DNA of 64,000 nucleotides, from positions 1-64,000 of the forward strand of contig WEDG01004095.1 of assembly GCA_017591395.1 (NCBI GenBank), written 5' to 3'. The notes below the pieces were generated by a model. That model was not told the origin of the DNA. It ran no database searches and was given only the letters and a program-made list of their open reading frames with translations. Shown one piece after another: positions 1-64,000 of the stretch; position 1 is the first letter of the stretch; each line of letters starts with the position of its first letter. The position numbers were made by a program, and so were the translations under genes. The stretch is from Schistocephalus solidus (lineage: Eukaryota; Platyhelminthes; Cestoda; Diphyllobothriidea; Diphyllobothriidae).

Positions 1-33
<33 letters not shown>

Positions 34-1357
34 AGTATGGGGGCTCACTGATCTGCTTAAGGAACGTGCATGTTCCGTTGTGCCCTGGAGCTCAGACTAG
101 AAGCCTCGCAGGTGGTCGCATAGCGACGTGTAGCATATGATAGAATGGAACCGACAAAGACATAGGGGACCGAATGGCCATTTCTGGCTTATTAGCCGTC
201 ATCAGCCAGACTCAATCCCAAGTGTGGCACACCTGGGATTCGAACCCGCGACCTTTTGGTATTTGAGTCGAACGCTCTCACCATTTTGAGCCACGGGCTC
301 GTTGTTTTGTCGGTTGTGATCGGGAATATGATGATAGTATGGGGCTCACCGATCTGCTTAAGGGCAACGCGTTCCGTTGTGCCCTGGAGCTCAGACTAGA
401 GCCCTCGCAGGCGGTCGCATAGCGACGTGTAGCATATGATAGAATGGAACCGACAAAGACAAGGGAGACTGGAATGACCATTTGGCTTATTAGCCGTCAT
501 CAGCCAGTCATACCCAATCCCAAGTGTGGCACACCTGGGATTCGGAACCCGCGACCTTTGGTATTTGAGTCGAACGCTCTACCATTGAGCCACGGGCTCG
601 TTGTTTTGTCGGTTGTGATCGGGAATATGATGATAGTATGGGGCTCACCGATCTGCTTAAGGAACGTGCATGTTCCGTTGTGCCCTGAGCTCAGACTCAG
701 AGCCCTCGCAGGCGGTCGCATAGCGACGTGTAGCATATGATAGAATGGAACCGACAAAAGACAAGGGAGACCGGAATGGCCATTTCTGGCTTATTAGCCG
801 TCATCAGCCAGTCATACCCAATCCCAAGAGTGGCAGATCGGTGAGCCCCATACTATCATCATATTCCCGATCACAACCGACAAAACAACGAGCCCGTGGC
901 TCAAATGGTAGAGCGTTCGACTCAAATACCAAAGGTCGCGGGTTCGAATCCCAGGTGTGCCACACTTGGGATTGGGTATGACTGGCTGATGACGGCTAAT
1001 AAGCCAGAAATGGTCATTCCGGTCTCCCTTGTCTTTGTCGGTTCCATTCTATCATATGCTACACGTCGCTATGCGACCGCCTGCGAGGGCTCTAGTCTGA
1101 GCTCCAGGGCACAACGGAACATGCACGTTCCTTAAGCAGATCGGTGAGCCCCATACTATCATCATATTCCCGATCACAACCGACAAAAACAACGAGCCCG
1201 TGGCTCAAATGGTAGAGCGTTCGACTCAAATACCAAAGGTCGCGGGTTCGAATCCCAGGTGTGCCACACTTGGGATTGGGTATGACTGGCTGATGACGGC
1301 TAATAAGCCAGAAATGGCCATTCCGGTCTCCCTTGTCTTTGTTGGTTCCATTCTATA

Positions 1358-1397
<40 letters not shown>
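1..1397. repeat. Inverted array of ~300-bp tRNA-derived SINE units bounded by (TA)n
   Basis: Two units read on the - strand (tRNA-like heads near 223-301 and 525-600) and two on the + strand (heads near 890-966 and 1194-1270). Spacing between like-oriented heads is about 300 bases (GAGCCCG at 890 and 1194). Each head has a Pol III A-box (TGGCTCAAATGG) and a B-box (GGTTCGAATCC), followed by a body with CTGATGACGGCTAATAAGCC. The orientation switches at about 838. The whole block starts in (AT)n at 1-30 and ends in (TA)n at 1354-1397. Confidence 0.85.
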
Positions 1398-1599
1398 CCA
1401 TGCTTCGCTTTTCAAAATATGATCCAGCGACAGCAACTTATGCTGTTAAAATGTTCACGGACACTATTGAACGTTAGTTAAAATTTCCTTAGGGGAGACG
1501 ACTCAGATAAAGACTCGAAGGACAACTGCAACGGTTCTCACTTGTTGCATTTAATAGTGAAATTTTCTAAATGTTACAGGTTGAACCACACTCACAGCA

Positions 1600-1644
1600 C
1601 AGGTACTAGCTGTGAGTATGGTATGAGCTTTTAGCTAGTACCTG
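1600..1644. repeat. Perfect 12-bp inverted repeat (hairpin)
   Basis: CAGGTACTAGCT at 1600-1611 is the exact reverse complement of AGCTAGTACCTG at 1633-1644, with a 21-base loop. The right arm is the start of the repeat that also follows the hammerhead-like motifs near 34457 and 34813. Confidence 0.75.
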
Positions 1645-2408
1645 TTTTGAGGTTAGGATTCCACCTGTAACCCCTAAATATACTTCTGGCTGTCTGTTGG
1701 CAGTTCAATGAATATTACGCGGTTATCTCGCTGTGGCTTAGAGAAGTCGGCCCAAATATGCATATCAACTTTCAGTGTACCCCTATCAGCCTTCACATAG
1801 ACTAATTTACTCCAAGTTGGCGATTAATTTCGACGGAAATTAAAAAGCAGCAACTGATTGCAATTGTACTGTTTTATCTCTGACGATGGACTCCAGTAAG
1901 AGTTCTAAAGCTCAGACGAATACAGCCATGATTCCGGTGAACGAACAACCTTCTTCTTCACTAATTCGTGCGGCCTGCTCCACGGGAGCAAGTGAAGGAG
2001 TAAGTGCACATAGAGATGGTCTGAGCGAGCAACCTTTCCTTACCTTCTGCGTATCTAATAGGGTTGGTCGAGAATGATGCCTGCACTATCGCTGCTGAGA
2101 AGGTTCATGAACCAGATTAGTCAAAGCGTCGGCAAAGATGACTTGTATGGCCGCCCAACCAGGACACAGGAACAGAAATCACCCACAATACACGTAACCT
2201 GTTCTTTGAGGATGGTTTCACCTGTAACCCCTAAGTATACTACTGGCTGCCTGTTGACAGTTTGATAAATATTCATCGGTTATCCCGCCGTGGCTTCGAG
2301 AAGTCGGCCCAAATATGCATATCAACTTTCAGTCTACGCCTATAAGCCTTAAAATAGACAGATTTACTCCAAGTTAGCGATTAATTTCGAGAAAATTAAA
2401 AGCAGCAG
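1626..2408 (+). repeat. Two direct copies of a ~190-bp repeat
   Basis: Segment 1661-1853 and segment 2218-2408 are clearly homologous. Both carry CACCTGTAACCCCTAA, a GGTTATC core and CCCAAATATGCATATCAACT, and both end in an AGCAGCA motif. They are related to the hammerhead-associated repeat at 34457-34640 and to a fragment near 48973 (shared ACGYGGTTAT). The intervening 365 bases include an unassigned frame at 1886-2077 and a block at about 2120-2190 resembling 10040-10110. Confidence 0.7.
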
Positions 2409-5400
2409 TAAGTGAAATTTTCGTATTTAAAATTCCACATAACCTCTTACGGCCGTCCAATAATTTCGGTTCGACATCACTTAAACCTTGTAATTATCTT
2501 GTCAGTGCCTCTACCATGATATTATACCCATTCAATTGACCTCTAAGTCGGTTCGCGCCGCTGCATCGCCATACTAAAGTGACGGCCACATTTATTAGTG
2601 GCATTTATTAGTCTGAATGTACCGAGTCAGCGTGAGTCCTTATCCACTGCCGTACCTATGTATGCATTGCACTTGTACGCTAAAAGATTTGACACGTCAG
2701 TCATTGCGACCAATTTTATTACAAGTTGGTAGACAGGCTCCAAAAGGCAACTAGCGCATAGAAAATGGAGAAAAGGGCGAACACGAAGTTAGGATACCCT
2801 TACTCATGGCAAATCGATGCATTGTTAGAATCCATCCGCTAAAAGTACGCAAATAAAAAGGGACAAAGAGGATGTATGGGAAAACGAGAACACCTGAATT
2901 CTGACTCACAATTTACGTACCAGAACTTAAATGCAAAACGGAACAACGATAAATGCTGTGGTAGGAATTAGAACAGTAAATTAGTAAAATATCCTGACCA
3001 ACAATAGGGGACATCCAAAGGTCAACTTAACACGTAAGAAATTTTAGGCGTCTCTGTTTCAAACCTGTTTAGGGTGGGCTTGTTGTTATCGTGTGGTCAA
3101 TGTCTTCAACTTCTTCGAATGGACAATGCCATTAAGACAGATTTTTCAGCATTAAGCTTGGTAATTAAACCGGTGCATCTCTCTCGTTCTATGTGTGGTC
3201 AGGAAAAAGCGTCATATAATCTTTGCGCAAGGGTGTGGGCGTCTCCTGCCGGCTATCCCTAATATCTTTTCCCTGGACGCGTGCAGTGGAACACAAAGGT
3301 TTTTTTCTTTTGCCGTTAGTGAACCGTGAGTGAGCATATGGCGGTTGCACTGGAGCAGTTTAGCCTTCTCAACAAACAAATTTTATTTTAATGTTCATTC
3401 CTCCTTAGGAGACGTGAGCCACATGGGAAAGGTGCTTCCATTAGTAAACCGTCGATTATGGATGGAAACATCTGAATGTGTCGCATTAGTGGCTATACAG
3501 GAAGTGATCTGTACCACGTCAAGTATCACCAACTTCCAATGCGTGATAGGCAGTGTAAATTTTTAGCTTAATTTATTCTGTTCTTCCTCATTCCACTATC
3601 ATGGTGGAACCGGTGAACCTAGGTTGACATAAAGGGCCATTCTCCATCTGTTTAGATGTACGAAGAGTTACCGAATGTTCAGAGTTTCGCAACTTCAAAT
3701 GAAAACGGGAATATTCGTCGATGATCTTCAGAAACAAACGGTTCCCAGTTACTAACGAAAGTGGATCCTTGAAGTCTATTTACAACCCTTCAAGCTACTT
3801 CATAGATCTGAGGACTTGAACTTTAGCTCAAGAGAAGGACCAAGTTTTATTTCGCAGTATTTTAGGCATTTAATGACATTATTACGAATATCTTTCGCTG
3901 AAAATGAAAAGTTCATTGTTCGGAAGAATTCTGACAGTCAACAGACACGAAGAGGAGAAATTGATTTCTGTAGTTCTTTCATATCAACGCTAAACATTAG
4001 GGTCGCAATGTACTTAAGAGAACGCATATCCACTTGGTTTTCCTTGCCAAAACATGATTAGCCTAAATAATCAATTTTTTCTGTCCCGAGATATCAACCC
4101 ATTTTCGACTTTTAAAACCAATGGACTTTGACGAAATCGTGGCAGGACGGCCGGTGAGGTAGGTAGTTTTCAGGATGATGGTTGACGTCACTGATTCTGG
4201 TCATCCAAAAAGCCTGCCTTCTTGTCTATGGGGTTAGGTGTGCTGAATATGTACGCTAACACAAGTTATATTGAATTCCATTGTTTCTCTCAAAATGCAC
4301 ACACACGGTCGGTTAAATGCTAGCTTATTATTCTTCTTTGTTTCATTGGGTCAATCTGTTGGGTAAAAACGAAACTGACGGGCGTCAGCCGAAGTTTTGT
4401 TAAAACGAAGAGAGTCTAGTCGACACCTTAACATGTGTTTTGTCGAAGTCTCAATTTATTTCGGTTTGCTCTCAGACACCCAACCGTATCATATGACATT
4501 CCTAGGCAGCTCTTCATAGATTATATATGCGTAGGCGTTTACTTCGCAATCGGCACTGCTTAACACGTATCACCTGTCGTATCTCCTATTTGATCTCGGA
4601 CCCCAAGATTAGGCATTAGGGATTCTGACTATTCGACCACTGGGAGATCTGTAAAATCGATGATTTATCATGTTTTAAGCCTGTACAAAATCGTGTGTAA
4701 TAGCCTTTTTTCAGACCATACACGTGAAAGGAATGAGCTGGTTGTCCACACAACAGAGCAGAGCATGCAGAAACAGACAGGGATGTCTGATGTGTCTCCT
4801 GGTTGATTGGTTCAAGTAGGACTCTGCCTATTAAGCACGCGTTTGAACCAGTTTTCGGTCATTTGTGATCAGGCGCGTTGGAACAAATTTATCCTTCCCT
4901 CCTGTGGAGAAGAACTGTAAGGAGGAGAGCAGGAATGTAGGTCAGGGAATCGGCAACAGAAATCACTTACCCAGTTGCCTTCATCAGGCACCATGTAGAT
5001 TCACGAAATTTTATATTTAAGTAGGTCGCAGAGCGCATTAGGCACCCTTTTCTCATGCCCGTTGATCGTTCACTGGGTTCGTAGCCCCTAGTTCCCCGAG
5101 GCCTTTGCCTCTGGATCTGTGGCTTACGTGAATGTCAACGTGGATCGTTATCCTTTTATGTAGTTAACTATTCATGAGTCCACAAGTCCCTCAAAAAGTG
5201 AATTTTTTAGTCCTGAAAACTATCTGTCCCAAGTCTGCGGGTACATGCTTTATCCCATCCTGACGCTATCAAATTTCCTCTTCTTTCGCTTGCAATCTTC
5301 TTCTACTGCTGTCGCTCTATATCTGCCACCTCAAATATTGGTCGCGCGCCCATTTTCGAATTTAAACCGCGTATTCTCCGGGCTCCTGATGAGTTTGGAA

Positions 5401-5647
5401 GACGATGTACTTAAATGATGTGTTAGTGGTGGTGCTTTCTTTGTAATGCACTTCAGTCCACCTGACTCCCTCCTTGTTTTGAAAGACAGGCGTGTTGAAT
5501 ATTCTTTATTTTGTTTTGCTTCAGCGAAGTTTACACAACCATAATTATCTTATTTAGCCTGTCATTAATCCTTTGAAATGTGTTCATATATTGGACTGCC
5601 CATCTTGATCCGATTGTTTAATTGCCGTTTTCATTGTCTGCATCAAG
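2409..5647 (+). other. Upstream intron or flank, nothing recognised
   Basis: No coding segment with family similarity or codon-like pattern was recognised, and the missing 5' kinase exon was not seen. Open frames here are short and unconvincing. Confidence 0.5.
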
Positions 5648-5800
5648 GAATCTTTCACGAGGTCGCAACCCCTGTGGGATTCTGTTCGTGGGAAGTCTGG
5701 CTCGAAATTCCTCATAACCTACAATCGACACTATGTTGTAAAGTCAATTAGTTCGGAAGAAGTTGAGCAAATGCATCACTTCCTGGAAAATTACCACGAG
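5648..5800 (+). CDS. PIP4K2: PIP4K2 exon 1 of those visible: ATP-binding lobe
   Basis: This exon is 51 codons in phase 0. It begins after AG at 5646-5647 and ends before the donor gttagt at 5801. The peptide starts ESFTRSQP and contains [10 protein letters not shown] (glycine-loop equivalent) and YVVK with the ATP-binding lysine, then [17 protein letters not shown]. It aligns without gaps from memory to vertebrate type II kinases (SVTRSAP ... FVIKTVSSED). The exact 5' boundary is slightly uncertain because the reading frame stays open a few codons upstream. The exon encoding the preceding FRxLRERFGIDDQDY-like segment was looked for between 1400 and 5640 and not found. Confidence 0.88.
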
Positions 5801-8800
5801 GTTAGTGTGCATTTTTTGCCCCAAGTATATTTTTCTCTTTTACTTAACCTACTAATAGTGTGCTGTTCCCGTGCGCACGTGCGATGCAACTAGAGCAGCG
5901 GCTTTAAATCTTGTCCTTTATGAACCTCCTGAGACCTTGATGGGGATACGTCCCCATCCTAAACGGAATTAACTTAACGACGGCCTGCTAACGACTTGCA
6001 TCGCTCAATTCCGTTTCCAGACGGAAAATTGGGTGAAGCTCTGCGGCCTACTTTGCTTGGGCCAGCTTGCGGTTGGCATTGGTGAAAACGGAAAAGAAAT
6101 TACATGCATCTCCTGATGCCCTCTTCTTCTTCTTCTTCTTCTTCTTCTTCTTTCTTCTTTCTTCTTCTTCTTCTTCTTCTTCTTTCTTCTTCTTCTTTCT
6201 TCTTTTTCTTTTTCTTTTTCTTCTTCTTCTTCTTCTTCTTCTTCTTTCTTCTTTCTTCTTTCTTCTTTCTTCCTTCTTCCTTCTTCTTTCTTCTTTCTTC
6301 TTTCTTCTTCTTCTTTCTTCTTCTTCTTCTTCTTCTTCTTCTTCATTATTATTCTTCTTCTTTCTTCTTTCTTCTTTCTTCTTTCTTCTTTCTTCTTCTT
6401 CTTTCTTCTTTCTTCTTTCTTCTTTTTTCTTTCATCTTTCTTCTTCTTCTTTCTTCTTCTTCTTCTTCTTCTTCTTCTTCTTCTTCTTTCTTCTTCTTCT
6501 TTCTTCTTCTTCTTCTTCTTTATTCTTCTTCTTCTTTCTTCTTATTCACGGTTTACATAAACCTCACCACTTTCACGCCCTCTTTCATTATTTCCACTGC
6601 ATTTTTTCACGCTTATCCACGCTTATTCTATTCATTTCCTTCCCCACATCTATCTCTCTCGCTCACTGTTTCTAACGGTTTTTCAATATAACAGCAGTAA
6701 ACTCTTATCCCGCCGCCTACAAAAACTAGATGAGCTTTGAGCGTACGCTTTCTTGCTCTTGCTTTTGGTAATTTAAATGGCTCCTCCGCCGCCGCCGCCG
6801 CCGCCGCCTCCTCCTCCTCCTCCTCCTCCCCTCTTCGTTTTCTCTAAATCTCCCGCATGCGTTGTATTAGTGCGCTCGAACGCTATAGGACGCGAGCATC
6901 CGCATCCTTTCCGCCCCGCCATTTTGACAGGTCACGTTGGCTGCGGGTGTGTTTTAGTCAAGCCGCGCTGAGTCGGCGAGAATCCCTAACTACCACCGTA
7001 GGCGCGTTTTGCTCACTTTAGACGCAGGCTCCCCGCCCTGTAACCGCTATTTCTACCCTTGTATCCAACGGTATATACCGTGTGTAACACTGCAAAGTGC
7101 TACAGAGACGACGACACGCGCGTGAATTAGATTATAGCGAGAGAAGACTTGCTCTGCATCTACCGCTCTCTCTCTCTCTCTCTTCTACCTGGGTCCGCTG
7201 ACATGACCAAATAAAGAAGCTCGGAGGCAAGACAACCACTTATACAAACACACACTGGGCTGACCGAGCATTCCGAGATAAGCCGTTAGCTGGCAACTTC
7301 CCAAGCCACGGTTTCAGATTGTTTATTGTGAGGAAAACGCGCTGAACCGTCGACCTCACTCGATTCCCAGGCCCCAGTCGCTGTCCGAGCCGGTCAGTTA
7401 ACTGGTGTGGGCAATAGGTAACCACTACCACTACCAGCCAATACTCCCAATCTCATCACCAGTTGGTTGGGTCAGGTCGCTGGGAGTTGAGAGTAATGTG
7501 TGTGCAGCTTGGAGCCATTACTTAATTTCTTCACAATTAATAGTCCGTCGTACTTTGCAATCATTACATCTCAGCTGAGGTCGTGGCTTGGAGGGTTTTG
7601 AACTGAATGAATCACTCCGTAGCCCTTTACAAAGACGGTCAGACTGCAATTGCTCCCTTGTTAAGCCCAATGCTTTAACGGTTAGGCCACGGACTCATTC
7701 TCGTGTCGGTTGCAATTGGGAATATTAGATATGTTGTAAGTGCGTCCATCGATCAGCTTGTGGGACATGTTCGTTCCGTTGTGTTTCGGAATTCAATCTG
7801 CAGCCCAGCGCTCAATCGCAGGATTTGGGCTCAGGTGTCGCAAGGCCTAATCTTGGGTAAGGCTAGCTTACGACCATTAATAAGTCGAAAATGGTCATTC
7901 CAGTCTTCCTTGCCTTTACTAGCAGTCTTTCTGCTGGACGCTGTCACCACCGGCGGAACTGTAAATTAAGTCTTGGAGCACGAGGGGACGAATCTATTCC
8001 GTATCGCGACTTTTGAGTGCCCTTCTGCCCTTTTTAAAGTACCTGATCGCAGCCGACATGGTACCGAGCACGTGGCTCGATGGATAGGATTTGGGCCTTT
8101 GAACCAACAGGTTGGGATCTCAAGTCTTAATGGTTGTAAAACCTAAGGTTGGGTATTGATGGCTGATGGAGGCTAATACGCCAGAAATGGCCACTCTATT
8201 CTCTCATGTCTTCATCATGTCATAACCTTGTTTAAGGAAAGTACTTAGTTATAACGTCAGTTGGCAACCTTTGACGCGCGCAAAATTGAGTTTAGTCGGG
8301 ACTGGACTGACTTGCTATAAGTAAAGGTACCTCGGTATCGACTTCACCCTCCCATGCACTACTGGTCTTTCCGAGCCTCTCCACTCCGGACGAGATTGGC
8401 ACAATGGCTGTGGTGCTGGCGCCACCTAGCCTGGCATTTCGACCGTCGTAATCTAACGATATCCACCGTATCCTCTACACCATGGTGGTGCAGGAAAGGT
8501 TACTTGCGCGTGGATTAGTTTTGAGTGATAGTAGCCCTGCGCTTCAGATACCGCACTCCTCCCCCTTCCCCGCCTGAACCGAGCGCAGGTGGCTGTCACG
8601 ACCGGAGCCGCCCCTGGGCGTGCCACCACACCTGGCTCGGATCCCACGGAGTGGGAGTGCCATAAAAGCCACATTAAGAAGGAGCCATTGCAACCTGACT
8701 CTCAGCCCACCAGGCAGCCACTCCACACAAACACACAGTCGGCTGACCGGGCAGTCCGAGATAACCCGTTGGCTGGCCACTTCCCAAGCCACGGCTTTTA

Positions 8801-11800
8801 GCGCACCATGATAGTTACGTGCGCGTCAGATTGTTTATTGTGAGGAAAATGCGCTGAGCCGTCGACCTCAATCTCTCCCCTACCCCCACAATCAGACCAC
8901 CGCCCGAGCCGGTCAGTTGTCTGATGCGGAAGTGGGCGCAGCTGCTGGTGACCTCGTCTACGGGTACTACATACACGGCCTGACCCCCCAAACACAAGCA
9001 CCAGGATTTCACACAACGGGGGGTTGACCGGCTTACAAATCACATGTGTTACATAACCAGAGGTCACGTTAAGAAGGAGCCATCACAGCCTGACTTTCAG
9101 ACCACACAACACACAGTGGACAAACTGCGAGGTCCGAGAGTAATTGTCAGTTGGCAACCTTCCAATCCACGGCGCTTATCTCCCCATGATATTCTCAAGC
9201 TCAGATTACACATGCAACAGAGGAGCCACATGGAGAAGGGGCCGGGGATCATACTTGCCTCTCAATCAGCTATGCAGTCTAACATCATGTTTTCTGTGGT
9301 CTTGTGTGTGCTCCTGTGAGGTGCAGATGCTGATGAAGAGAGATGTATTGTTGTGGTATAGCCGGCAGTGTTCTACCGCAGGTTTAAAATTATAAGCATG
9401 TGACCTAATAGGCCCATGTGGTCTGTGAATGTGCGTGGGCGGTGCGGACAGTTGCGGCGGGTGTATGTTGGTGCTCCTGGCACTGGTTTGCCGGTCTCTG
9501 TGCGAACACATGCGTCGATCACCACGGCCTGGTGTAGACTCAATATAGTCGAAGCTAACCCGTATCACAAGATAATATGGCCTCGTTCTGTTTAAACGGA
9601 GTAGTGGTGCAATCACATTCACGTCCCTCGGCACCATAACTTGGAGCGACTCTGCTCCATGCCGCCTGTATCATTATTCATCCGATGGAATGGTGCACGC
9701 ATACGGGCTGGTGTAGATAGTTCGCATGGGAACTTGATCACAACCGGAATCTAAATCACACCCTTTACTGTTTTGGCTGCATAATTTGCCCTTTTTAGAC
9801 TAATATCTTTCCCGGGCCTCTGTTTATGCACAACTGAAATTCAGTTTGCGAGTACTCCTTAAGCGCTTTGGCCGTTAGTCAGCCCACCGATGTAATATAC
9901 CAATGAGTGGAGCCTACCTCAAATGTGTTGAGGGACCAACACATGAGTGGCATGCGCAGTGGGAGACTTTATGCCAGGTCAATGTCCCCAATCATCTTGA
10001 CCTCGTCACGCCACTGAATCATGATGGGTGTGGAGAGAGCGGGAGGAATGATTTGTTTGACCGCCTAATCAGGACACAGGAATAGGAATTGCCCACAGTG
10101 CATGTGGTTTTGTGTCTCCTTGCCGAGAGAACTAGAGGGGGAGAGAGAGAGAGAGAGGGGAGGTGATGGCGTCGATACCACTTTTCCCTGCCGATCCCCT
10201 AGTAATGTTGACCAAGTTGGAGCACCATCACCATGTGCCTGATGCACGAATTATTCTTATTCGCACTTGCAGCTCTAATCTCCTGTAACCTTATTTTTTA
10301 ATTTTTTTGCAGTATGTTGTCAACTGCCACGGACAAACGCTGTTGCCGCAGTACCTGGGCATGTACCGCGTCACGGTGAACGATCAAGAAAGTTACCTGC
10401 TTGCTATGCGAAACGTGTTTAGTCCCCGTGTCACAATCCACAAGAAGTACGATCTGAAGGTAAGTAGGTGTTTTTTACTTTGCATGCCTTTCTGGCCAAT
10501 CGTACTTAACGGAATCATCACTTAATCCCTTTGAAGATGCACCTACGGGTGTTTCACACTCTAGGTAATCTGAGTAGACTTATTGCCGCATCATTGCCTT
10601 CACCACTGGTAGTTTCCACTGGTTGTAACTGTCGTCACTCAGCGAGCGGCAGGGAATCCTGCCTGCCTACTGCTTTCGATCTGTTCTTACTCTCTGGGTT
10701 ATCACTCCTTGGAATTTAACTTTTGTTTACGAGAGGCTGGGCTTGGGACGCTGGTGAGGAACTTCTGTCACCATTATAACCCAGTCGACACTTGCGACAC
10801 TTATTTGAACTTGAATTTTTTGTGGCATTTTCTTTGCATTTCTCACCTACTTATGATCGAACGTAACCTTTAATTGTGACTTTCACTGCCTGCTTGGTGC
10901 CCAATTCTGTTATTCCGTCTCCTGCTACCAAATAGGTGATGACTCTGTTGAGCATGCTTTCCTTTTTGTTTTGATCCATTTGTCTGCCTCCATCATGGAC
11001 TCGTAATCGAGACTAGTGACGAGCTTACTGCTCTGGATGCATAGTCCCTAATAGTATACAGAAATTCGTATAACCTATAAAGAAGCCGATAACTTTTCAG
11101 GTCAATTTTGATGTACAATAGTTTGCCTACTTCATGAAATGTCTATATCAGAATTTGAGGTAGTAGCAGGGCACGCATTTTAAGGTCTTAGTTCTGTTTT
11201 TTTCTATTGAATTGATGCACAAAAAGCTGTTTAATAATAAAGAGTTCACTTCAGATCCGTTTATTGATGGGAAAACGGGGCTAAATGGGGCAAAATCCGA
11301 AGTTTCTTGCTATCGAGGAATTTTCCCACGCTATTAAAAGCTACGGATGAAAGCATTTTGTTTTTATGCGCAGTACTATGAATGAACATTAATATAAGCC
11401 GGGAAAATTTGGAATATATCCCTTCAGAGAACGGAAAATTTTGCTTTGTTTCCACGAAAATCAGGTGAATGCAGGTTTGAGAGATCACATTTTTCGAAAA
11501 AACAAGGGCAGATTCAGCCAAAAAAATTAAATTTTGCAAATTTATGACATTTTGCGCCACTTTTCACTGTCACGGCGTACGCGAAGCCTGCCAAGAAAAT
11601 TTCGGTCTGCAGCTGACTATAAATGAATGAGGAAACTTGACACGGAAGGGGCAGAAGATTGGCATTTTATCGCAAAATCTTAGTACGTATTCAAACGCTC
11701 TCTTGTGCGTTTGAAATCTTAAAACTAGACTGAGAAGTCAAGCAAATATATCGAAAAACGCTCCAACAGAAAGGAAAAAAGGAGTTGTTTAATTTTCAGC

Positions 11801-14800
11801 ATAAATTGTATACCCACTTTTAAGCGAAGTCGAAAAACAGGTCAAACGTTCCCAGTTTTTCCTTGACTTCAAAAAAAAACGTAGAGTACGCAGACATTCG
11901 ACAGCAAAGCATGTAATTAAAGTGCTTTTTAAGAAGGTAACTTATTATGGAAAGTTTTTTTAACTAATTATAGGCATATATTTTCCTGGCCTTTGTTATG
12001 GACGTTCATTTTTCTTGGCAGCGAGTTTTCATGTTTGAGTGAGTCTATAAATATGACCCAGGCAGTCATCTGCATTAGGAAGAATGTGCAAAAAAGTCGC
12101 TTCTTCGGCAAATGCTTTTAAGAAATATCTTATTATCAAACAGCATCTACATTTATGGGCAGTCGTCTGAAGACACGGAAAATCGTTAGAACTCACCACA
12201 TTTTCAAAGACGATCTGCAACTCGTAATAGAAAACCCAAAATAGTCATAAAGAAATTTAACAATAGAAAATGCATCTTTTTATACACAAAATGGTACGTT
12301 TACGATTGCATCTGAGGGTTATATTTGAATTTATTAGTCAGTGACCGGCCTGTGAACATGTGAGCTTATGAAATATTATATTCCTGTGACGTCCTTATCG
12401 GCGCAATCAAGCGAAAATCTGTTTGCCTAGACCAAACGCAACTAAGACCATGTACAATCGGAAGAAAGACTGCCAATTCTCGTGAAACGGTGTTAGGCCA
12501 TACTTTACGTTGCGCTTAATCTAGATGAATATGTATGTGCAAATCTCCGAAAAAGACTATTTTCAAAAGAAATTCTACTTTTGCTGCTTTATTCACTTGT
12601 TTAGTTGTATGGACAGGCTTCCTATACATTTAAAACTTCAGTTTACTCAACTAGATCGATTTTTCACCTTTTCGTAATTTTTAACTTTTCTAAAAAAATT
12701 TGTATTTCTAGACAATGTAATATTAATTTGTAAACCACAATAAGCCTTATTTTTCCTAAAGATAGATTCTTAATTGATGTAGAACTTTGGTGAACGCAGC
12801 GTGCACTGATTTCGCGTACGTCCTCCATTTCTTATGTAGTTTTACGCTTTTGGTGCAATACCAGTTTCTACCGAAGTGCGGGTACCGCAACTGCTGCTGT
12901 ACCAGGTGCTTCCATGTGTAGTGCAGCTTCCTAATTTAGTCGAGTAGCACTACTTGCAAAGGCAAGGTAGGCCGTCTGTTCAAGTAGGATTTTGTAGGTA
13001 GATGATCTAGAATCCACCGGTTGAATCGGCGTTTTGGCAGATTTGAATCATTCATCCGATCCAATTGTGTAAAAATCAGGAGCCTCAGTTCTTTATATTC
13101 ATGCAGCAAAAACAATCATGATTATTGCATTATCGTATGCCCTTTAGTTGGCGACTATCTGCGCTAGGAAGTCACCTTGTCATACACACGCAGGTGTTGT
13201 TTGCAACCTTGTCAGCAAGTGTTGAATTCCTGCCTGCCACGCGGTGCCATATTTACCTCTCTCAATGTCGAATGTCTCTCTTGTTTCCGTCATCGCAACT
13301 TGTCTTGGTTGGTTCGACTGTTTGACATGCAGTTGGCAAGGGTGTTGATCAGGGCCGAAGGAAAAAACATTCGGTAACGGTAGGTTATGTACAGCACCAA
13401 GAAAGCCAGGAACCCCAGGCTATTGTAATACGTGATCGGTGGCAATTGGGATTCCATTCTGTCCTTCCATTATATTCAACTACTATTTCATTCCATTTCC
13501 TTTACTTACACCATATATTACAACAACTCCATTCTTCACCACCATCCATATCCTTCCTTCATTACCATTCCTTCCATTCCATACTTTTCATTTCTTCCTT
13601 CTTCCAATCAACTCATTCCACCATCTACCATCCCTTCCTTTCCTTCCATCCACCTTTCCATTTATATTCTTCACTCTTCATCCATCCATCTTTTCCACTA
13701 TTTATTTCCCATTTTAAATCATTTAAGAACTACATGTCCATTTCATTCCATTATCCATTCCACTTTCCTGTCCTCCCTTTTCTCCATTTTCCATTCCTAA
13801 CATTTCCATTCCTTCCTTCTATACATTCTCCACTATATTACACTCTCATTCCTATACAATTCTCCATATTATTTATATCCACTATTTCCTTTCTTTCATT
13901 TTGTGTTCCTTATTCACTGTGTTGCTCCTTTCTCCACCATTTCCTTCCACATCCCTGTGCCACTGCTGCTTTCCTTATGTTTCCGTTCCACTCTATTCCC
14001 AAGTTATCCTTTGGTGTTCCTTTTCACTTCTGTGCTCGTGTCCATCCGTCCACATATGCTGGTCTCCGCTCTCCTGTCTTCACTGTGTGTGGTGTCTCGT
14101 CCATCGGTCTGTGCGTGGGGTCGATTCTTCCTGGGGCTGTCTGTTTCCATGTGTCTGTGTCTCCGTGATCATGTGGTGTGTGTTGTGTGTCGCGCGTCCT
14201 CCTCCTCGTCCTCATGTCCTCCTCCTCCTCCTCTCCTCCTCCTCCTCGTCCTCCTCGTCCTCCTCCTCCTCCTCGTCCTCTCCTCCTCCTCCTCCTCCTC
14301 CTCCTCCTCCTCCTCTCCTCCTCCTCCTCCTCCTCCTCCTCCTCCTCCTCCTCCTCCTCCTCCTCCTCCTCCTCCTCCTCCTCCTCCTCCTCTCCTCCCT
14401 CCTCCTCCTCCTCCTCCTCCTCCTCCTCCTCCTCCTCCTCCTCCTCCTCCTCCTCCTCCTCCTCCTCCTCCTCCTCCTCCTCCTCCTCCTCCTCCTCCTC
14501 CTCCTCCTCCTCCTCCTCCTCCTCTCTCCTCCTCCTCCTCCTCCTCCTCCTCCTCCTCCTCCTCCTCCTCCTCCTCCTCCTCCTCCTCCTCCTCCTCTCC
14601 TCCTCCTCCTCCTCCTCCTCCTCCTCCTCCTCCTCCTCCTCCTCCTCCTCCTCCCTCCTCCTCCCTCCTCCTCCTCCTCCTCCTCCTCCCTCCTCCCTCC
14701 TCCTCCTCCTCCTCCTCCTCCTCCTCCTCCTCCTCCTCCTCCTCCTCCTCCTCCTCCTCCTCCTCCTCCTCCTCCTCCTCCTCCCTCCTCCTCCTCCTCC

Positions 14801-15072
14801 TCCTCCTCCCTCCTCCTCCTCCTCCCTCCTCCTCCTCCTCCTCCTCCTCCTCCTCCTCCTCCTCCTCCTCTCCTCCTCCTCCTCCTCCTCCTCCTCCTCC
14901 TCCTCCTCCTCCCTCCTCCTCCTCCTCCCTCCTCCTCCTCCTCCTCCTCCTCCTCCTCCTCCTCCTCCTCCTCCTCCTCCTCCTCCTCCTCCTTCTCACC
15001 CTCCCTTTTCTACTTCTACTCACCACCACGCACCATTACCACTACCACTACTACCTACCACTTCTACTCACC

Positions 15073-15104
<32 letters not shown>

Positions 15105-18100
15105 GTCTACTACTATTACTAGAACTACTTATGCTAATACTTCTACTAATAAGACTACTACTACTAATACTTCTACTAATACTACTTATACTTTGCAGGA
15201 CTAGATACCAGCGCCGCACATTTTGATATCGCATCAATCACCGGTACGGGTAATTAGTTCATGTACTTTTTGACGACCGCCATACTAACGATTCCGGTAA
15301 ACTGATAGCAAGGCAATCGGTCTACCATTGCGCCACTCGTATTGATGTTTACAACGACGTAGGTTGAACATCCGTAGTAAATACCGTTGCAGCCCCGATG
15401 CCACGAGTTTCTGAAAGAAACAATGAAGGAACTGGAGACATGGTAAGATACATTGAGGGTAAGATGAAATAAGATAAGATATGGTACACACAGGAATAGT
15501 TTGGATGACTCAAAAGTTAATCTCGAAGGCGCAGATACGACCACTGGGACAGGAGCTTTAGTAGCCCGATATTTCGGATTCTCGCTCGAATCCATCATCA
15601 ACGACATAGTCGGATAATGTTAGTTGATTGCTCATTCGACGGGATCGAACCACATATTCAACTTTGGTAAATCCGAAGTCCTCGCGAGAGCCGACAACCG
15701 CGTGAGTCGCGAATTGCTCGAGTCTGGGTTTTCTGGTCCTCAGTCAATTACCAAGCGTAATGACCTCCCCGCTCCATATTTGCTTAGGCAAAGTAGGTAC
15801 CCACGCGGAGAGCGTGTGGATGACCACTGCTACTGATGCCAGTGACGGTGAGCCAAATTGCCCAAGAAACCACACGGATGACGAAACTTAGGCCGTTAGC
15901 AACTCGACTGCGGACCATTATCGTGCCGCGTGCAACTTGGCGCATAGCAGCTGCATTCTGCAACACTTGGCCAGTCGAACCATTATCTCACCACATAAAA
16001 CGACCCGCGATACATTCGTGAACTGCAATTGTACTTGGCATGTAGTGTCCTCGCAATTACATCCTCTACGTACTACAACACCTGTGTAATCCACTACCCT
16101 TATCTGACTTCGTCACTGATGATGGATTCGAGTGAGAATCCGAAACATCAGGCTAATAGAACTTGTTCCAGCGATCATTTCTCCTCCGCGCTCGCTTCCT
16201 GTAAATCCCCTGTTCGCTTCCATCGGAAGGCAGTCTTATGGAGGCATATCTTTCATTGCGGTCGAATCATGTCGTCAGGGACTCGGTCACCGGCGTTTTT
16301 TGCGTTCTTATTGATGTGCGTTTTAGCCCCGTCCAGCTTTTTCTGGAGTGTCAATTTTGTTGTCGGTTCAAAGAATAATACTTCTCCGCTTTCAAACGCC
16401 ATAACTCTGTTCGCAGGCAACATTTTAAGAATCCTTTCTCGCTAACCTGGCTTCCTAATCTTCGTTGTCCATCCCAATCGGCTTTCCCCAGTACAGTTTT
16501 AATGAAGACACTCGCACGTGTCATTTTGCGTCTAAGCTTTCTGTATTATATCCTGATTGAGCAGTGTGTTTATGCCTCCATTGCGACGCCAATGTGCCCG
16601 CATTAACTTCCCTCTACTGGTGTTCTTCAGTGCAGCGTTTTGTCGTGTGCTAGTTGCGGGGTGAGTTATTTCCACTACTGTATCTGTCTCACTCTGCTTC
16701 TCTCTGTCTTTTTCTATGTATATAAGCGTTCGTTTATGTTCATGAAGCTGCTGGAATGTACCATAAATATGAGTCAGTTACCCATTGTCGCCGTACCTTG
16801 TCATTTTAAGGTTCCTGTATTTCAGGATGACTAAAACCTTACTAGAGTTGCGTTCCTTAAGTAGTGCGTTACTCACGCAAACTGTAACTTTGTCTTCTCA
16901 CCGGAAGGTCTACGTTTTTTGCGTTAATTCAATGTTAGAGGGGGTGTTCACCGCCTGTGTCTGGCCAAATCATGTGTGCTTTGGCCTAAAATTAGTTTGC
17001 ACACTATTTTCCAATCAAAGCTAGTCTTTATTTTAAGGGATGATGCAAGTTATATTTCCCATCCGTCCTTACCACCTAATCATCGCCTTTTCGCCTCCTG
17101 TCAATGTTGTAATCCTCCCCCCCTTTGCTCCCTAACCTCTCGTTTTTCGGGGATTTAATGTGATGTAGCCCCTTCGCCACTAACCTCCCAAGAATAATTA
17201 AACGTAATTGGATTTAATTTCATTAATCATAACGTGCTTTCGGTCGTCTTTATACTCCCATTGACCACTTTTTTTGACAGTTACGAGGCTGGTCTTTCCC
17301 TCGACCTTTGTAATACCTGTATTTGCTTCATGACCTTCATACATTATTTTCAAGCCTGACATGACGTATCCCAGGGCTTCGCTGCTCTGCAGTCTCCGAA
17401 AAACCTTTAGGATTCGAGGGACATCCACCCTCCTGTAGCATTATTCGTCCATGTAACCTTAAGATCTTTTAGGCGTAGATTGGCGACTTTTGCACATTTC
17501 AGTAACAAAGTGGGACGTTTTTTGACGGTAAGTCATGTTCAAACGGTGTAAATCATGGACTACTATCATTGTTTCTTCCTTCCATGTCCGTTTATTTTGT
17601 TAGGCTTTTGTTGATGAAAACTTCTTCTTGGTTTAAAGGGTTCCGTTGTGGATCGTGAGGCCAACGAGAAGGAGAGGGTGAGTTGTGTGAGCAATGTGAA
17701 CACTTTAATTTTTGCATTACTGCTTATTATATCTACAAAAACCCAGGTCCACGCACACATAGCGCCACGCTATGCTCATCAGAATAAGTGTTTCTGTGAT
17801 TGTTCCGCCGATCAAATCAGTCCTAGGTTTGGAGTATTCTCTCCCTAGTCAGACTGGATTGATTCACTATCCCGCTTTAGATAGTAAACTACATAATAGT
17901 AAACAAAATAGGCGTGACCGGTTTCGCCTTCCCACTCGAGTCTCTGACCCACACGACTGATCGCATAGCAAAAACCCATCAGTAATCTGGAAGCAATAAA
18001 AAACAAGGGAAACTAGAATGAACATTTCTCGCTTATTTTCCGCCGTCAGCCGATGCGACCCCAAGTCTAGGTTGGGAGGGGTTTGGACCCAGGGTCTTTG

Positions 18101-21100
18101 GTGGCTGACCCATAGAGTTTTACACTGTCGGATGCGATGGGAAATAATCATTTTCGGAATGTTTATTGATCTGTCCTTTTAGCTGAGTGAAGTACGAACA
18201 CAGCAGTTACTCGAATTCGCTCTGTTACTTTTGGTAATAATTCTCTTCGTAACTTGCCGTCTCACTGACAGCAGGTATTAAACTCGCTAAATATATCCTT
18301 AGCACCAAACTTCACGGTAGAAGTAAGTTTTAATAGTGACACTGATGGGACTCGTGGAAAGTGGATTAATTCCCTGCGCACTTTTCTTGCCTACTAGTGC
18401 ATTTTCAGGCCAGTACACGTCTGAAAGAACTTGATCGGAAGCTGGCGTGAGGACCTGCGCAATTGCCTGGGTGTACTGATGGACAAGGAAATATTGCGCA
18501 GTCCCTGAGGGGATGACATTTAATGAAAGCACACAGGGCCTTGTATTCATCGGCAAATGCTCCTGTTTTACAGTGACGTTATAATGTTTTGAACGAAGCA
18601 TGCACCAGCCAGGGTCATTCCCTGAATTCCTGCGACTGTCCCTAACCCTCGCGAGGCGTTTCACTGCGACTGGGTGATTTTGCTACTCCAAATGTTGTTT
18701 TTTTTATAGCAGGAAACATTCAAAGACGAGTAAAGATTTCAGAAAAACCTCCCACCTGACTCTCCATCGTCGTCTGTCTCATATATTCGTCACAATTTTA
18801 CAGTTTTTGACTTGAAGTAGATACATGTGGACGAGAGCTTTCTTGCCTGTTTGAGGATCTGAGACCTTCACTTCCTTTCATTAATGACACAAACTAGGTA
18901 AGGGTTTGACACGCTGACTTCATTTGCTATTCACTATCAGTAGAGATGTCGTTGCTTTTAAGCAACTGACATTGGTTCTGCTTGAAATTACTCCCCTTGG
19001 TAAATGGATAGACATCTAAATTTGCATGAGCCAGAAATGTTTGTTTTTCCTATCTTATAATTTGTGCTGTCCCAATCCTATGCAGTGCTAATAAGCTGCT
19101 GTACCCCTATTGTATGAGCCTAAAAATGAATGCAATGCAATCCAAAGGGCATGCTTCGAATCGCTTAATTCCTGGCACTCATGACATCTCAGGGACGTCT
19201 TTCCTTGCCGTTGCCCACTGTCAAAGAATTCATAAAAAAACAGTCCATCACTGGGAAGTGCCTCTGAAAACAAATCTTACTATATTGCCCTCGCAAACAG
19301 AATGCGACGCTGTCATGACAAAATGGGTCCCATTGGTATATCATATACATTTTTCTGATTGTGTTGATTAAGAGGGGATCCTTAATTGTTACCGAACCTG
19401 TCCAACGGCTATGTTGACGGAAAAATCAAGGATCCGACGCCATCTCGGTCGAACTTTGCTAGCACAACAGCCCTCGGCTGATGAAAAAACTCACACCACT
19501 GTTCCGAGAGATGCGGTTGCAAAGACAAGGTCCCCAGGATTTCCAGGACGCGACAAATGAACATTTCTACAAGCGGAAAGGGATAATAATAACAGAGGAA
19601 TCTCACTGCTAAACCTTTCTGGGAAGATCACCACTCGCATCTTTGTCAATCGTCTTAGCGGCAACCTGGAATACGGTCTTCTCTCAGAAAGCTAGTGTGA
19701 CTTCCAACGACCCCGGGGCACCTCCAACATGATGCCCTCCAACTACAAGGAAAGAGTCAGGAGATGCAGATCCACATCTACCTTTCCTTCTTCGACCGGA
19801 TGAAAGTCTTCGACGACGTGAATAGCGATGGACTCTGGAAAATCATGTAGAAATTTGGCTGTCTTGGAGGATTCATGGGCATGGTGCGTCAACTCTACGA
19901 CGGGACAGTCTCTGGCGCATTCGCGGTGACCATTAAAGTGATATAGCACTGCGTACTCGTTCCTACCCCCTTAAACCTCCTGTTACCAACCATGCTAATG
20001 GGCGCCTACCGTGATGAAGGCCTACCATGATGAAATTAGCGTCGTTCATAGGAAAGACGACCATTTTCTAAATAGCCGACGCGCGTCATTCTATGTCTAC
20101 TAACCACGACCACGACTGTGTGCCTAACCGCGACAGAAGAGGATATGCAGCGAAGCATAAATCTCTTCGCTTCGGCTGTACGAACCTCGGGCGGACCATT
20201 AACACGGATAAACTGGTGGCCACGCGTCATCCGTCACCCGACATTGCATATAAAGTCTCTCGCACTACTGTCGACGGCAGCCAACTCCATACAGGAGTCA
20301 GATTCATCTGTATAAGCGGTAAACTCTCACAACACAAAAATCGACTACGATGTGCGCCGGATCTCTAAAAACAGCCAGGCTGTAGGCCGGCTCAGGGCCT
20401 CCATCTAGCGTTGCTGCGGTCCCCATCTCAACTTCAAGCTAAAAAGATAGAGGACGGTAGTTCTGATGATGCTGCTAAACGGGGTGGACACTTGAACAGT
20501 CTACGCTCATTGAGCAAGTAAACTTAGTCCCTTCCACCTTATTTGTCTCTGAAGGAGACTTAAACTGCAATGACAAAATGAGATACCGGACACTGAAGTA
20601 CTGGATGGAACGCATTGAAATCCTCAACTGCCACTCATGTGGAGACAACTGCAACTGCGATGAAGCAGCCACCGCCTGAGGATCGACAACGAGCGTCTAC
20701 CCAAGAGACCCTTCTACAGGGATGTCGCTGCGGATGCTAGTTCACAAGCGGGACCACAGCGACGCTTAAAATGCAGCCTGCGAACTTCCCTTAATGATCT
20801 ACAAACCACTCTGACAACGAGAGCAATGGGAACCTGTAGCAGTCATCTCCGAAGCCAACCAGGCCGCTCCTGCTGAAGTCAAAAGAGGGGCTCGCAAATC
20901 TCAAGCTCCTCCGAAACAACGCACCCACCTCAATTCCTCCAACGGGCTCAAACAGTCAGCGAACATTCCGCGGATAGATAGGCCTCGTCGGACATGTCCG
21001 AACCTGATGCTACAAGAACCTGGCAGCTCCACCTGCTGCCTCCGCAAATGCCACCCCTGCATAAACCCCACCCGCCATCACCATTTCTATCATCTTGTCT

Positions 21101-24100
21101 GTAACCTCCACGACAAATACGACGACTACCGCCTGTCTCCCTCCCACCACGAGAAAGAACACTCCCGAATGGTCCCTCACCATGCACTCACAATCATAGC
21201 CCTTACCATCAGTAATTTGGGCCTGATCCTAACCTGCCCGCATTGCGATCGCACGTTCACATCACGCCTCGGTCTGCTAGGCCATTTGCGAATAGATCGT
21301 ACTAAGCTTGGCGAACCGTTGACTGGAGCTCTGATATACACCCGCTGCATCCGACCCAACTGCTCACACTGCCTATGCATATTGCTTCCCCGTATGGGCC
21401 TTCACGGGCACATGCGAATCCACAAATATGGATCTCACCGCAGTATTTACATGCTAAGCCCATTCTAAATATCCGACAACTCTCCCATGGCATTACTAAC
21501 AAAAACAAGGGAGACTGGAATTACCATTTCTGACTCATTAGCCGTCATCAGCCGGCCATACCTAACCTCTGTTGTTGAGGCAACTGAGGATTGAATCCGC
21601 GACGCGTTGGTTAGAAGTCTAACGCTCTAGCTCACTGCGTCACAGTTTCGTGTTCCTGCCGGTTTTAATCGGGAAAACTAACAATGGTAGATGGACGCTC
21701 ACTGATCGGTTACGGGACTCACTCGTCCCGTCGTGCCTTGTGGCTCATTCTGGAGCCCCGCCAGCAACCGCACAGCGGCCAGTGATATAGATAGAATGAC
21801 ATTACTGACAAAGAAAATTGACCCTCGGGTGTTGCAACAGCTGGGGTTGGGTATGGTTGGCTGATGACGGCTAATAAGCCAAAAATGGCCTTTACAGTCT
21901 CCCGGGTCTATATCGGTAATGTTCTCTAGCGACTTTGCCTACTGTGTTTAACGGATTCCGGGATCTTTCATGATCCTCTCCCGTCTCAATCTGATGCATC
22001 ATACTTCCCTGTTCTGCGTCAATTGTGGTCTTTGGTTAATTGAAAGGCATCTGTTTGAGGTTATATTGCTTTATCGGCTGTCTTGATTCGTTTTCCACAA
22101 TTGAGTTTCCAGAATTTACGCTTTACCAGTACCTGCAATAAGCAAGTGGGAAAACGCCCAGGGAGGCTTATCTTCAGAACAGGGGTAGCGAATGATTGAG
22201 CTGTGACACTATTTGCGTAAACCGGCACGTATAATTCAATTCCGCCGAGGACGCTGAGTCCTGATTTTCTTTCGTGCGGCGCTTCCAAGTGGGATGGCCG
22301 TTCTCCCTTGGTAACGCACCTTCCTTGATTTGCGATCAGAAGAAAAAGCGGTAAACAATCCGACGTCTGTTAGCCCACTATACTAAAAAAACTAGACTTA
22401 AGCACAGCTAGACGTCAGCAGTTCTTGCGTATGAATCCCGATACGACAGGAACTCGGGAGGGTGGTCTGTTTGTTGGCCTAGATTCCGGCCACCTGGCAA
22501 GTCCACAGGTTTTGGATGGTATAACCATATTCATTAAAGGCTAATTGCGAAATAAGCGGTTGTACACATATCCAGCAACTCGGTTACCTAATATTGGTCA
22601 CAAGCTGCATCGGTAATTGCGATGTGTTGGCTGTTGGTCGCCATTAAGTAACACCTCTCCAACTATTAGGCACCGTCTTCAAACCGTCACTAACCGCTGT
22701 GCAGTTGCCAGCGGGGCTCGAGAGTGAGCCACAAGGCACACTGGAACAAGTAAGTCCCGTAACTCATCTGTGGGCGCCCATGTAACTCTCCCATCTTAAG
22801 CACTAATAACCCCTTCTCCTCCAGCGCAGCGAACATAAGCAAAACAACCATCACAGCCGACTTAGTAGCTCTCGACCTATCCTGCCTATATTGGCAACGC
22901 ACATACACTTTCTGCATCGACCTGGTCATTAACAGTAGAATACATCGCGCAGAGACTGGTGAATTAGTTCCAGATGCATCAACACACACCTGTTGCACTC
23001 ATCTTCGCTGACCGCTCTACCTACATACGCTAATTCACTGCATAGACCTATCCGGCCATATTCAACTTCCTGCAAACCTGTGTTTAAACACCTGTCAAGC
23101 CACATCACATTTCTCCTCACCCGCACACACGTTAGTTCCACCGTCGTAGTCCGATTATGTCCACCGTATGCTCCACAGAAGGGTGGTGCAGGAACGGTGA
23201 CTTGTGTGCAAATTAGTTTTAAGTGATCGTAGACTTTCACTGTATCGACCGCACTCTCTCTTCCCTTAACCGCCTGTTCCCGGTGTCAAGACATAATAGA
23301 GAAAACCGGAGGCGGGGTCGGGTGCAGATGAAGCATCTCCCATGGAATGGGAGAGCGGTGTGTGGTATGAGCCTGCACCTACGCGTGCCCATGTTGGGCA
23401 CGCGCACGCCCCATGTTCAGCATTTACTATGGGACCGCATCCCAGAATAATAACGCCTGCCGCAGCCCGATTTGATCCATGTGTTGGTCCAGCGCATTTA
23501 CCACGCGACCCGTTTAAGGGGCACACCAGCACCCACCACACGCGAACCCGTCCCAATATACCCCTCCCACCTCCACCGACACGTGATCAGCGCTTGTTAC
23601 GTCAATGGAAAGCGTGTTCTTTGAGTTTCGTTCCATGTGGCCGCTATGGCACGCATGCGAGCTCCTAGCTATCCACCCGACCTTTGTGTGAAAACCGGGT
23701 GTGTTGTGTTTGGGGTGGCGAAGTGCAAGGTCGTGTCTGGCACGCACAGACACTTTTTAGCTCTGTCAGCCACTCCGTACAATCCCTGCATCGGCTGTCT
23801 GAAAGGCTTGAACTGTCGACTTGTGCACACGGGAGGGAAGAGAAAGTGAGGTCGACCCAGCTTATATTCCTCACTCGAAACCAACTGTTCCGCTTCATTT
23901 TACCACGGTGCACCAAAAGCCAGGGCGTGGAAGGGTGCCGGCTGACGGTATAACCCGGCCCTCCTCTCAGGACTGAGCATTAGACTGCAGTGCCTTCTCC
24001 TGAATGCGGCCTCTACGGCACTCCCACTCAGTTTGGATCTGAGGCGTCCCACTCCCAATTTTTTATTGAACTCCTGGTCCATTTTGCGCGTATCAGGCAC

Positions 24101-27100
24101 GTGCACCCTGCTGTGAGGCACATGTGGGGACATAGTCGGAAAAGACGGGCGAACTGTCGTGTTTGTGGCACGCGTCATATACAGGCCTTATGCCACGGTA
24201 GTCGCTGTAACCCCTAGTCGGCTCGGTTTGGACAAGTTGCCGGCACCTGAAAGAGGAATGAGAGCGTGAATTTGATCGAACCTGCACTCACTGTATACAG
24301 TGAAACGTGTTCTGAACCCATCACTGTGCGGTAGACGTGGCTAAGGAAGGTTGTGTGATCGTCCCTTCAACACTCATTCGGGATCTGATACCTCATCCTC
24401 CTAGGGCGCACACAGGCAGTCTAGCTGCAGTGATCACTACGCCCAACTCCAATCGCCTTGGCATTGTCTTGCTGTCATACTGCTACCGGTATGGAGTAAG
24501 CTGGCGTAAAATCAGCGTAGGTCTGCTCCACTGCAACCAAATTCCGGCACAAGTCGCTAGTAATCAATTTAATTGGTCAGCGTTGTACCTCCTCGCTTGC
24601 CTCAGTCTGACTGTCGTTGCCCCGCTGCTTTGCAAACGGAAAAACCTCGTTGGCAATCGCTTTTGCACATTTAGTTCCCTCGAATTCTTATGTTTCTAGG
24701 TGGGTCCTACTGAAGCTTTGCAAAGCCACTCGAGCTTTGACTGCGTTTAGCTCGCGTTGTTTCAGCATTTATCTTCCATCGTAGCTGGGACCACCGTATA
24801 GTCTTATTGTGTCTACTTTTAGATAGCAGAACTCACCCCAAAGAAGGGGAACCGGCAGTTCCACAGTGTTGTCCCCAAAGTTTGAGAGTACGAATACCTC
24901 AGTCCTTCTATAAGCCACTGTACTGACCACGGTAGCTGCACTCATCACTGTACAGGTGATCGCAAGCCATTAAATTGCCTATGACATTCATTTAGAGCAT
25001 AAATGCGAGGGGGCAGTGTCTTGAGCTATTTTTGCAAGATATTATGCTCGATCAGAACTGCCAGCGTCCCTAACTGATGCTGCTCGCCCGATGCGACATC
25101 TCCATCGCCACTAAGATTCGCCTGTACCCTGCTGCATCCATCCAGTCAGTCCTCTATGGGTTTGAATGTGTGACTGTTTGCACCGGACGTAAACGAAAAC
25201 TGGAGGTATTTGACTACCGCTGCTATAGGACCATCCTTCGAGCAAAGTACACCGGATTCTTCTCAGATGGTACAGGCCGCACTCGTTGTGACAACATCAC
25301 AAGGATACCCCAGGTCATCCAAGAACGAAGACGGATAATTTTTGGTAGTGTTATTCGTCTTCAACCTTACGAGCTCACTGTTTCTGCCCTCGATCTGGCA
25401 CCCTTACCCATTGGGAGGCGTCGATGAGGGGGTTAACTGAAAAACTGGCTCGATAGTTCGTCAAGACATAGGAACGCTTTTGGGCCTTGCCTATTCGGTC
25501 TCCGTAGTTGGTGAAAAGAATGGTCAAACTGTCCACCACGGATCTTCACGGATGGAGAGGTACAGTCCGTGACATCCTCAAGGCCGACTAGATCAGGCAT
25601 AATCACAGCTGTACCATGTACGAATATGGACAGTCTTAGTCTTCGACCTTTACGTTCTGTTTGGTGACCAATATAATGGAAATAATTAACCCGTGGATTT
25701 TGCAGTGGTTCATGCGTGAGGTGAGTGCTTCCACTGCAACTCGATCTTACCAGATTATTTAATGCCGCTGTACAGCCTTTTCACTGTCAGCTAGAGGCAG
25801 ACAGGCATCTAGCTAGAAAGAGAAATGTGCGCATATCCTTGGCCCGACTAACAATTACATGATTTGGCTGATCTTGAAGATGCCACGAATTATACCTCTC
25901 CACTCGTAACGATCTGGGGTCGCTCTTCTTCGGCGACCAGGACCAACTACCTAAGGTTCAAGAACTACCTCTGCACCATGGCGGTCAGCTCCGGATTAAG
26001 GGCCATAGCAGTGAACTCATGGAGCGGACGATGCTGTTAACTATTTCGGTCATTTTTCTTAAATACTCTCAGTTTTCGCAGCGAGTTCGAGACAAAATTG
26101 GGCATGAAAGATGACTCAGACTCGTCTCTCACGCGCAGCTCAGCATTCTTTTTGATCCCAAAGCTTTATCGGTACTATCGTCTATCAATGCGACAACACA
26201 TTTGAAAATGCTGCACATGCCTTATCTTTTTTTCGTGTGGTTATTTTTACATACTTCGATCCGCCTGATGTTGTTAGCGCCCTATTCTGCGTGCACGTTT
26301 AGAGCCCCATGCTGTGAGTGCTATGACCAAAATGGGGCCCCTGTTCTATGGCAGTTAGTGTTTTGTAATTTTCTGCATTTCATGTTATAAATGGTTCCAG
26401 TGTGTTCTAAATCAAAATTACTGATTTTAGAAACGCGACAAAATCCATCGTTCAAAATCGTTGCCTAAATCGGTAAATTGCGAGTCCGCATTCTTTTCCA
26501 GCCACCTGATTTTTGTTAGCGATCTGCCTGCTCATTCACTTAGCTTGCTGCTCCTCTAATCTTTTTCTAAAGCTAACTGCCCCTTCCTGCCTGCCATTCT
26601 GCCCATTCGCGCGACTGCAAGCCGGTTGCCGCCTTTTTAAGCTAAAAAATTGAAAATTAGTTACACAGCTTGCGATGTGCTGTAATTAAGACATAGTTTG
26701 TCCTTATTGCTGTCCTGTCGACTGCTGAGTCACTTTGCGATTTGTTTCAATTCAAGTGATTTTGCTCTCATTCTGCGCGAATAAGGTGATACAGGCCGGA
26801 GTATGCGGCGGTAGTTCAGCCAGCGCGGGGAGTTTGCTCGATGTTGTTTGGTGTAGAGCCGAATTCGTTGCCATTCTTCTTGCCGCTGATTTTGTTTGTG
26901 CGGATGCTGAGTTATCCAACGGGAGGGGCGCTTTAAAAGTACTTTGGCAGTTGCAAAGTGCTGCGAACGGTGGAGGGATGACAGTGTTGTTCCTGGTAAT
27001 TCCAACCCTGTTGCCTTGGAGTTTCTTCTAAGCCTCCACTATTGTACTACTTCATACGCGTGTAGTCATACTTGATCTAACCGGCCTCACTGCTGTCCCG

Positions 27101-30100
27101 TGGCTGTTGCCTTTGTCTATGCGGATATCTGCGACATGGGGTCTTATGAGCTTACTTCACTCTGCTGATTCACTCTCTTATCCAGCCACGAAAACCGAGA
27201 CCCTATTTTCTAGGGACCATCTCCATTTTTCGATAAAGCATACTCAATCATTGCTTGAGCCGACTTATTCTTTGCTTCCAAATGAGCTGATGACATCGGG
27301 TTTAGGGTATAGTCAGTTAACCCGTGAAACTGATACCAAAAGCTTACCCAAGTGACCTCACCAATTTTCCTTGGATAACATGTGATGTACTCGTTATTTC
27401 AAAGCCAATGTGGACTGTCTCATTAGATACAACGCCCACAGAAAAGTGTTTTCAAATGGCAGCACTCTATTATCGTTGGTTTTTGCTCGTTATCCACACG
27501 CATGGTCCAAGCTCCATTAACTTGGACTAAGACAGACTCTGGGATAGAGGGGACTTAGGCATCCCGACAGGTCTATAGGTGCCTTCAAACTGACAAAATT
27601 CCCTGTGTGCTGCATTGATTCGTGTTACAATGTTATTCTTCCTTTATTCACTGGTTAAAGCCTTGCGTTTTCAAACCAACAGATGCCGATTACATGGTGG
27701 GCTTCCTTTTACGAGAACCAACACGAGAGTGCTTTTATCTAACATCATGTATGTATTAAGAAACTTATTTAGCGACACATTTCACCCACAACTCTATATT
27801 CCGTAGGTCATTTTAGCTCGGCACACTGCATTCGGCGTTGTCCATATCGGCCACTCGTTAACCCGCTCTTCTTGTATTTTTTTGATCTCCAAGATTACGG
27901 AGACATTTTTTAACGGTTTCCGTGGAAGAATCTATCAGAGGTTCAGCTTGGCTCAGAGACTTTATAGACATCTCTAGTGTTTCCACGTGGCTTGGTTTTT
28001 CGCCTTTCTGCGAGCACCCGTCAATTATATTAATATGCAAGATGTTTCAGTGGACGTTTCATTGCGATTTTAACGATATCAAAAAGGACGCCCAGAATTG
28101 GGATTAGATAGCATGGGTGTCCGGAGTAGATTCGTCTCATGTCCTTTTCAGAACTTCCCGAAGAAGGCAACTGCGGTTTTCCTAGGAAGTATTTTTTTCA
28201 GAGTCGGTACAGTTTTTCACCATGGCGGGACGATTCGTGTTGGTTATAATTAACTGTGCCATGTATTTGGTGCTGACTGGCGAATTCACACAGGTTTCCC
28301 CTGTTGTTGACCTGTTCCAAGTCTCCGCAACCGCGGAGCGGAAAGGCCCAATTATTGTTACATGTCTGCTGCTATCGCGTCATGAATTTCACAGTTCACT
28401 GACCGACAAACAATGCGCGTTAGGAATGATCCTTTCTCTACGTAAATGTTCCGATTTTCTTCTGCCGTTATTCACTCCGACTTATCCAGATGTTTTCCCT
28501 ATGCAGCTGAGGCTTCTCAGAGGTCCTGATATGACCGTCTGGGACATGAGGCCGAAACGTTGGCTCCGTTCACGACGACAGTTCTATGCTTCAGATGATG
28601 TTAAGTGAAAAAAAGTTTTTAATATTGTCAAGAGGCCTGGTCTGTAGCCGTACCACCGTCCAGATGTTTTACTTTGAAGCTCTGCCTTTTTACTAAAGCT
28701 CCCAACTCTGCTGAATTTTGGCTTCCTAGGCTCCCGCCTAATTTTAATACTCAGGGCTTCTGTGAAAGTGCCCTTATGGCTTCTTTTCGGCAATTAACTT
28801 TCAGGACTTTAGACAGTTCAATGTTGCTCAAATGTAGCCCGCAATAGATTCCTCTATCTTAAAAATTCAACTGGAGAATAACGCAGGCTCAACTGACTGC
28901 GTTTTTCGATCGATCTACGCCCATCTTCAGTCAAAATAGGTTGCAATGTCTCTCGATCACATCGATTTTTAATCTTGGTTAAATGCAAGCCTCTGACTAT
29001 GCTCACACTCCAAACAGAGTCTCCCTACGCTTTGCACAATGTGTGCTGTAAGACAGATCGATGCCGCTGCGCACGATCGTTCTCCCATCTATACTGTCAT
29101 GATGACCTCCGCTGGCTGTGTACTTTACACTCTATTCTGCTATTGGTTGGAAATTTGTTTATGAGCTGAGCAAGAGTTAATCTTTCTAATCGAGACGGTC
29201 CTCTGAGCGAAGGCCATCTCAAGCCGATCGGTGGTCATTCTGATCGGTGAGAGTTAAATGTAGCCAAGTTCCTTGGATATCCGCATGTTTGCTGTCGCCC
29301 AGGTGCCTCCTGCTGATTCGGCGGCTCAACTTGGGACTTACCGCAGGAAATGTGTGACTTATTTCTTGGAGAGGGCAATGGTCACCAACTGTTCTCTGAT
29401 TGCCTGGTCTACTGACGTTGAAAAACTGGATCTAAAAAGCAGGAGTCTGTTATGCGCACGCAAAAATCTCAATACCTTGCCTGATTGCAACTCAGACTCT
29501 CTAGGGGCTTTGATCGTCTTGGTCCTACCAACAGTGAAGAAATTCGCGAACACGCATGTCCTGATCAGCCTTATATGTGCTGCATCTGCCAAATAATTAG
29601 CCGTAATAAGCCTCATTGGACGGATTCTGTATCATTAACGGCCAAATGTCGTCTTCAATGTCTAATTGTTTGTCCTAGTTTGCCCTGACTGGAGACGAAG
29701 ACGATGTCACGGCACAATGACCTATTTCCAGCTTTTAAATGCTTTAGTCCAAATACTAGAGAAGGGCATCCCCTCATTCAGTGGGGTCACATAGTGCTTT
29801 ATGAGATATGTAGGAGCGGTGTGTACCGATTTATTCCGAGTTCAAGACGAAATATCGACTTTTCCATTTCCGCATGCAAGATTTCGTTTTATAGCTGGCA
29901 TAGACATTCGCACAACAGCGCCAATTATTAATCGGTAAGTGCTACCGACAAAGACAAACGAGAGAGGAGAGGCAATTTTGGCTTATTTAACGTCGTCTAC
30001 ACCGGCCCTTCTTCTGCAGGAAGCCGCACGTCCCGCCAACTCTAAAATGAAGTGACTAGACATAGCCATCACAGTCTCCGTTATAATTCTCCAGGCACAT

Positions 30101-31233
30101 TTCCAGCGAGCTTTGAGAATCACGGTTTTTCTACTAGTAATGCATCAGTTTAACTAAAAGGCCTCTCCTGTGATTATTCCGGTCTTTGTAAACTCTAAAC
30201 CCATCTGGTGACAATCACAAGAAAACAGATTTTTGGCAGCCAATAGGCGGCATATGTTTTGCCGAATTCTTGTTGAAGACAGCCGCTCTGTGGTTCTGGC
30301 ATCCTGTCAAACCGCCAGTTAGCCCCTGGCAAATTATTTTTCTGCAGCAAAATCAAGATTTAACTGGTGCGTGATTTTCAACCACCCCCCTCTGCGAAAT
30401 TTTTATGCTCGCTGTGAAGAATCGAGGATGGAAATCTGTGAAAATGGTCACAGCGCTCTTCCCTTTCCTCGTCTTCTGCATTCGCTATGCTTTCATAGGC
30501 GGAAACCATACTTATATTTGGAATTATTCCATTCCGCCGTGTGTCGAGGGGGGCACCATGCTAAGCTTGCTGCGTTCATTTTTTTGGTACCGCTGGCGTA
30601 CTGTTTTCGGCTGCCAACAGTAGGTCGCGGTGACTTTGAACGCGCAGTTCATGCCAGTACTGAAATCGGAAGTGGTTTCTATGGCCAGGACAATTCGTTT
30701 TCCCTCTGTGTTCACCAACTGCGCATCAAGTGCGCACGTTTAACACTAAAGCAATCTGAATTAACCTGTTGGCGTTGGATGCATTTGCATGGATCGAAGA
30801 AACCACAACCTGACTGCCAAGAGGGGTTTGTTGTTCACAGAGCCCTCTACCACACCTGCCCACACCTGACTGAGTAATGATTACGCCCACTTTTCCCCAC
30901 ACAAAATGTTTGAGACCAGTATGAAAAGTTCTTGTTTGCCATCAAATTCCCGCCTGGTTATCCCTCCATTCTTCTACCTTGCTCCCTTTCGCGATGCTGT
31001 GGCGCCTGCAACTCACCTTAGTAAGCCCTTCACCAGTCTCTCGTGCCTGTCTGTCTTCTTCACTTCCTTCGGAAGTCTTATCTATTGCTCCTTCCATATC
31101 CTTTTTAGAGCAAGCCCCTGCCAACACTGAAAGACAACGACTTTTTGAATGACATTTACAAAATTCACATTGGTGAAGTAGCGAAGGAACGACTTCTGCA
31201 GCAGCTAAACAGTGACATGGCAGTGAGTGAATT

Positions 31234-31271
<38 letters not shown>

Positions 31272-34000
31272 TCTATCTATCGATCTATCTGTAATCTATC
31301 ACCTATATATCTATCTATCCTCTCTCCCTCTCTCCCCACAATTATCATTCCTTTTTCGATTCGAACTTGTCGGTCTAGCTGTCTTATTGCCTGGAGGAGA
31401 GAAGGATCGTTGTCTTTTGTTCAATTATATATATATATATATATATATATATTGATACGTAAGTAGTGAAAAGAAAGCATCCCAAGAAATAAAGTTGAAG
31501 TTGAATACGTTCTATGGGAAATGGAGCTTTATTGTGTAAATTTTCAACACCGGTTCTCCGGGTCGTCGTCAGACGCAGGCGGGCAGCAAATGTGACCAAA
31601 AACAGTTGACATGGTAATCACGCGAAAAAAGTGGATACTGGCGTGAACATTGGCACAATTGAGTGGCCGCCGTGTGTATCAGCCTGTCCTGATTGGTTCT
31701 CGTTTCTTCCATTTCTCCTTGAGATGTCTGTACACCGCATCCAACTCGATATGTCTGTTGATGCATGACTCATCTGAATGCATCGCCTCGAGGAACTCTC
31801 GACCTTTCTTGAAGGGACAGGCGGCGACAATCCGAGTTTTATCCCAAGCGAAGGTGTGCCCGGTGTCTAGAGTATGCATAGCTGTTTGGGACAGATGGTC
31901 CCGCCTCTTTACTGCCAACTGATGTTCATAGATGCGTGTAGAGGCGGATTTGCCGGTCTGACCACAATACACGGCATCACATGCTTCACACGGGATCTTG
32001 TAGATGACTTCTTTCTTGTCCAAATAGTTGACCCTGTCCTTAGGGTGGACAAGCTGGGTACGCAAAGTGGTTGTCGGTTTGTGCGCCACATGAATTTGGT
32101 GCTTCCTTAGGTGTCTTTCGACGAGTTCAGACACATTCTTAATGTAGGGAAGGGTTCGCCATGTATTTATTTTTGGCGCCTCGTTAGAACTACTTGGTTC
32201 CTTTTCTGTCGACTTCTGTCCTTTCAAGTATCGGCGTACAAAATCCTTAGGGTACCCGTTCTGCGAAAATAATTCACACAAGTAATTCAGTTCGATTCGA
32301 TAGCCTTCTTCGTCGGAGCAATGTGTTTTTGCTCGACTGAGTAGACTGTTGACAGCACTCCGTTTGTGAGCGATAGGCTGATTGCTCTCATAAGGCAGAA
32401 TAACTTCGGCATACGTTTCCTTTCGATAAACCGATGTGCGTAGTGTTCCGTCGGTCTTTCGTTGTACGAGAACATCCAGGAATGGGAGTTTATTGTCAAC
32501 TTCCTTTTCGAGTGTGAATTGGATTCCCGGGATTGTGGAGTTGATGGTGTTATGGAGCATTTCCAGTTGGTCCTTTTTAACGACAACAAATGTGTCGTCT
32601 ACATAACGTAGCCATAATTTAGGATAAACTAACGGAAGAGCCGTGGCCTCGAGTTTCTGCATTGCGATTTTGGCGAGAAAACCAGAGATGGGTGACCCCA
32701 TTGGAGCTCCTTTCAGTTGCTTATAGCATTTTCGGTCGAATGAAAAGTTAGTTTCTAAACATAGATCCATGAGCTCGAGTACGGCCGCTGCTGGAACATC
32801 CGTATCGTGGGACGACAGAAGTTCCTTTGTGTATTGTTTTGCTAGGGCTAACGGTATAGACGTGAAGAGGGAAACGACATCGAAGGAGACCATTATTTCA
32901 TCTGTGGAGATTGTGGTTCCTTTTAATTTCTTTAGAAACTCCGTTGAATTCTCAATTGAGGTTTCACAATTCTTCGTAAGCGGATGAAGCTTTTGGAATA
33001 ACCACTTGGAAATTTTATAGTTGGGCGCACCGATCAATGACACTATAGGTCGCAGTGGAACTTCAGTTTTGTGGACTTTAGGCAGTCCATAAATCTTCGC
33101 GATGGTTGGTTCAGTTTGTCGCAGGGATTTAGCAATATTTCCTGACAGTTGCTTCTTCCCTGTGAGACGTTTCAACACCTTATCAATAGATGAATTCTGT
33201 GTCTTTGTAGGGTCCGCAGAGAGTGGTTCGTAGGTGGATCCATCTTCTAACAATGACAGCATCTTCTTATTGTAGTCTGTTTTGTTAAACACCGCAATCG
33301 CGCCTCCTTTGTCCGCGGGGAGAATGATAATATCCATGTCAGTTTTAAGACCCTTTAACGCTTTCCTCTCTTCATGTGATAGTACTGAAAACTGTTTCCG
33401 GTCTTTTAAGGCTTGTATGGTACTATTTCGTATAGTAAACCGTTCATCTTCTGAGAGGTTCACAGTCGATATGATGGATTCCAAGCTTGCAAGAAACCCC
33501 AAATAGTTTGAGTCAGAAAGATTGTATTTCAGACCTTTGGAAAGCACGCTCTCTTCCGTTGTTGTGAGGATTCTCGATGACAGATTTATGACCTTCTTTG
33601 AACACTTCTGGTTTGTGTCGGTTTGTTGTGAAATGTTCAACCATTTTCTGTCTAAAACATTCCGCTTCTTCTGTCGTTCGCGTTCTGAAGCACGGGCAAT
33701 CGTGTCGTTTAGGGATTCAAATAATTGTGAAGGAAGCTGTTCTCGGCAAATCTTCATGTGCCGCTCCTTAGAAACTTGGAATTTTTGGAGTCGGAAATGG
33801 GCATCAGTTATGAAAGCACCAAGCATGCTTCGCCCGTAACGGGTCGCAATTTGGTATCCCAGGGTAGACTTAACGGAAGGTTTCACGTGTACAGACTTCG
33901 GTAAAATCTGCTTCTTCCGACATCTGTGTAGAAATGCTAACTGTTCTCGCGTTAGACTTTCACGAATGGCACATTTTTCCCACCGTCTGGCTTGGAGCAA

Positions 34001-34041
<41 letters not shown>

Positions 34042-37000
34042 AGGTGGAACCGACAAAGACAAGGGAGACTGGAATGGCCATTTCTGGCTTATTAGCCGTC
34101 ATCAGCCAGTCATACCCAATCCCAGGTGTGGATCACCCGAGATTCGAACCCGCGACCTTTGATCATTGAGTGTAACACTCTACCATTGAGCCACGGGCCC
34201 GTTGTTTTGTCGGTTTTGCGATCGGGACTATGAATTATGATAGTGAGGTGTTCACCGATCTGGTTTAGGAACATGGATGTTCCGTTGTGCCCTGGAGCTC
34301 ACTTTATAGCCCTCGCAGGCAGTCGCATAGCAACTTGGGGAATATGATGACATATATATATTGCTAATTGAAGCGAAGATGCGCGTCCCTGAGATTGCCT
34401 TTTCTTCTCGTTACTGCGTCATGTAGCAGCAGAAACATCGGCGAAACACGTGTCTGGGCTTTTAGCTAGTACCTATGTCGGAAGTACGGTATAACATCTG
34501 TGCCATATAAGATTCATACTACTTGTAGTACTACTTGTTTGTAGAATGGGCATCACGTGGTTATTCCACAGTGGTTGATTATCTTCGACCCAAATGTTCA
34601 TTGAAATTTCGGGTCTGACCCTAGAAAGTAATGTCCGAATCATCTGACTCCACGTCCTGCACTTAATAATTTCAGAAATTATTTCATTGATTATTCTCTG
34701 GAGTCCATATACCAGAAACCGCATAGAGCACGCTGGGGGACCCACTGAGGAGCCGAACCCCTCGTTGCTGCGTCACGCGGCAGCAGAAACATAGGCGAAA
34801 AACCTGTCTGGGCTTTTAGCTAGTACCTATGTCGGCAGTATGGTATAACATATGTGCCATATATATCCCGAGTTATCCTCTTGATTGCAACCTTCCAAGC
34901 GACGATTGGTAGCGTGTGGCTGTTTATATTAAAGAACTCAACGGTGGATCTGATCATAATTCACCTCTCCCTCTTCCAGGCACCAGTGGCTTGTTCGAGT
35001 CACGCATTCTGATTTAGGTGAAATGTTTGGCGGGTTAACGTCTCAACCTGTGCATTCACCGTTTTTGTCTGTGTGCTGCAGTTACACTATCTTGTTTCAC
35101 GAAGATCTACCGAGCATAATATTGACTGATTAGCCTTCGATATGATGCGTTTACATAACGTGCGGTAGCTGCTCCGATTTCTTAACTACTGTTATCTCTT
35201 CTGAATCACTGACCCGGAGGATTTTCGACTGTTCATCTCCAAAGTTGTGATGTCACAGTTATGATGTACCTCATCTGTCATCTAACTGATGCTTGAAGTC
35301 CATGGCCTCCTGCTCACCTCTGCCTCCATTCTATGCTAATGCCAAGCGACCAGCCCATATCGCTCGATTTCGTTTACTAAGAAAGCACAAAATTATATTT
35401 TTTTCGGTCACACCTCGGTTTTCTGTCAGTATGGTGGATTTTAGGCGAAATGCCTTCTGTCTTTAGTTTCTGCAGGACAATAACCTCATGGACTACAGCG
35501 TTCTGGTCGGCATCCATGATGTTGAAATGGCGACAGAATTACCGCCAGAGGAGCCTCCAGAGCTGCGCGACAGCTCACACGAACCGTCCACGGCCTCTGC
35601 CGGCGATGGACTGGGCGAGCTCTTCGAGTCGCATTACCGCCTTTCTGGACCCCAATGCACTAGCGGCGTTAACGCCATGGTTGTAGGCTCTTCGGGTTCC
35701 ACAACTGCTGCGCGGCCGATCGTTGGGGCTGCCAATGCCTCTATAGACGAAGACGACGACGATGAGGAGGAGATGAAGTATTCAGATAGTGGGCCTGGCG
35801 GGAATGGTCTACTTTCGTGCAGCTCTCCAACCGACTATGACACACTCACCCCTGGAACCACTCGGCAGCCTGGTAACTTATTTTTGGCTACTTAATTCCA
35901 CTAAGTAATCTTCCCAGTAGTTCAGGGAAGGAAAAGGTATATGTCAACTGATGCGCGTAGTTTTTACGATACTTCTCAAACTTTTATACCCAAAATCTTC
36001 GAAACCGTCTCTTAAGGAAGGAACCACTAGCAAGCTCATAAAGCCCCGACCAGTAGGTACTGTGGTTACAGCGGCCCTATGCTCGATATGGAGGAAAGGT
36101 TGCCAAAAAAGCTTGTTCGCGTTGTAATACACAATCCGCTGAGGAAGTCCATCTCATCCATATCGCAGCCTTATTTGTTTTATTAAGCTCCGAAGATGTT
36201 CTTCTTTAACCAAAACTTCCTCAGTAACCATTGATCCTTTTTGACTCGCCCGGTTGTCCTCCTTCCGACCCCTTTTGGCAGTCAATAGCCACACTATGAG
36301 TGGCGCCTACTGATCTGTCACACCACGTGATAGTTCAAATTTTACCGATTACTGGGTCCACCATTGACTGCCCCAGGAGACATGCACACCAGTTATTTGT
36401 GGGGAAACCGACTTTCCCCGCATTTACCTCACTGTATCCTGCCTCAGCCACCGAGCTCCGATAGTCAGGTGACTTCAAGGCTACCGTTGGGTGATCATGA
36501 ACGAAATGACAAAATAGGCCACATACGCGTACCACACAAGATTTGTTTCCTATTTTACACGCACCAAACCACACTTTATGATACGCTTCTCACTTAACTG
36601 GGATGTACTTGGATTTTAAAATGCGACATTCCGCTCCTCCTAATGCCTTGGTTACTTCTATCGCAGTGGTTTAGAACGAGCCCGTGGTTCAATGGTTAGA
36701 GCGTTGTACTTCTGATTAACAGGTCGCAGGTTCGAGCCTCGGGTTGTGACCATCTGGGGTTAGGTATGACTGGTTGATGATGGCTAATGAGCCAGAAATG
36801 GCCATTTCATTCTCCCTTGTCTTTGTCGGCATTGTTTATCTGCCTCTTCTATTACTAGCCACTGTGCGGTTGCTGGCGTGGCTCGAGAATGAGCCCGTAG
36901 ACAGAACGGGACGAGTGAGTTCCGTTAACGATCAGTGAGCGTTCATCAACGAATGTTGCAACAGCTTTTTTATACTTGTTGTGTATACCCATGTAACTGA

Positions 37001-40000
37001 ATAGGACAATGTGTTCAACAGAAGGGAGTTTGTGCGTGCAGGTAGTTGTGAGATGAGTTTGGACTGCGTAATTTTAGCGGATATTCCCGTGCGTGCGAAT
37101 ATGTACGAAGATGGCTGTGTCAGTGTCTGAATTGTCAGAGATAGGGTGAACATATAAGGCTTACTTGATAAATGTATTTTGGGCCTAAAGCCACGACCAA
37201 CCGATGGATCTGTAGATGGCTGATCCGACCTTTGCGTAGTTGAATTACGCTGTGTCGATACAAATAGGTTAGTAGAAGGGTTGATGATGGGCTGTACGGG
37301 AGGAGTGTATTCCTTGGTTGTGCTGATGGTTGATCACCTGTTTTGCGTGGTGGGAGGCGGGTCGGTGATGTGATCCGCTGATGTTTAACGAGATCATCAC
37401 GTGCCCTAAACGGCATTCTGCAGTGTGGACATATTAGTAAGTTTTCGGGTGTCTGTAGCTTTTTCTCTATGACATGGGAGATTTGTGTATTGTCTCTTCA
37501 CTCTGACCTCTTCTATTTAATGGGCTTCACAGATAACCGCTTCCGTCGTAGCGACGGTGCACCACCCCTGCCAATTCTCTGAGAGGCCTTCCTGGGTTTC
37601 AGACTTGGCATACAAGCGTATATAATTTCCAAATCCTTGCTGCTATTTCAACCGCTGGTTGGTTTCAGAGTACTGCGGGAAATTATAAACTTTCGGCGCC
37701 GAAGATGTCCTTTTTTAAATTCAAACTCTGATGAAAATGTGATTTCCTACAGAGCTAATATGTGAAAGACGTCTTCTGCACGTATTTTCTACAAGATATG
37801 ATGCATTTAGGGCAACTATTGAAGGTAAACGGATTGAATGTGCATTACCCGGCTAATCAATTTTTAGACAGTTCGTTTTTCATGCAGCTAGAAAGCCGTC
37901 TTCCTTGCATTTCGGGGCCTCGTTTTAGTTTAGTATGCCTCCGGACGAGTATTGTAATGTCACTTAAGTACTCCGTTTTAACCGAAACCATATTTTCGAA
38001 GTTCACTCGGTGTTTAACGAGTTTTGCGACACAGTGTGTGGGATCCGAGGCTCGCTCACTCACGACCGGCTTGTATGAAGTTAGGAACGAGGAGTTACTT
38101 GATACGAGCGGACGTTAATTCCGCCCCTGCAAGCATACCCACCTTCATTCCTATTTTTATATTTGAGGAGAGTGAATTTCGGAAGAGTACATAAGATGGA
38201 TGCTGCCCAGTCCTCACACTATGCGCTCGGGGTGGTGGTAGGTCTCGTCGTTTGCTATCTTTTCTGCCTCAAATGATGGCCTGGAATGTTTGGATATCCG
38301 GTTAAAATACGGAAAACGGATCGTTTCTGCATGTCCCAACTGATGGTGATATTCCATTAGTTCGTTTCGAAAAACATACGTATGTTTGTGCTGATGGCAG
38401 TGTGAGGACCTACGACTTTGTGCTTCTAACTAAATAAAGACTTGCGGCGCCTTCTGACCATTTCATTAGCGACTTATTTTTATCTTTTTGAACATTTTGA
38501 CCTCACGCTCACCTGACCACGCGGGGTGTGAACAAACATTATTCTTAGGGTTTGCCGGTGTGTGTCGCGAAGGTTAAGTTTACGTACATGCACGCAGAAG
38601 CCTGGGTCATGTAAGTGAATACGGGTGAAATCTTGGTCTTTTTCCAAGTTGATGCTACCTCGCGGTGCAGAGATTTTTATTTTTCACTGTCTGTGGTGTA
38701 TTTATGTGTCAGGCGTGACTTACTGAGCGTTGACCACCGTTGAACATGTCTCATTAGGCTTTTGCATATGTGCATCTTCCTCCAATTTCCAAAGTCCCTA
38801 GGTTCCTTTCGGTTTACTGCCTGTCCTCTGCTGTTCAATGCCCTATCCTTTGCTTATTTTTTCTCTTTGAGGCCTTTTTGACTTAGGTCTATTTTAGCTG
38901 GTCAATACCCGCTTTGTTTATTTAGCATAAATTTCAGTTTTTTTCATCAGACGAGCCACCACCTGTCCACTGATTGTTGTTTTACCTGTATTTGCCATGT
39001 TAGAACCCATGTTGTCTTCTGCCTCAAACGGGATTTAGAGGTCCTAGTACAGACGAAGTGAGCTTTACGAAGTTTTTGTAGACCACAAGATGTTGGATCA
39101 AGTGAGAGCATTGCACAAAATTTGTCTCATAAGGTGACTGTTTGATGTTTGCACTATTTGCATTGAAAACGTCAGTCTTTTACCCCTAATACTTTCGGGG
39201 ACAGCCGACGCACGCAGTAGGCAATAAACGCTTTATTAACTTTGGGTTTGTGTGAGTCAGCTGCAAGTTGTGGTCTCTCATCGACGGGCGGTGTTGGTCT
39301 ACCCGTCGCTAATGGCGGTTTTCTGCCTTTGAGGACGCTCCTGCATTGTTTAGGTCAGCATTCGATCTGATGAATTGTGAACGGAAATACTAGAATACGT
39401 TTACGCTTGCTAAAGATGGCTTGATTGGGTTTTAATATTGATTATCGTTCCGTATAATCTGCAGATATTTTGGACACTTGAGGATTAAGGATTTTAAATG
39501 CACTTCTTTTCTGCATTCTGCAAAATCCACAGTAGGTAAAAAAATGTGTAATTAAATAGAATTCATCTTTACCTGTTTTCGATACCCTTAAATTACAAAA
39601 TGCGTTACAGAAGGTATGCACAAAAATATTCCGTGGCCATCGCAGATCTTGCAAGGGCCCCTTTAATATGGGGTAATGGTAATAGGAATGTTATGGGTGG
39701 GGTAAGGGAACCAGACATCATTTTTCGGGACTGAAAAGTTCAAAGTTATGTCATTGGTTTGTTTAAATAGACTAAGCAAGGGTAAAAGCACGAGCGCGTA
39801 ATTTTAAATACTGGAAATTAGGAGCTGTAAATGGGCGGACGGAATTAAAACCAAGAGCATTGGCCAGACGATCTGATCCCAGCATGTATTTGCAAATTTT
39901 TATTCAAGAAGAAAGTATGAAGACTACATCATTTAATCCAACTCTTTGTGATAGCCGTGAGTGAACATAATACTGAAGTTGGCATCGTTGATCTCCTAAC

Positions 40001-43000
40001 ACTTAATCCTAACTCCAACCTATATCCCTCGCCCTAATCGTAAACCGAACGCTAGCCCTCCTGCTAACACTTGAAGGATGCCTAAAGAGGAATGAGCGAA
40101 AGGTAAAGAGGTTTAATTAAGGAGTTAAGGCTAGGTGAAGCCGCATATCCACTTGTCACCGAATGCTCTTTCTTGTACTCATTTGGCTGTAACTCACTTC
40201 TTTACATTTTATGCTCAAAGGCCATATTTAGGTTTTTTTGAGTTTGACATTTCACTCATAGTTTTGATTCCGACCTGCCGTTGCATTTGATTTTTGGGTT
40301 TACATTCTACAAGCTGTATACTTTACAAGTAAGGAAAATCATAAATTCCTCTTTGCTCTTAAAAAGATGCCATGCTGGGCTCATAAAATCATGTAATTAA
40401 TATAGGCTGTGTTGGATACTTCGTGAAGGGCATTCATTTGAATAGACGTTGCAGGTTCTTAAAAGCGCATGTTACCCTTTCTCCGGGCATAAACTATGAG
40501 AAACACATGATTTTCTACTGAATGAGTACATTAAAAAAATATTTATGCGCATATATTCTGTAACTTATATTTTAATTTATAAGGACATCAAAGATCCCCG
40601 AGACGCGTGCATGCTACTACCGTTTTTGTGGACAGCAGAAAAGATGAGCATTCAAAAGCCAATGTCCTAGCATGTCTTAAATGTCATTATCCGATTGTTC
40701 GACCGTCGATTTCGACGATGTCCACCGTATGCTCCACGGAAGGCTGGTGCAGGGACGGTGACGTGTGCGTGAATTAGTTTTAAGTGATAGTAGCCTTGCG
40801 CTGCAGCTACCGCCCTCTATCCTCCTCCCCCACCTGAACCCGGTGTCATGACAGAGTCAAGAAAACCGGAGGCGAGAGAGGACGCATATGGCTGGCGTGG
40901 CCGGAGCCGCTCCTGGGCGTAACACCACACCTGGCTTGGATCTAACGGAGTGGGAGTGCCATAAAGGCCACATTAAGAAGGAGCCATTGCAGCCTGACTG
41001 TCAGTCCGCTAGTCAGCCACCTCACACAAAACACACATTGGACTGACCACGCGGTCCGAGTTATCCCGTCAGTTGGCAACCTTCCAAGCCACGGCTTTTA
41101 GCGCATCGTGATAGTTTCAAACGCGTCAGATTGTTTATAGTGAGGAAAATGCGCTGAGCTCTCGACCTTACTCTCTCCTCTACCACCACCACAATCAGAC
41201 CACTGTCCAAGCCGGTCAGTTGTCTGAGGCGGAAGTGGACGCAGCTACTGCTGACCTTGTCTACGTGTACTACGTACACGACCTTGCCCCCCGAATACAA
41301 GCACCAGGATTTCACACAACAGGGGATTGAACGGCTTACATCTCACATGTGTGAGATAGTCAGAGGTCACGTTAAGAAGGAGCCATCGCAGCCTGACTAT
41401 CAGACCACCAGTCAGCCACTCCACACAACACACATTGGACTATCTGCGAGGTCTGAGTGTAATTGTCAGTTGGCAACCTTCCAACCGCGGCGCTTAACCT
41501 TACCGCACACTCTTCTCTTCCCCTACCTGAGCCCGGTCTCATGACACAGTCAGGAAGACCGGAGATGGGAGAGGGCGCAGGTAGCTGGCGCGGCCGGAGC
41601 CGCCCCTCGGCGTACCACCACACCTGGCTCAAATCCCACGGAATGGGAGTGCCATTGGCTCGGCCACATTAAGAAAAAGCCATTGCAGCCTGACTCAAAG
41701 TCTGCCAGTCAGCCACTTCACACAAAACACACATTGTGCTGACCGTGCAATTCGAGTTATCCCGTTAGTTGGCAACCTTCCAAGCCACGGCTTTTAGCGC
41801 GCCGTGATAGTTTCAAGCGCGTCAGATTGTTTATAGTGAGGAAAATGTGCTGAACTCTCGACCCCACTCTCTCCCCCACCCCCACAATCAAACCACTGTC
41901 CGAGCCGGTCAGTTGCCTGATGTGGGAGTGGGCGCATTGGCTGACGGATCGGCGTATGCGTCTTCGCGCACCACAGCATGACCTGGCCCCCATAACGCAC
42001 ACCAGGATTTACTTACTGAGGGGATATGGAGCAGCCATCGCCGTCTGACTCCTAGTCCACTGGTCAGCCACTCGAAACACAACACATACTCTGAGCCGAC
42101 GGCGTGGTCGGGTGTTAGCGTCAGATTGGCAGCCTTCCCAGCCACGGTTTCTAGGAAACCATGATATACTCAGGTACATGGTGATTGTGAGGGTGTTTTC
42201 GATGTATTGGTGTAGGTAGTTTGCGCTGATATAGCTAAGCCTCCGGTGGTTTACCGCAGGTTTTTGTGAATGCGCATGTGGCCGAATAGGCCCATGCGGT
42301 GTATGAATGTGCGGGAGCAGTGAGGGCAGTGGAGGCGGGCACGTCGACTGTATGTCGGAGCCCCAGGCGCTGGTTCGACAGCCTCCATGCGATGGATTTG
42401 CAGGTAACCGATTAAGCCGATGCCTGAGTTGAATTTGCGGGCGCCGTGTGTGCAGAAAAAATCGGAAGAGGCTGCGGGGTGTCATTCATGGTAGTGGGGG
42501 TGGCGGTGGCGGTAAGAATGGCTTGAGCGGAGGGTGTGAATGGGGTATAGGTGTTGTCGGCATTGCGGTGAATTCCGCTGTCATGGATGCGCATCTGACC
42601 GAATAGGCCCATGCGATGAGTGAATGCGCGAGGACAGTGAGGGCAGGGGAGTCGGGGATCTCTGCTGCGTGTTGGAGCTCCAGGCACTGGTTCACCGGTC
42701 TCTGTACGATGGATTCGCAAGTGACCGACCAGGCCGATGTGTGAGGTGAATGTGCGGTCGCAATGAGGACAGTTTAGGAGAGAGTCCCCATCGATGATGG
42801 TGGTTGTGGTGGTGGTCCTGGGGGTAACACGTGCTGAGCATTGTGCTGTGGTTTCGATGATGGTGGGACTAATAGAATTGACGCCAGGGGTGAGGGTTGG
42901 GTAATCCGAAGGAGGGTTGGCAGAAGTTGACGTAGAATTTTGAATTGTTGGATTGTTGGTGCATTGCGTCTGAAGATGTCCGACTAGGCAAATTCGCGCG

Positions 43001-46000
43001 CGGAAGGTGCGGTGACAGCTCGGGCATGTTGGAAGGACCTGGGCATTGGCGATGTCAGTCCGGGATGCTGGTGACTTTCGTGCCGCTCTTTTAGTCTTGG
43101 CAGCGGTGATCCTGTTGGCTTCGTAGATTGCTACCCCTGTCTTCACTGTTCTCCTCCAAGCCGATCGATTCCGGGCAAGGTTCTCCCAGGACTCTGGGTT
43201 GATCTGCAATTGCTTCAAAGTATCTTTGTAGCGTCGAACTTGACCCCCTTGTCGACGTGAACCCATGGGTAGCTTTTCGTCGTCCATCCGCACAAGGTAA
43301 CCGCTCCAGCGCAGTTGCAGTTGTTTCAACTGAGCGTAAATGCTGAGAATGCCTGTTCATTCTAGCGTTTCCGTGTCCGGTATCCTGTGTTGCCAATTCA
43401 GCTTTAGTTTTCTGCGGAGACAGCGGAGGTGGAAGTGGTTGAGCTTCCGCGCCTGCTTCTGGTAGATCATCCACGTCTCCGCTCCATACAGCAGGGTCGG
43501 CAATATGACAGCTTTGTACATCTTGAGTTTGGTGCTGAGGTGGAGACCATGTCGATTCCAGACCACATTTTGCATGCGTCAAAAGGCTGCTGGCTTTAGC
43601 GATCCGATGGGCGATCTCATCGTCGAATTTGGTGCTGCGTGAGAGATTGTTGCTTAGGTACGTGAAGGTATCCACAGATTTATGTTGGGCGCCATTGACA
43701 TTGATGTGAGCTGTGGTGTAGAGAGTGTTGGGCGACGGTTGATGCATCACAACCGTTTTCTCAGTGTTGATGCGAAGTTCGAAGTTGTCACAGGCGGCAG
43801 TGAAGAGGTCCATGCTCCTTTTCATTTACTTTTCTGTCGTTGTATTGAGTGCGCAGTCGTCAGCGAAGAGAAGTTCGTGGAAGGTGGCTGTGGAGACACG
43901 CGAGTGGAAGTGCATCCGTCGTTGGTTGAGGAGTCGGCCGTCCATCAGGTAGGCGATGCGGATCCCGGGGCTTTCGTCGCGGTAGGCATCCATTAACATT
44001 GCAGAGAACATGAGGCTGAAAAGGGTAGGTGCAAGGACGCAGCCCTGCTTCACTCCGTCGGTCACTGCGAATGCTTCAGATACTGTCCCGTTGTCAGCAA
44101 CGCGCGCCATCATCCCGTCGTGAAGCCGACGTACCATATGCGTGAACCGTTCAGGACAGCTGAATTTCTGCATGATTTTTCACAGCCCGTCGCGATTCAT
44201 CGCGTCAAAGGCTTTCGTCAGATCCAAAAAGATAGTGTAGAGGTGAGTCCGCATCTCTTGGCACTTCTCTTGCAGTTGGCGAGCAGCGAAGATCATTTCG
44301 ATTGTTCCTCTGTGTCGTCGAAAGCCGCATTGGCTTTCCGGGAGCAGTCCTTGCTCCAGGAGAGCATTGAAGCGGTTGAGGAGAATGCGGGCAAAGATCT
44401 TTCCAGTAATGTTCAGTAGCGAAATGCCTCGGTGGTTGTCGCAGAGTTGGCAGTTCCCTTTCTTCTTGTAGAGCTGGACAATGGTGGCGTCTTTGAAATC
44501 ATGAGGGACTTGTCCTTGGTGCCACATCTCTTGGAAGAGCACTATGAGTCGATTCATCAGCTGGGGTCCACCATGCTTGTAAATCTCAGCAGGTATCATT
44601 TTAACCACTATCACAACCACACTTAAGTAGACCATTCCAGTGGAAAACACGCTTCAAAGTTTTGGCCAACATTTCTTGAGATCGGTTGCTGACAGTATTT
44701 AGCGCTCCTTGTCCCTTCCGGGGCCTCTAGTGTGATTTTTTATGACTAGTTGATTATATGAATCATCAGAACAAGCGGTCTGTTGTGTAATCTCTCGTAG
44801 ACTCTACACTGACATAGTAATGTTCTTCCTTGTGAGAGGGCTTAGAATGAAGCCGATCATTTGCATAATTTCCTTCATTGTCGAGTTTTACGCGTCGTAT
44901 ACTTCAGACAGAGAAGTCAAGCGCATTCTTGCCTATCACCACATGGCCTTTTACCGATTCCGAAGTTACTGCGCTGACTTAAAGTAAATCCATCGGTGTA
45001 AACCTTTTCAGGCTCGTATTAAAAGTTTATATGAATATTTGAACCGAAATCTGTCAGCTACAATTAAATAATCACATATTTTTGCAAATATTTAATGATT
45101 CGCTATGCTGACAGCACGGCCTAGCTAAGAGCCCAAGCATGTATTTTGTCGATTTTTTCCCGCTGTGTGACGCAACTGCGAGGGGTCTGCTCATCAGTTC
45201 TTTCTCTGAAATCCTTTATCATTGCACATTGAAGTTGTAGATTGTTAGGTCTCAGACTGTTAGAATAACTGTGTCCTTTTTGGGGGGGCGAAGAGCGAGT
45301 GAAATCAACTTTGGGTATTCCCTTCCCATGGCACATCATCGCATTCCTCAGTAACAATAACTTTGACGCGCTTTGACACTCTCACAACACATTTAAATTC
45401 GTGGCCTGGAAGGCTGCTGACTGGCTACGTAACGCAGTCCTCTTAGGACGGAGAGGCAGACTCACAGCTCCTTCTAAATGTAGTCTTTCCTGGCTTTCCC
45501 ACTCTGGTGGCATCCGAGCCGCCCCTTTTGTAAGTGCTAGTATCTCCTGTGGAGACCGGGTCGCGTGTGGCGCCGGGCTGTTTTGCTTTATCGGCCATTG
45601 CCCCCGACGGTCTGAAATACCAAACCAGTTACTTTTTTACTTTGTCCAAAATATTTATTGAGGAAGTCCTTTCATAAACCTCGAATTTTCTCGTCAGTGT
45701 GGACAGTTTGCGCCGTCGTGGTCTAATGTGTAGTTTAAATTACAACCCCCCTGTAGAGTGTTCTCGCCGACTGTAAAAACTCTTGCCAATAAGCTGATCA
45801 TATTTTCTTAGAAGTAGCCGTCATTTTGTTCACATCGTTGTTTGTTGACGACAATGTTTATCTGTTTTGTAGGCAACTTAACTCCTCCCGAGAGTCCTTC
45901 GGATTTCTCCTACCGTCTTCAGCCATTCGTCGGAGAACTCAACCCCAACACTGAATTTTACGGAATTAAGGGATCTCCCAGTAAGTTAGTTCTCCTGCCT

Positions 46001-47854
46001 AATGCAACTTCTTTATGAATTAAACTTCCACTAAAGCCTAATTTTAGTACTCAGGAGTGGTGTCTGTAAATTTAATGCTACCTGTCGTTTATATTTGTCG
46101 CGAGAATGTGGTTTTCTAACCCGTAATATGCTCACTGACTTAGGTCGATAAGTCTCGTAAAAGGTACCCCAAACATGTCTTGTTTTGAATATTCTGATCG
46201 CTTAACGCTATTCTAGCTAAGGCTTAGTGGACAGCTAAGACCCCTCCAGATTTGATTGTTCTTAAAATTTGTTTTGTCGTGTAGGTTGTTGCATGGTTGA
46301 GTGATCTGTGTTGCCTATAACTTCTTGTAGCACGTATCTGATTCTTAGATTGACCAATGTCAGAGGCTTCCTATTTCGCAACTGTACACTTTCTGCTCTT
46401 TTTTTACCGGCGTCAACATTATAACAGTGGCCTTGTACACCAATACGGTGGACCCGACCCTGATGTGAATAAAGGGTCGGATTTCGCGTTGAATTTTCGA
46501 GGTCAAACTATCAGAAAGCGGAATTCATCGGTCATTCTATTCCACAAGTGGAGTTTTCGATGTGCTTAGCAATTCTGGAAAGTGTACAGCTCAAATTGAG
46601 TGTGAAGAGCCGTAATTATCCATCCCTTTTCCAAGGCATCTTTCTTCACTATCTAAGGCAGCCCTGTGATCCGTGATCGCCTCCCGTGAAACTGTAGCAG
46701 TGCAGAGGGGGGGAGATACTATCGCTTTAACAGCATATTTTCGCTTGATATTTCGAAATCCAACCGGAACCCACCGCCAGAGTCAGCCACTGATGCACTA
46801 GAGTGGTATATTCGGTGCTGAGACTTTGCTTGACAGCGTAAGTGGCCATGCGAGGAGCGCATAGACCAACAGGGCTTCCAGTGACAGTATCAACGAACAA
46901 AATTGCCGGATTTTTATCACGTCACTAATCAACGCGGGTGATTAAGTTGTGACAACTGACAAATCAGATGTGGATGAGCAAGAAATCTTCATCAAAAGTA
47001 CTATCCTAGACGATGCATGTGAGAGCTGATAATCATGCTAGGTGTGTGTGGACTGCATCCTGTAAATACTGTCACTCTGGTGTGCCCATCAGTCTTTTCT
47101 GTGTTTTTGCCTCTGATGACAGGTTCACTTGCAAATTCGGATAAAACTCTTGTTACAACTATCGCATCTTCTCACATTGCAAGTCTTTAACAATTCCGTT
47201 GTTCCAATATTCTGCACATCTCGCATACCAACATAGAGACCGTGTGTCATCATTAAGTGGATTTCGGTTATGCAGTAGCTGCGCTATACTTAGCACATCC
47301 CTCTTTTGTGACAACTTCATCGAGTTAATTAATTTTATGGCGGACTGTCTCTCCCCCCCCCTACCATCGTTAATCGAATTAAGTGCTTAAGCAACCTGGC
47401 GTCCTGTGCGAACCCTCTCTCACCCTCCGCCCCCTCAAACATTTAATTATTGATGACGAACATTTGCCACTTTATCGTAACCCGAGTGCTTAGCCCGCAC
47501 GCCCGAAACTCAAACTAGCTCAGTCCTTGATCGCATGTTGATTGCGTCCACCAAGACAGCGAGGACCCAATAAGCGAGAATTTGACTTTACGTCATTGTA
47601 AGCTGTTCGAAAAAGAGTCATCGAGATCTTATCGTTTTTACTGACATTTTTTCAACTGTCTTGTTTCAGATCTGGGTCGTCCCGTAATCTACTTCATAGC
47701 TGTCATCGACATTCTCACTCGGTACGGAATGCGCAAGCGGACAGCCCAGACTTACAAAACGGTAAAACATGGCGCGGGCTCCGAGATCACCACTGTCCGA
47801 CCGGAAGTATACGGGCGTAGACTGCTGGATTTCATCGGAAACTGCATTGAGTGA
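5648..47854 (+). CDS. PIP4K2: PIP4K2-type phosphatidylinositol 5-phosphate 4-kinase, 7 exons, 5'-incomplete
   Basis: Type II PIP kinases phosphorylate PI5P at the 4-position to make PI(4,5)P2, acting at cytosolic faces of membranes and in the nucleus. Exons are 5648-5800, 10313-10459, 17639-17677, 31109-31222, 35467-35872, 45873-45980 and 47670-47854. All boundaries are AG/GT, phases match throughout, and the sum is 1152 bases, so 383 residues plus TGA. In the partial product the ATP-binding lysine of YVVK is residue 32, KYDLKGS spans the exon 2/3 junction, [11 protein letters not shown] is at 159-169, IDILT at 335-339, and [13 protein letters not shown] in the C-terminal lobe is typical of type II rather than type I enzymes. 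The N-terminal dimerisation region of roughly 100 residues is missing. The product is longer than vertebrate homologues over the matching region because of an acidic insert in exon 5. The family call is firm; which paralogue is not determinable. Confidence 0.93.
6117..6545 (+). repeat. (TTC)n polypyrimidine microsatellite
   Basis: About 430 bases of TTC repeats interrupted by TTTC steps, in the first intron of the kinase. All pyrimidines lie on the + strand. The long Ser/Phe/Leu and Lys/Glu frames across it are artefacts of the repeat. Confidence 0.97.
6777..6830 (+). repeat. (CCG)n/(CCT)n triplet repeat
   Basis: GCC repeats followed directly by TCC repeats give a poly-proline frame. A (CT)n tract follows at 7165-7182. 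No gene is supported. Confidence 0.9.
7215..7430 (-). repeat. LINE-Z 3' UTR-type repeat fragment
   Basis: It shares ACACACACTGGGCTGACC, GGCAACTTCCCAAGCCACGG and CAGATTGTTTATTGTGAGGA blocks with the repeats at 8700-8850 and 41040-41150. Orientation is given relative to the LINE-Z elements. Confidence 0.75.
7655..8220 (+). repeat. Degenerate SINE fragments
   Basis: The block near 7655-7790 carries the SINE linker (GGTTGCAATTGGGAATAT, CTTGTGGGACATGTTCG). A second head-like piece at 8069-8215 has GAGCACGTGGCTCGATGG, GGCTGATGGAGGCTAATACG and the CCAGAAATGGCC motif. Both are diverged from the array at 1-1397. Confidence 0.7.
8440..9540 (-). mobile_element. 5'-truncated LINE-Z fragment: last zinc finger plus 3' UTR
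   Basis: Positions 8440-9200 match the 3' UTR of the LINE-Z copies at 40707-42240 and 57905-58756. Positions 9400-9540 read on the - strand as the conserved [18 protein letters not shown] spacer and degenerate C2H2 finger sequence. It lies in the first visible intron of the kinase, antisense to it. Everything upstream of the finger region is missing. Confidence 0.8.
9641..10312 (+). other. Intron with a small dispersed repeat and a (GA)n tract
   Basis: The block around 10040-10110 (CCGCCTAATCAGGACACAGG) is related to 2150-2200, indicating a minor dispersed repeat. (GA)n occupies 10133-10158. No gene is seen. Confidence 0.55.
10313..10459 (+). CDS. PIP4K2: PIP4K2 exon 2: kinase core with YDLKGS lead-in
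   Basis: This exon is 49 codons in phase 0, after a T-rich tract and AG at 10311-10312, with donor gtaagt at 10460. The peptide runs from [20 protein letters not shown] to HKKYDLK. CHGxTLLPQxLGMYR and VFSxRxxxHxKYDLK are hallmarks of type II PIP kinases. No frame damage is visible. Confidence 0.95.
10460..13431 (+). other. Kinase intron 2, unique-looking AT-rich DNA
   Basis: No exon, transposon protein or RNA gene was recognised. The DNA is AT-rich with short chance frames. Confidence 0.5.
13432..14170 (+). repeat. Degenerate TTCCA/CCATT-type pyrimidine-rich repeat
   Basis: About 700 bases are built from imperfect TTCCAT, CATTCC and CTTCC words, with almost no G on the + strand until ~13900. 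It resembles a decayed pentamer satellite. The overlapping long frames are low-complexity artefacts. Confidence 0.75.
14190..14996 (+). repeat. ~800-bp (TCC)n array
   Basis: This is a near-pure CCT/TCC triplet array with occasional TCTCC and CCCTCC steps, and a few GTCC interruptions only at the 5' end. It is entirely pyrimidine on the + strand from about 14285. It generates frames of poly-Ser, poly-Pro, poly-Leu and (reverse) poly-Glu/Gly/Arg over 250 to 440 residues, none of which is credible as a gene. Confidence 0.98.
15001..15196 (+). repeat. (TAC)n/(CTA)n-like triplet repeat
   Basis: Imperfect ACT/CTA triplets (CCACTACTACTACTACTACT and similar) follow directly after the TCC array. This is a third consecutive simple-repeat class in the same intron. 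Confidence 0.85.
15541..16180. repeat. Inverted repeat pair with ~70-bp arms
   Basis: The left arm (15541-15612, - strand) and right arm (about 16110-16180, + strand) share GATGATGGATTCGAG, GAGAATCCGAAA and further matches downstream. The arms are about 500 bases apart and imperfect. The interior contains a B-box-like GGTTCGATCCCGTCG on the - strand near 15640, but no complete tRNA. Confidence 0.65.
16181..17638 (+). other. Kinase intron 2, distal part
   Basis: No element was recognised up to the micro-exon. Frames are short and non-conserved. Confidence 0.45.
17639..17677 (+). CDS. PIP4K2: PIP4K2 exon 3: 39-base micro-exon
   Basis: These thirteen codons ([13 protein letters not shown]) lie between AG at 17637-17638 and donor gtgagt at 17678. 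The segment exactly fills the gap between KYDLK of exon 2 and the [10 protein letters not shown] of exon 4, matching the GSxVxREAxxKEK block of the family. It is phase 0 on both sides, so skipping would keep frame but remove part of the conserved kinase core. It is too short to be found by length-based gene finders. Confidence 0.92.
17985..18145 (-). repeat. Degenerate SINE fragment
   Basis: It carries AACAAGGGAAACTAGAATGA and a GCTTATTTTCCGCCGTCAGC block equivalent to the SINE body at 470-505, followed by a decayed tRNA-like head. It lies just downstream of the micro-exon, antisense to the gene. Confidence 0.7.
18146..19385 (+). other. Intron, nothing recognised
   Basis: No coding similarity or known repeat family was identified in this stretch. 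Confidence 0.45.
19390..21478 (+). pseudogene. LINE-Z relic: RT through zinc fingers, many lesions
   Basis: Conceptual translation across frameshifts gives decayed versions of LINE-Z protein blocks: GISLLN.. and [10 protein letters not shown] near 19590-19660, [10 protein letters not shown] near 19800, a C-terminal RT block with IPDTEVL near 20585, [14 protein letters not shown] near 20695-20740, and C2H2 fingers (CPHCDRTF near 21235-21260, with the linker region after it). Stop codons and frameshifts are numerous. It is in sense orientation to the kinase gene and is an old dead copy. Confidence 0.85.
21490..21935. repeat. Two SINE remnants in opposite orientation
   Basis: A - strand unit occupies 21505-21800, with a decayed tRNA-like head near 21590-21660 and a body with GATCGGTTACGGGACTCACT. 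A + strand piece at 21828-21935 has GGTTGGCTGATGACGGCTAA and CCAAAAATGGCC. The arrangement echoes the inverted array at 1-1397. Confidence 0.75.
21936..22675 (+). other. Intron, nothing recognised
   Basis: No exon or repeat family was identified with confidence. Confidence 0.4.
22680..23115 (+). pseudogene. SINE body fragment then LINE-Z zinc-finger relic
   Basis: Positions 22690-22780 match the SINE body (GTGCAGTTGCCAGCGGGGCT, as at 36860). Positions 22850-23110 translate to a decayed finger region: a [15 protein letters not shown] motif, then [16 protein letters not shown] in place of [13 protein letters not shown], and further finger remnants ending in an HIQL block. Key Cys and His residues are partly lost. 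Confidence 0.7.
23125..24250. repeat. LINE-Z 3' UTR repeats in inverted arrangement
   Basis: Positions 23125-23345 read like the - oriented 3' UTR repeat (CCACCGTATGCTCCAC, GGTGCAGGAACGGTGACTTG). Positions 23650-24200 read in the opposite orientation: the reverse complement carries CCACGCCCTGGCTTTTGG and GAGTGGGAGTGCCGTAGAGG. Both are diverged. Confidence 0.7.
24830..25640 (+). pseudogene. RTE-like LINE relic: C-terminal RT region and 3' end
   Basis: The open stretch 25077-25427 encodes [24 protein letters not shown] sequence, then [19 protein letters not shown] and a [20 protein letters not shown] block. These match the conserved C-terminus of flatworm RTE-type RTs (KLEVFDHRCLRTIL ... RTRCDNIARI ... 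HELS). Upstream 24870-25070 has a decayed EYLGS-type motif. Downstream the frame is broken and the relic ends in VRDILKAD and a stop near 25590. This family is distinct from LINE-Z. Confidence 0.8.
25641..31108 (+). other. Large intron 3 remainder, mostly unassigned
   Basis: A SINE body fragment lies at 29945-30010 (GACAAAGACAAACGAGAGAG, antisense). A 128-codon frame from an ATG at 28222 to 28608 and a 168-codon frame at 30371-30877 have no recognised domain. No splice or family evidence supports either as a gene. Confidence 0.45.
31109..31222 (+). CDS. PIP4K2: PIP4K2 exon 4
   Basis: This exon is 38 codons in phase 0, starting [20 protein letters not shown] and ending [10 protein letters not shown] before donor gtgagt at 31223. 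[11 protein letters not shown] followed by a KxFLxxLxxD helix is typical of the family. An AG two bases further 3' (31109-31110) is a possible alternative acceptor but would break the phase. A (TA)n tract starts about 13 bases downstream of the exon end, and a Penelope-like element occupies the following intron in antisense. Confidence 0.92.
31236..31269 (+). repeat. (TA)n microsatellite after exon 4
   Basis: TA dinucleotides begin 13 bases after the exon 4 donor. They are followed by CTAT-type tetranucleotides to about 31320, then a short unassigned segment, and a second (TA)n at 31427-31452 that abuts the Penelope-like element. Confidence 0.95.
31453..34005 (-). mobile_element. Penelope-like retroelement, antisense in kinase intron 4
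   Basis: The element lies between (TA)n at 31427-31452 and (TA)n at 34006-34037. Its 3' non-coding part (31453-31678) contains a GC hairpin (CCGG-AGAA-CCGG near 31550-31565 on the - strand). The coding frame covers almost all the rest. Penelope-like elements move by target-primed reverse transcription using an RT plus a GIY-YIG nuclease. Both domains are recognisable here without stop or frameshift. No terminal duplication was found, so the 5' end may be truncated. Confidence 0.88.
31679..34102 (-). CDS. Penelope-like RT / GIY-YIG protein, long open frame
   Basis: The open frame spans 807 codons. Element-specific sequence starts near [20 protein letters not shown], after about 37 codons that read through antisense SINE sequence and an (IY)n run from the TA tract, so the natural start is unclear. 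In order: a basic N-terminal region; RT with [17 protein letters not shown], motif [12 protein letters not shown] (near 32850-32888), motif [11 protein letters not shown], and motif C YVDD (VDD codons at 32594-32602) followed by LPFLDVLV; then a C-terminal GIY-YIG nuclease near 31920-32010 with [19 protein letters not shown] and a conserved YEHQ, and further downstream [11 protein letters not shown]. Length and domain order match Penelope/Perere-type proteins. The catalytic motifs look intact. Confidence 0.9.
34006..34037 (+). repeat. (TA)n tract between the Penelope-like element and a SINE
   Basis: This pure TA repeat sits exactly at the junction of the Penelope-like coding region and the 3' tail of the neighbouring SINE. 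Confidence 0.95.
34038..34360 (-). repeat. SINE unit, tRNA-derived
   Basis: The tRNA-like head is at about 34130-34202 on the - strand, with an A-box region (TGGCTCAATGGTAGAG) and B-box (GGTTCGAATCTC). The body carries GCTGATGACGGCTAATAAGC, and the linker segment 34203-34345 matches the array at 1-1397. The unit is bounded by (TA)n at 34006-34037 and a short ATATATATAT near 34352. Confidence 0.85.
34386..34458 (+). ncRNA. Hammerhead-like motif, copy 1
   Basis: The 3' half is well preserved: GGCGAAACACGTGTC (34440-34454) then TGGG. Stem II base GCC (34397-34399) pairs with GGC (34440-34442). The 5' core box reads CTGAGAT (34389-34395), which departs from CTGANGA, and only two bases of the 5' stem I strand remain. 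It is likely inactive as it stands, but it shows the ancestral 3' half. Confidence 0.5.
34741..34812 (+). ncRNA. Hammerhead-like motif, copy 2
   Basis: Stem I is CCCA (34741-34744) with TGGG (34809-34812). The core box CTGAGGA is at 34745-34751. Stem II base is GCC (34752-34754) with GGC (34794-34796), enclosing a TGCTGC/GCAGCA hairpin. The second core box GAAA is at 34797-34800. The predicted cleavage site follows TC at 34807-34808. Stem III is degraded (AACCTG instead of the CACGTG of copy 1), so this copy is probably weak or inactive. Confidence 0.55.
35467..35872 (+). CDS. PIP4K2: PIP4K2 exon 5: catalytic loop plus long acidic insert
   Basis: This exon is 135 codons plus one base (phase 1 exit). 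It starts [20 protein letters not shown], the catalytic-loop signature. The remaining ~110 residues form a low-complexity linker rich in E, P, S, G and A, with an acidic run [14 protein letters not shown] near residues 250-263 of the partial product. Vertebrate type II kinases have a shorter acidic linker at this site. The acceptor at 35465-35466 is preferred over the one at 35474-35475 because it keeps the FLQ block seen in homologues. The donor is gtaact at 35873. Confidence 0.93.
35873..36670 (+). other. Intron 5 start, nothing recognised
   Basis: No exon or repeat family was identified before the SINE at 36678. Confidence 0.45.
36678..36960 (+). repeat. SINE unit, tRNA-derived, variant
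   Basis: The head begins GAGCCCGTGGTTCAATGGTT with B-box GGTTCGAGCCTC, followed by GGTTGATGATGGCTAATGAG and the CCAGAAATGGCC motif. The body ends with a GTGCGGTTGCTGGCGTGGCT segment and GATCAGTGAGCGTTC. It is diverged from the 34 kb and 1 kb copies and is the same subtype as the fragments at 21.5-22.8 kb. Confidence 0.85.
37135..37490 (-). pseudogene. Frame with one zinc-finger-like motif
   Basis: The - strand frame reads [20 protein letters not shown] then KHQR, which resembles the first finger of LINE-Z (CPxCxRTFRARxxLVGH) but lacks a clear second histidine. The rest, about 80 residues, is P/T/R-rich and unrecognised. It may be a diverged LINE relic or an unrelated exon; the former seems more likely. 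Confidence 0.35.
37491..40706 (+). other. Intron 5, unassigned
   Basis: AT-rich DNA, with one frame of 118 codons at 37762-38118 that has no recognisable domain. No mobile element was recognised. Confidence 0.45.
40707..42240 (-). repeat. Tandemly duplicated LINE-Z 3' UTR
   Basis: About 1.5 kb are built from repeated modules. The module AAGGAGCCATTGCAGCCTGA, then a CACACATTGGACTGACC-like stretch, then GTTGGCAACCTTCCAAGC, occurs near 40977, 41377, 41680 and 42030. Two larger units are evident, joined near 41500. It directly follows the coding end of the LINE-Z copy at 42251-44650 and is in the same orientation. Confidence 0.85.
42251..44650 (-). pseudogene. LINE-Z copy B: 5'-truncated RT plus zinc-finger array
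   Basis: It begins within the RT ([20 protein letters not shown], 44640-44590) and continues through [48 protein letters not shown] and [10 protein letters not shown] (FADD replaces YADD). In-frame stops follow AMNRDGL (near 44175) and TTTEK (near 43826), and there is a frameshift near 43560-43330. The C-terminal part (43329-42251) encodes one CPSC...QC finger and C2H2 fingers separated by the [13 protein letters not shown] spacer; one finger has GQMRIH in place of GHMRIH. A further frameshift near 42420 separates the last finger. The copy is dead and antisense to the kinase gene. Confidence 0.9.
44651..45872 (+). other. Intron 5 end, unassigned
   Basis: No repeat or exon was recognised up to exon 6. 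A CCATGGCA...ATCATTGCATT-like fragment near 45325 weakly resembles 63530. Confidence 0.4.
45873..45980 (+). CDS. PIP4K2: PIP4K2 exon 6
   Basis: The acceptor AG is at 45871-45872 and the donor gtaagt at 45981. The split glycine codon at the start joins exon 5 correctly. The peptide [20 protein letters not shown] continues to [15 protein letters not shown], corresponding to the GTPPDSPG ... DVYAxxS region before the C-terminal kinase lobe. It exits in phase 1, completing an Asn codon with exon 7. Confidence 0.92.
45981..47669 (+). other. Kinase intron 6, nothing recognised
   Basis: This is the shortest visible intron apart from those flanking no transposons. No mobile element was recognised. 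Confidence 0.5.
47670..47854 (+). CDS. PIP4K2: PIP4K2 terminal exon with stop
   Basis: The acceptor is AG at 47668-47669 after a T-rich stretch. The peptide [20 protein letters not shown] contains the metal-binding aspartate motif [21 protein letters not shown] is the type II-specific C-terminal block, and the protein ends [12 protein letters not shown] followed by TGA at 47852-47854. There is no sign of frame damage. Confidence 0.95.
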
Positions 47855-48900
47855 CCTCTTACTCTCCCCTCCCCCCAATGTACTTTCGCGTCTTTTCTTC
47901 TTTGGTCCACTCAAATAACATTTCAATGTTGTCCCTTCACAAGCCAAATGCCTCCCTCGCCCACTTCATCTCTCTGCTTGTCGACGAAATACATACCTCG
48001 TTCTTCCCCGCTCCAGATCACTCGCAATTGCGTTGTTATATTGTGTTTGACCAGAGACTCAGGTAGCCTCCTCTACCGCCTCCCCCCACACGGGCTGCTT
48101 TCTCATTTGCCTTGTCAGCCTTCCCCACTAAGTTTTTGTTGCGTCGCTTTCTCATACCTACTTTCGCCTGATGCCCGCGGTCTCTGCCCCTCTCCCCTTC
48201 CCCACCCCCATTAACTCTACCCCTGACTTTTTGTCGGTTTTTGCTTTTTGTCTTTAGTTTTGTCCTCCCGAATTTCTTTCCTTTTTACACCAGTGTTTCT
48301 GTGCCCTCGTGTCTGTCTCCAATGTAGTGCTCGATGGTGCATGTGTGTGTGTTGCCCCCCACACCCAACTTGGTTATCTGCAGAGCGTTCTGGTGTTTCG
48401 CCCAGGTTTACCGCACCGCTGAAAGAAATAGACCCCCCCAGACCGCCTCTCTCCCTAATTTTCGCGCTTGCGGGCGCATGTATACCTTGGCTGTATTATC
48501 TATCTGTGCATTTCATTGACTACGTATGCATCGTTTAAAGTTTCCAAGTTTCCTCAAAACTTTTATCTGACATCTAGCATTGCTGCATTACCTTGTCTTC
48601 TCCTGGTCTTCGATGTTAAGGATTAAATCTACAACATTGGCAGCACCGTAGCGCCAAGCATGAGGGAAAACAATCACATGTGTGGCGAGCGAGGGGCGGG
48701 TGTTTTGGGCCCTACTTTCCTCTCGCCGGCTTGCCAGGGGTTCACGATGGGTGATCGAGGAGAGAGAGTTGAAACCGTCCTGCTGCGTAACATTTCCTAT
48801 CTATACTAATTCGTACTATATCGCAATGCGCTGAAAGTCATGACATTACCTCGCTTTTTATTTTTCTCGGAAATAAATGCACAAAATTTGAATGAATTCT
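47855..48900 (+). other. Probable PIP4K2 3' UTR and 3' flank
   Basis: This is pyrimidine-rich DNA with no recognised gene. The first canonical AATAAA after the stop is at 48872-48877, about 1 kb downstream, and could be the polyadenylation signal. The variant ATTAAA near 48620 is an alternative. The open frames here are pyrimidine-rich and look like chance. Confidence 0.4.
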
Positions 48901-48963
48901 CCAGAAATAACTTTTTTAGGTTCGAGCCGAACGTTGATTTGAGCTGAAACCAGTCTGCCTAAC

Positions 48964-49060
48964 TAGCTTTTGAATATTACGCGGTTATTCCACAGTTGTT
49001 GATGGATTTCATCTAAACTATTCCTATCAATTTTCGGATTGAGAATAAAAAGATTTGTTC
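48964..49060 (+). repeat. Fragment of the hammerhead-associated repeat
   Basis: TAGCTTTTGAATATTACGCG and GGTTATTCCACAGTTGTTGA match 1690-1735 and 34545-34575. No ribozyme core is present in this fragment. Confidence 0.6.
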
Positions 49061-49696
49061 CGATGGATTTCAGTATCAGTTTATTTGAGGGAGATGTAGG
49101 TGAGTCACCTTTGAATTCCCTATTTGTACATGCGATTTGTGGTATCAAAAAAAATAGTATCTCGATATGTTGGCGAGGCCAACATAGTGGAACAAAGTTG
49201 AAAAAGAGCAGACAGGGAAAAAAACTCCCGGTGATATTTAGGAGAAAAAAACTGTCGCCCTTGGGAGGGGGGGGGTCCAACGGGGGCATTTCGGAGGTCA
49301 CATGATGCTCCATTGCTGATTGCAGCGTCCGTTGAGGGATTTCAAAGGCTGAAATATATGTCCAGATCATCCTCGATCCATTGCGGTTCGAACCAGGGGA
49401 TAACGTTCATACGCCTCATGGACGACGGTCGCCAGGTCCAGCTGATGCGAATACTCACGGTGTCACCAAGGTGTGTAAATAAGTTAAGCATCGAAGACCT
49501 CGAGGACCCCAGCATGGGAATAATGGGAGAATGCAAGCCCTCGAACGAAAATAACAAACAAGGAAATGTTACTCAAATATAACTAGTAGTATCATAAATG
49601 CCTTAATTTCTGACGCCACACTTGCAGCTTTCAGTTAGTGTTGTAGCTCGCACCATTATATCGATCTAACTTTCGCTTAAAAACATCCAAGGAGTC

Positions 49697-50057
49697 CTAC
49701 ATTACAACATCCAGAGGAAGACTATTCCAAGCTTCGACTTCTCTTTTGGAGATGAAGTACTTCCGAGTGTCTAGCCTTGCTCCAGTCACACGTAATTTGA
49801 GAGGATGACCTCTCAAGTTCGTTGTTTTTGCTAACTTAAAGAAATCCCCTGGCACGAGACAACAGTCCTGGATGCGTAGTATGCGGAATGTTAGTATCAG
49901 GTCCCCCCCGAAGCTGTCTATAGTGCAAGGGAAAGAGATTGAGACTCGACAGCCGTGTTTCATAAGGCAGTGAGCCATGTCCAAGGACAAGTTTGGTTGC
50001 TCGCCTTTGGACCTTTTCGAGGATGTTGATGTCCTTCGCCGCCCAGGGTCTCCAAGC
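49697..50057 (-). pseudogene. CR1-like LINE C-terminal tail
   Basis: The conserved region [36 protein letters not shown] and TRKYFISKREVEAWNSLP is the usual C-terminal extension after the RT in CR1-like elements. It is out of frame with the RT. Confidence 0.8.
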
Positions 50058-51512
50058 TTAGATAGCGGACTCCAACTGTGGCCGCACGAATGTTCCGAAA
50101 ACTTTAGCGAAGCAGTCGGTAGGGAAGGCTGCAAAAGCTCGTTTAACGAGGTACAGAATCGACATGGCTGACTTCGCTACCTTTGCGCAATGTAGGGAGG
50201 GTTTAAGCGAAGGCGTGATCCAGACTCCAAGGTCCTTTTGGACATCCACTTCTTTCAATGGAATGCCATTCAGACTGTTAACCGTACGGTTCAAAGGATT
50301 GCTTTTCCCGACTCGTATGATGCTGCACTTGCTCTCATGAAACGGCAAGAGCCAGTCATTTGACCATTTCTGGAGTCGATTTAAGTTTGCCTGCAAGTTC
50401 TCTTCATCAGCTGCAGTTTGAATGACGCGCCAAATTTTGAGATCATCGGCAAACATGGCAATATCGCAGTCCAGTTCGTTGGCACAATCGTTGATGTAGA
50501 CAATGAACAGTATAGGGCCGAGAACAGAGCCTTGGGGAACACCACTCTCAACCTCAACTTTAGTCGACTGTTTGTCGCTGATATGCACAGTTTGTGAGCG
50601 GCCAGTTAAGAAGTTTTCTATCCATGTCAGAAGTCTACCTCTTACGCCTATGCGGTTGCGTTTATAAAGAAGGCGGTGGTGCGGCACGCTATCAAAAGCC
50701 TTTTTGAAGTCTATATAGACTGCGTGCACCGTATTACCACTATCGACCGCTTCAGTCCAACGTTGTAAACAGTAGAGCAAATTTGTGACGCAGGATCTAC
50801 CTCTACGGAAACCGTGCTGGGCTTCGGATAGCAGATTGTTATGTTCGAAGAACTGCATTAGTTGTTGCTAAATTATTTTTTCCATGATTTTGCAGCAAAC
50901 TGAAGTTAGGCTGACCGGTCGATAATTGTTAGCAGAGACCCGGCTTCCACCCTTATAAAGTGGCGTAATCCATGCGGATTTCCAGTCGGCTGGTAGACTT
51001 CCAGTCTGGAAGGATGCTTGGAAAAGCGTAGAGAGTGGTTTTGCCAACTCTCTCGCGAGCTCTTTCAACAGCTTGGCAGGTACTTCATCGGGACCCGGAG
51101 ACTTGGATTCCTTTAACCCCAAAAGTTCCTTGAGGACAGTAGTCTCGGTAAAATTAACAGTCTCGACTATTGTATCCACTTCGAAGCCATCGGTAGGGTG
51201 ATCGTATCTCGTTTCCTTTGTGAAAACCGACTGGAAAAATTCCGAAAGATGATTAGCCTTCGCACCGTCTTCAGTGAGGTCTATGCCCTCGGCGGTCCTC
51301 AGCAGGGGTATTGGATCCTTGTTCCATGTATTCTGTCTGAGGTAACAGTAAAACAGTTTCGGGTTCACGGTGGCCCGGTTCAGCTGTCGATGCTGTCGTG
51401 CGACTTCGTGAGAACTAGGTCCAGGCAATTGGCCTGTTGTCCTTCGCACACCCTGGTTGGAAAAGTGACGTGCTGTGTGAGACGTAGCTTTAGTGTCGTG
51501 CTCAGAAAACAA
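50058..51512 (-). pseudogene. CR1-like LINE reverse transcriptase
   Basis: 51512-50868 carries ESKSPGPDEVPAKLLKELA, and WITPLYKGG with NNYRPVSLTSV. A stop near 50868 precedes the next frame, 50858-50058, with LLSEAQHGFRRGRSCVTNLL, DFKKAFDSVPH (motif A), SGVPQGSVLGPILFIVYIND (motif B), and MFADDLKIW (motif C, FADD). The catalytic residues are present, but the chain is split by a stop and by a break near 50050 before the C-terminal tail. Confidence 0.9.
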
Positions 51513-52080
51513 CCGTCGAAGGCTAGATCAGAACTATGTGCACAGGTCGAGCTCCAGTCGATGTGAGGCGCATTGAAGTCACCCATGATCAGGATATCCA
51601 ACCGTGTTGCAATCTTTTCAAGTTCCTCTAGCAGGTAAGCATCAGCTACGGGGTCTCTTCTCGGTGGGTGTTAGACTGACAGGACATCTATACTTGATGT
51701 ACCTGGCACTTTTACGGATAGCCATATCGCCTCGGAAGTAGACGCGAGTTTATAAGTTTTGTCTAAAACTGTAATTTCGCTTTTCACGTATGTGAGTACG
51801 CCACCTCCTTGACGCTCTTTCCCTGTCTTTTTCTAAAAAGTTGGTAGCCAGCCATATTTACCTCTCGGTCGTCCACGTGTTGGGACAAGCAAGTTTCTGT
51901 TACGGAAATTATATCTGGAGATAGATCGCAGACATGAATCTTAAGCTCGTCGAGCTTCGATAATATACTCTGTGCATTGGTGTACATGAATGTTAGTTTT
52001 CGGTTTGCTCGGAAAGTGCTAACAGTCGGGCGCGAGCCCCTGTTTACTGGGCCAACTGCGTGGTAATCCGGAATGGGCAT
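51380..52080 (-). pseudogene. CR1-like LINE endonuclease, broken
   Basis: RKLTFMYTNAQSILSKLDEL then SPDIISVTETCLSQ (with the catalytic ET motif) lies at 52010-51890. It is followed in another frame by MDILIMGDFNAPHIDWSS (GDFN motif) from 51601. The final SDHxxL-type segment of the endonuclease is not seen: the frame passes from DLVLTKSHD almost directly into the pre-RT region, indicating an internal deletion of roughly 100 codons. Confidence 0.8.
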
Positions 52081-53137
52081 CTCCAGGGGGAGAATAATGG
52101 ACGATGGATCACTTGGTTGTTGTAAATAACCAAGTTTTTTTCCCCCTCGCTGAGCTGCCGTCTTAGTTCTATGAAAAGTTGATGGCGTTTGTTCCGCTCT
52201 GCAGGTGAGAAGTCCTGTTGAAAAGAAATTCCAGGGTTTGAGTTTTGTAACTTAAAGCGCCTCGACAGAATGAGACTGGCTTCCTGGCTACTGGTCAAGA
52301 TAACTTTTAGAGGCCTAGGACGTGTTGATTCGGATTGGCTTTCGGGCCGTTTTCCAAGGCGGAAGGCTTTTTCCAGTTCAATCGACGTATTAGGTTCCAG
52401 CATATTGTTCAGAAGTTCACGAAAGTGGTTCGTGTCTTCAGAATATCGGTCTACTGGAGTCGCAGCTGTTGATTCAGGTAGTCCCTGTATTATTAAGCTT
52501 TTTTTTTCTGTCCGTGGCATTTTTTGTAACTACGACGCTGTCTTCCTCTATCTGGTGGGAAGGTTTCACGTTGCGCACTGGTGATGATGGAGGGGATGCT
52601 GATTGGCTATGCGTTGGCTTTGATCCGGATTTTTTTTGATTCGGCGAATTCCACGGGTTCGACGATTTTGAATCGCAGGTTGTATTTTCGGTTGGGGAAT
52701 CGATTCCACTGCTTGTGCTTGGTGTGAAAATCTCAGTACTTCCTGTGGAGGACAAGGCAATGGTCAAAGCCCCGTGTTCGAGCTTTTTTGAGGAATCTTT
52801 CGAAGCCGGTTGTCCATTGGCTTTTTCCTTCTTGGTATCAGTTTTGCGGTTTGGATGGCTTTTTTGTTTTAGGCGGACTTTTTTTGTCCTGCGCCGTTGG
52901 TACTTGTTGGTTGGTAACCGAAGCAGCTGTCAAAGTTGTTGTTGGGATACCCTTTGATCGGGTATCGATGGTTTTGCTTCTGGTAAGTCGTTCAGTGGAC
53001 TCCTGAGTGGCATCTACTGCTTTAGAGGTGCCTTTTAGCGCAGATTTTATTTGTCTTATTTCATCCTCGAGCTGGTTTAGCTTCATGGACAGATTATGAT
53101 AGCCTCCACAAATGGCAGTGTTGTCAATAGCTTGCAT
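52044..53137 (-). pseudogene. CR1-like LINE ORF1 region
   Basis: An N-terminal coiled-coil-like segment (LSMKLNQLEDEIRQIKSALK) is followed by a basic P/K/T-rich stretch and a second frame (52520-52044) with LIIQGLPES and EKAFRLGKR. These are typical of the RNA-binding ORF1 proteins of CR1-like elements. The frames do not join cleanly: one breaks near 52840 and the other begins downstream at 52767/52520. Confidence 0.65.
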
Positions 53138-53160
53138 ATTAATTTGAGAGAGCGCTCACC

Positions 53161-53237
53161 GCCGTGATGAGGTGGTCGAGTGGTTAGCGAGCGTCGCCAT
53201 CGCGTTGTGGTCGCGGGTTCAATTCCGGCTTGCGGCA
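53161..53237 (+). tRNA. tRNA-like gene or SINE head with TTTTT terminator
   Basis: The arms GCCGTGA (53161-53167) and TTGCGGC (53230-53236) pair over 7 bp with two G-U pairs. A-box TGGTCGAGTGG is at 53173-53183 and B-box GGTTCAATTCC at 53216-53226. A TTTTT Pol III terminator follows at 53242-53246. The T-stem has one mismatch and I cannot assign an anticodon, so a pseudo-tRNA or SINE head is as likely as a functional tRNA. It abuts the 5' end of the CR1-like LINE, on the opposite strand. Confidence 0.5.
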
Positions 53238-53524
53238 TGACTTTTTGCATTTTTGTGTGGTGACTTAAGAAGTAACGAGTGGCTAGGTGTAGGTTTACAC
53301 TATCAGCGCTTTTACACAAACAGTATATAAATTATCTACTCAACCTTTTTTGCAAATTAATGAAATCCCCCGAACGTTCTTAACTACTTCTGCTAGTGGA
53401 AGTTGTTAAAAGTATTTGTTATAACGAGTTACTCGATATAAATTGCACAACCAATTAGACAGAATATGGTTAATGAACGACTCAGCCTGTTTTGTAGATA
53501 CTCCTCAGAATGCCTGACGAGCAG

Positions 53525-53710
53525 TTAGAGCCTGGATTGGACTGGTAGGTTGTGTAGGCCAAGCCAAAATTTCCGGCAGGTTGCTCTATTTGGAGAACTG
53601 TCCTAGTCGAACAAAAGTCCTCAGAAACCCTGGAAAGAGAATGGATTGGACTGGTGGGTTATGTAGGCCAATATTTCCGACAGTGCTCGATTTGGAGAAC
53701 TCCAGGTCAG
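53525..53710 (+). repeat. Two-copy tandem duplication (~110-bp period)
   Basis: TGGATTGGACTGGTAGGTTG and a TTTCCGGCAGG segment then TTTGGAGAACT at 53531-53600 recur at 53641-53702, as TGGATTGGACTGGTGGGTTA with a few changes and a 4-base deletion. Confidence 0.85.
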
Positions 53711-53797
53711 TGTACTGATTTCCGAGGTAATTAAGGCAGGATTTATAAGGAAGTCTAAATGCGTTCATTTGCTCCCATTTTGAAAAACTCTGCTGTC

Positions 53798-53882
53798 TCG
53801 GTAGGATTCGAACGCACGACAGCGAGGGAAATACTTCAGTACACTCAACGCTCTAACCACCTGAGCTACGAGGCCCCACCGG
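53798..53882 (-). repeat. tRNA-like SINE head, second type
   Basis: On the - strand, GCCTCGTAGCTCAGGTGGTT (A-box) and GCGTTCGAATCCTACC (B-box) are spaced as in a tRNA. The acceptor stem is incomplete and one T-stem pair is mismatched, so a functional tRNA is unlikely. It differs from the SINE family at 1-1397. Confidence 0.65.
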
Positions 53883-53909
53883 GAGCATTGAGTTTGATCA
53901 CAGGGGCTA

Positions 53910-53970
53910 TTTGTATACCACGAGGCACGGGATGAACGCCGGGGGACCCACTGATCAGCCAAACCCCTCG
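53910..53970 (+). repeat. 5' half of the hammerhead-type repeat
   Basis: GGGGGACCCACTGATCAGCC (53941-53960) followed by AAACCCCTCG matches 34735-34764. The core box is CTGATCA, one base from CTGATGA. The 3' half with GAAA is absent. Confidence 0.6.
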
Positions 53971-53999
53971 CAGCGGCGTTACACATAATCACTGAGACT

Positions 54000-54734
54000 T
54001 GAAGAACAAGAAAGTGGTTCAATATGAATCTTTGAGTAAACGTTCACGTAGTAGTACGGGAGCTTTGGTGCTATAATGCGGCTTGCTTTCTCTCACTGTG
54101 ATCTCGTAGGACGCACAGTGAGTATTCTACTTAATAAAAAAATCTTCCTTCTCGTGCTTCAGATTCGTAGGATGCCAACCTTTCTACGAGAGCTGGCTGA
54201 AACCTCGGAGGCTTGTTCACATCGTTCCGTTCCAGTCCAATTGTTCATCCATGCAAAACCTTGCTGATTGATAACCAGTCGAAACCAATAACAGTGTTTG
54301 CCGTTGTCAAAGATTGAAATTATCCCACGTCTTTGTATGCACCCGTCTGCTTAAGTGATACTGCGCTCAGCAAGTGTATACATTTGATTGTATGTGACCG
54401 GGAAGAGTACGGGTTTTGTTCGGCATCGCAGACTGCTAGTATATGTATCTTTTTTAACAAAAGCGATTCTCTGTGCAACAACAAAGGCGAGAATAATTGT
54501 GTAGCCAAAAGGATTTTGGATTAGGCTTTGGAATGGTCAGCCTCCGACTGACATGTTTGTGAGCGGTAAGCAATCTATAGATGAAATGGAATCTAAGCGA
54601 CAAGTTCGCTTATGATTGACGTAAGAGGACAAATACATTAAGGTAACCCAAACGCGTGAACGCAAAACCATAACCACCTCTTCTACATTATCGTGCCTTT
54701 CCACACTGTCAAATTGATACTATTCAATCTACCA
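54000..54734 (+). other. Unassigned intergenic DNA
   Basis: Nothing recognised. Short frames on both strands lack any conserved motif. Confidence 0.4.
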
Positions 54735-55995
54735 CCGTAGATGATCGAAAGCAATTCGATTGGAGAGGATGGCGGTTCTGCTCGCATGGGTACTTCTTGC
54801 TACCAAAGGAATATTGGGACATTCAAAAGACCACTGCACGACCAAGGCAAATTGGGGGAACCGGGTGGCGGCTAAACATTACCTGCAGTGGACAGTCAAA
54901 GCGAAAGAAAGAGTAAGCGACGGGACACTGCAGTCACCTTCGCCATCAAGCCGACGTCCTGAGAAGTCAGGCCGTTCTAGTGGTGCATATTTGCACCGAA
55001 TACAAACTCCTTCTCTTCAAAAAATTCCTTCTTCTTTCGATCTAGGTGAAGATCACGTGGATTCACTTTCGTTCGCGACGCTGACGACCAGTGAATTATG
55101 TTCTCGTCTGGAGGTTTGATAAGCGTGAAGTGCTAGGGACAAAGGACTTGTGCCATTCAGACCACTGAAAGGCCAACAAACTGTTTGTTTACTAGATCAG
55201 GCTGGAAGTGCGAATCGCGGGGTAGGTTAAATACCGAATTATTGCTTCTGGCTGAGGGCTGACTCAGTTTTAGCAGACAGACGACAATCCAAAGGGAACA
55301 AGCCCAAGACACTGAAAATTGCCCCGGTTGAGACCCTATGGAGGAAACTACTGGACGTCACTGGACGACTGGAAGTCCTTGACCGCGCACTAAGACAGGC
55401 TCGACAGCAACGATCCCTAAATCCAACGCCTACACACACAATATATATCGACAAGAGGATCAAAGCCAATAAGACCGATTCCTCAGACTCCGAGGCCTAC
55501 TGCAGCTGAGGTTGAGATGAAGGAAGAACGATTCGCTGCTTAGCGAAGGTAAACGAATTCAGAGATGCATCGACTGCATTGAGTTGATGAATGTGAAGCA
55601 ATTCAGACAAGTTTACATAACCCATGGGACCTGACAACAGACTTCGACACGGTCGAATGCGTTAAACTATGGCCGAAGATGTTGACATTCAGACATTCAC
55701 AGCGCAACCGGTGCGCCAACTACACAACGGACTGCTACCTTGCGCACCGGACGATAGGGTTGTCGTAGAGGCATTCGCGCTTACGAATGGGGCTAAACGA
55801 ATTTGTGTACTGATTCCCATTCTATACACCCTCATTTTCTTCCTCATATTGGGAAAGCTGAAGCCTGGAAAACAGACAAGAATGAAAATGGTCTACTGAA
55901 CCGACGGAAGCTGGAACAACACCCGATAAAGAAAGCTACTTCGAGCGTCTTTAAGGCCAATTTCCACGACCTTTTAATCGCAGAGGACAGATAAT
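54735..55995 (+). pseudogene. LINE-Z relic: endonuclease and RT fragments
   Basis: Across frameshifts, 54905-55190 reads RRDTAVTFAIK, then a CTEYKLLL...TWIHFRSRR...NYVLVWR series matching the LINE-Z endonuclease (CAEHRLLL ... [20 protein letters not shown]). Positions 55620-55900 read VRQLHNGLL, VVEAFALTNGAKRICVLIP and ILYTL, matching the RT. Stops and frameshifts are frequent. The endonuclease-RT linker is partly replaced by an unrelated open stretch at 55231-55508. Confidence 0.75.
55231..55508 (+). other. Unexplained open stretch inside a LINE relic
   Basis: This frame is open for about 92 codons and ends in TGA. It has a charged, helical-looking middle (VETLWRKLLDVTGRLEVLDR then ALRQARQQR) and an acidic end (KTDSSDSEAYCS). 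It matches no LINE-Z segment I know. TTTAG at 55271-55275 could be a splice acceptor. It could be a terminal exon of an unknown gene or chance. Confidence 0.3.
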
Positions 55996-56019
55996 GAAAT
56001 AAAATTTTGACCGCCATTG

Positions 56020-56650
56020 CCGACGATGTCCACCGTGTGCACACAGCGTGGCCGGCTCTTGGATGGTGATTGACTCTTGAATTAGTTTATAGTTATATTA
56101 GACTTGTGCAACATGTACCACACATTCCTCTTCCCCATCCACCTGAACTCCAAGGCCAAGACAAATTCAAGAAGATCAGAGGTGGGTTCGGGAGCTGTAG
56201 TCGAAAAGGTTGAACAGGCCATCTACACGTACGCCACACGTATGATCTAAGCACATTCAATCAGGAGTTCATAAAAACATGATTTAGGAGTGGATCGGAA
56301 CCCACATGGGCATGAGTACCCTAGAGACCAGATTAGAAAGGAATCCTTGAATTCTGGATCTTCAGCTTCAGAGGAACGAGTTAGCACTATAGTTCGTAGT
56401 CTTCCAAGTCACGGCTTTTAGCAACCGTCATAGTTTAGGTGTGCGGTAGGTTTTTACAATGTGGAATATGCGCTGAGTATCGTGAGGTCGCAGTCCTCAA
56501 AGTCGATTTCGCTGGTTCTTCGCACTCCCAAGCAGCAGTTCCTCGTTCTACAGGCTCAACCATCTGATGTGGTGTTGGGCGCAGATGGCTCCTACGCCCT
56601 GAGCATGCTCCTGACTGTGTCACAACTACATATATCTGGCAGTATTGATG
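56020..56650 (-). repeat. Diverged LINE-Z 3' UTR repeat
   Basis: GATGTCCACCGTGTGC, GAATTAGTTTATAGTTAT and TTCCAAGTCACGGCTTTTAG correspond to blocks at 40718, 40770 and 41088. Divergence is high. Confidence 0.7.
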
Positions 56651-57904
56651 GGTCACAGACCGAATAGCACGCGCCTAATCCTCATTCAATTTCGGTGCAA
56701 GTTCAACGCACCTCGCGCGCTGTCCGTCATAGATACATTTGAGGCTCACATGCAGCGGCATGTGGGTCTCTTCGCCTCCAAATGCTCCAACTTCTGACTG
56801 TCTGTCTACATACATAAGACAGTAGTCATCCGCTAACCATCATCATCTAATGAATGTATAAATTCTAGATTCGATTTGCGTAAAACTTTTCTCGCAACTA
56901 GGGACTCATTTTCTCACATACCTGGGAAGTATAGTCTCAATAACGATCATAATCGACGACGAAATCGTCCCCCGGTTTCCATTTGTTCGCAGGCCTCTGG
57001 TCGGCTACATCACTACGTCCAAAACCACCGCGGCAACCTGCTCGACGTGAAGCAGTGTAGGTCAAGGATTTTTGTCCTGAAAACGGTCCTAAATGGGCTC
57101 GATAATTTATGACACAATGAAATCCAAGCAATGGAACTCGATCCGTTTCGTCTCATTTGATAGAATTGTGAAAGTGAGGTGAACAAAAGCTATCCCTTGC
57201 AGCAAGGATCTTGAATAAACCGGCCTTCTCATGTGGGAGCAGGTGCAACTGTGATGGAGGTGTCACTTCGTATGGATAGGTTAAGAGCCCGAATACGATT
57301 AAGTATTCTACGGCTACGTCGCCAGGCGTGTCCGTTGATAAGGCGACAACCCTGAAGAGAAAGAGGAAAGCGCGCAAGTCTCCAGTGTGACGGATAAACG
57401 CGGCAGACATGCAAAACCTAACACTATGCTCGAATCGTGAATATTTCTCAGGGTACTCATTGACCTAGTCAAATTTCTTTGAATCCACCGTCCTGGCATC
57501 CCGTCCATGTTAACTTTCACGATACACAACGCAACCACGACTACCAACGTTATATAATGTGCCCACTCCCCCTTTCATGGTTTAAAGATCGGGTGTCCGT
57601 TATGGATCGCTCTAGATCACATCATCCTTCCTCTTGTACGTGGAATACGGCCCGGTCACCAAGCCCAACTACAACCACCCTCCACCACTACCACCATCAA
57701 TACATGCATACTTCTAATCTGTCAAAAGTATGACCACACGTTTCAACTAAGCATCGGCCTGGTCAGTCATGTATACACCCGTAATTCACGTTTTCCCTTC
57801 ATGCTACGCAGCTGCATCCTCACGTAGACCTTTTCAGTCCATATTAGTTTACACGAAAGCCTATCGGAACACCACAGCTAGTCATCCTTTACACAATTGC
57901 GATC
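56651..57904 (+). other. Unassigned intergenic DNA
   Basis: No gene or repeat family was recognised with confidence. A frame at 57479-57733 is H/S/T-rich and unremarkable. Confidence 0.4.
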
Positions 57905-58756
57905 TGACAGTTCGACCGTCGATTTCGATGAGGTCCACCGTATGCTCCACACCAGGTGGTGCAGGGACGGTGACTTGCGCGTGAATTAGTTTTAAGTGAT
58001 AGTAGCCTTGCGCTGCAGCTACCGCACTCTCTCCTCCTCCCCCACCTGAACCCTGTGTCATGACAGAGTCAAGAAGACCGGAGGCGAGAGAGGACGCAGA
58101 TGGCTGGCGTGGCCGGAGCCGCTCCTGGGCGTAACACCACACCTAGCTTGGATCTAACGGAGTGGGAGTGCCATAAAGGCCACATTAAGAAGGAGCCATT
58201 GCAGCCTGACTGTCAGTCCGCCAGTCAGCCGCCTCACACAAAACACACATTGGACTGACCACGCGGTCCGAGTTATCTCGTCAGTTGGCAGCCTTCCAAG
58301 CCACGGCTTTTAGCGCACCGTGATAGTTTCAAACGCGTCAGATTGTTTATGGTGAGGAAAAATGCGCTGAGCTGTCGACCTTACACTCTCCCCCACCTCC
58401 TAAATCAGACCACCATTCGAACCGGTAAGTTTTCTGATGTAGAAGTTGGCGCGTTGGCTGACGGGTTGGCATACCCATCGTCGCGCGCCACAGCACGACC
58501 TGGCCCCCATAATGCACACACCAGGATTTTCTTACTCAGTGGATATGGAGGAGCCATCGCCGTCTGACTCCCAGTCCACTGGTCAGCCACTCGACACACA
58601 CAACACATACACTGGGCTGACGGCGTGGTCTGGTGTAAGCGTCAGGTTGGCAGCCTTCCAAGCCACGGTTTCTATGAAATCGGGATTTTTCAGGTATACT
58701 GTGATGATTGTGAGTGTTGTCTATGTATTAGTGTACATGGTGTGCGCTGATGTGGC
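57905..58756 (-). repeat. LINE-Z copy A 3' UTR
   Basis: It is homologous over its length to 40707-41160 and 41880-42240 and to 8440-8900. It carries the CCACACCAGGTGGTGCAGGG and GAATTAGTTTTAAGTGATAG blocks at its distal end, and modules near 58195 and 58555. Confidence 0.85.
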
Positions 58757-59485
58757 TTAGCCTCCGGTGGATTTCCACAGGTTGTCGTGGAGGCTTATGT
58801 GCCCTAATAGGTCCATGCAGTGTGTAAATGTGCGGGAGCAGTGAGGGCAGTGGAGGCGGGCGCGTCGACTGTATGTCGGAGCCCCAGGCACTGGTCCACC
58901 AGCCTTCGTGCGATGGGTTCGCAGGTGACTGACCAGGCCGATGCGTGAGTTGAAATTTCGGGTGCAGTGTGGACAGGAGAAATCGGTAGAGGCTGAGGGA
59001 ATGTCATTCATGGTAGTGGGGGTGGCAGTGGCGGTAAAAATGGCAGGAGTGGAAGGTGTGAATGATGTATCGGTATTGGCGGCATTGCGGTGAATTCCGC
59101 TGGCATGGATGCGCATGTGACCGAATAGGCCCATGCGATGAGTGAATGCGCGAGGACAGTGAGGGCAGTGGAGGCGACGATCTCTGCTGTGTGATGGTGC
59201 TCCAGGCACTGGCTCACCGGTCTCTGTACGATGTATTCGCAAGTGACAGACCAGGCCGATGCGTGATGTGAATGAGCGATTGCAATGAGGACAGGTTAGG
59301 AGAGAGTCCCCATCGCTGATGGTGGTGGTAGTGAAGGCAAAGGCGGTGGTGGTTGCGGTGGTGGGGGTAACAGGCGATGTGGTTTGGGATGTGGTCTCTA
59401 TGATGGTGGGAGTAATGGCATTGGGGCAGTCTGAAGGAAGGTTGGCAGAATTTGACGTAGAAGTTGGAATTGTCGGATTGTTGGT
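58757..59485 (-). pseudogene. LINE-Z copy A C2H2 zinc-finger array
   Basis: After a T/S/P-rich spacer there are four C2H2 fingers: CPHCNRSF...[14 protein letters not shown]...GHMRIH, CPHCTRNF...SHLRTH and CPHCSRTF...GHISLH, each with C-x2-C-x12-H-x3-H spacing. Two share the spacer [20 protein letters not shown] or a close variant. The array ends NLWKSTGG and a stop near 58757. Repetition of finger plus spacer suggests internal duplication. A role in RNA or target DNA binding is inference. Confidence 0.88.
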
Positions 59486-60314
59486 TCATTGCATCCGAAG
59501 GTGTCCAACCAGGCCGATTCGCGCGCGGAAAATGTGTTGACAGCGCGGGCATGTTGGCAGGGCCTGGGCATCGACGATATTGGTCCGGGGCGCTGGTGAC
59601 TTTTGTGTCACTCTTTTGGCCTTGGCGGCAGCGATCCGGTTGGCCACATAGATTGCTGAACCAGTCTTCATGGATCTTCTCCATGCCGGTCTATCCTGGG
59701 CGAGGTCGTCCAAGGTTGCCGGGTTGATTAGCAGTGGCTTCAGTGATTTCTTAAAAGTGTCCTTGTAGAGTCGTTTTTGACCTCTCTGTCAGCGAGCACC
59801 CGTAGCAACATCTCCGTAGAAAAGTCGTTTGGGTAGTCACTCGTCGTCCATTATTATCAGGTGGCCGCTCCATCGCAGTTGCACTTGCCTCAGCATGGCG
59901 TGGATGCTGAGGATTTCAGTCCGCTCCAGGACCTTTCGTGTCCGGGATCCTGTCTTGCCATCTCAGCTTCAGTATTCTGCGGAGGCACCTGAGATGAAAG
60001 TGATTCAGCTTCCTTTCTTGGTTCGAGTAGATGGTCCAGGTCTCCGCTCCATAAAGGAGTGTCGTCAAGACGACGGCCTTGTACATCTTCAGTGTGGTGT
60101 TCAGGTGAATACCGTGGCGATTCCACACGGAGGCCTGCAGCCGGCCAAAAGCCTGACTAGCTTTGGAGATCCGTTGGGCAACCTCGTCATCGATTCTCGT
60201 GGGGCGTGAAAGCGTGCTTCCTAGATAAGCAAAGGTTTCCACGTTTTTGAGTTGAGCACCATGGACATTGATTCGGGGAGCATTGTGTTCCGCGCTGGGT
60301 GGCGGCTGGTGCAT
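59486..60314 (-). pseudogene. LINE-Z copy A post-RT region and first finger
   Basis: [20 protein letters not shown], then [40 protein letters not shown] and DRIPDTKG (60314-59916), then after frame breaks WRRSMKTGSAIYVANRIAAA and CPRCQHIFRARIGLVGHL (59713-59486). The codon after HLRMQ is TGA where related copies have TGC (Cys), so the first finger loses its last ligand and the chain stops. Confidence 0.85.
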
Positions 60315-60344
60315 GACAACCGTTTTGACTGTACTGATTGTTAA

Positions 60345-61759
60345 TCAAAAATCGGCGCAGCCTGCTGCGAAGAGGTCCATGCTCCTGTGCATGTCCTCCT
60401 CCGTCACGTTGTTAAGGGCGCAGTCGTCCGCGAATAGCAAGTCATGAACTGTAGTCGTAGACACACGCGTTGAAGCCTGCATACGCCGACTGTTAAGAAG
60501 GTGCCCGTCATTTCTGTAGGCGATGCGGATCCCAGGCTGCGCTTCACGGTAGGCGTCCATCAGCATAGCCGAGAACATGAGACTGTAAAGGGTGGGGGCC
60601 AGTACGCAGCCCTGCTTCACTCCGTTGGTCACTGCGAATGCTTTGGATACCGTCCCGTTGTCAGTGACGCATGCCGTCATCCCGTCATGAAGCTGATGCA
60701 CCATGTGCGTGAACCGCTCAGGACAACCAAATTTATGCATGACTTTCCACAGTCCGTCGCGATTCATCGTGTTTAAGGCTTTCGTTAGATCCCCGAAGGT
60801 AGTGTATAGGTGATTTCGCATCTCCTGACACTTCTCTTGTAGCTGGCGGGCGGCAAAGATCATATCGGTTGTTCCGCAGTGTCGGCGGAAGCCACATTGG
60901 CTTTCCGGGAACAAGCCCTGCTCTAGGTGACCGTTCAGACGATTGAGAAGGATACGGGTGAAGATCTTCTCGGCGACGTTGAGCAACGAGATGCCTCTGT
61001 GATTATCACAGAGTGGCCAGTTCCAATTCCGTTTTTAGAGATGGACGATGGTCGCGTCTTTGAAATCCTGAGGAACTTGTCCTTGGCGCCACATCTCCTG
61101 GAAGAGTGTTGTGAGTTCTGCCATCAGCCGTAGCCCACCATGCTTGTAGTCTTCCGGTGGGATTGCGTCGGATCCTGGTGCTTTACACTGTAAATACGCT
61201 GCATGTCCCGGATGGTTTCTGGTAGGGAAGGCGTTAGATCCAGGTCATTGTTCGTGTCCACTTGAGGGAGCCGGTCAATGGCAGCATCGGAGATGGCTGA
61301 TGAGCAATAAAGGACATTTCTGAAGTGCTCGGCCCAGCGCTTCAGAATTTGCGATTTCTCTGTCAGCAGTATTGTGCCGTCAGAGCTGAGCAGCGGTGCG
61401 GTCCCCTTGATACACGGGCCGTAGATGGCCTTGATGGCATCCTGCATCTCCCGCAGCCATTGCTGTACAAGGCGCCGGCATCTGAAGAAGGCTGCTTTGG
61501 TGGCGTCAGTCCGAAGGTCCATGTAGGCTTTGTGTAGTTCATTCTTCTCCGCGATTAAGTTGCTGATGTCGGCGTCATTGTCGTCAAACCAGTCCTGGTG
61601 TCGACGGCGTGCGCGTCCGAGGACATCGAGGGCGGTGGACTGGATGACATTTCGCAGTTGACACCATCGTGTCTTCACGGTAGCGTTATCATCTGGAGCA
61701 TGCAGGTCCTCCAGTTTCTCGGTTATTTGGTTGCTGAAATCAAAAGAATGAGCAGGCAA
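60345..61759 (-). pseudogene. LINE-Z copy A linker and reverse transcriptase
   Basis: The linker 61759-61124 carries WCQLRNVIQSTALDVLGRAR, HQDWFDDNDADISNLIAEKN and REMQDAIKAIYGPCIKG. The join MQDAIKAIYGP appears to lack the GYADRNEWKNFF block seen in related elements, an in-frame deletion of about 25 codons. The RT 60986-60345 has [51 protein letters not shown] (motif A; the aspartate is kept, but the usual F is L), [20 protein letters not shown] and [10 protein letters not shown]. Linker and RT are joined across a frameshift near 61130-60990. Confidence 0.88.
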
Positions 61760-61777
61760 ATTTAATAAAAGAGTATT

Positions 61778-62400
61778 TTACTTACATGGCAGCCTCTTAC
61801 CTTGGGGCCTGCGTCGGGGTTGCAGTCGGAGCCTCATCTGGGAGATGACGAGGCGGTGATCTGTCCAACCATCGGCATCGCGGATCGCCTTGGTTACCAG
61901 CACGTCCTGTCGATCTCGCCTCCGGACGAGAACATAGTCCAGCAGATGCCAGCGCCGCGACCGAGGGTGCATCCAATTGGCCTTCTCCCGCGTCGGAAGG
62001 CGAAAGAAGGTGTTAGTCAGCAGGAGACGGTGTTCCGCACACGTGCGCAGAAGAAGGAGGCCGTTATCGTTACAGCTATCGAGACCGTGGGGACCCAGCC
62101 CTCCCTGATAGGCAACGTGGTCCGTCCCGACGCGGGCGTTGAAGTCACCAAGGACAATTAACTTGTCCATCTTCGACACAGTCGCCAGCAGGGCATGCAG
62201 GTCCTCGTAGAATTTGTCCTTCGCATCATCAGAGCTCGTCATTGGGGGAGCGTAGGCGCTTATGATGGTGGCGAACTGGTCTCCCCGAAGAGGCAGGTGG
62301 AGGCTCCTCAGGCGATCATTGATACCCTGCGGCAGACAGGGCAGACGTCCCACGATGTCGTTCTGAATGGCAAAGGCAACAACAGCGTCGCGTCACTCTG
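61778..62400 (-). pseudogene. LINE-Z copy A endonuclease
   Basis: The frame reads [20 protein letters not shown], then [31 protein letters not shown] (GDFN catalytic motif), [18 protein letters not shown] and [14 protein letters not shown] (terminal SDH-type motif as TDH). The catalytic motifs are intact in this part. A stop just upstream cuts off the N-terminal WNVRSL...ETR portion. Confidence 0.88.
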
Positions 62401-63085
62401 CCCTTGACCGGCCGCTCCAGAAGAAGGTGTAGCCGGCCCCCACCTCCTCCAGCTGACCCTGCTCAGAGAATCGGGTCTCGCTGAGAGCAGCAATGTCCAC
62501 CTTGTAGCGTGCCAGTTCCCGAGCGACTAGCGCCGTACTCCGTTCCGGCCGGTTGCTCCTAGGATTGTCTTAAAGGGAACGAACATTCCAGGCTGCTAGT
62601 GTGAGTGGACTCTACCCGAGCAGCCTGGAGGGTATGGCGAGGGGGATTGGGACGGGGGTATTTGTGTTTGATTTGAGTTTTACGACCGCGTATTTTGCGA
62701 TCTGCGAGCCACGGCCGGCTGCAAAAGACGTGATAACCAGCATTTGTTTAGGGCACATTTTCTAGCCCCTTCCTCGGCGAGGAGGCAAGCAGTGCTGTCC
62801 CTAAATTGGGCTGCTCAGACATCCCAGACGGCTGCCCAACTCCACTATGGGTTACGGTTTTGTTTTAGTGGGAGAACGACCCGAGTTAGCCTGGGCCGCC
62901 TACGGGGTTGCTGTCACCCCCACCGTAGGACTTTTTAGAGGGGGGAGGTGGGAAGTTTGGGAGTCAGACATACCGGGTGTGGAGGCACACACAACACCGG
63001 AGACCCTCACCTGGTTTAGCCCACCGGTCGTGATGGTTGCCCGGGGTGTGGCCGCTGGGAAGAACCCAACTTTGAGGAGCCACAG

Positions 63086-64000
63086 GTGAGAGTTGGGTAC
63101 CAGTTAGAGGTGGCCACAGGAACATTCACCACCTGTACAAGACAAATGGTGCGACCAAATGCTATCTGTGTGGTGCTACCCCTAACTAGTACCCCTACAC
63201 CCCGATTGCGCTCTACAGACACACAAACACCCCTCCCCCCACCAAAACCCCACACGATGCGCCGCAAGTGCGTGGAACCCGACGGGAGTCACTCTAGAGT
63301 GCTTTTTTTCGTCCTTATGCGTGCATGAGACCGAGGTCCACCACCACCACCACGAGCCACGCTGTAGAGTTTTTGAACCAAAATGGGGCACAGACTGGGT
63401 TACGGTTCGACTTTGCCAGTCTATGCAGAGGTAGCGCGAGTCCATAACTACTTGCGCCTTTTCACCGCGTCAGCCACCGTGCCTAACCCCAAAACCAGCT
63501 GGGTGGAGTCAAAATCGAGGAAGCCATCCCCATGGCAAATCATTGCATTCTTCAATGTAATAAACCTGATGCACAGGAATATACCACGACGTCCACTTTT
63601 CTCTGGGAACCGAGAGTCAGACTGCAATAGCTCTTTTGTAGTCCAACTATATTGTGGTAGTCTCATGCATTCAAGATCAGAGGCTCTTCGTGAAGGCCTG
63701 CTACATTGTTCGATGAAAAGGTCGTTTGTGCACGCATAGACAAGCTGCTTAGCTTTGTGAGCCAAGACTCACCTCCGGTGGTCTTAACATTGTCGGGTCA
63801 TCAGAGCTTGTAGTTGAGGGGAAGGGGAGTGCGGTATATGCTTCGAAAGTCTACCTTGCTATACACTGATTCACGAGGAAGTCACTTTCCTGAGCTCTCT
63901 TAGTGGGGTACACAGTGTACGTCGCTGTTCAGGACGATCACGTCAGCCAATGCACCCAACCTCATCACCAGATGGTAAACAGGCCCGAACAGTGAACTCG
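63086..64000. other. Flank of LINE-Z copy A, unassigned
   Basis: Positions 63086-63330 may still belong to the LINE-Z 5' region, but I cannot fix the boundary. Positions 63500-63760 weakly resemble 45310-45360. No gene is supported. Confidence 0.35.

Follow-up and report, generated by a model that had tools for sequence, protein, structure and literature searches.

Metazoan non-LTR retrozymes, in the account of Cervera and de la Pena (2020; PMC7229834), are tandem repeats of 150-450 bp, with RNAs of ~170-400 nt and a GC content below 50%, and Penelope-like elements (PLEs) are named there as a strong candidate for their mobilisation. Further marks of the class are the lack of LTR, PBS and PPT, target-site duplications of more than 4 bp where there are any, and a highly self-paired RNA that occurs in tissue as circular and linear monomers. 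The tapeworm repeat family described here resembles the retrozymes of that account in its type I hammerhead, its 2-bp stem III with a tetraloop, its tandem units, its GC content below 50% (44% in the window unit) and its coexistence with PLEs. It differs in that its stem II has an insert of ~39 nt with a 9-bp hairpin, and in that it is known here from DNA, with junctions that point to (TA)n-primed insertion and to joins with PLEs. No insertion junctions of animal retrozymes are shown in the first parts of the Results or in the Discussion of PMC7229834, and the junction record described here bears on how these elements move. Among flatworms, the schistosome W-elements (W36.2, 333-335 bp) and SMalpha are described in PMC8490949 as repeats with type I hammerheads whose stem III is extremely short; of the five candidates tested there, three cleaved in vitro, and the two that did not were mutated. 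As far as those descriptions can be compared, the tapeworm repeats are likewise flatworm repeats with short-stem-III type I hammerheads, whereas the schistosome elements lie on the W chromosome and autosomes of schistosomes.

Plant LTR retrozymes, as summarized in PMC7229834, are also non-autonomous and hammerhead-bearing, but they have type III hammerheads and LTRs with PBS and PPT, in contrast to the type I hammerheads, tandem units and scattered 5' ends of the tapeworm family, whose array structure argues against LTRs. According to these two sources (PMC7229834, PMC8490949), the kind of element is already known, flatworms included. What is new is the tapeworm family, with its long stem II insert, and a set of junctions that links the insertion of retrozymes with (TA)n and PLE units. 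A literature search by title and start of abstract, with most subscription journals outside its coverage, returned no report of a tapeworm hammerhead, and searches of the literature with motif strings led nowhere.

Hammerheads of PLEs were reportedly described by Cervera and de la Pena in 2014. The PLE that neighbours our locus has a terminal unit with a minimal hammerhead of that kind, and the (TA)n setting is common to it and the retrozyme. By contrast, the motif studied here differs in sequence, lies on the opposite strand and has its own 354-bp unit.

The repeat and its hammerhead motif in the window

The window is the whole stretch of DNA analysed (64 kb), and its features are collected in Table 1. 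It contains a 103-bp direct repeat (34407-34509 and 34761-34863) with copies that are 90% identical and 354 bp apart from start to start, which bears out the direct repeat of ~355 bp in the initial annotation. That annotation had read two copies in hammerhead order. The order is canonical in copy 2 (CCCA-CTGAGGA-GCC...GGC-GAAA-AACCTG-TC-TGGG), where the intact CTGAGGA box and 4-bp stem I were seen exactly as described. Copy 1 does have the intact half ascribed to it (GGCGAAACACGTGTC-TGGG), but this is the 3' half only. Its supposed 5' half (34381-34406) is flank that belongs to another repeat; therefore, copy 1 is half a ribozyme, and its reading as a degenerate whole hammerhead was rejected. 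The GAAACACGTGTC of copy 1 is the commonest form in the family (199 of 248 units), and copy 2 retains a single stem III pair, where most units have A-U plus C-G with an ACGT tetraloop. The placing of the locus in a kinase intron is based on a downstream PIP5K-like exon match of 25 bits, against a Pfam cut-off of 27.

Table 1. Features of the retrozyme locus, the PLE and related sequences in the 64-kb window
Feature	Position	Strand	Details
Penelope-like element	31453..34348	-	ORF frame 31679-34132 with RVT_1 (4.6e-8)
5' pLTR-type unit of PLE	about 34038-34348	-	
Hammerhead of PLE unit	34067..34111	-	box starts 34105; C.A mismatch at stem II base
Head-to-head PLE-type units of 299 bp, with an (AT)n tract on either side	25..1350	.	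hammerhead boxes 807-, 986+, 1290+
Left flank with fragments of a different (TA)n-associated repeat	34362..34406	.	partly matched by eye
Truncated first retrozyme unit, 5' part gone	34407..34509	+	unit positions 252-354; hammerhead 3' half and tail
Hammerhead 3' half, copy 1	34440..34458	+	GGC, GAAA, stem III C-ACGT-G, TGGG (sequence)
Predicted cleavage in copy 1	after C34454	+	
Complete 354-bp retrozyme unit: body, hammerhead, tail	34510..34863	+	354-bp tandem step in genomic arrays
Hammerhead ribozyme motif, copy 2	34732..34820	+	stem I GCTGGGGGA.CCCA / TGGGCTTTTAGC; core, stem II, stem III
CTGAGGA box, copy 2	34745..34751	+	sequence
Stem II, copy 2: GCC/GGC and long insert	34752..34796	+	9-bp hairpin 34764-34784 in insert
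GAAA, stem III, U16.1 C17 in copy 2	34797..34808	+	predicted cleavage 34808|34809
Fixed 3' end and short AT remnant	34862..34867	+	(AT)n at same place in most sampled insertions
Old relic, tail and body	1603..1842	+	BLAST E 5.7e-9
Possible old relic, body	2197..2386	+	direct BLAST E 0.31; strong only with model including it
Old relic, CTGATGA intact, G of GAAA lost	44959..45228	-	direct BLAST E 7.9e-10
Old relic, body	48971..49066	+	BLAST E 2.2e-6
Old relic, only hammerhead 5' half (CTGATCA)	53920..54000	+	BLAST E 3.0e-7

Matches elsewhere in the genome to the DNA first annotated start at its position 27. Because nearly all of them cover positions 27-483, many stepping by 354 bp, 34407 is the start of the retrozyme repeat, of which the window has 1.3 units; the 5' end of copy 1 re-aligned to unit position 252. 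Judged by its sequence, this insertion of a retrozyme-type family is decayed and 1.3 units long. The string CTGAGATTGCC of 34381-34406 is part of the other, (TA)n-associated repeat and not of the retrozyme. The other end of this flank repeat matches contigs C758, C2395, C3008 and C406. Its letters CTGAGATCGCCTTTTCTTCTCA were legible by eye on the opposite strand beside (AT)n at C2046, and visual comparison also placed its CTGAGAT(C)GCC part there and in the sequence contexts of the other-end matches. This flank repeat (window 34362-34406), a third (TA)n-associated repeat, ends in TTCGCTTCAATTAGCAA(TA)n and was seen in five contigs including that of the window.

A strict descriptor (CTGANGA, stem II of at least 3 bp, GAAA, A15.1-U16.1, UH, stem I of at least 4 bp, stem II loop of at most 60) gave one match on the two strands of the 64 kb, which was copy 2. 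In 1000 dinucleotide shuffles, 0.023 matches per window were obtained (19 shuffles with any match, none with Watson-Crick pairs only), an expectation that is somewhat optimistic because the motif had already been seen when the descriptor limits were chosen. On the basis of the strict descriptor, the shuffle expectation, the pairs and the folds, copy 2 is assigned a type I hammerhead motif, with box, GAAA, UH and stem order all present. A looser scan that allowed a mismatch at the stem II base and one core mismatch gave four extra matches, all in PLE-type units and with intact cores (boxes at 34105 and 807 on the minus strand and at 986 and 1290 on the plus strand). The Rfam hammerhead models gave no match to the window copy at E<=10; this silence is a weak test, since the PLE hammerheads were equally missed by Rfam.

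When stems I and II were enforced together with an open core, copy 2 lay 4.6 kcal/mol above the minimum free energy (MFE), compared to 1.0 kcal/mol for a typical unit of the family (1.8 kcal/mol when the two stem III pairs were also enforced). This low fit implies that window copy 2 is a decayed member. In these folding models, a hammerhead is no longer the best fold of the window copy, whose ribozyme is probably weak or dead. The overall fold of this decayed unit did not clearly surpass those of shuffles, with a z of -1.64 (7 of 100 shuffles were as good). Pair counts on the four window copies revealed no compensatory changes and no excess over shuffles. The GGGGG in stem I (34735-34739) and CCCC in the stem II loop (34758-34761) could pair in a loop-loop contact; these stretches are ~94-99% conserved in the family, which is no more than the remaining unit.

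Conservation of the ribozyme across the genomic family

The search of the tapeworm's own genome covered 8019 contigs (603.7 Mb) and scored 36 of its 1759 candidates. It gave at least 196 matches, window included, and among the matches listed the others were 93-96% identical. Many lay head-to-tail with 354 bp from one to the next and formed arrays, for instance on contigs C1130, C283, C7943, C185 and C3392. We obtained 248 units that span the ribozyme after 39 of 287 matches were set aside for lack of this span or for too many gaps or N. CTGAGGA was present in 230 of these units, GAAA in 233 and the full core in 203, so that the two motifs stand together in the family consensus. Full-core units were found under 38 of 41 contig labels (none in C1520, C2327 and C406), where two labels are the same contig and units within one array are not independent. 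An earlier subset was similar, with the full core in 124 of 147 units (17 of 164 matches left out).

A typical unit (one unit, L017) matched the RF00163 Hammerhead_1 model with 22.8 bits (E 0.0012 for 136 bases; 45 of 45 positions), which is below the gathering score of 34. The covariance-model check suggested in the initial annotation therefore gave a match below the gathering score for the typical unit and none for the window copy. Stem II of the typical unit is formed by 5 bp (GCCGA/TCGGC), followed by an internal loop and the 9-bp hairpin; in the alignment, the family insert takes up 39 positions, compared to 8 in RF00163. Moreover, the contig-weighted divergence in 34700-34859 was 1.35% at core positions and 3.25% elsewhere, and 124 of 20000 random 16-position sets were as conserved as the core (126 of 10000 with a smaller unit set). 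We conclude that the 354-bp repeat with its conserved hammerhead is, to judge from these alignments, a large retrozyme-type family in a tapeworm.

Insertion ends, (AT)n tracts and Penelope-like elements

The 3' ends of the insertions are fixed at unit position 353, or less often 182, and they usually abut (AT)n. In stretches chosen by sequence, (AT)>=4 lay beside 15 of 19 ends at 349-354 and 5 of 6 ends at 180-186 and was absent from the single end elsewhere, compared to a background of 25 of 9129 window positions; six of these 26 3' ends had no (AT)n. A second set of stretches was chosen by pattern, as 20 of 100 listed TGTGCC(AT)n sites (140 counted) picked by hand down the list. These were counted separately for (AT)n, which lies behind one end by construction, and were included among the 55 5' ends and 248 units. 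Here, (AT)n was found at 19 of 19 position-353-type ends (by construction), 5 of 5 ends at 180-186 and neither of two ends elsewhere. Genome-wide, TGTGCC(AT)n has 140 exact sites, compared to 6 for the reversed pattern. Ends at the edges of stretches were omitted from the end counts, as was one end running into N from the (AT)n count.

In contrast to the 3' ends, the 5' ends are scattered along the unit, and these dispersed insertions agree with the retroelement reading of the initial annotation. Among 55 resolved 5' ends, 20 (10 pairs) were head-to-head, 7 were at (AT)n, 4 were at PLE-type sequence and 24 were other. Position-182-type ends (180-186) were head-to-head with a position-353 end in 8 of 11 cases, six of them called by pattern, C6980 by coordinates and C1061 by visual inspection of its flank; those at C805 and C435 were not head-to-head, and C1824 gave no call. 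Ten of 51 5' ends (the 55 minus four whose re-alignment fell short of the element) fell at unit positions 303-314, just behind the predicted cut 299|300, although they are not independent (C191 and C434 give two each). These ends are no more than a lead; they could reflect run-off on cleaved monomers, with a TAGCTA palindrome there as a rival cause. No target-site duplication was definable in the flanks seen, where insertion inside (TA)n would hide duplications. The multi-unit arrays cross the cleavage site unbroken, and copying starts elsewhere in the unit, which suggests that the template was a circle or an uncut multimer and not a cut monomer.

The neighbouring PLE, whose 3' limit was placed by inspection of the letters beside (TA)n, carries on the opposite strand its own, different hammerhead, which was absent from the initial annotation. 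The relative with the highest score for its protein is in Sparganum proliferum, with 86% identity across 72% of the query, and such protein relatives point to a tapeworm host. Scans of viral contigs for the PLE protein and two motifs led nowhere, as did a PDB sequence search with the PLE. We rejected the possibility that the retrozyme is the PLE's own pLTR repeat, in keeping with the initial annotation, as the two lie on opposite strands and BLAST at E<=0.01 matched the retrozyme to neither the unit nor the 3' part nor the body of the PLE. The 299-bp PLE units (34038-34348 on the minus strand and 25-1350) contain a minimal hammerhead and a tRNA-like sequence that scored 31 bits with RF00005 at 544-599; an ARAGORN tRNA search of 1-1500 found none. 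The tRNA-like part is possibly a Pol III promoter in the PLE terminal unit. PLE and retrozyme share the (TA)n setting and the head-to-head form, which the PLE shows at window 25-1350; there, (AT)n follows two distinct ends of the PLE units, a feature also of the retrozyme.

Retrozyme and PLE sequences are joined directly at two loci. At C1355, minus-strand PLE units are followed by the plus-strand retrozyme, with (AT)n at both outer ends, and the PLE units are 93-95% identical to the window's 299-bp unit and 98% identical over 83 bp to the neighbour's pLTR. The order at C6020 is the same, with PLE units 93-95% identical to window 1-1350 and a PLE side that runs off the contig. No (AT)n intervenes at either join, where about three shared letters were seen by eye, and the geometry is that of a head-to-head self-insertion with PLE RNA on one side. 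These direct joins support, without proving, the handling of PLE and retrozyme RNAs by one machinery. The PLE pieces at both joins begin directly behind the tRNA-like part (CCCAAGT), and tRNA 3'-end processing might make the RNA 5' end of the joined pieces.

Possible route of insertion and its alternatives

The best explanation, which we consider likely, is a non-LTR retrozyme family with a type I hammerhead in each 354-bp unit that is copied from (TA)n primers by PLE-type machinery. Multimeric transcripts would cut themselves at the site matching 34808|34809, and the resulting 354-nt monomers would be ligated into RNA circles. Where a chromosome breaks, (TA)n ends that become exposed may then pair with A/U-rich sites at unit position 353 or 182 of the circle or multimer and act as primers for reverse transcription, possibly for several rounds of the circle, by a PLE-type reverse transcriptase/endonuclease. 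Copying would often proceed from both DNA ends at once and so give head-to-head insertions. More tentatively, and with rather less confidence than we would need to prefer it, we propose that both ends of a broken (TA)n prime on one and the same RNA circle, at the A/U-rich sites 353 and 182, which lie roughly opposite each other, and that the PLE reverse transcriptase copies both, sometimes with PLE RNA on one side. If this is true, the genome records the target-primed copying of a ribozyme-made RNA circle. At least 140 exact junctions of a retrozyme end with (AT)n occur in this one genome. Among the insertions sampled, start points are fixed, copies form head-to-head pairs and two are joined to PLE units. 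The junction record makes the PLE hypothesis testable, by junction counting and by a cell assay.

An unlikely but serious alternative is that a retrozyme-type repeat was mobilised by other machinery, such as a LINE or break repair capturing cDNA, and that the PLE merely shares its (TA)n target. Only 4 of 55 resolved 5' ends are next to PLE sequence, three of these being 70-72% relatives, and the C6020 join lies outside that count and was found only in the separate end count. With two clean joins, a shared (TA)n preference could co-locate both elements without shared enzymes, and (TA)n may be, by assumption, simply a fragile target. Against this reading, close PLE units are joined directly to the retrozyme at two loci without (AT)n in between and in the head-to-head form of both elements.

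It is improbable that the family is ordinary satellite DNA, spread by unequal crossing-over or rolling-circle DNA replication with the ribozyme as a passenger. Unequal crossing-over could have grown the long head-to-tail arrays (in the stretches examined, C1130 has 15.9 units and C7943 has 17.7). Against a satellite stand a single fixed 3' end that meets (AT)n at 140 exact sites, the scatter of the 5' ends, the head-to-head copies and a core conserved above its surroundings. An LTR or TRIM-type element, with the 103-bp copies as short LTRs around 251 bp in the window, is scarcely credible and was rejected, as the same sequence forms multi-unit arrays of 354-bp step with variable 5' truncation and scattered 5' ends elsewhere, and not a single LTR pair. 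Chance likeness to a hammerhead in an unrelated repeat, which would fit the Rfam result and the single stem III pair of the window copy, is just as hard to credit given the shuffle expectation, the RF00163 match of the typical unit and the intact core in 203 of 248 units.

The retrozyme lineage has also left diverged relics in the window, which implies that it is older than the young arrays. The extent of the relic at 44959..45228 was taken from an nhmmer model that includes that copy, and no second hammerhead was found beside the older relics. The neighbouring PLE copy may be fairly young, as its frame (31679-34132, minus strand) is open for 817 codons from stop to stop. An unrelated dispersed repeat of ~320 bp, with copies at most 89% identical, occurs at 40980-42166, 58192-58692, 8681-9207 and other places, and a 47-bp piece that resembles it lies directly to the right of the retrozyme element (34868-34914).
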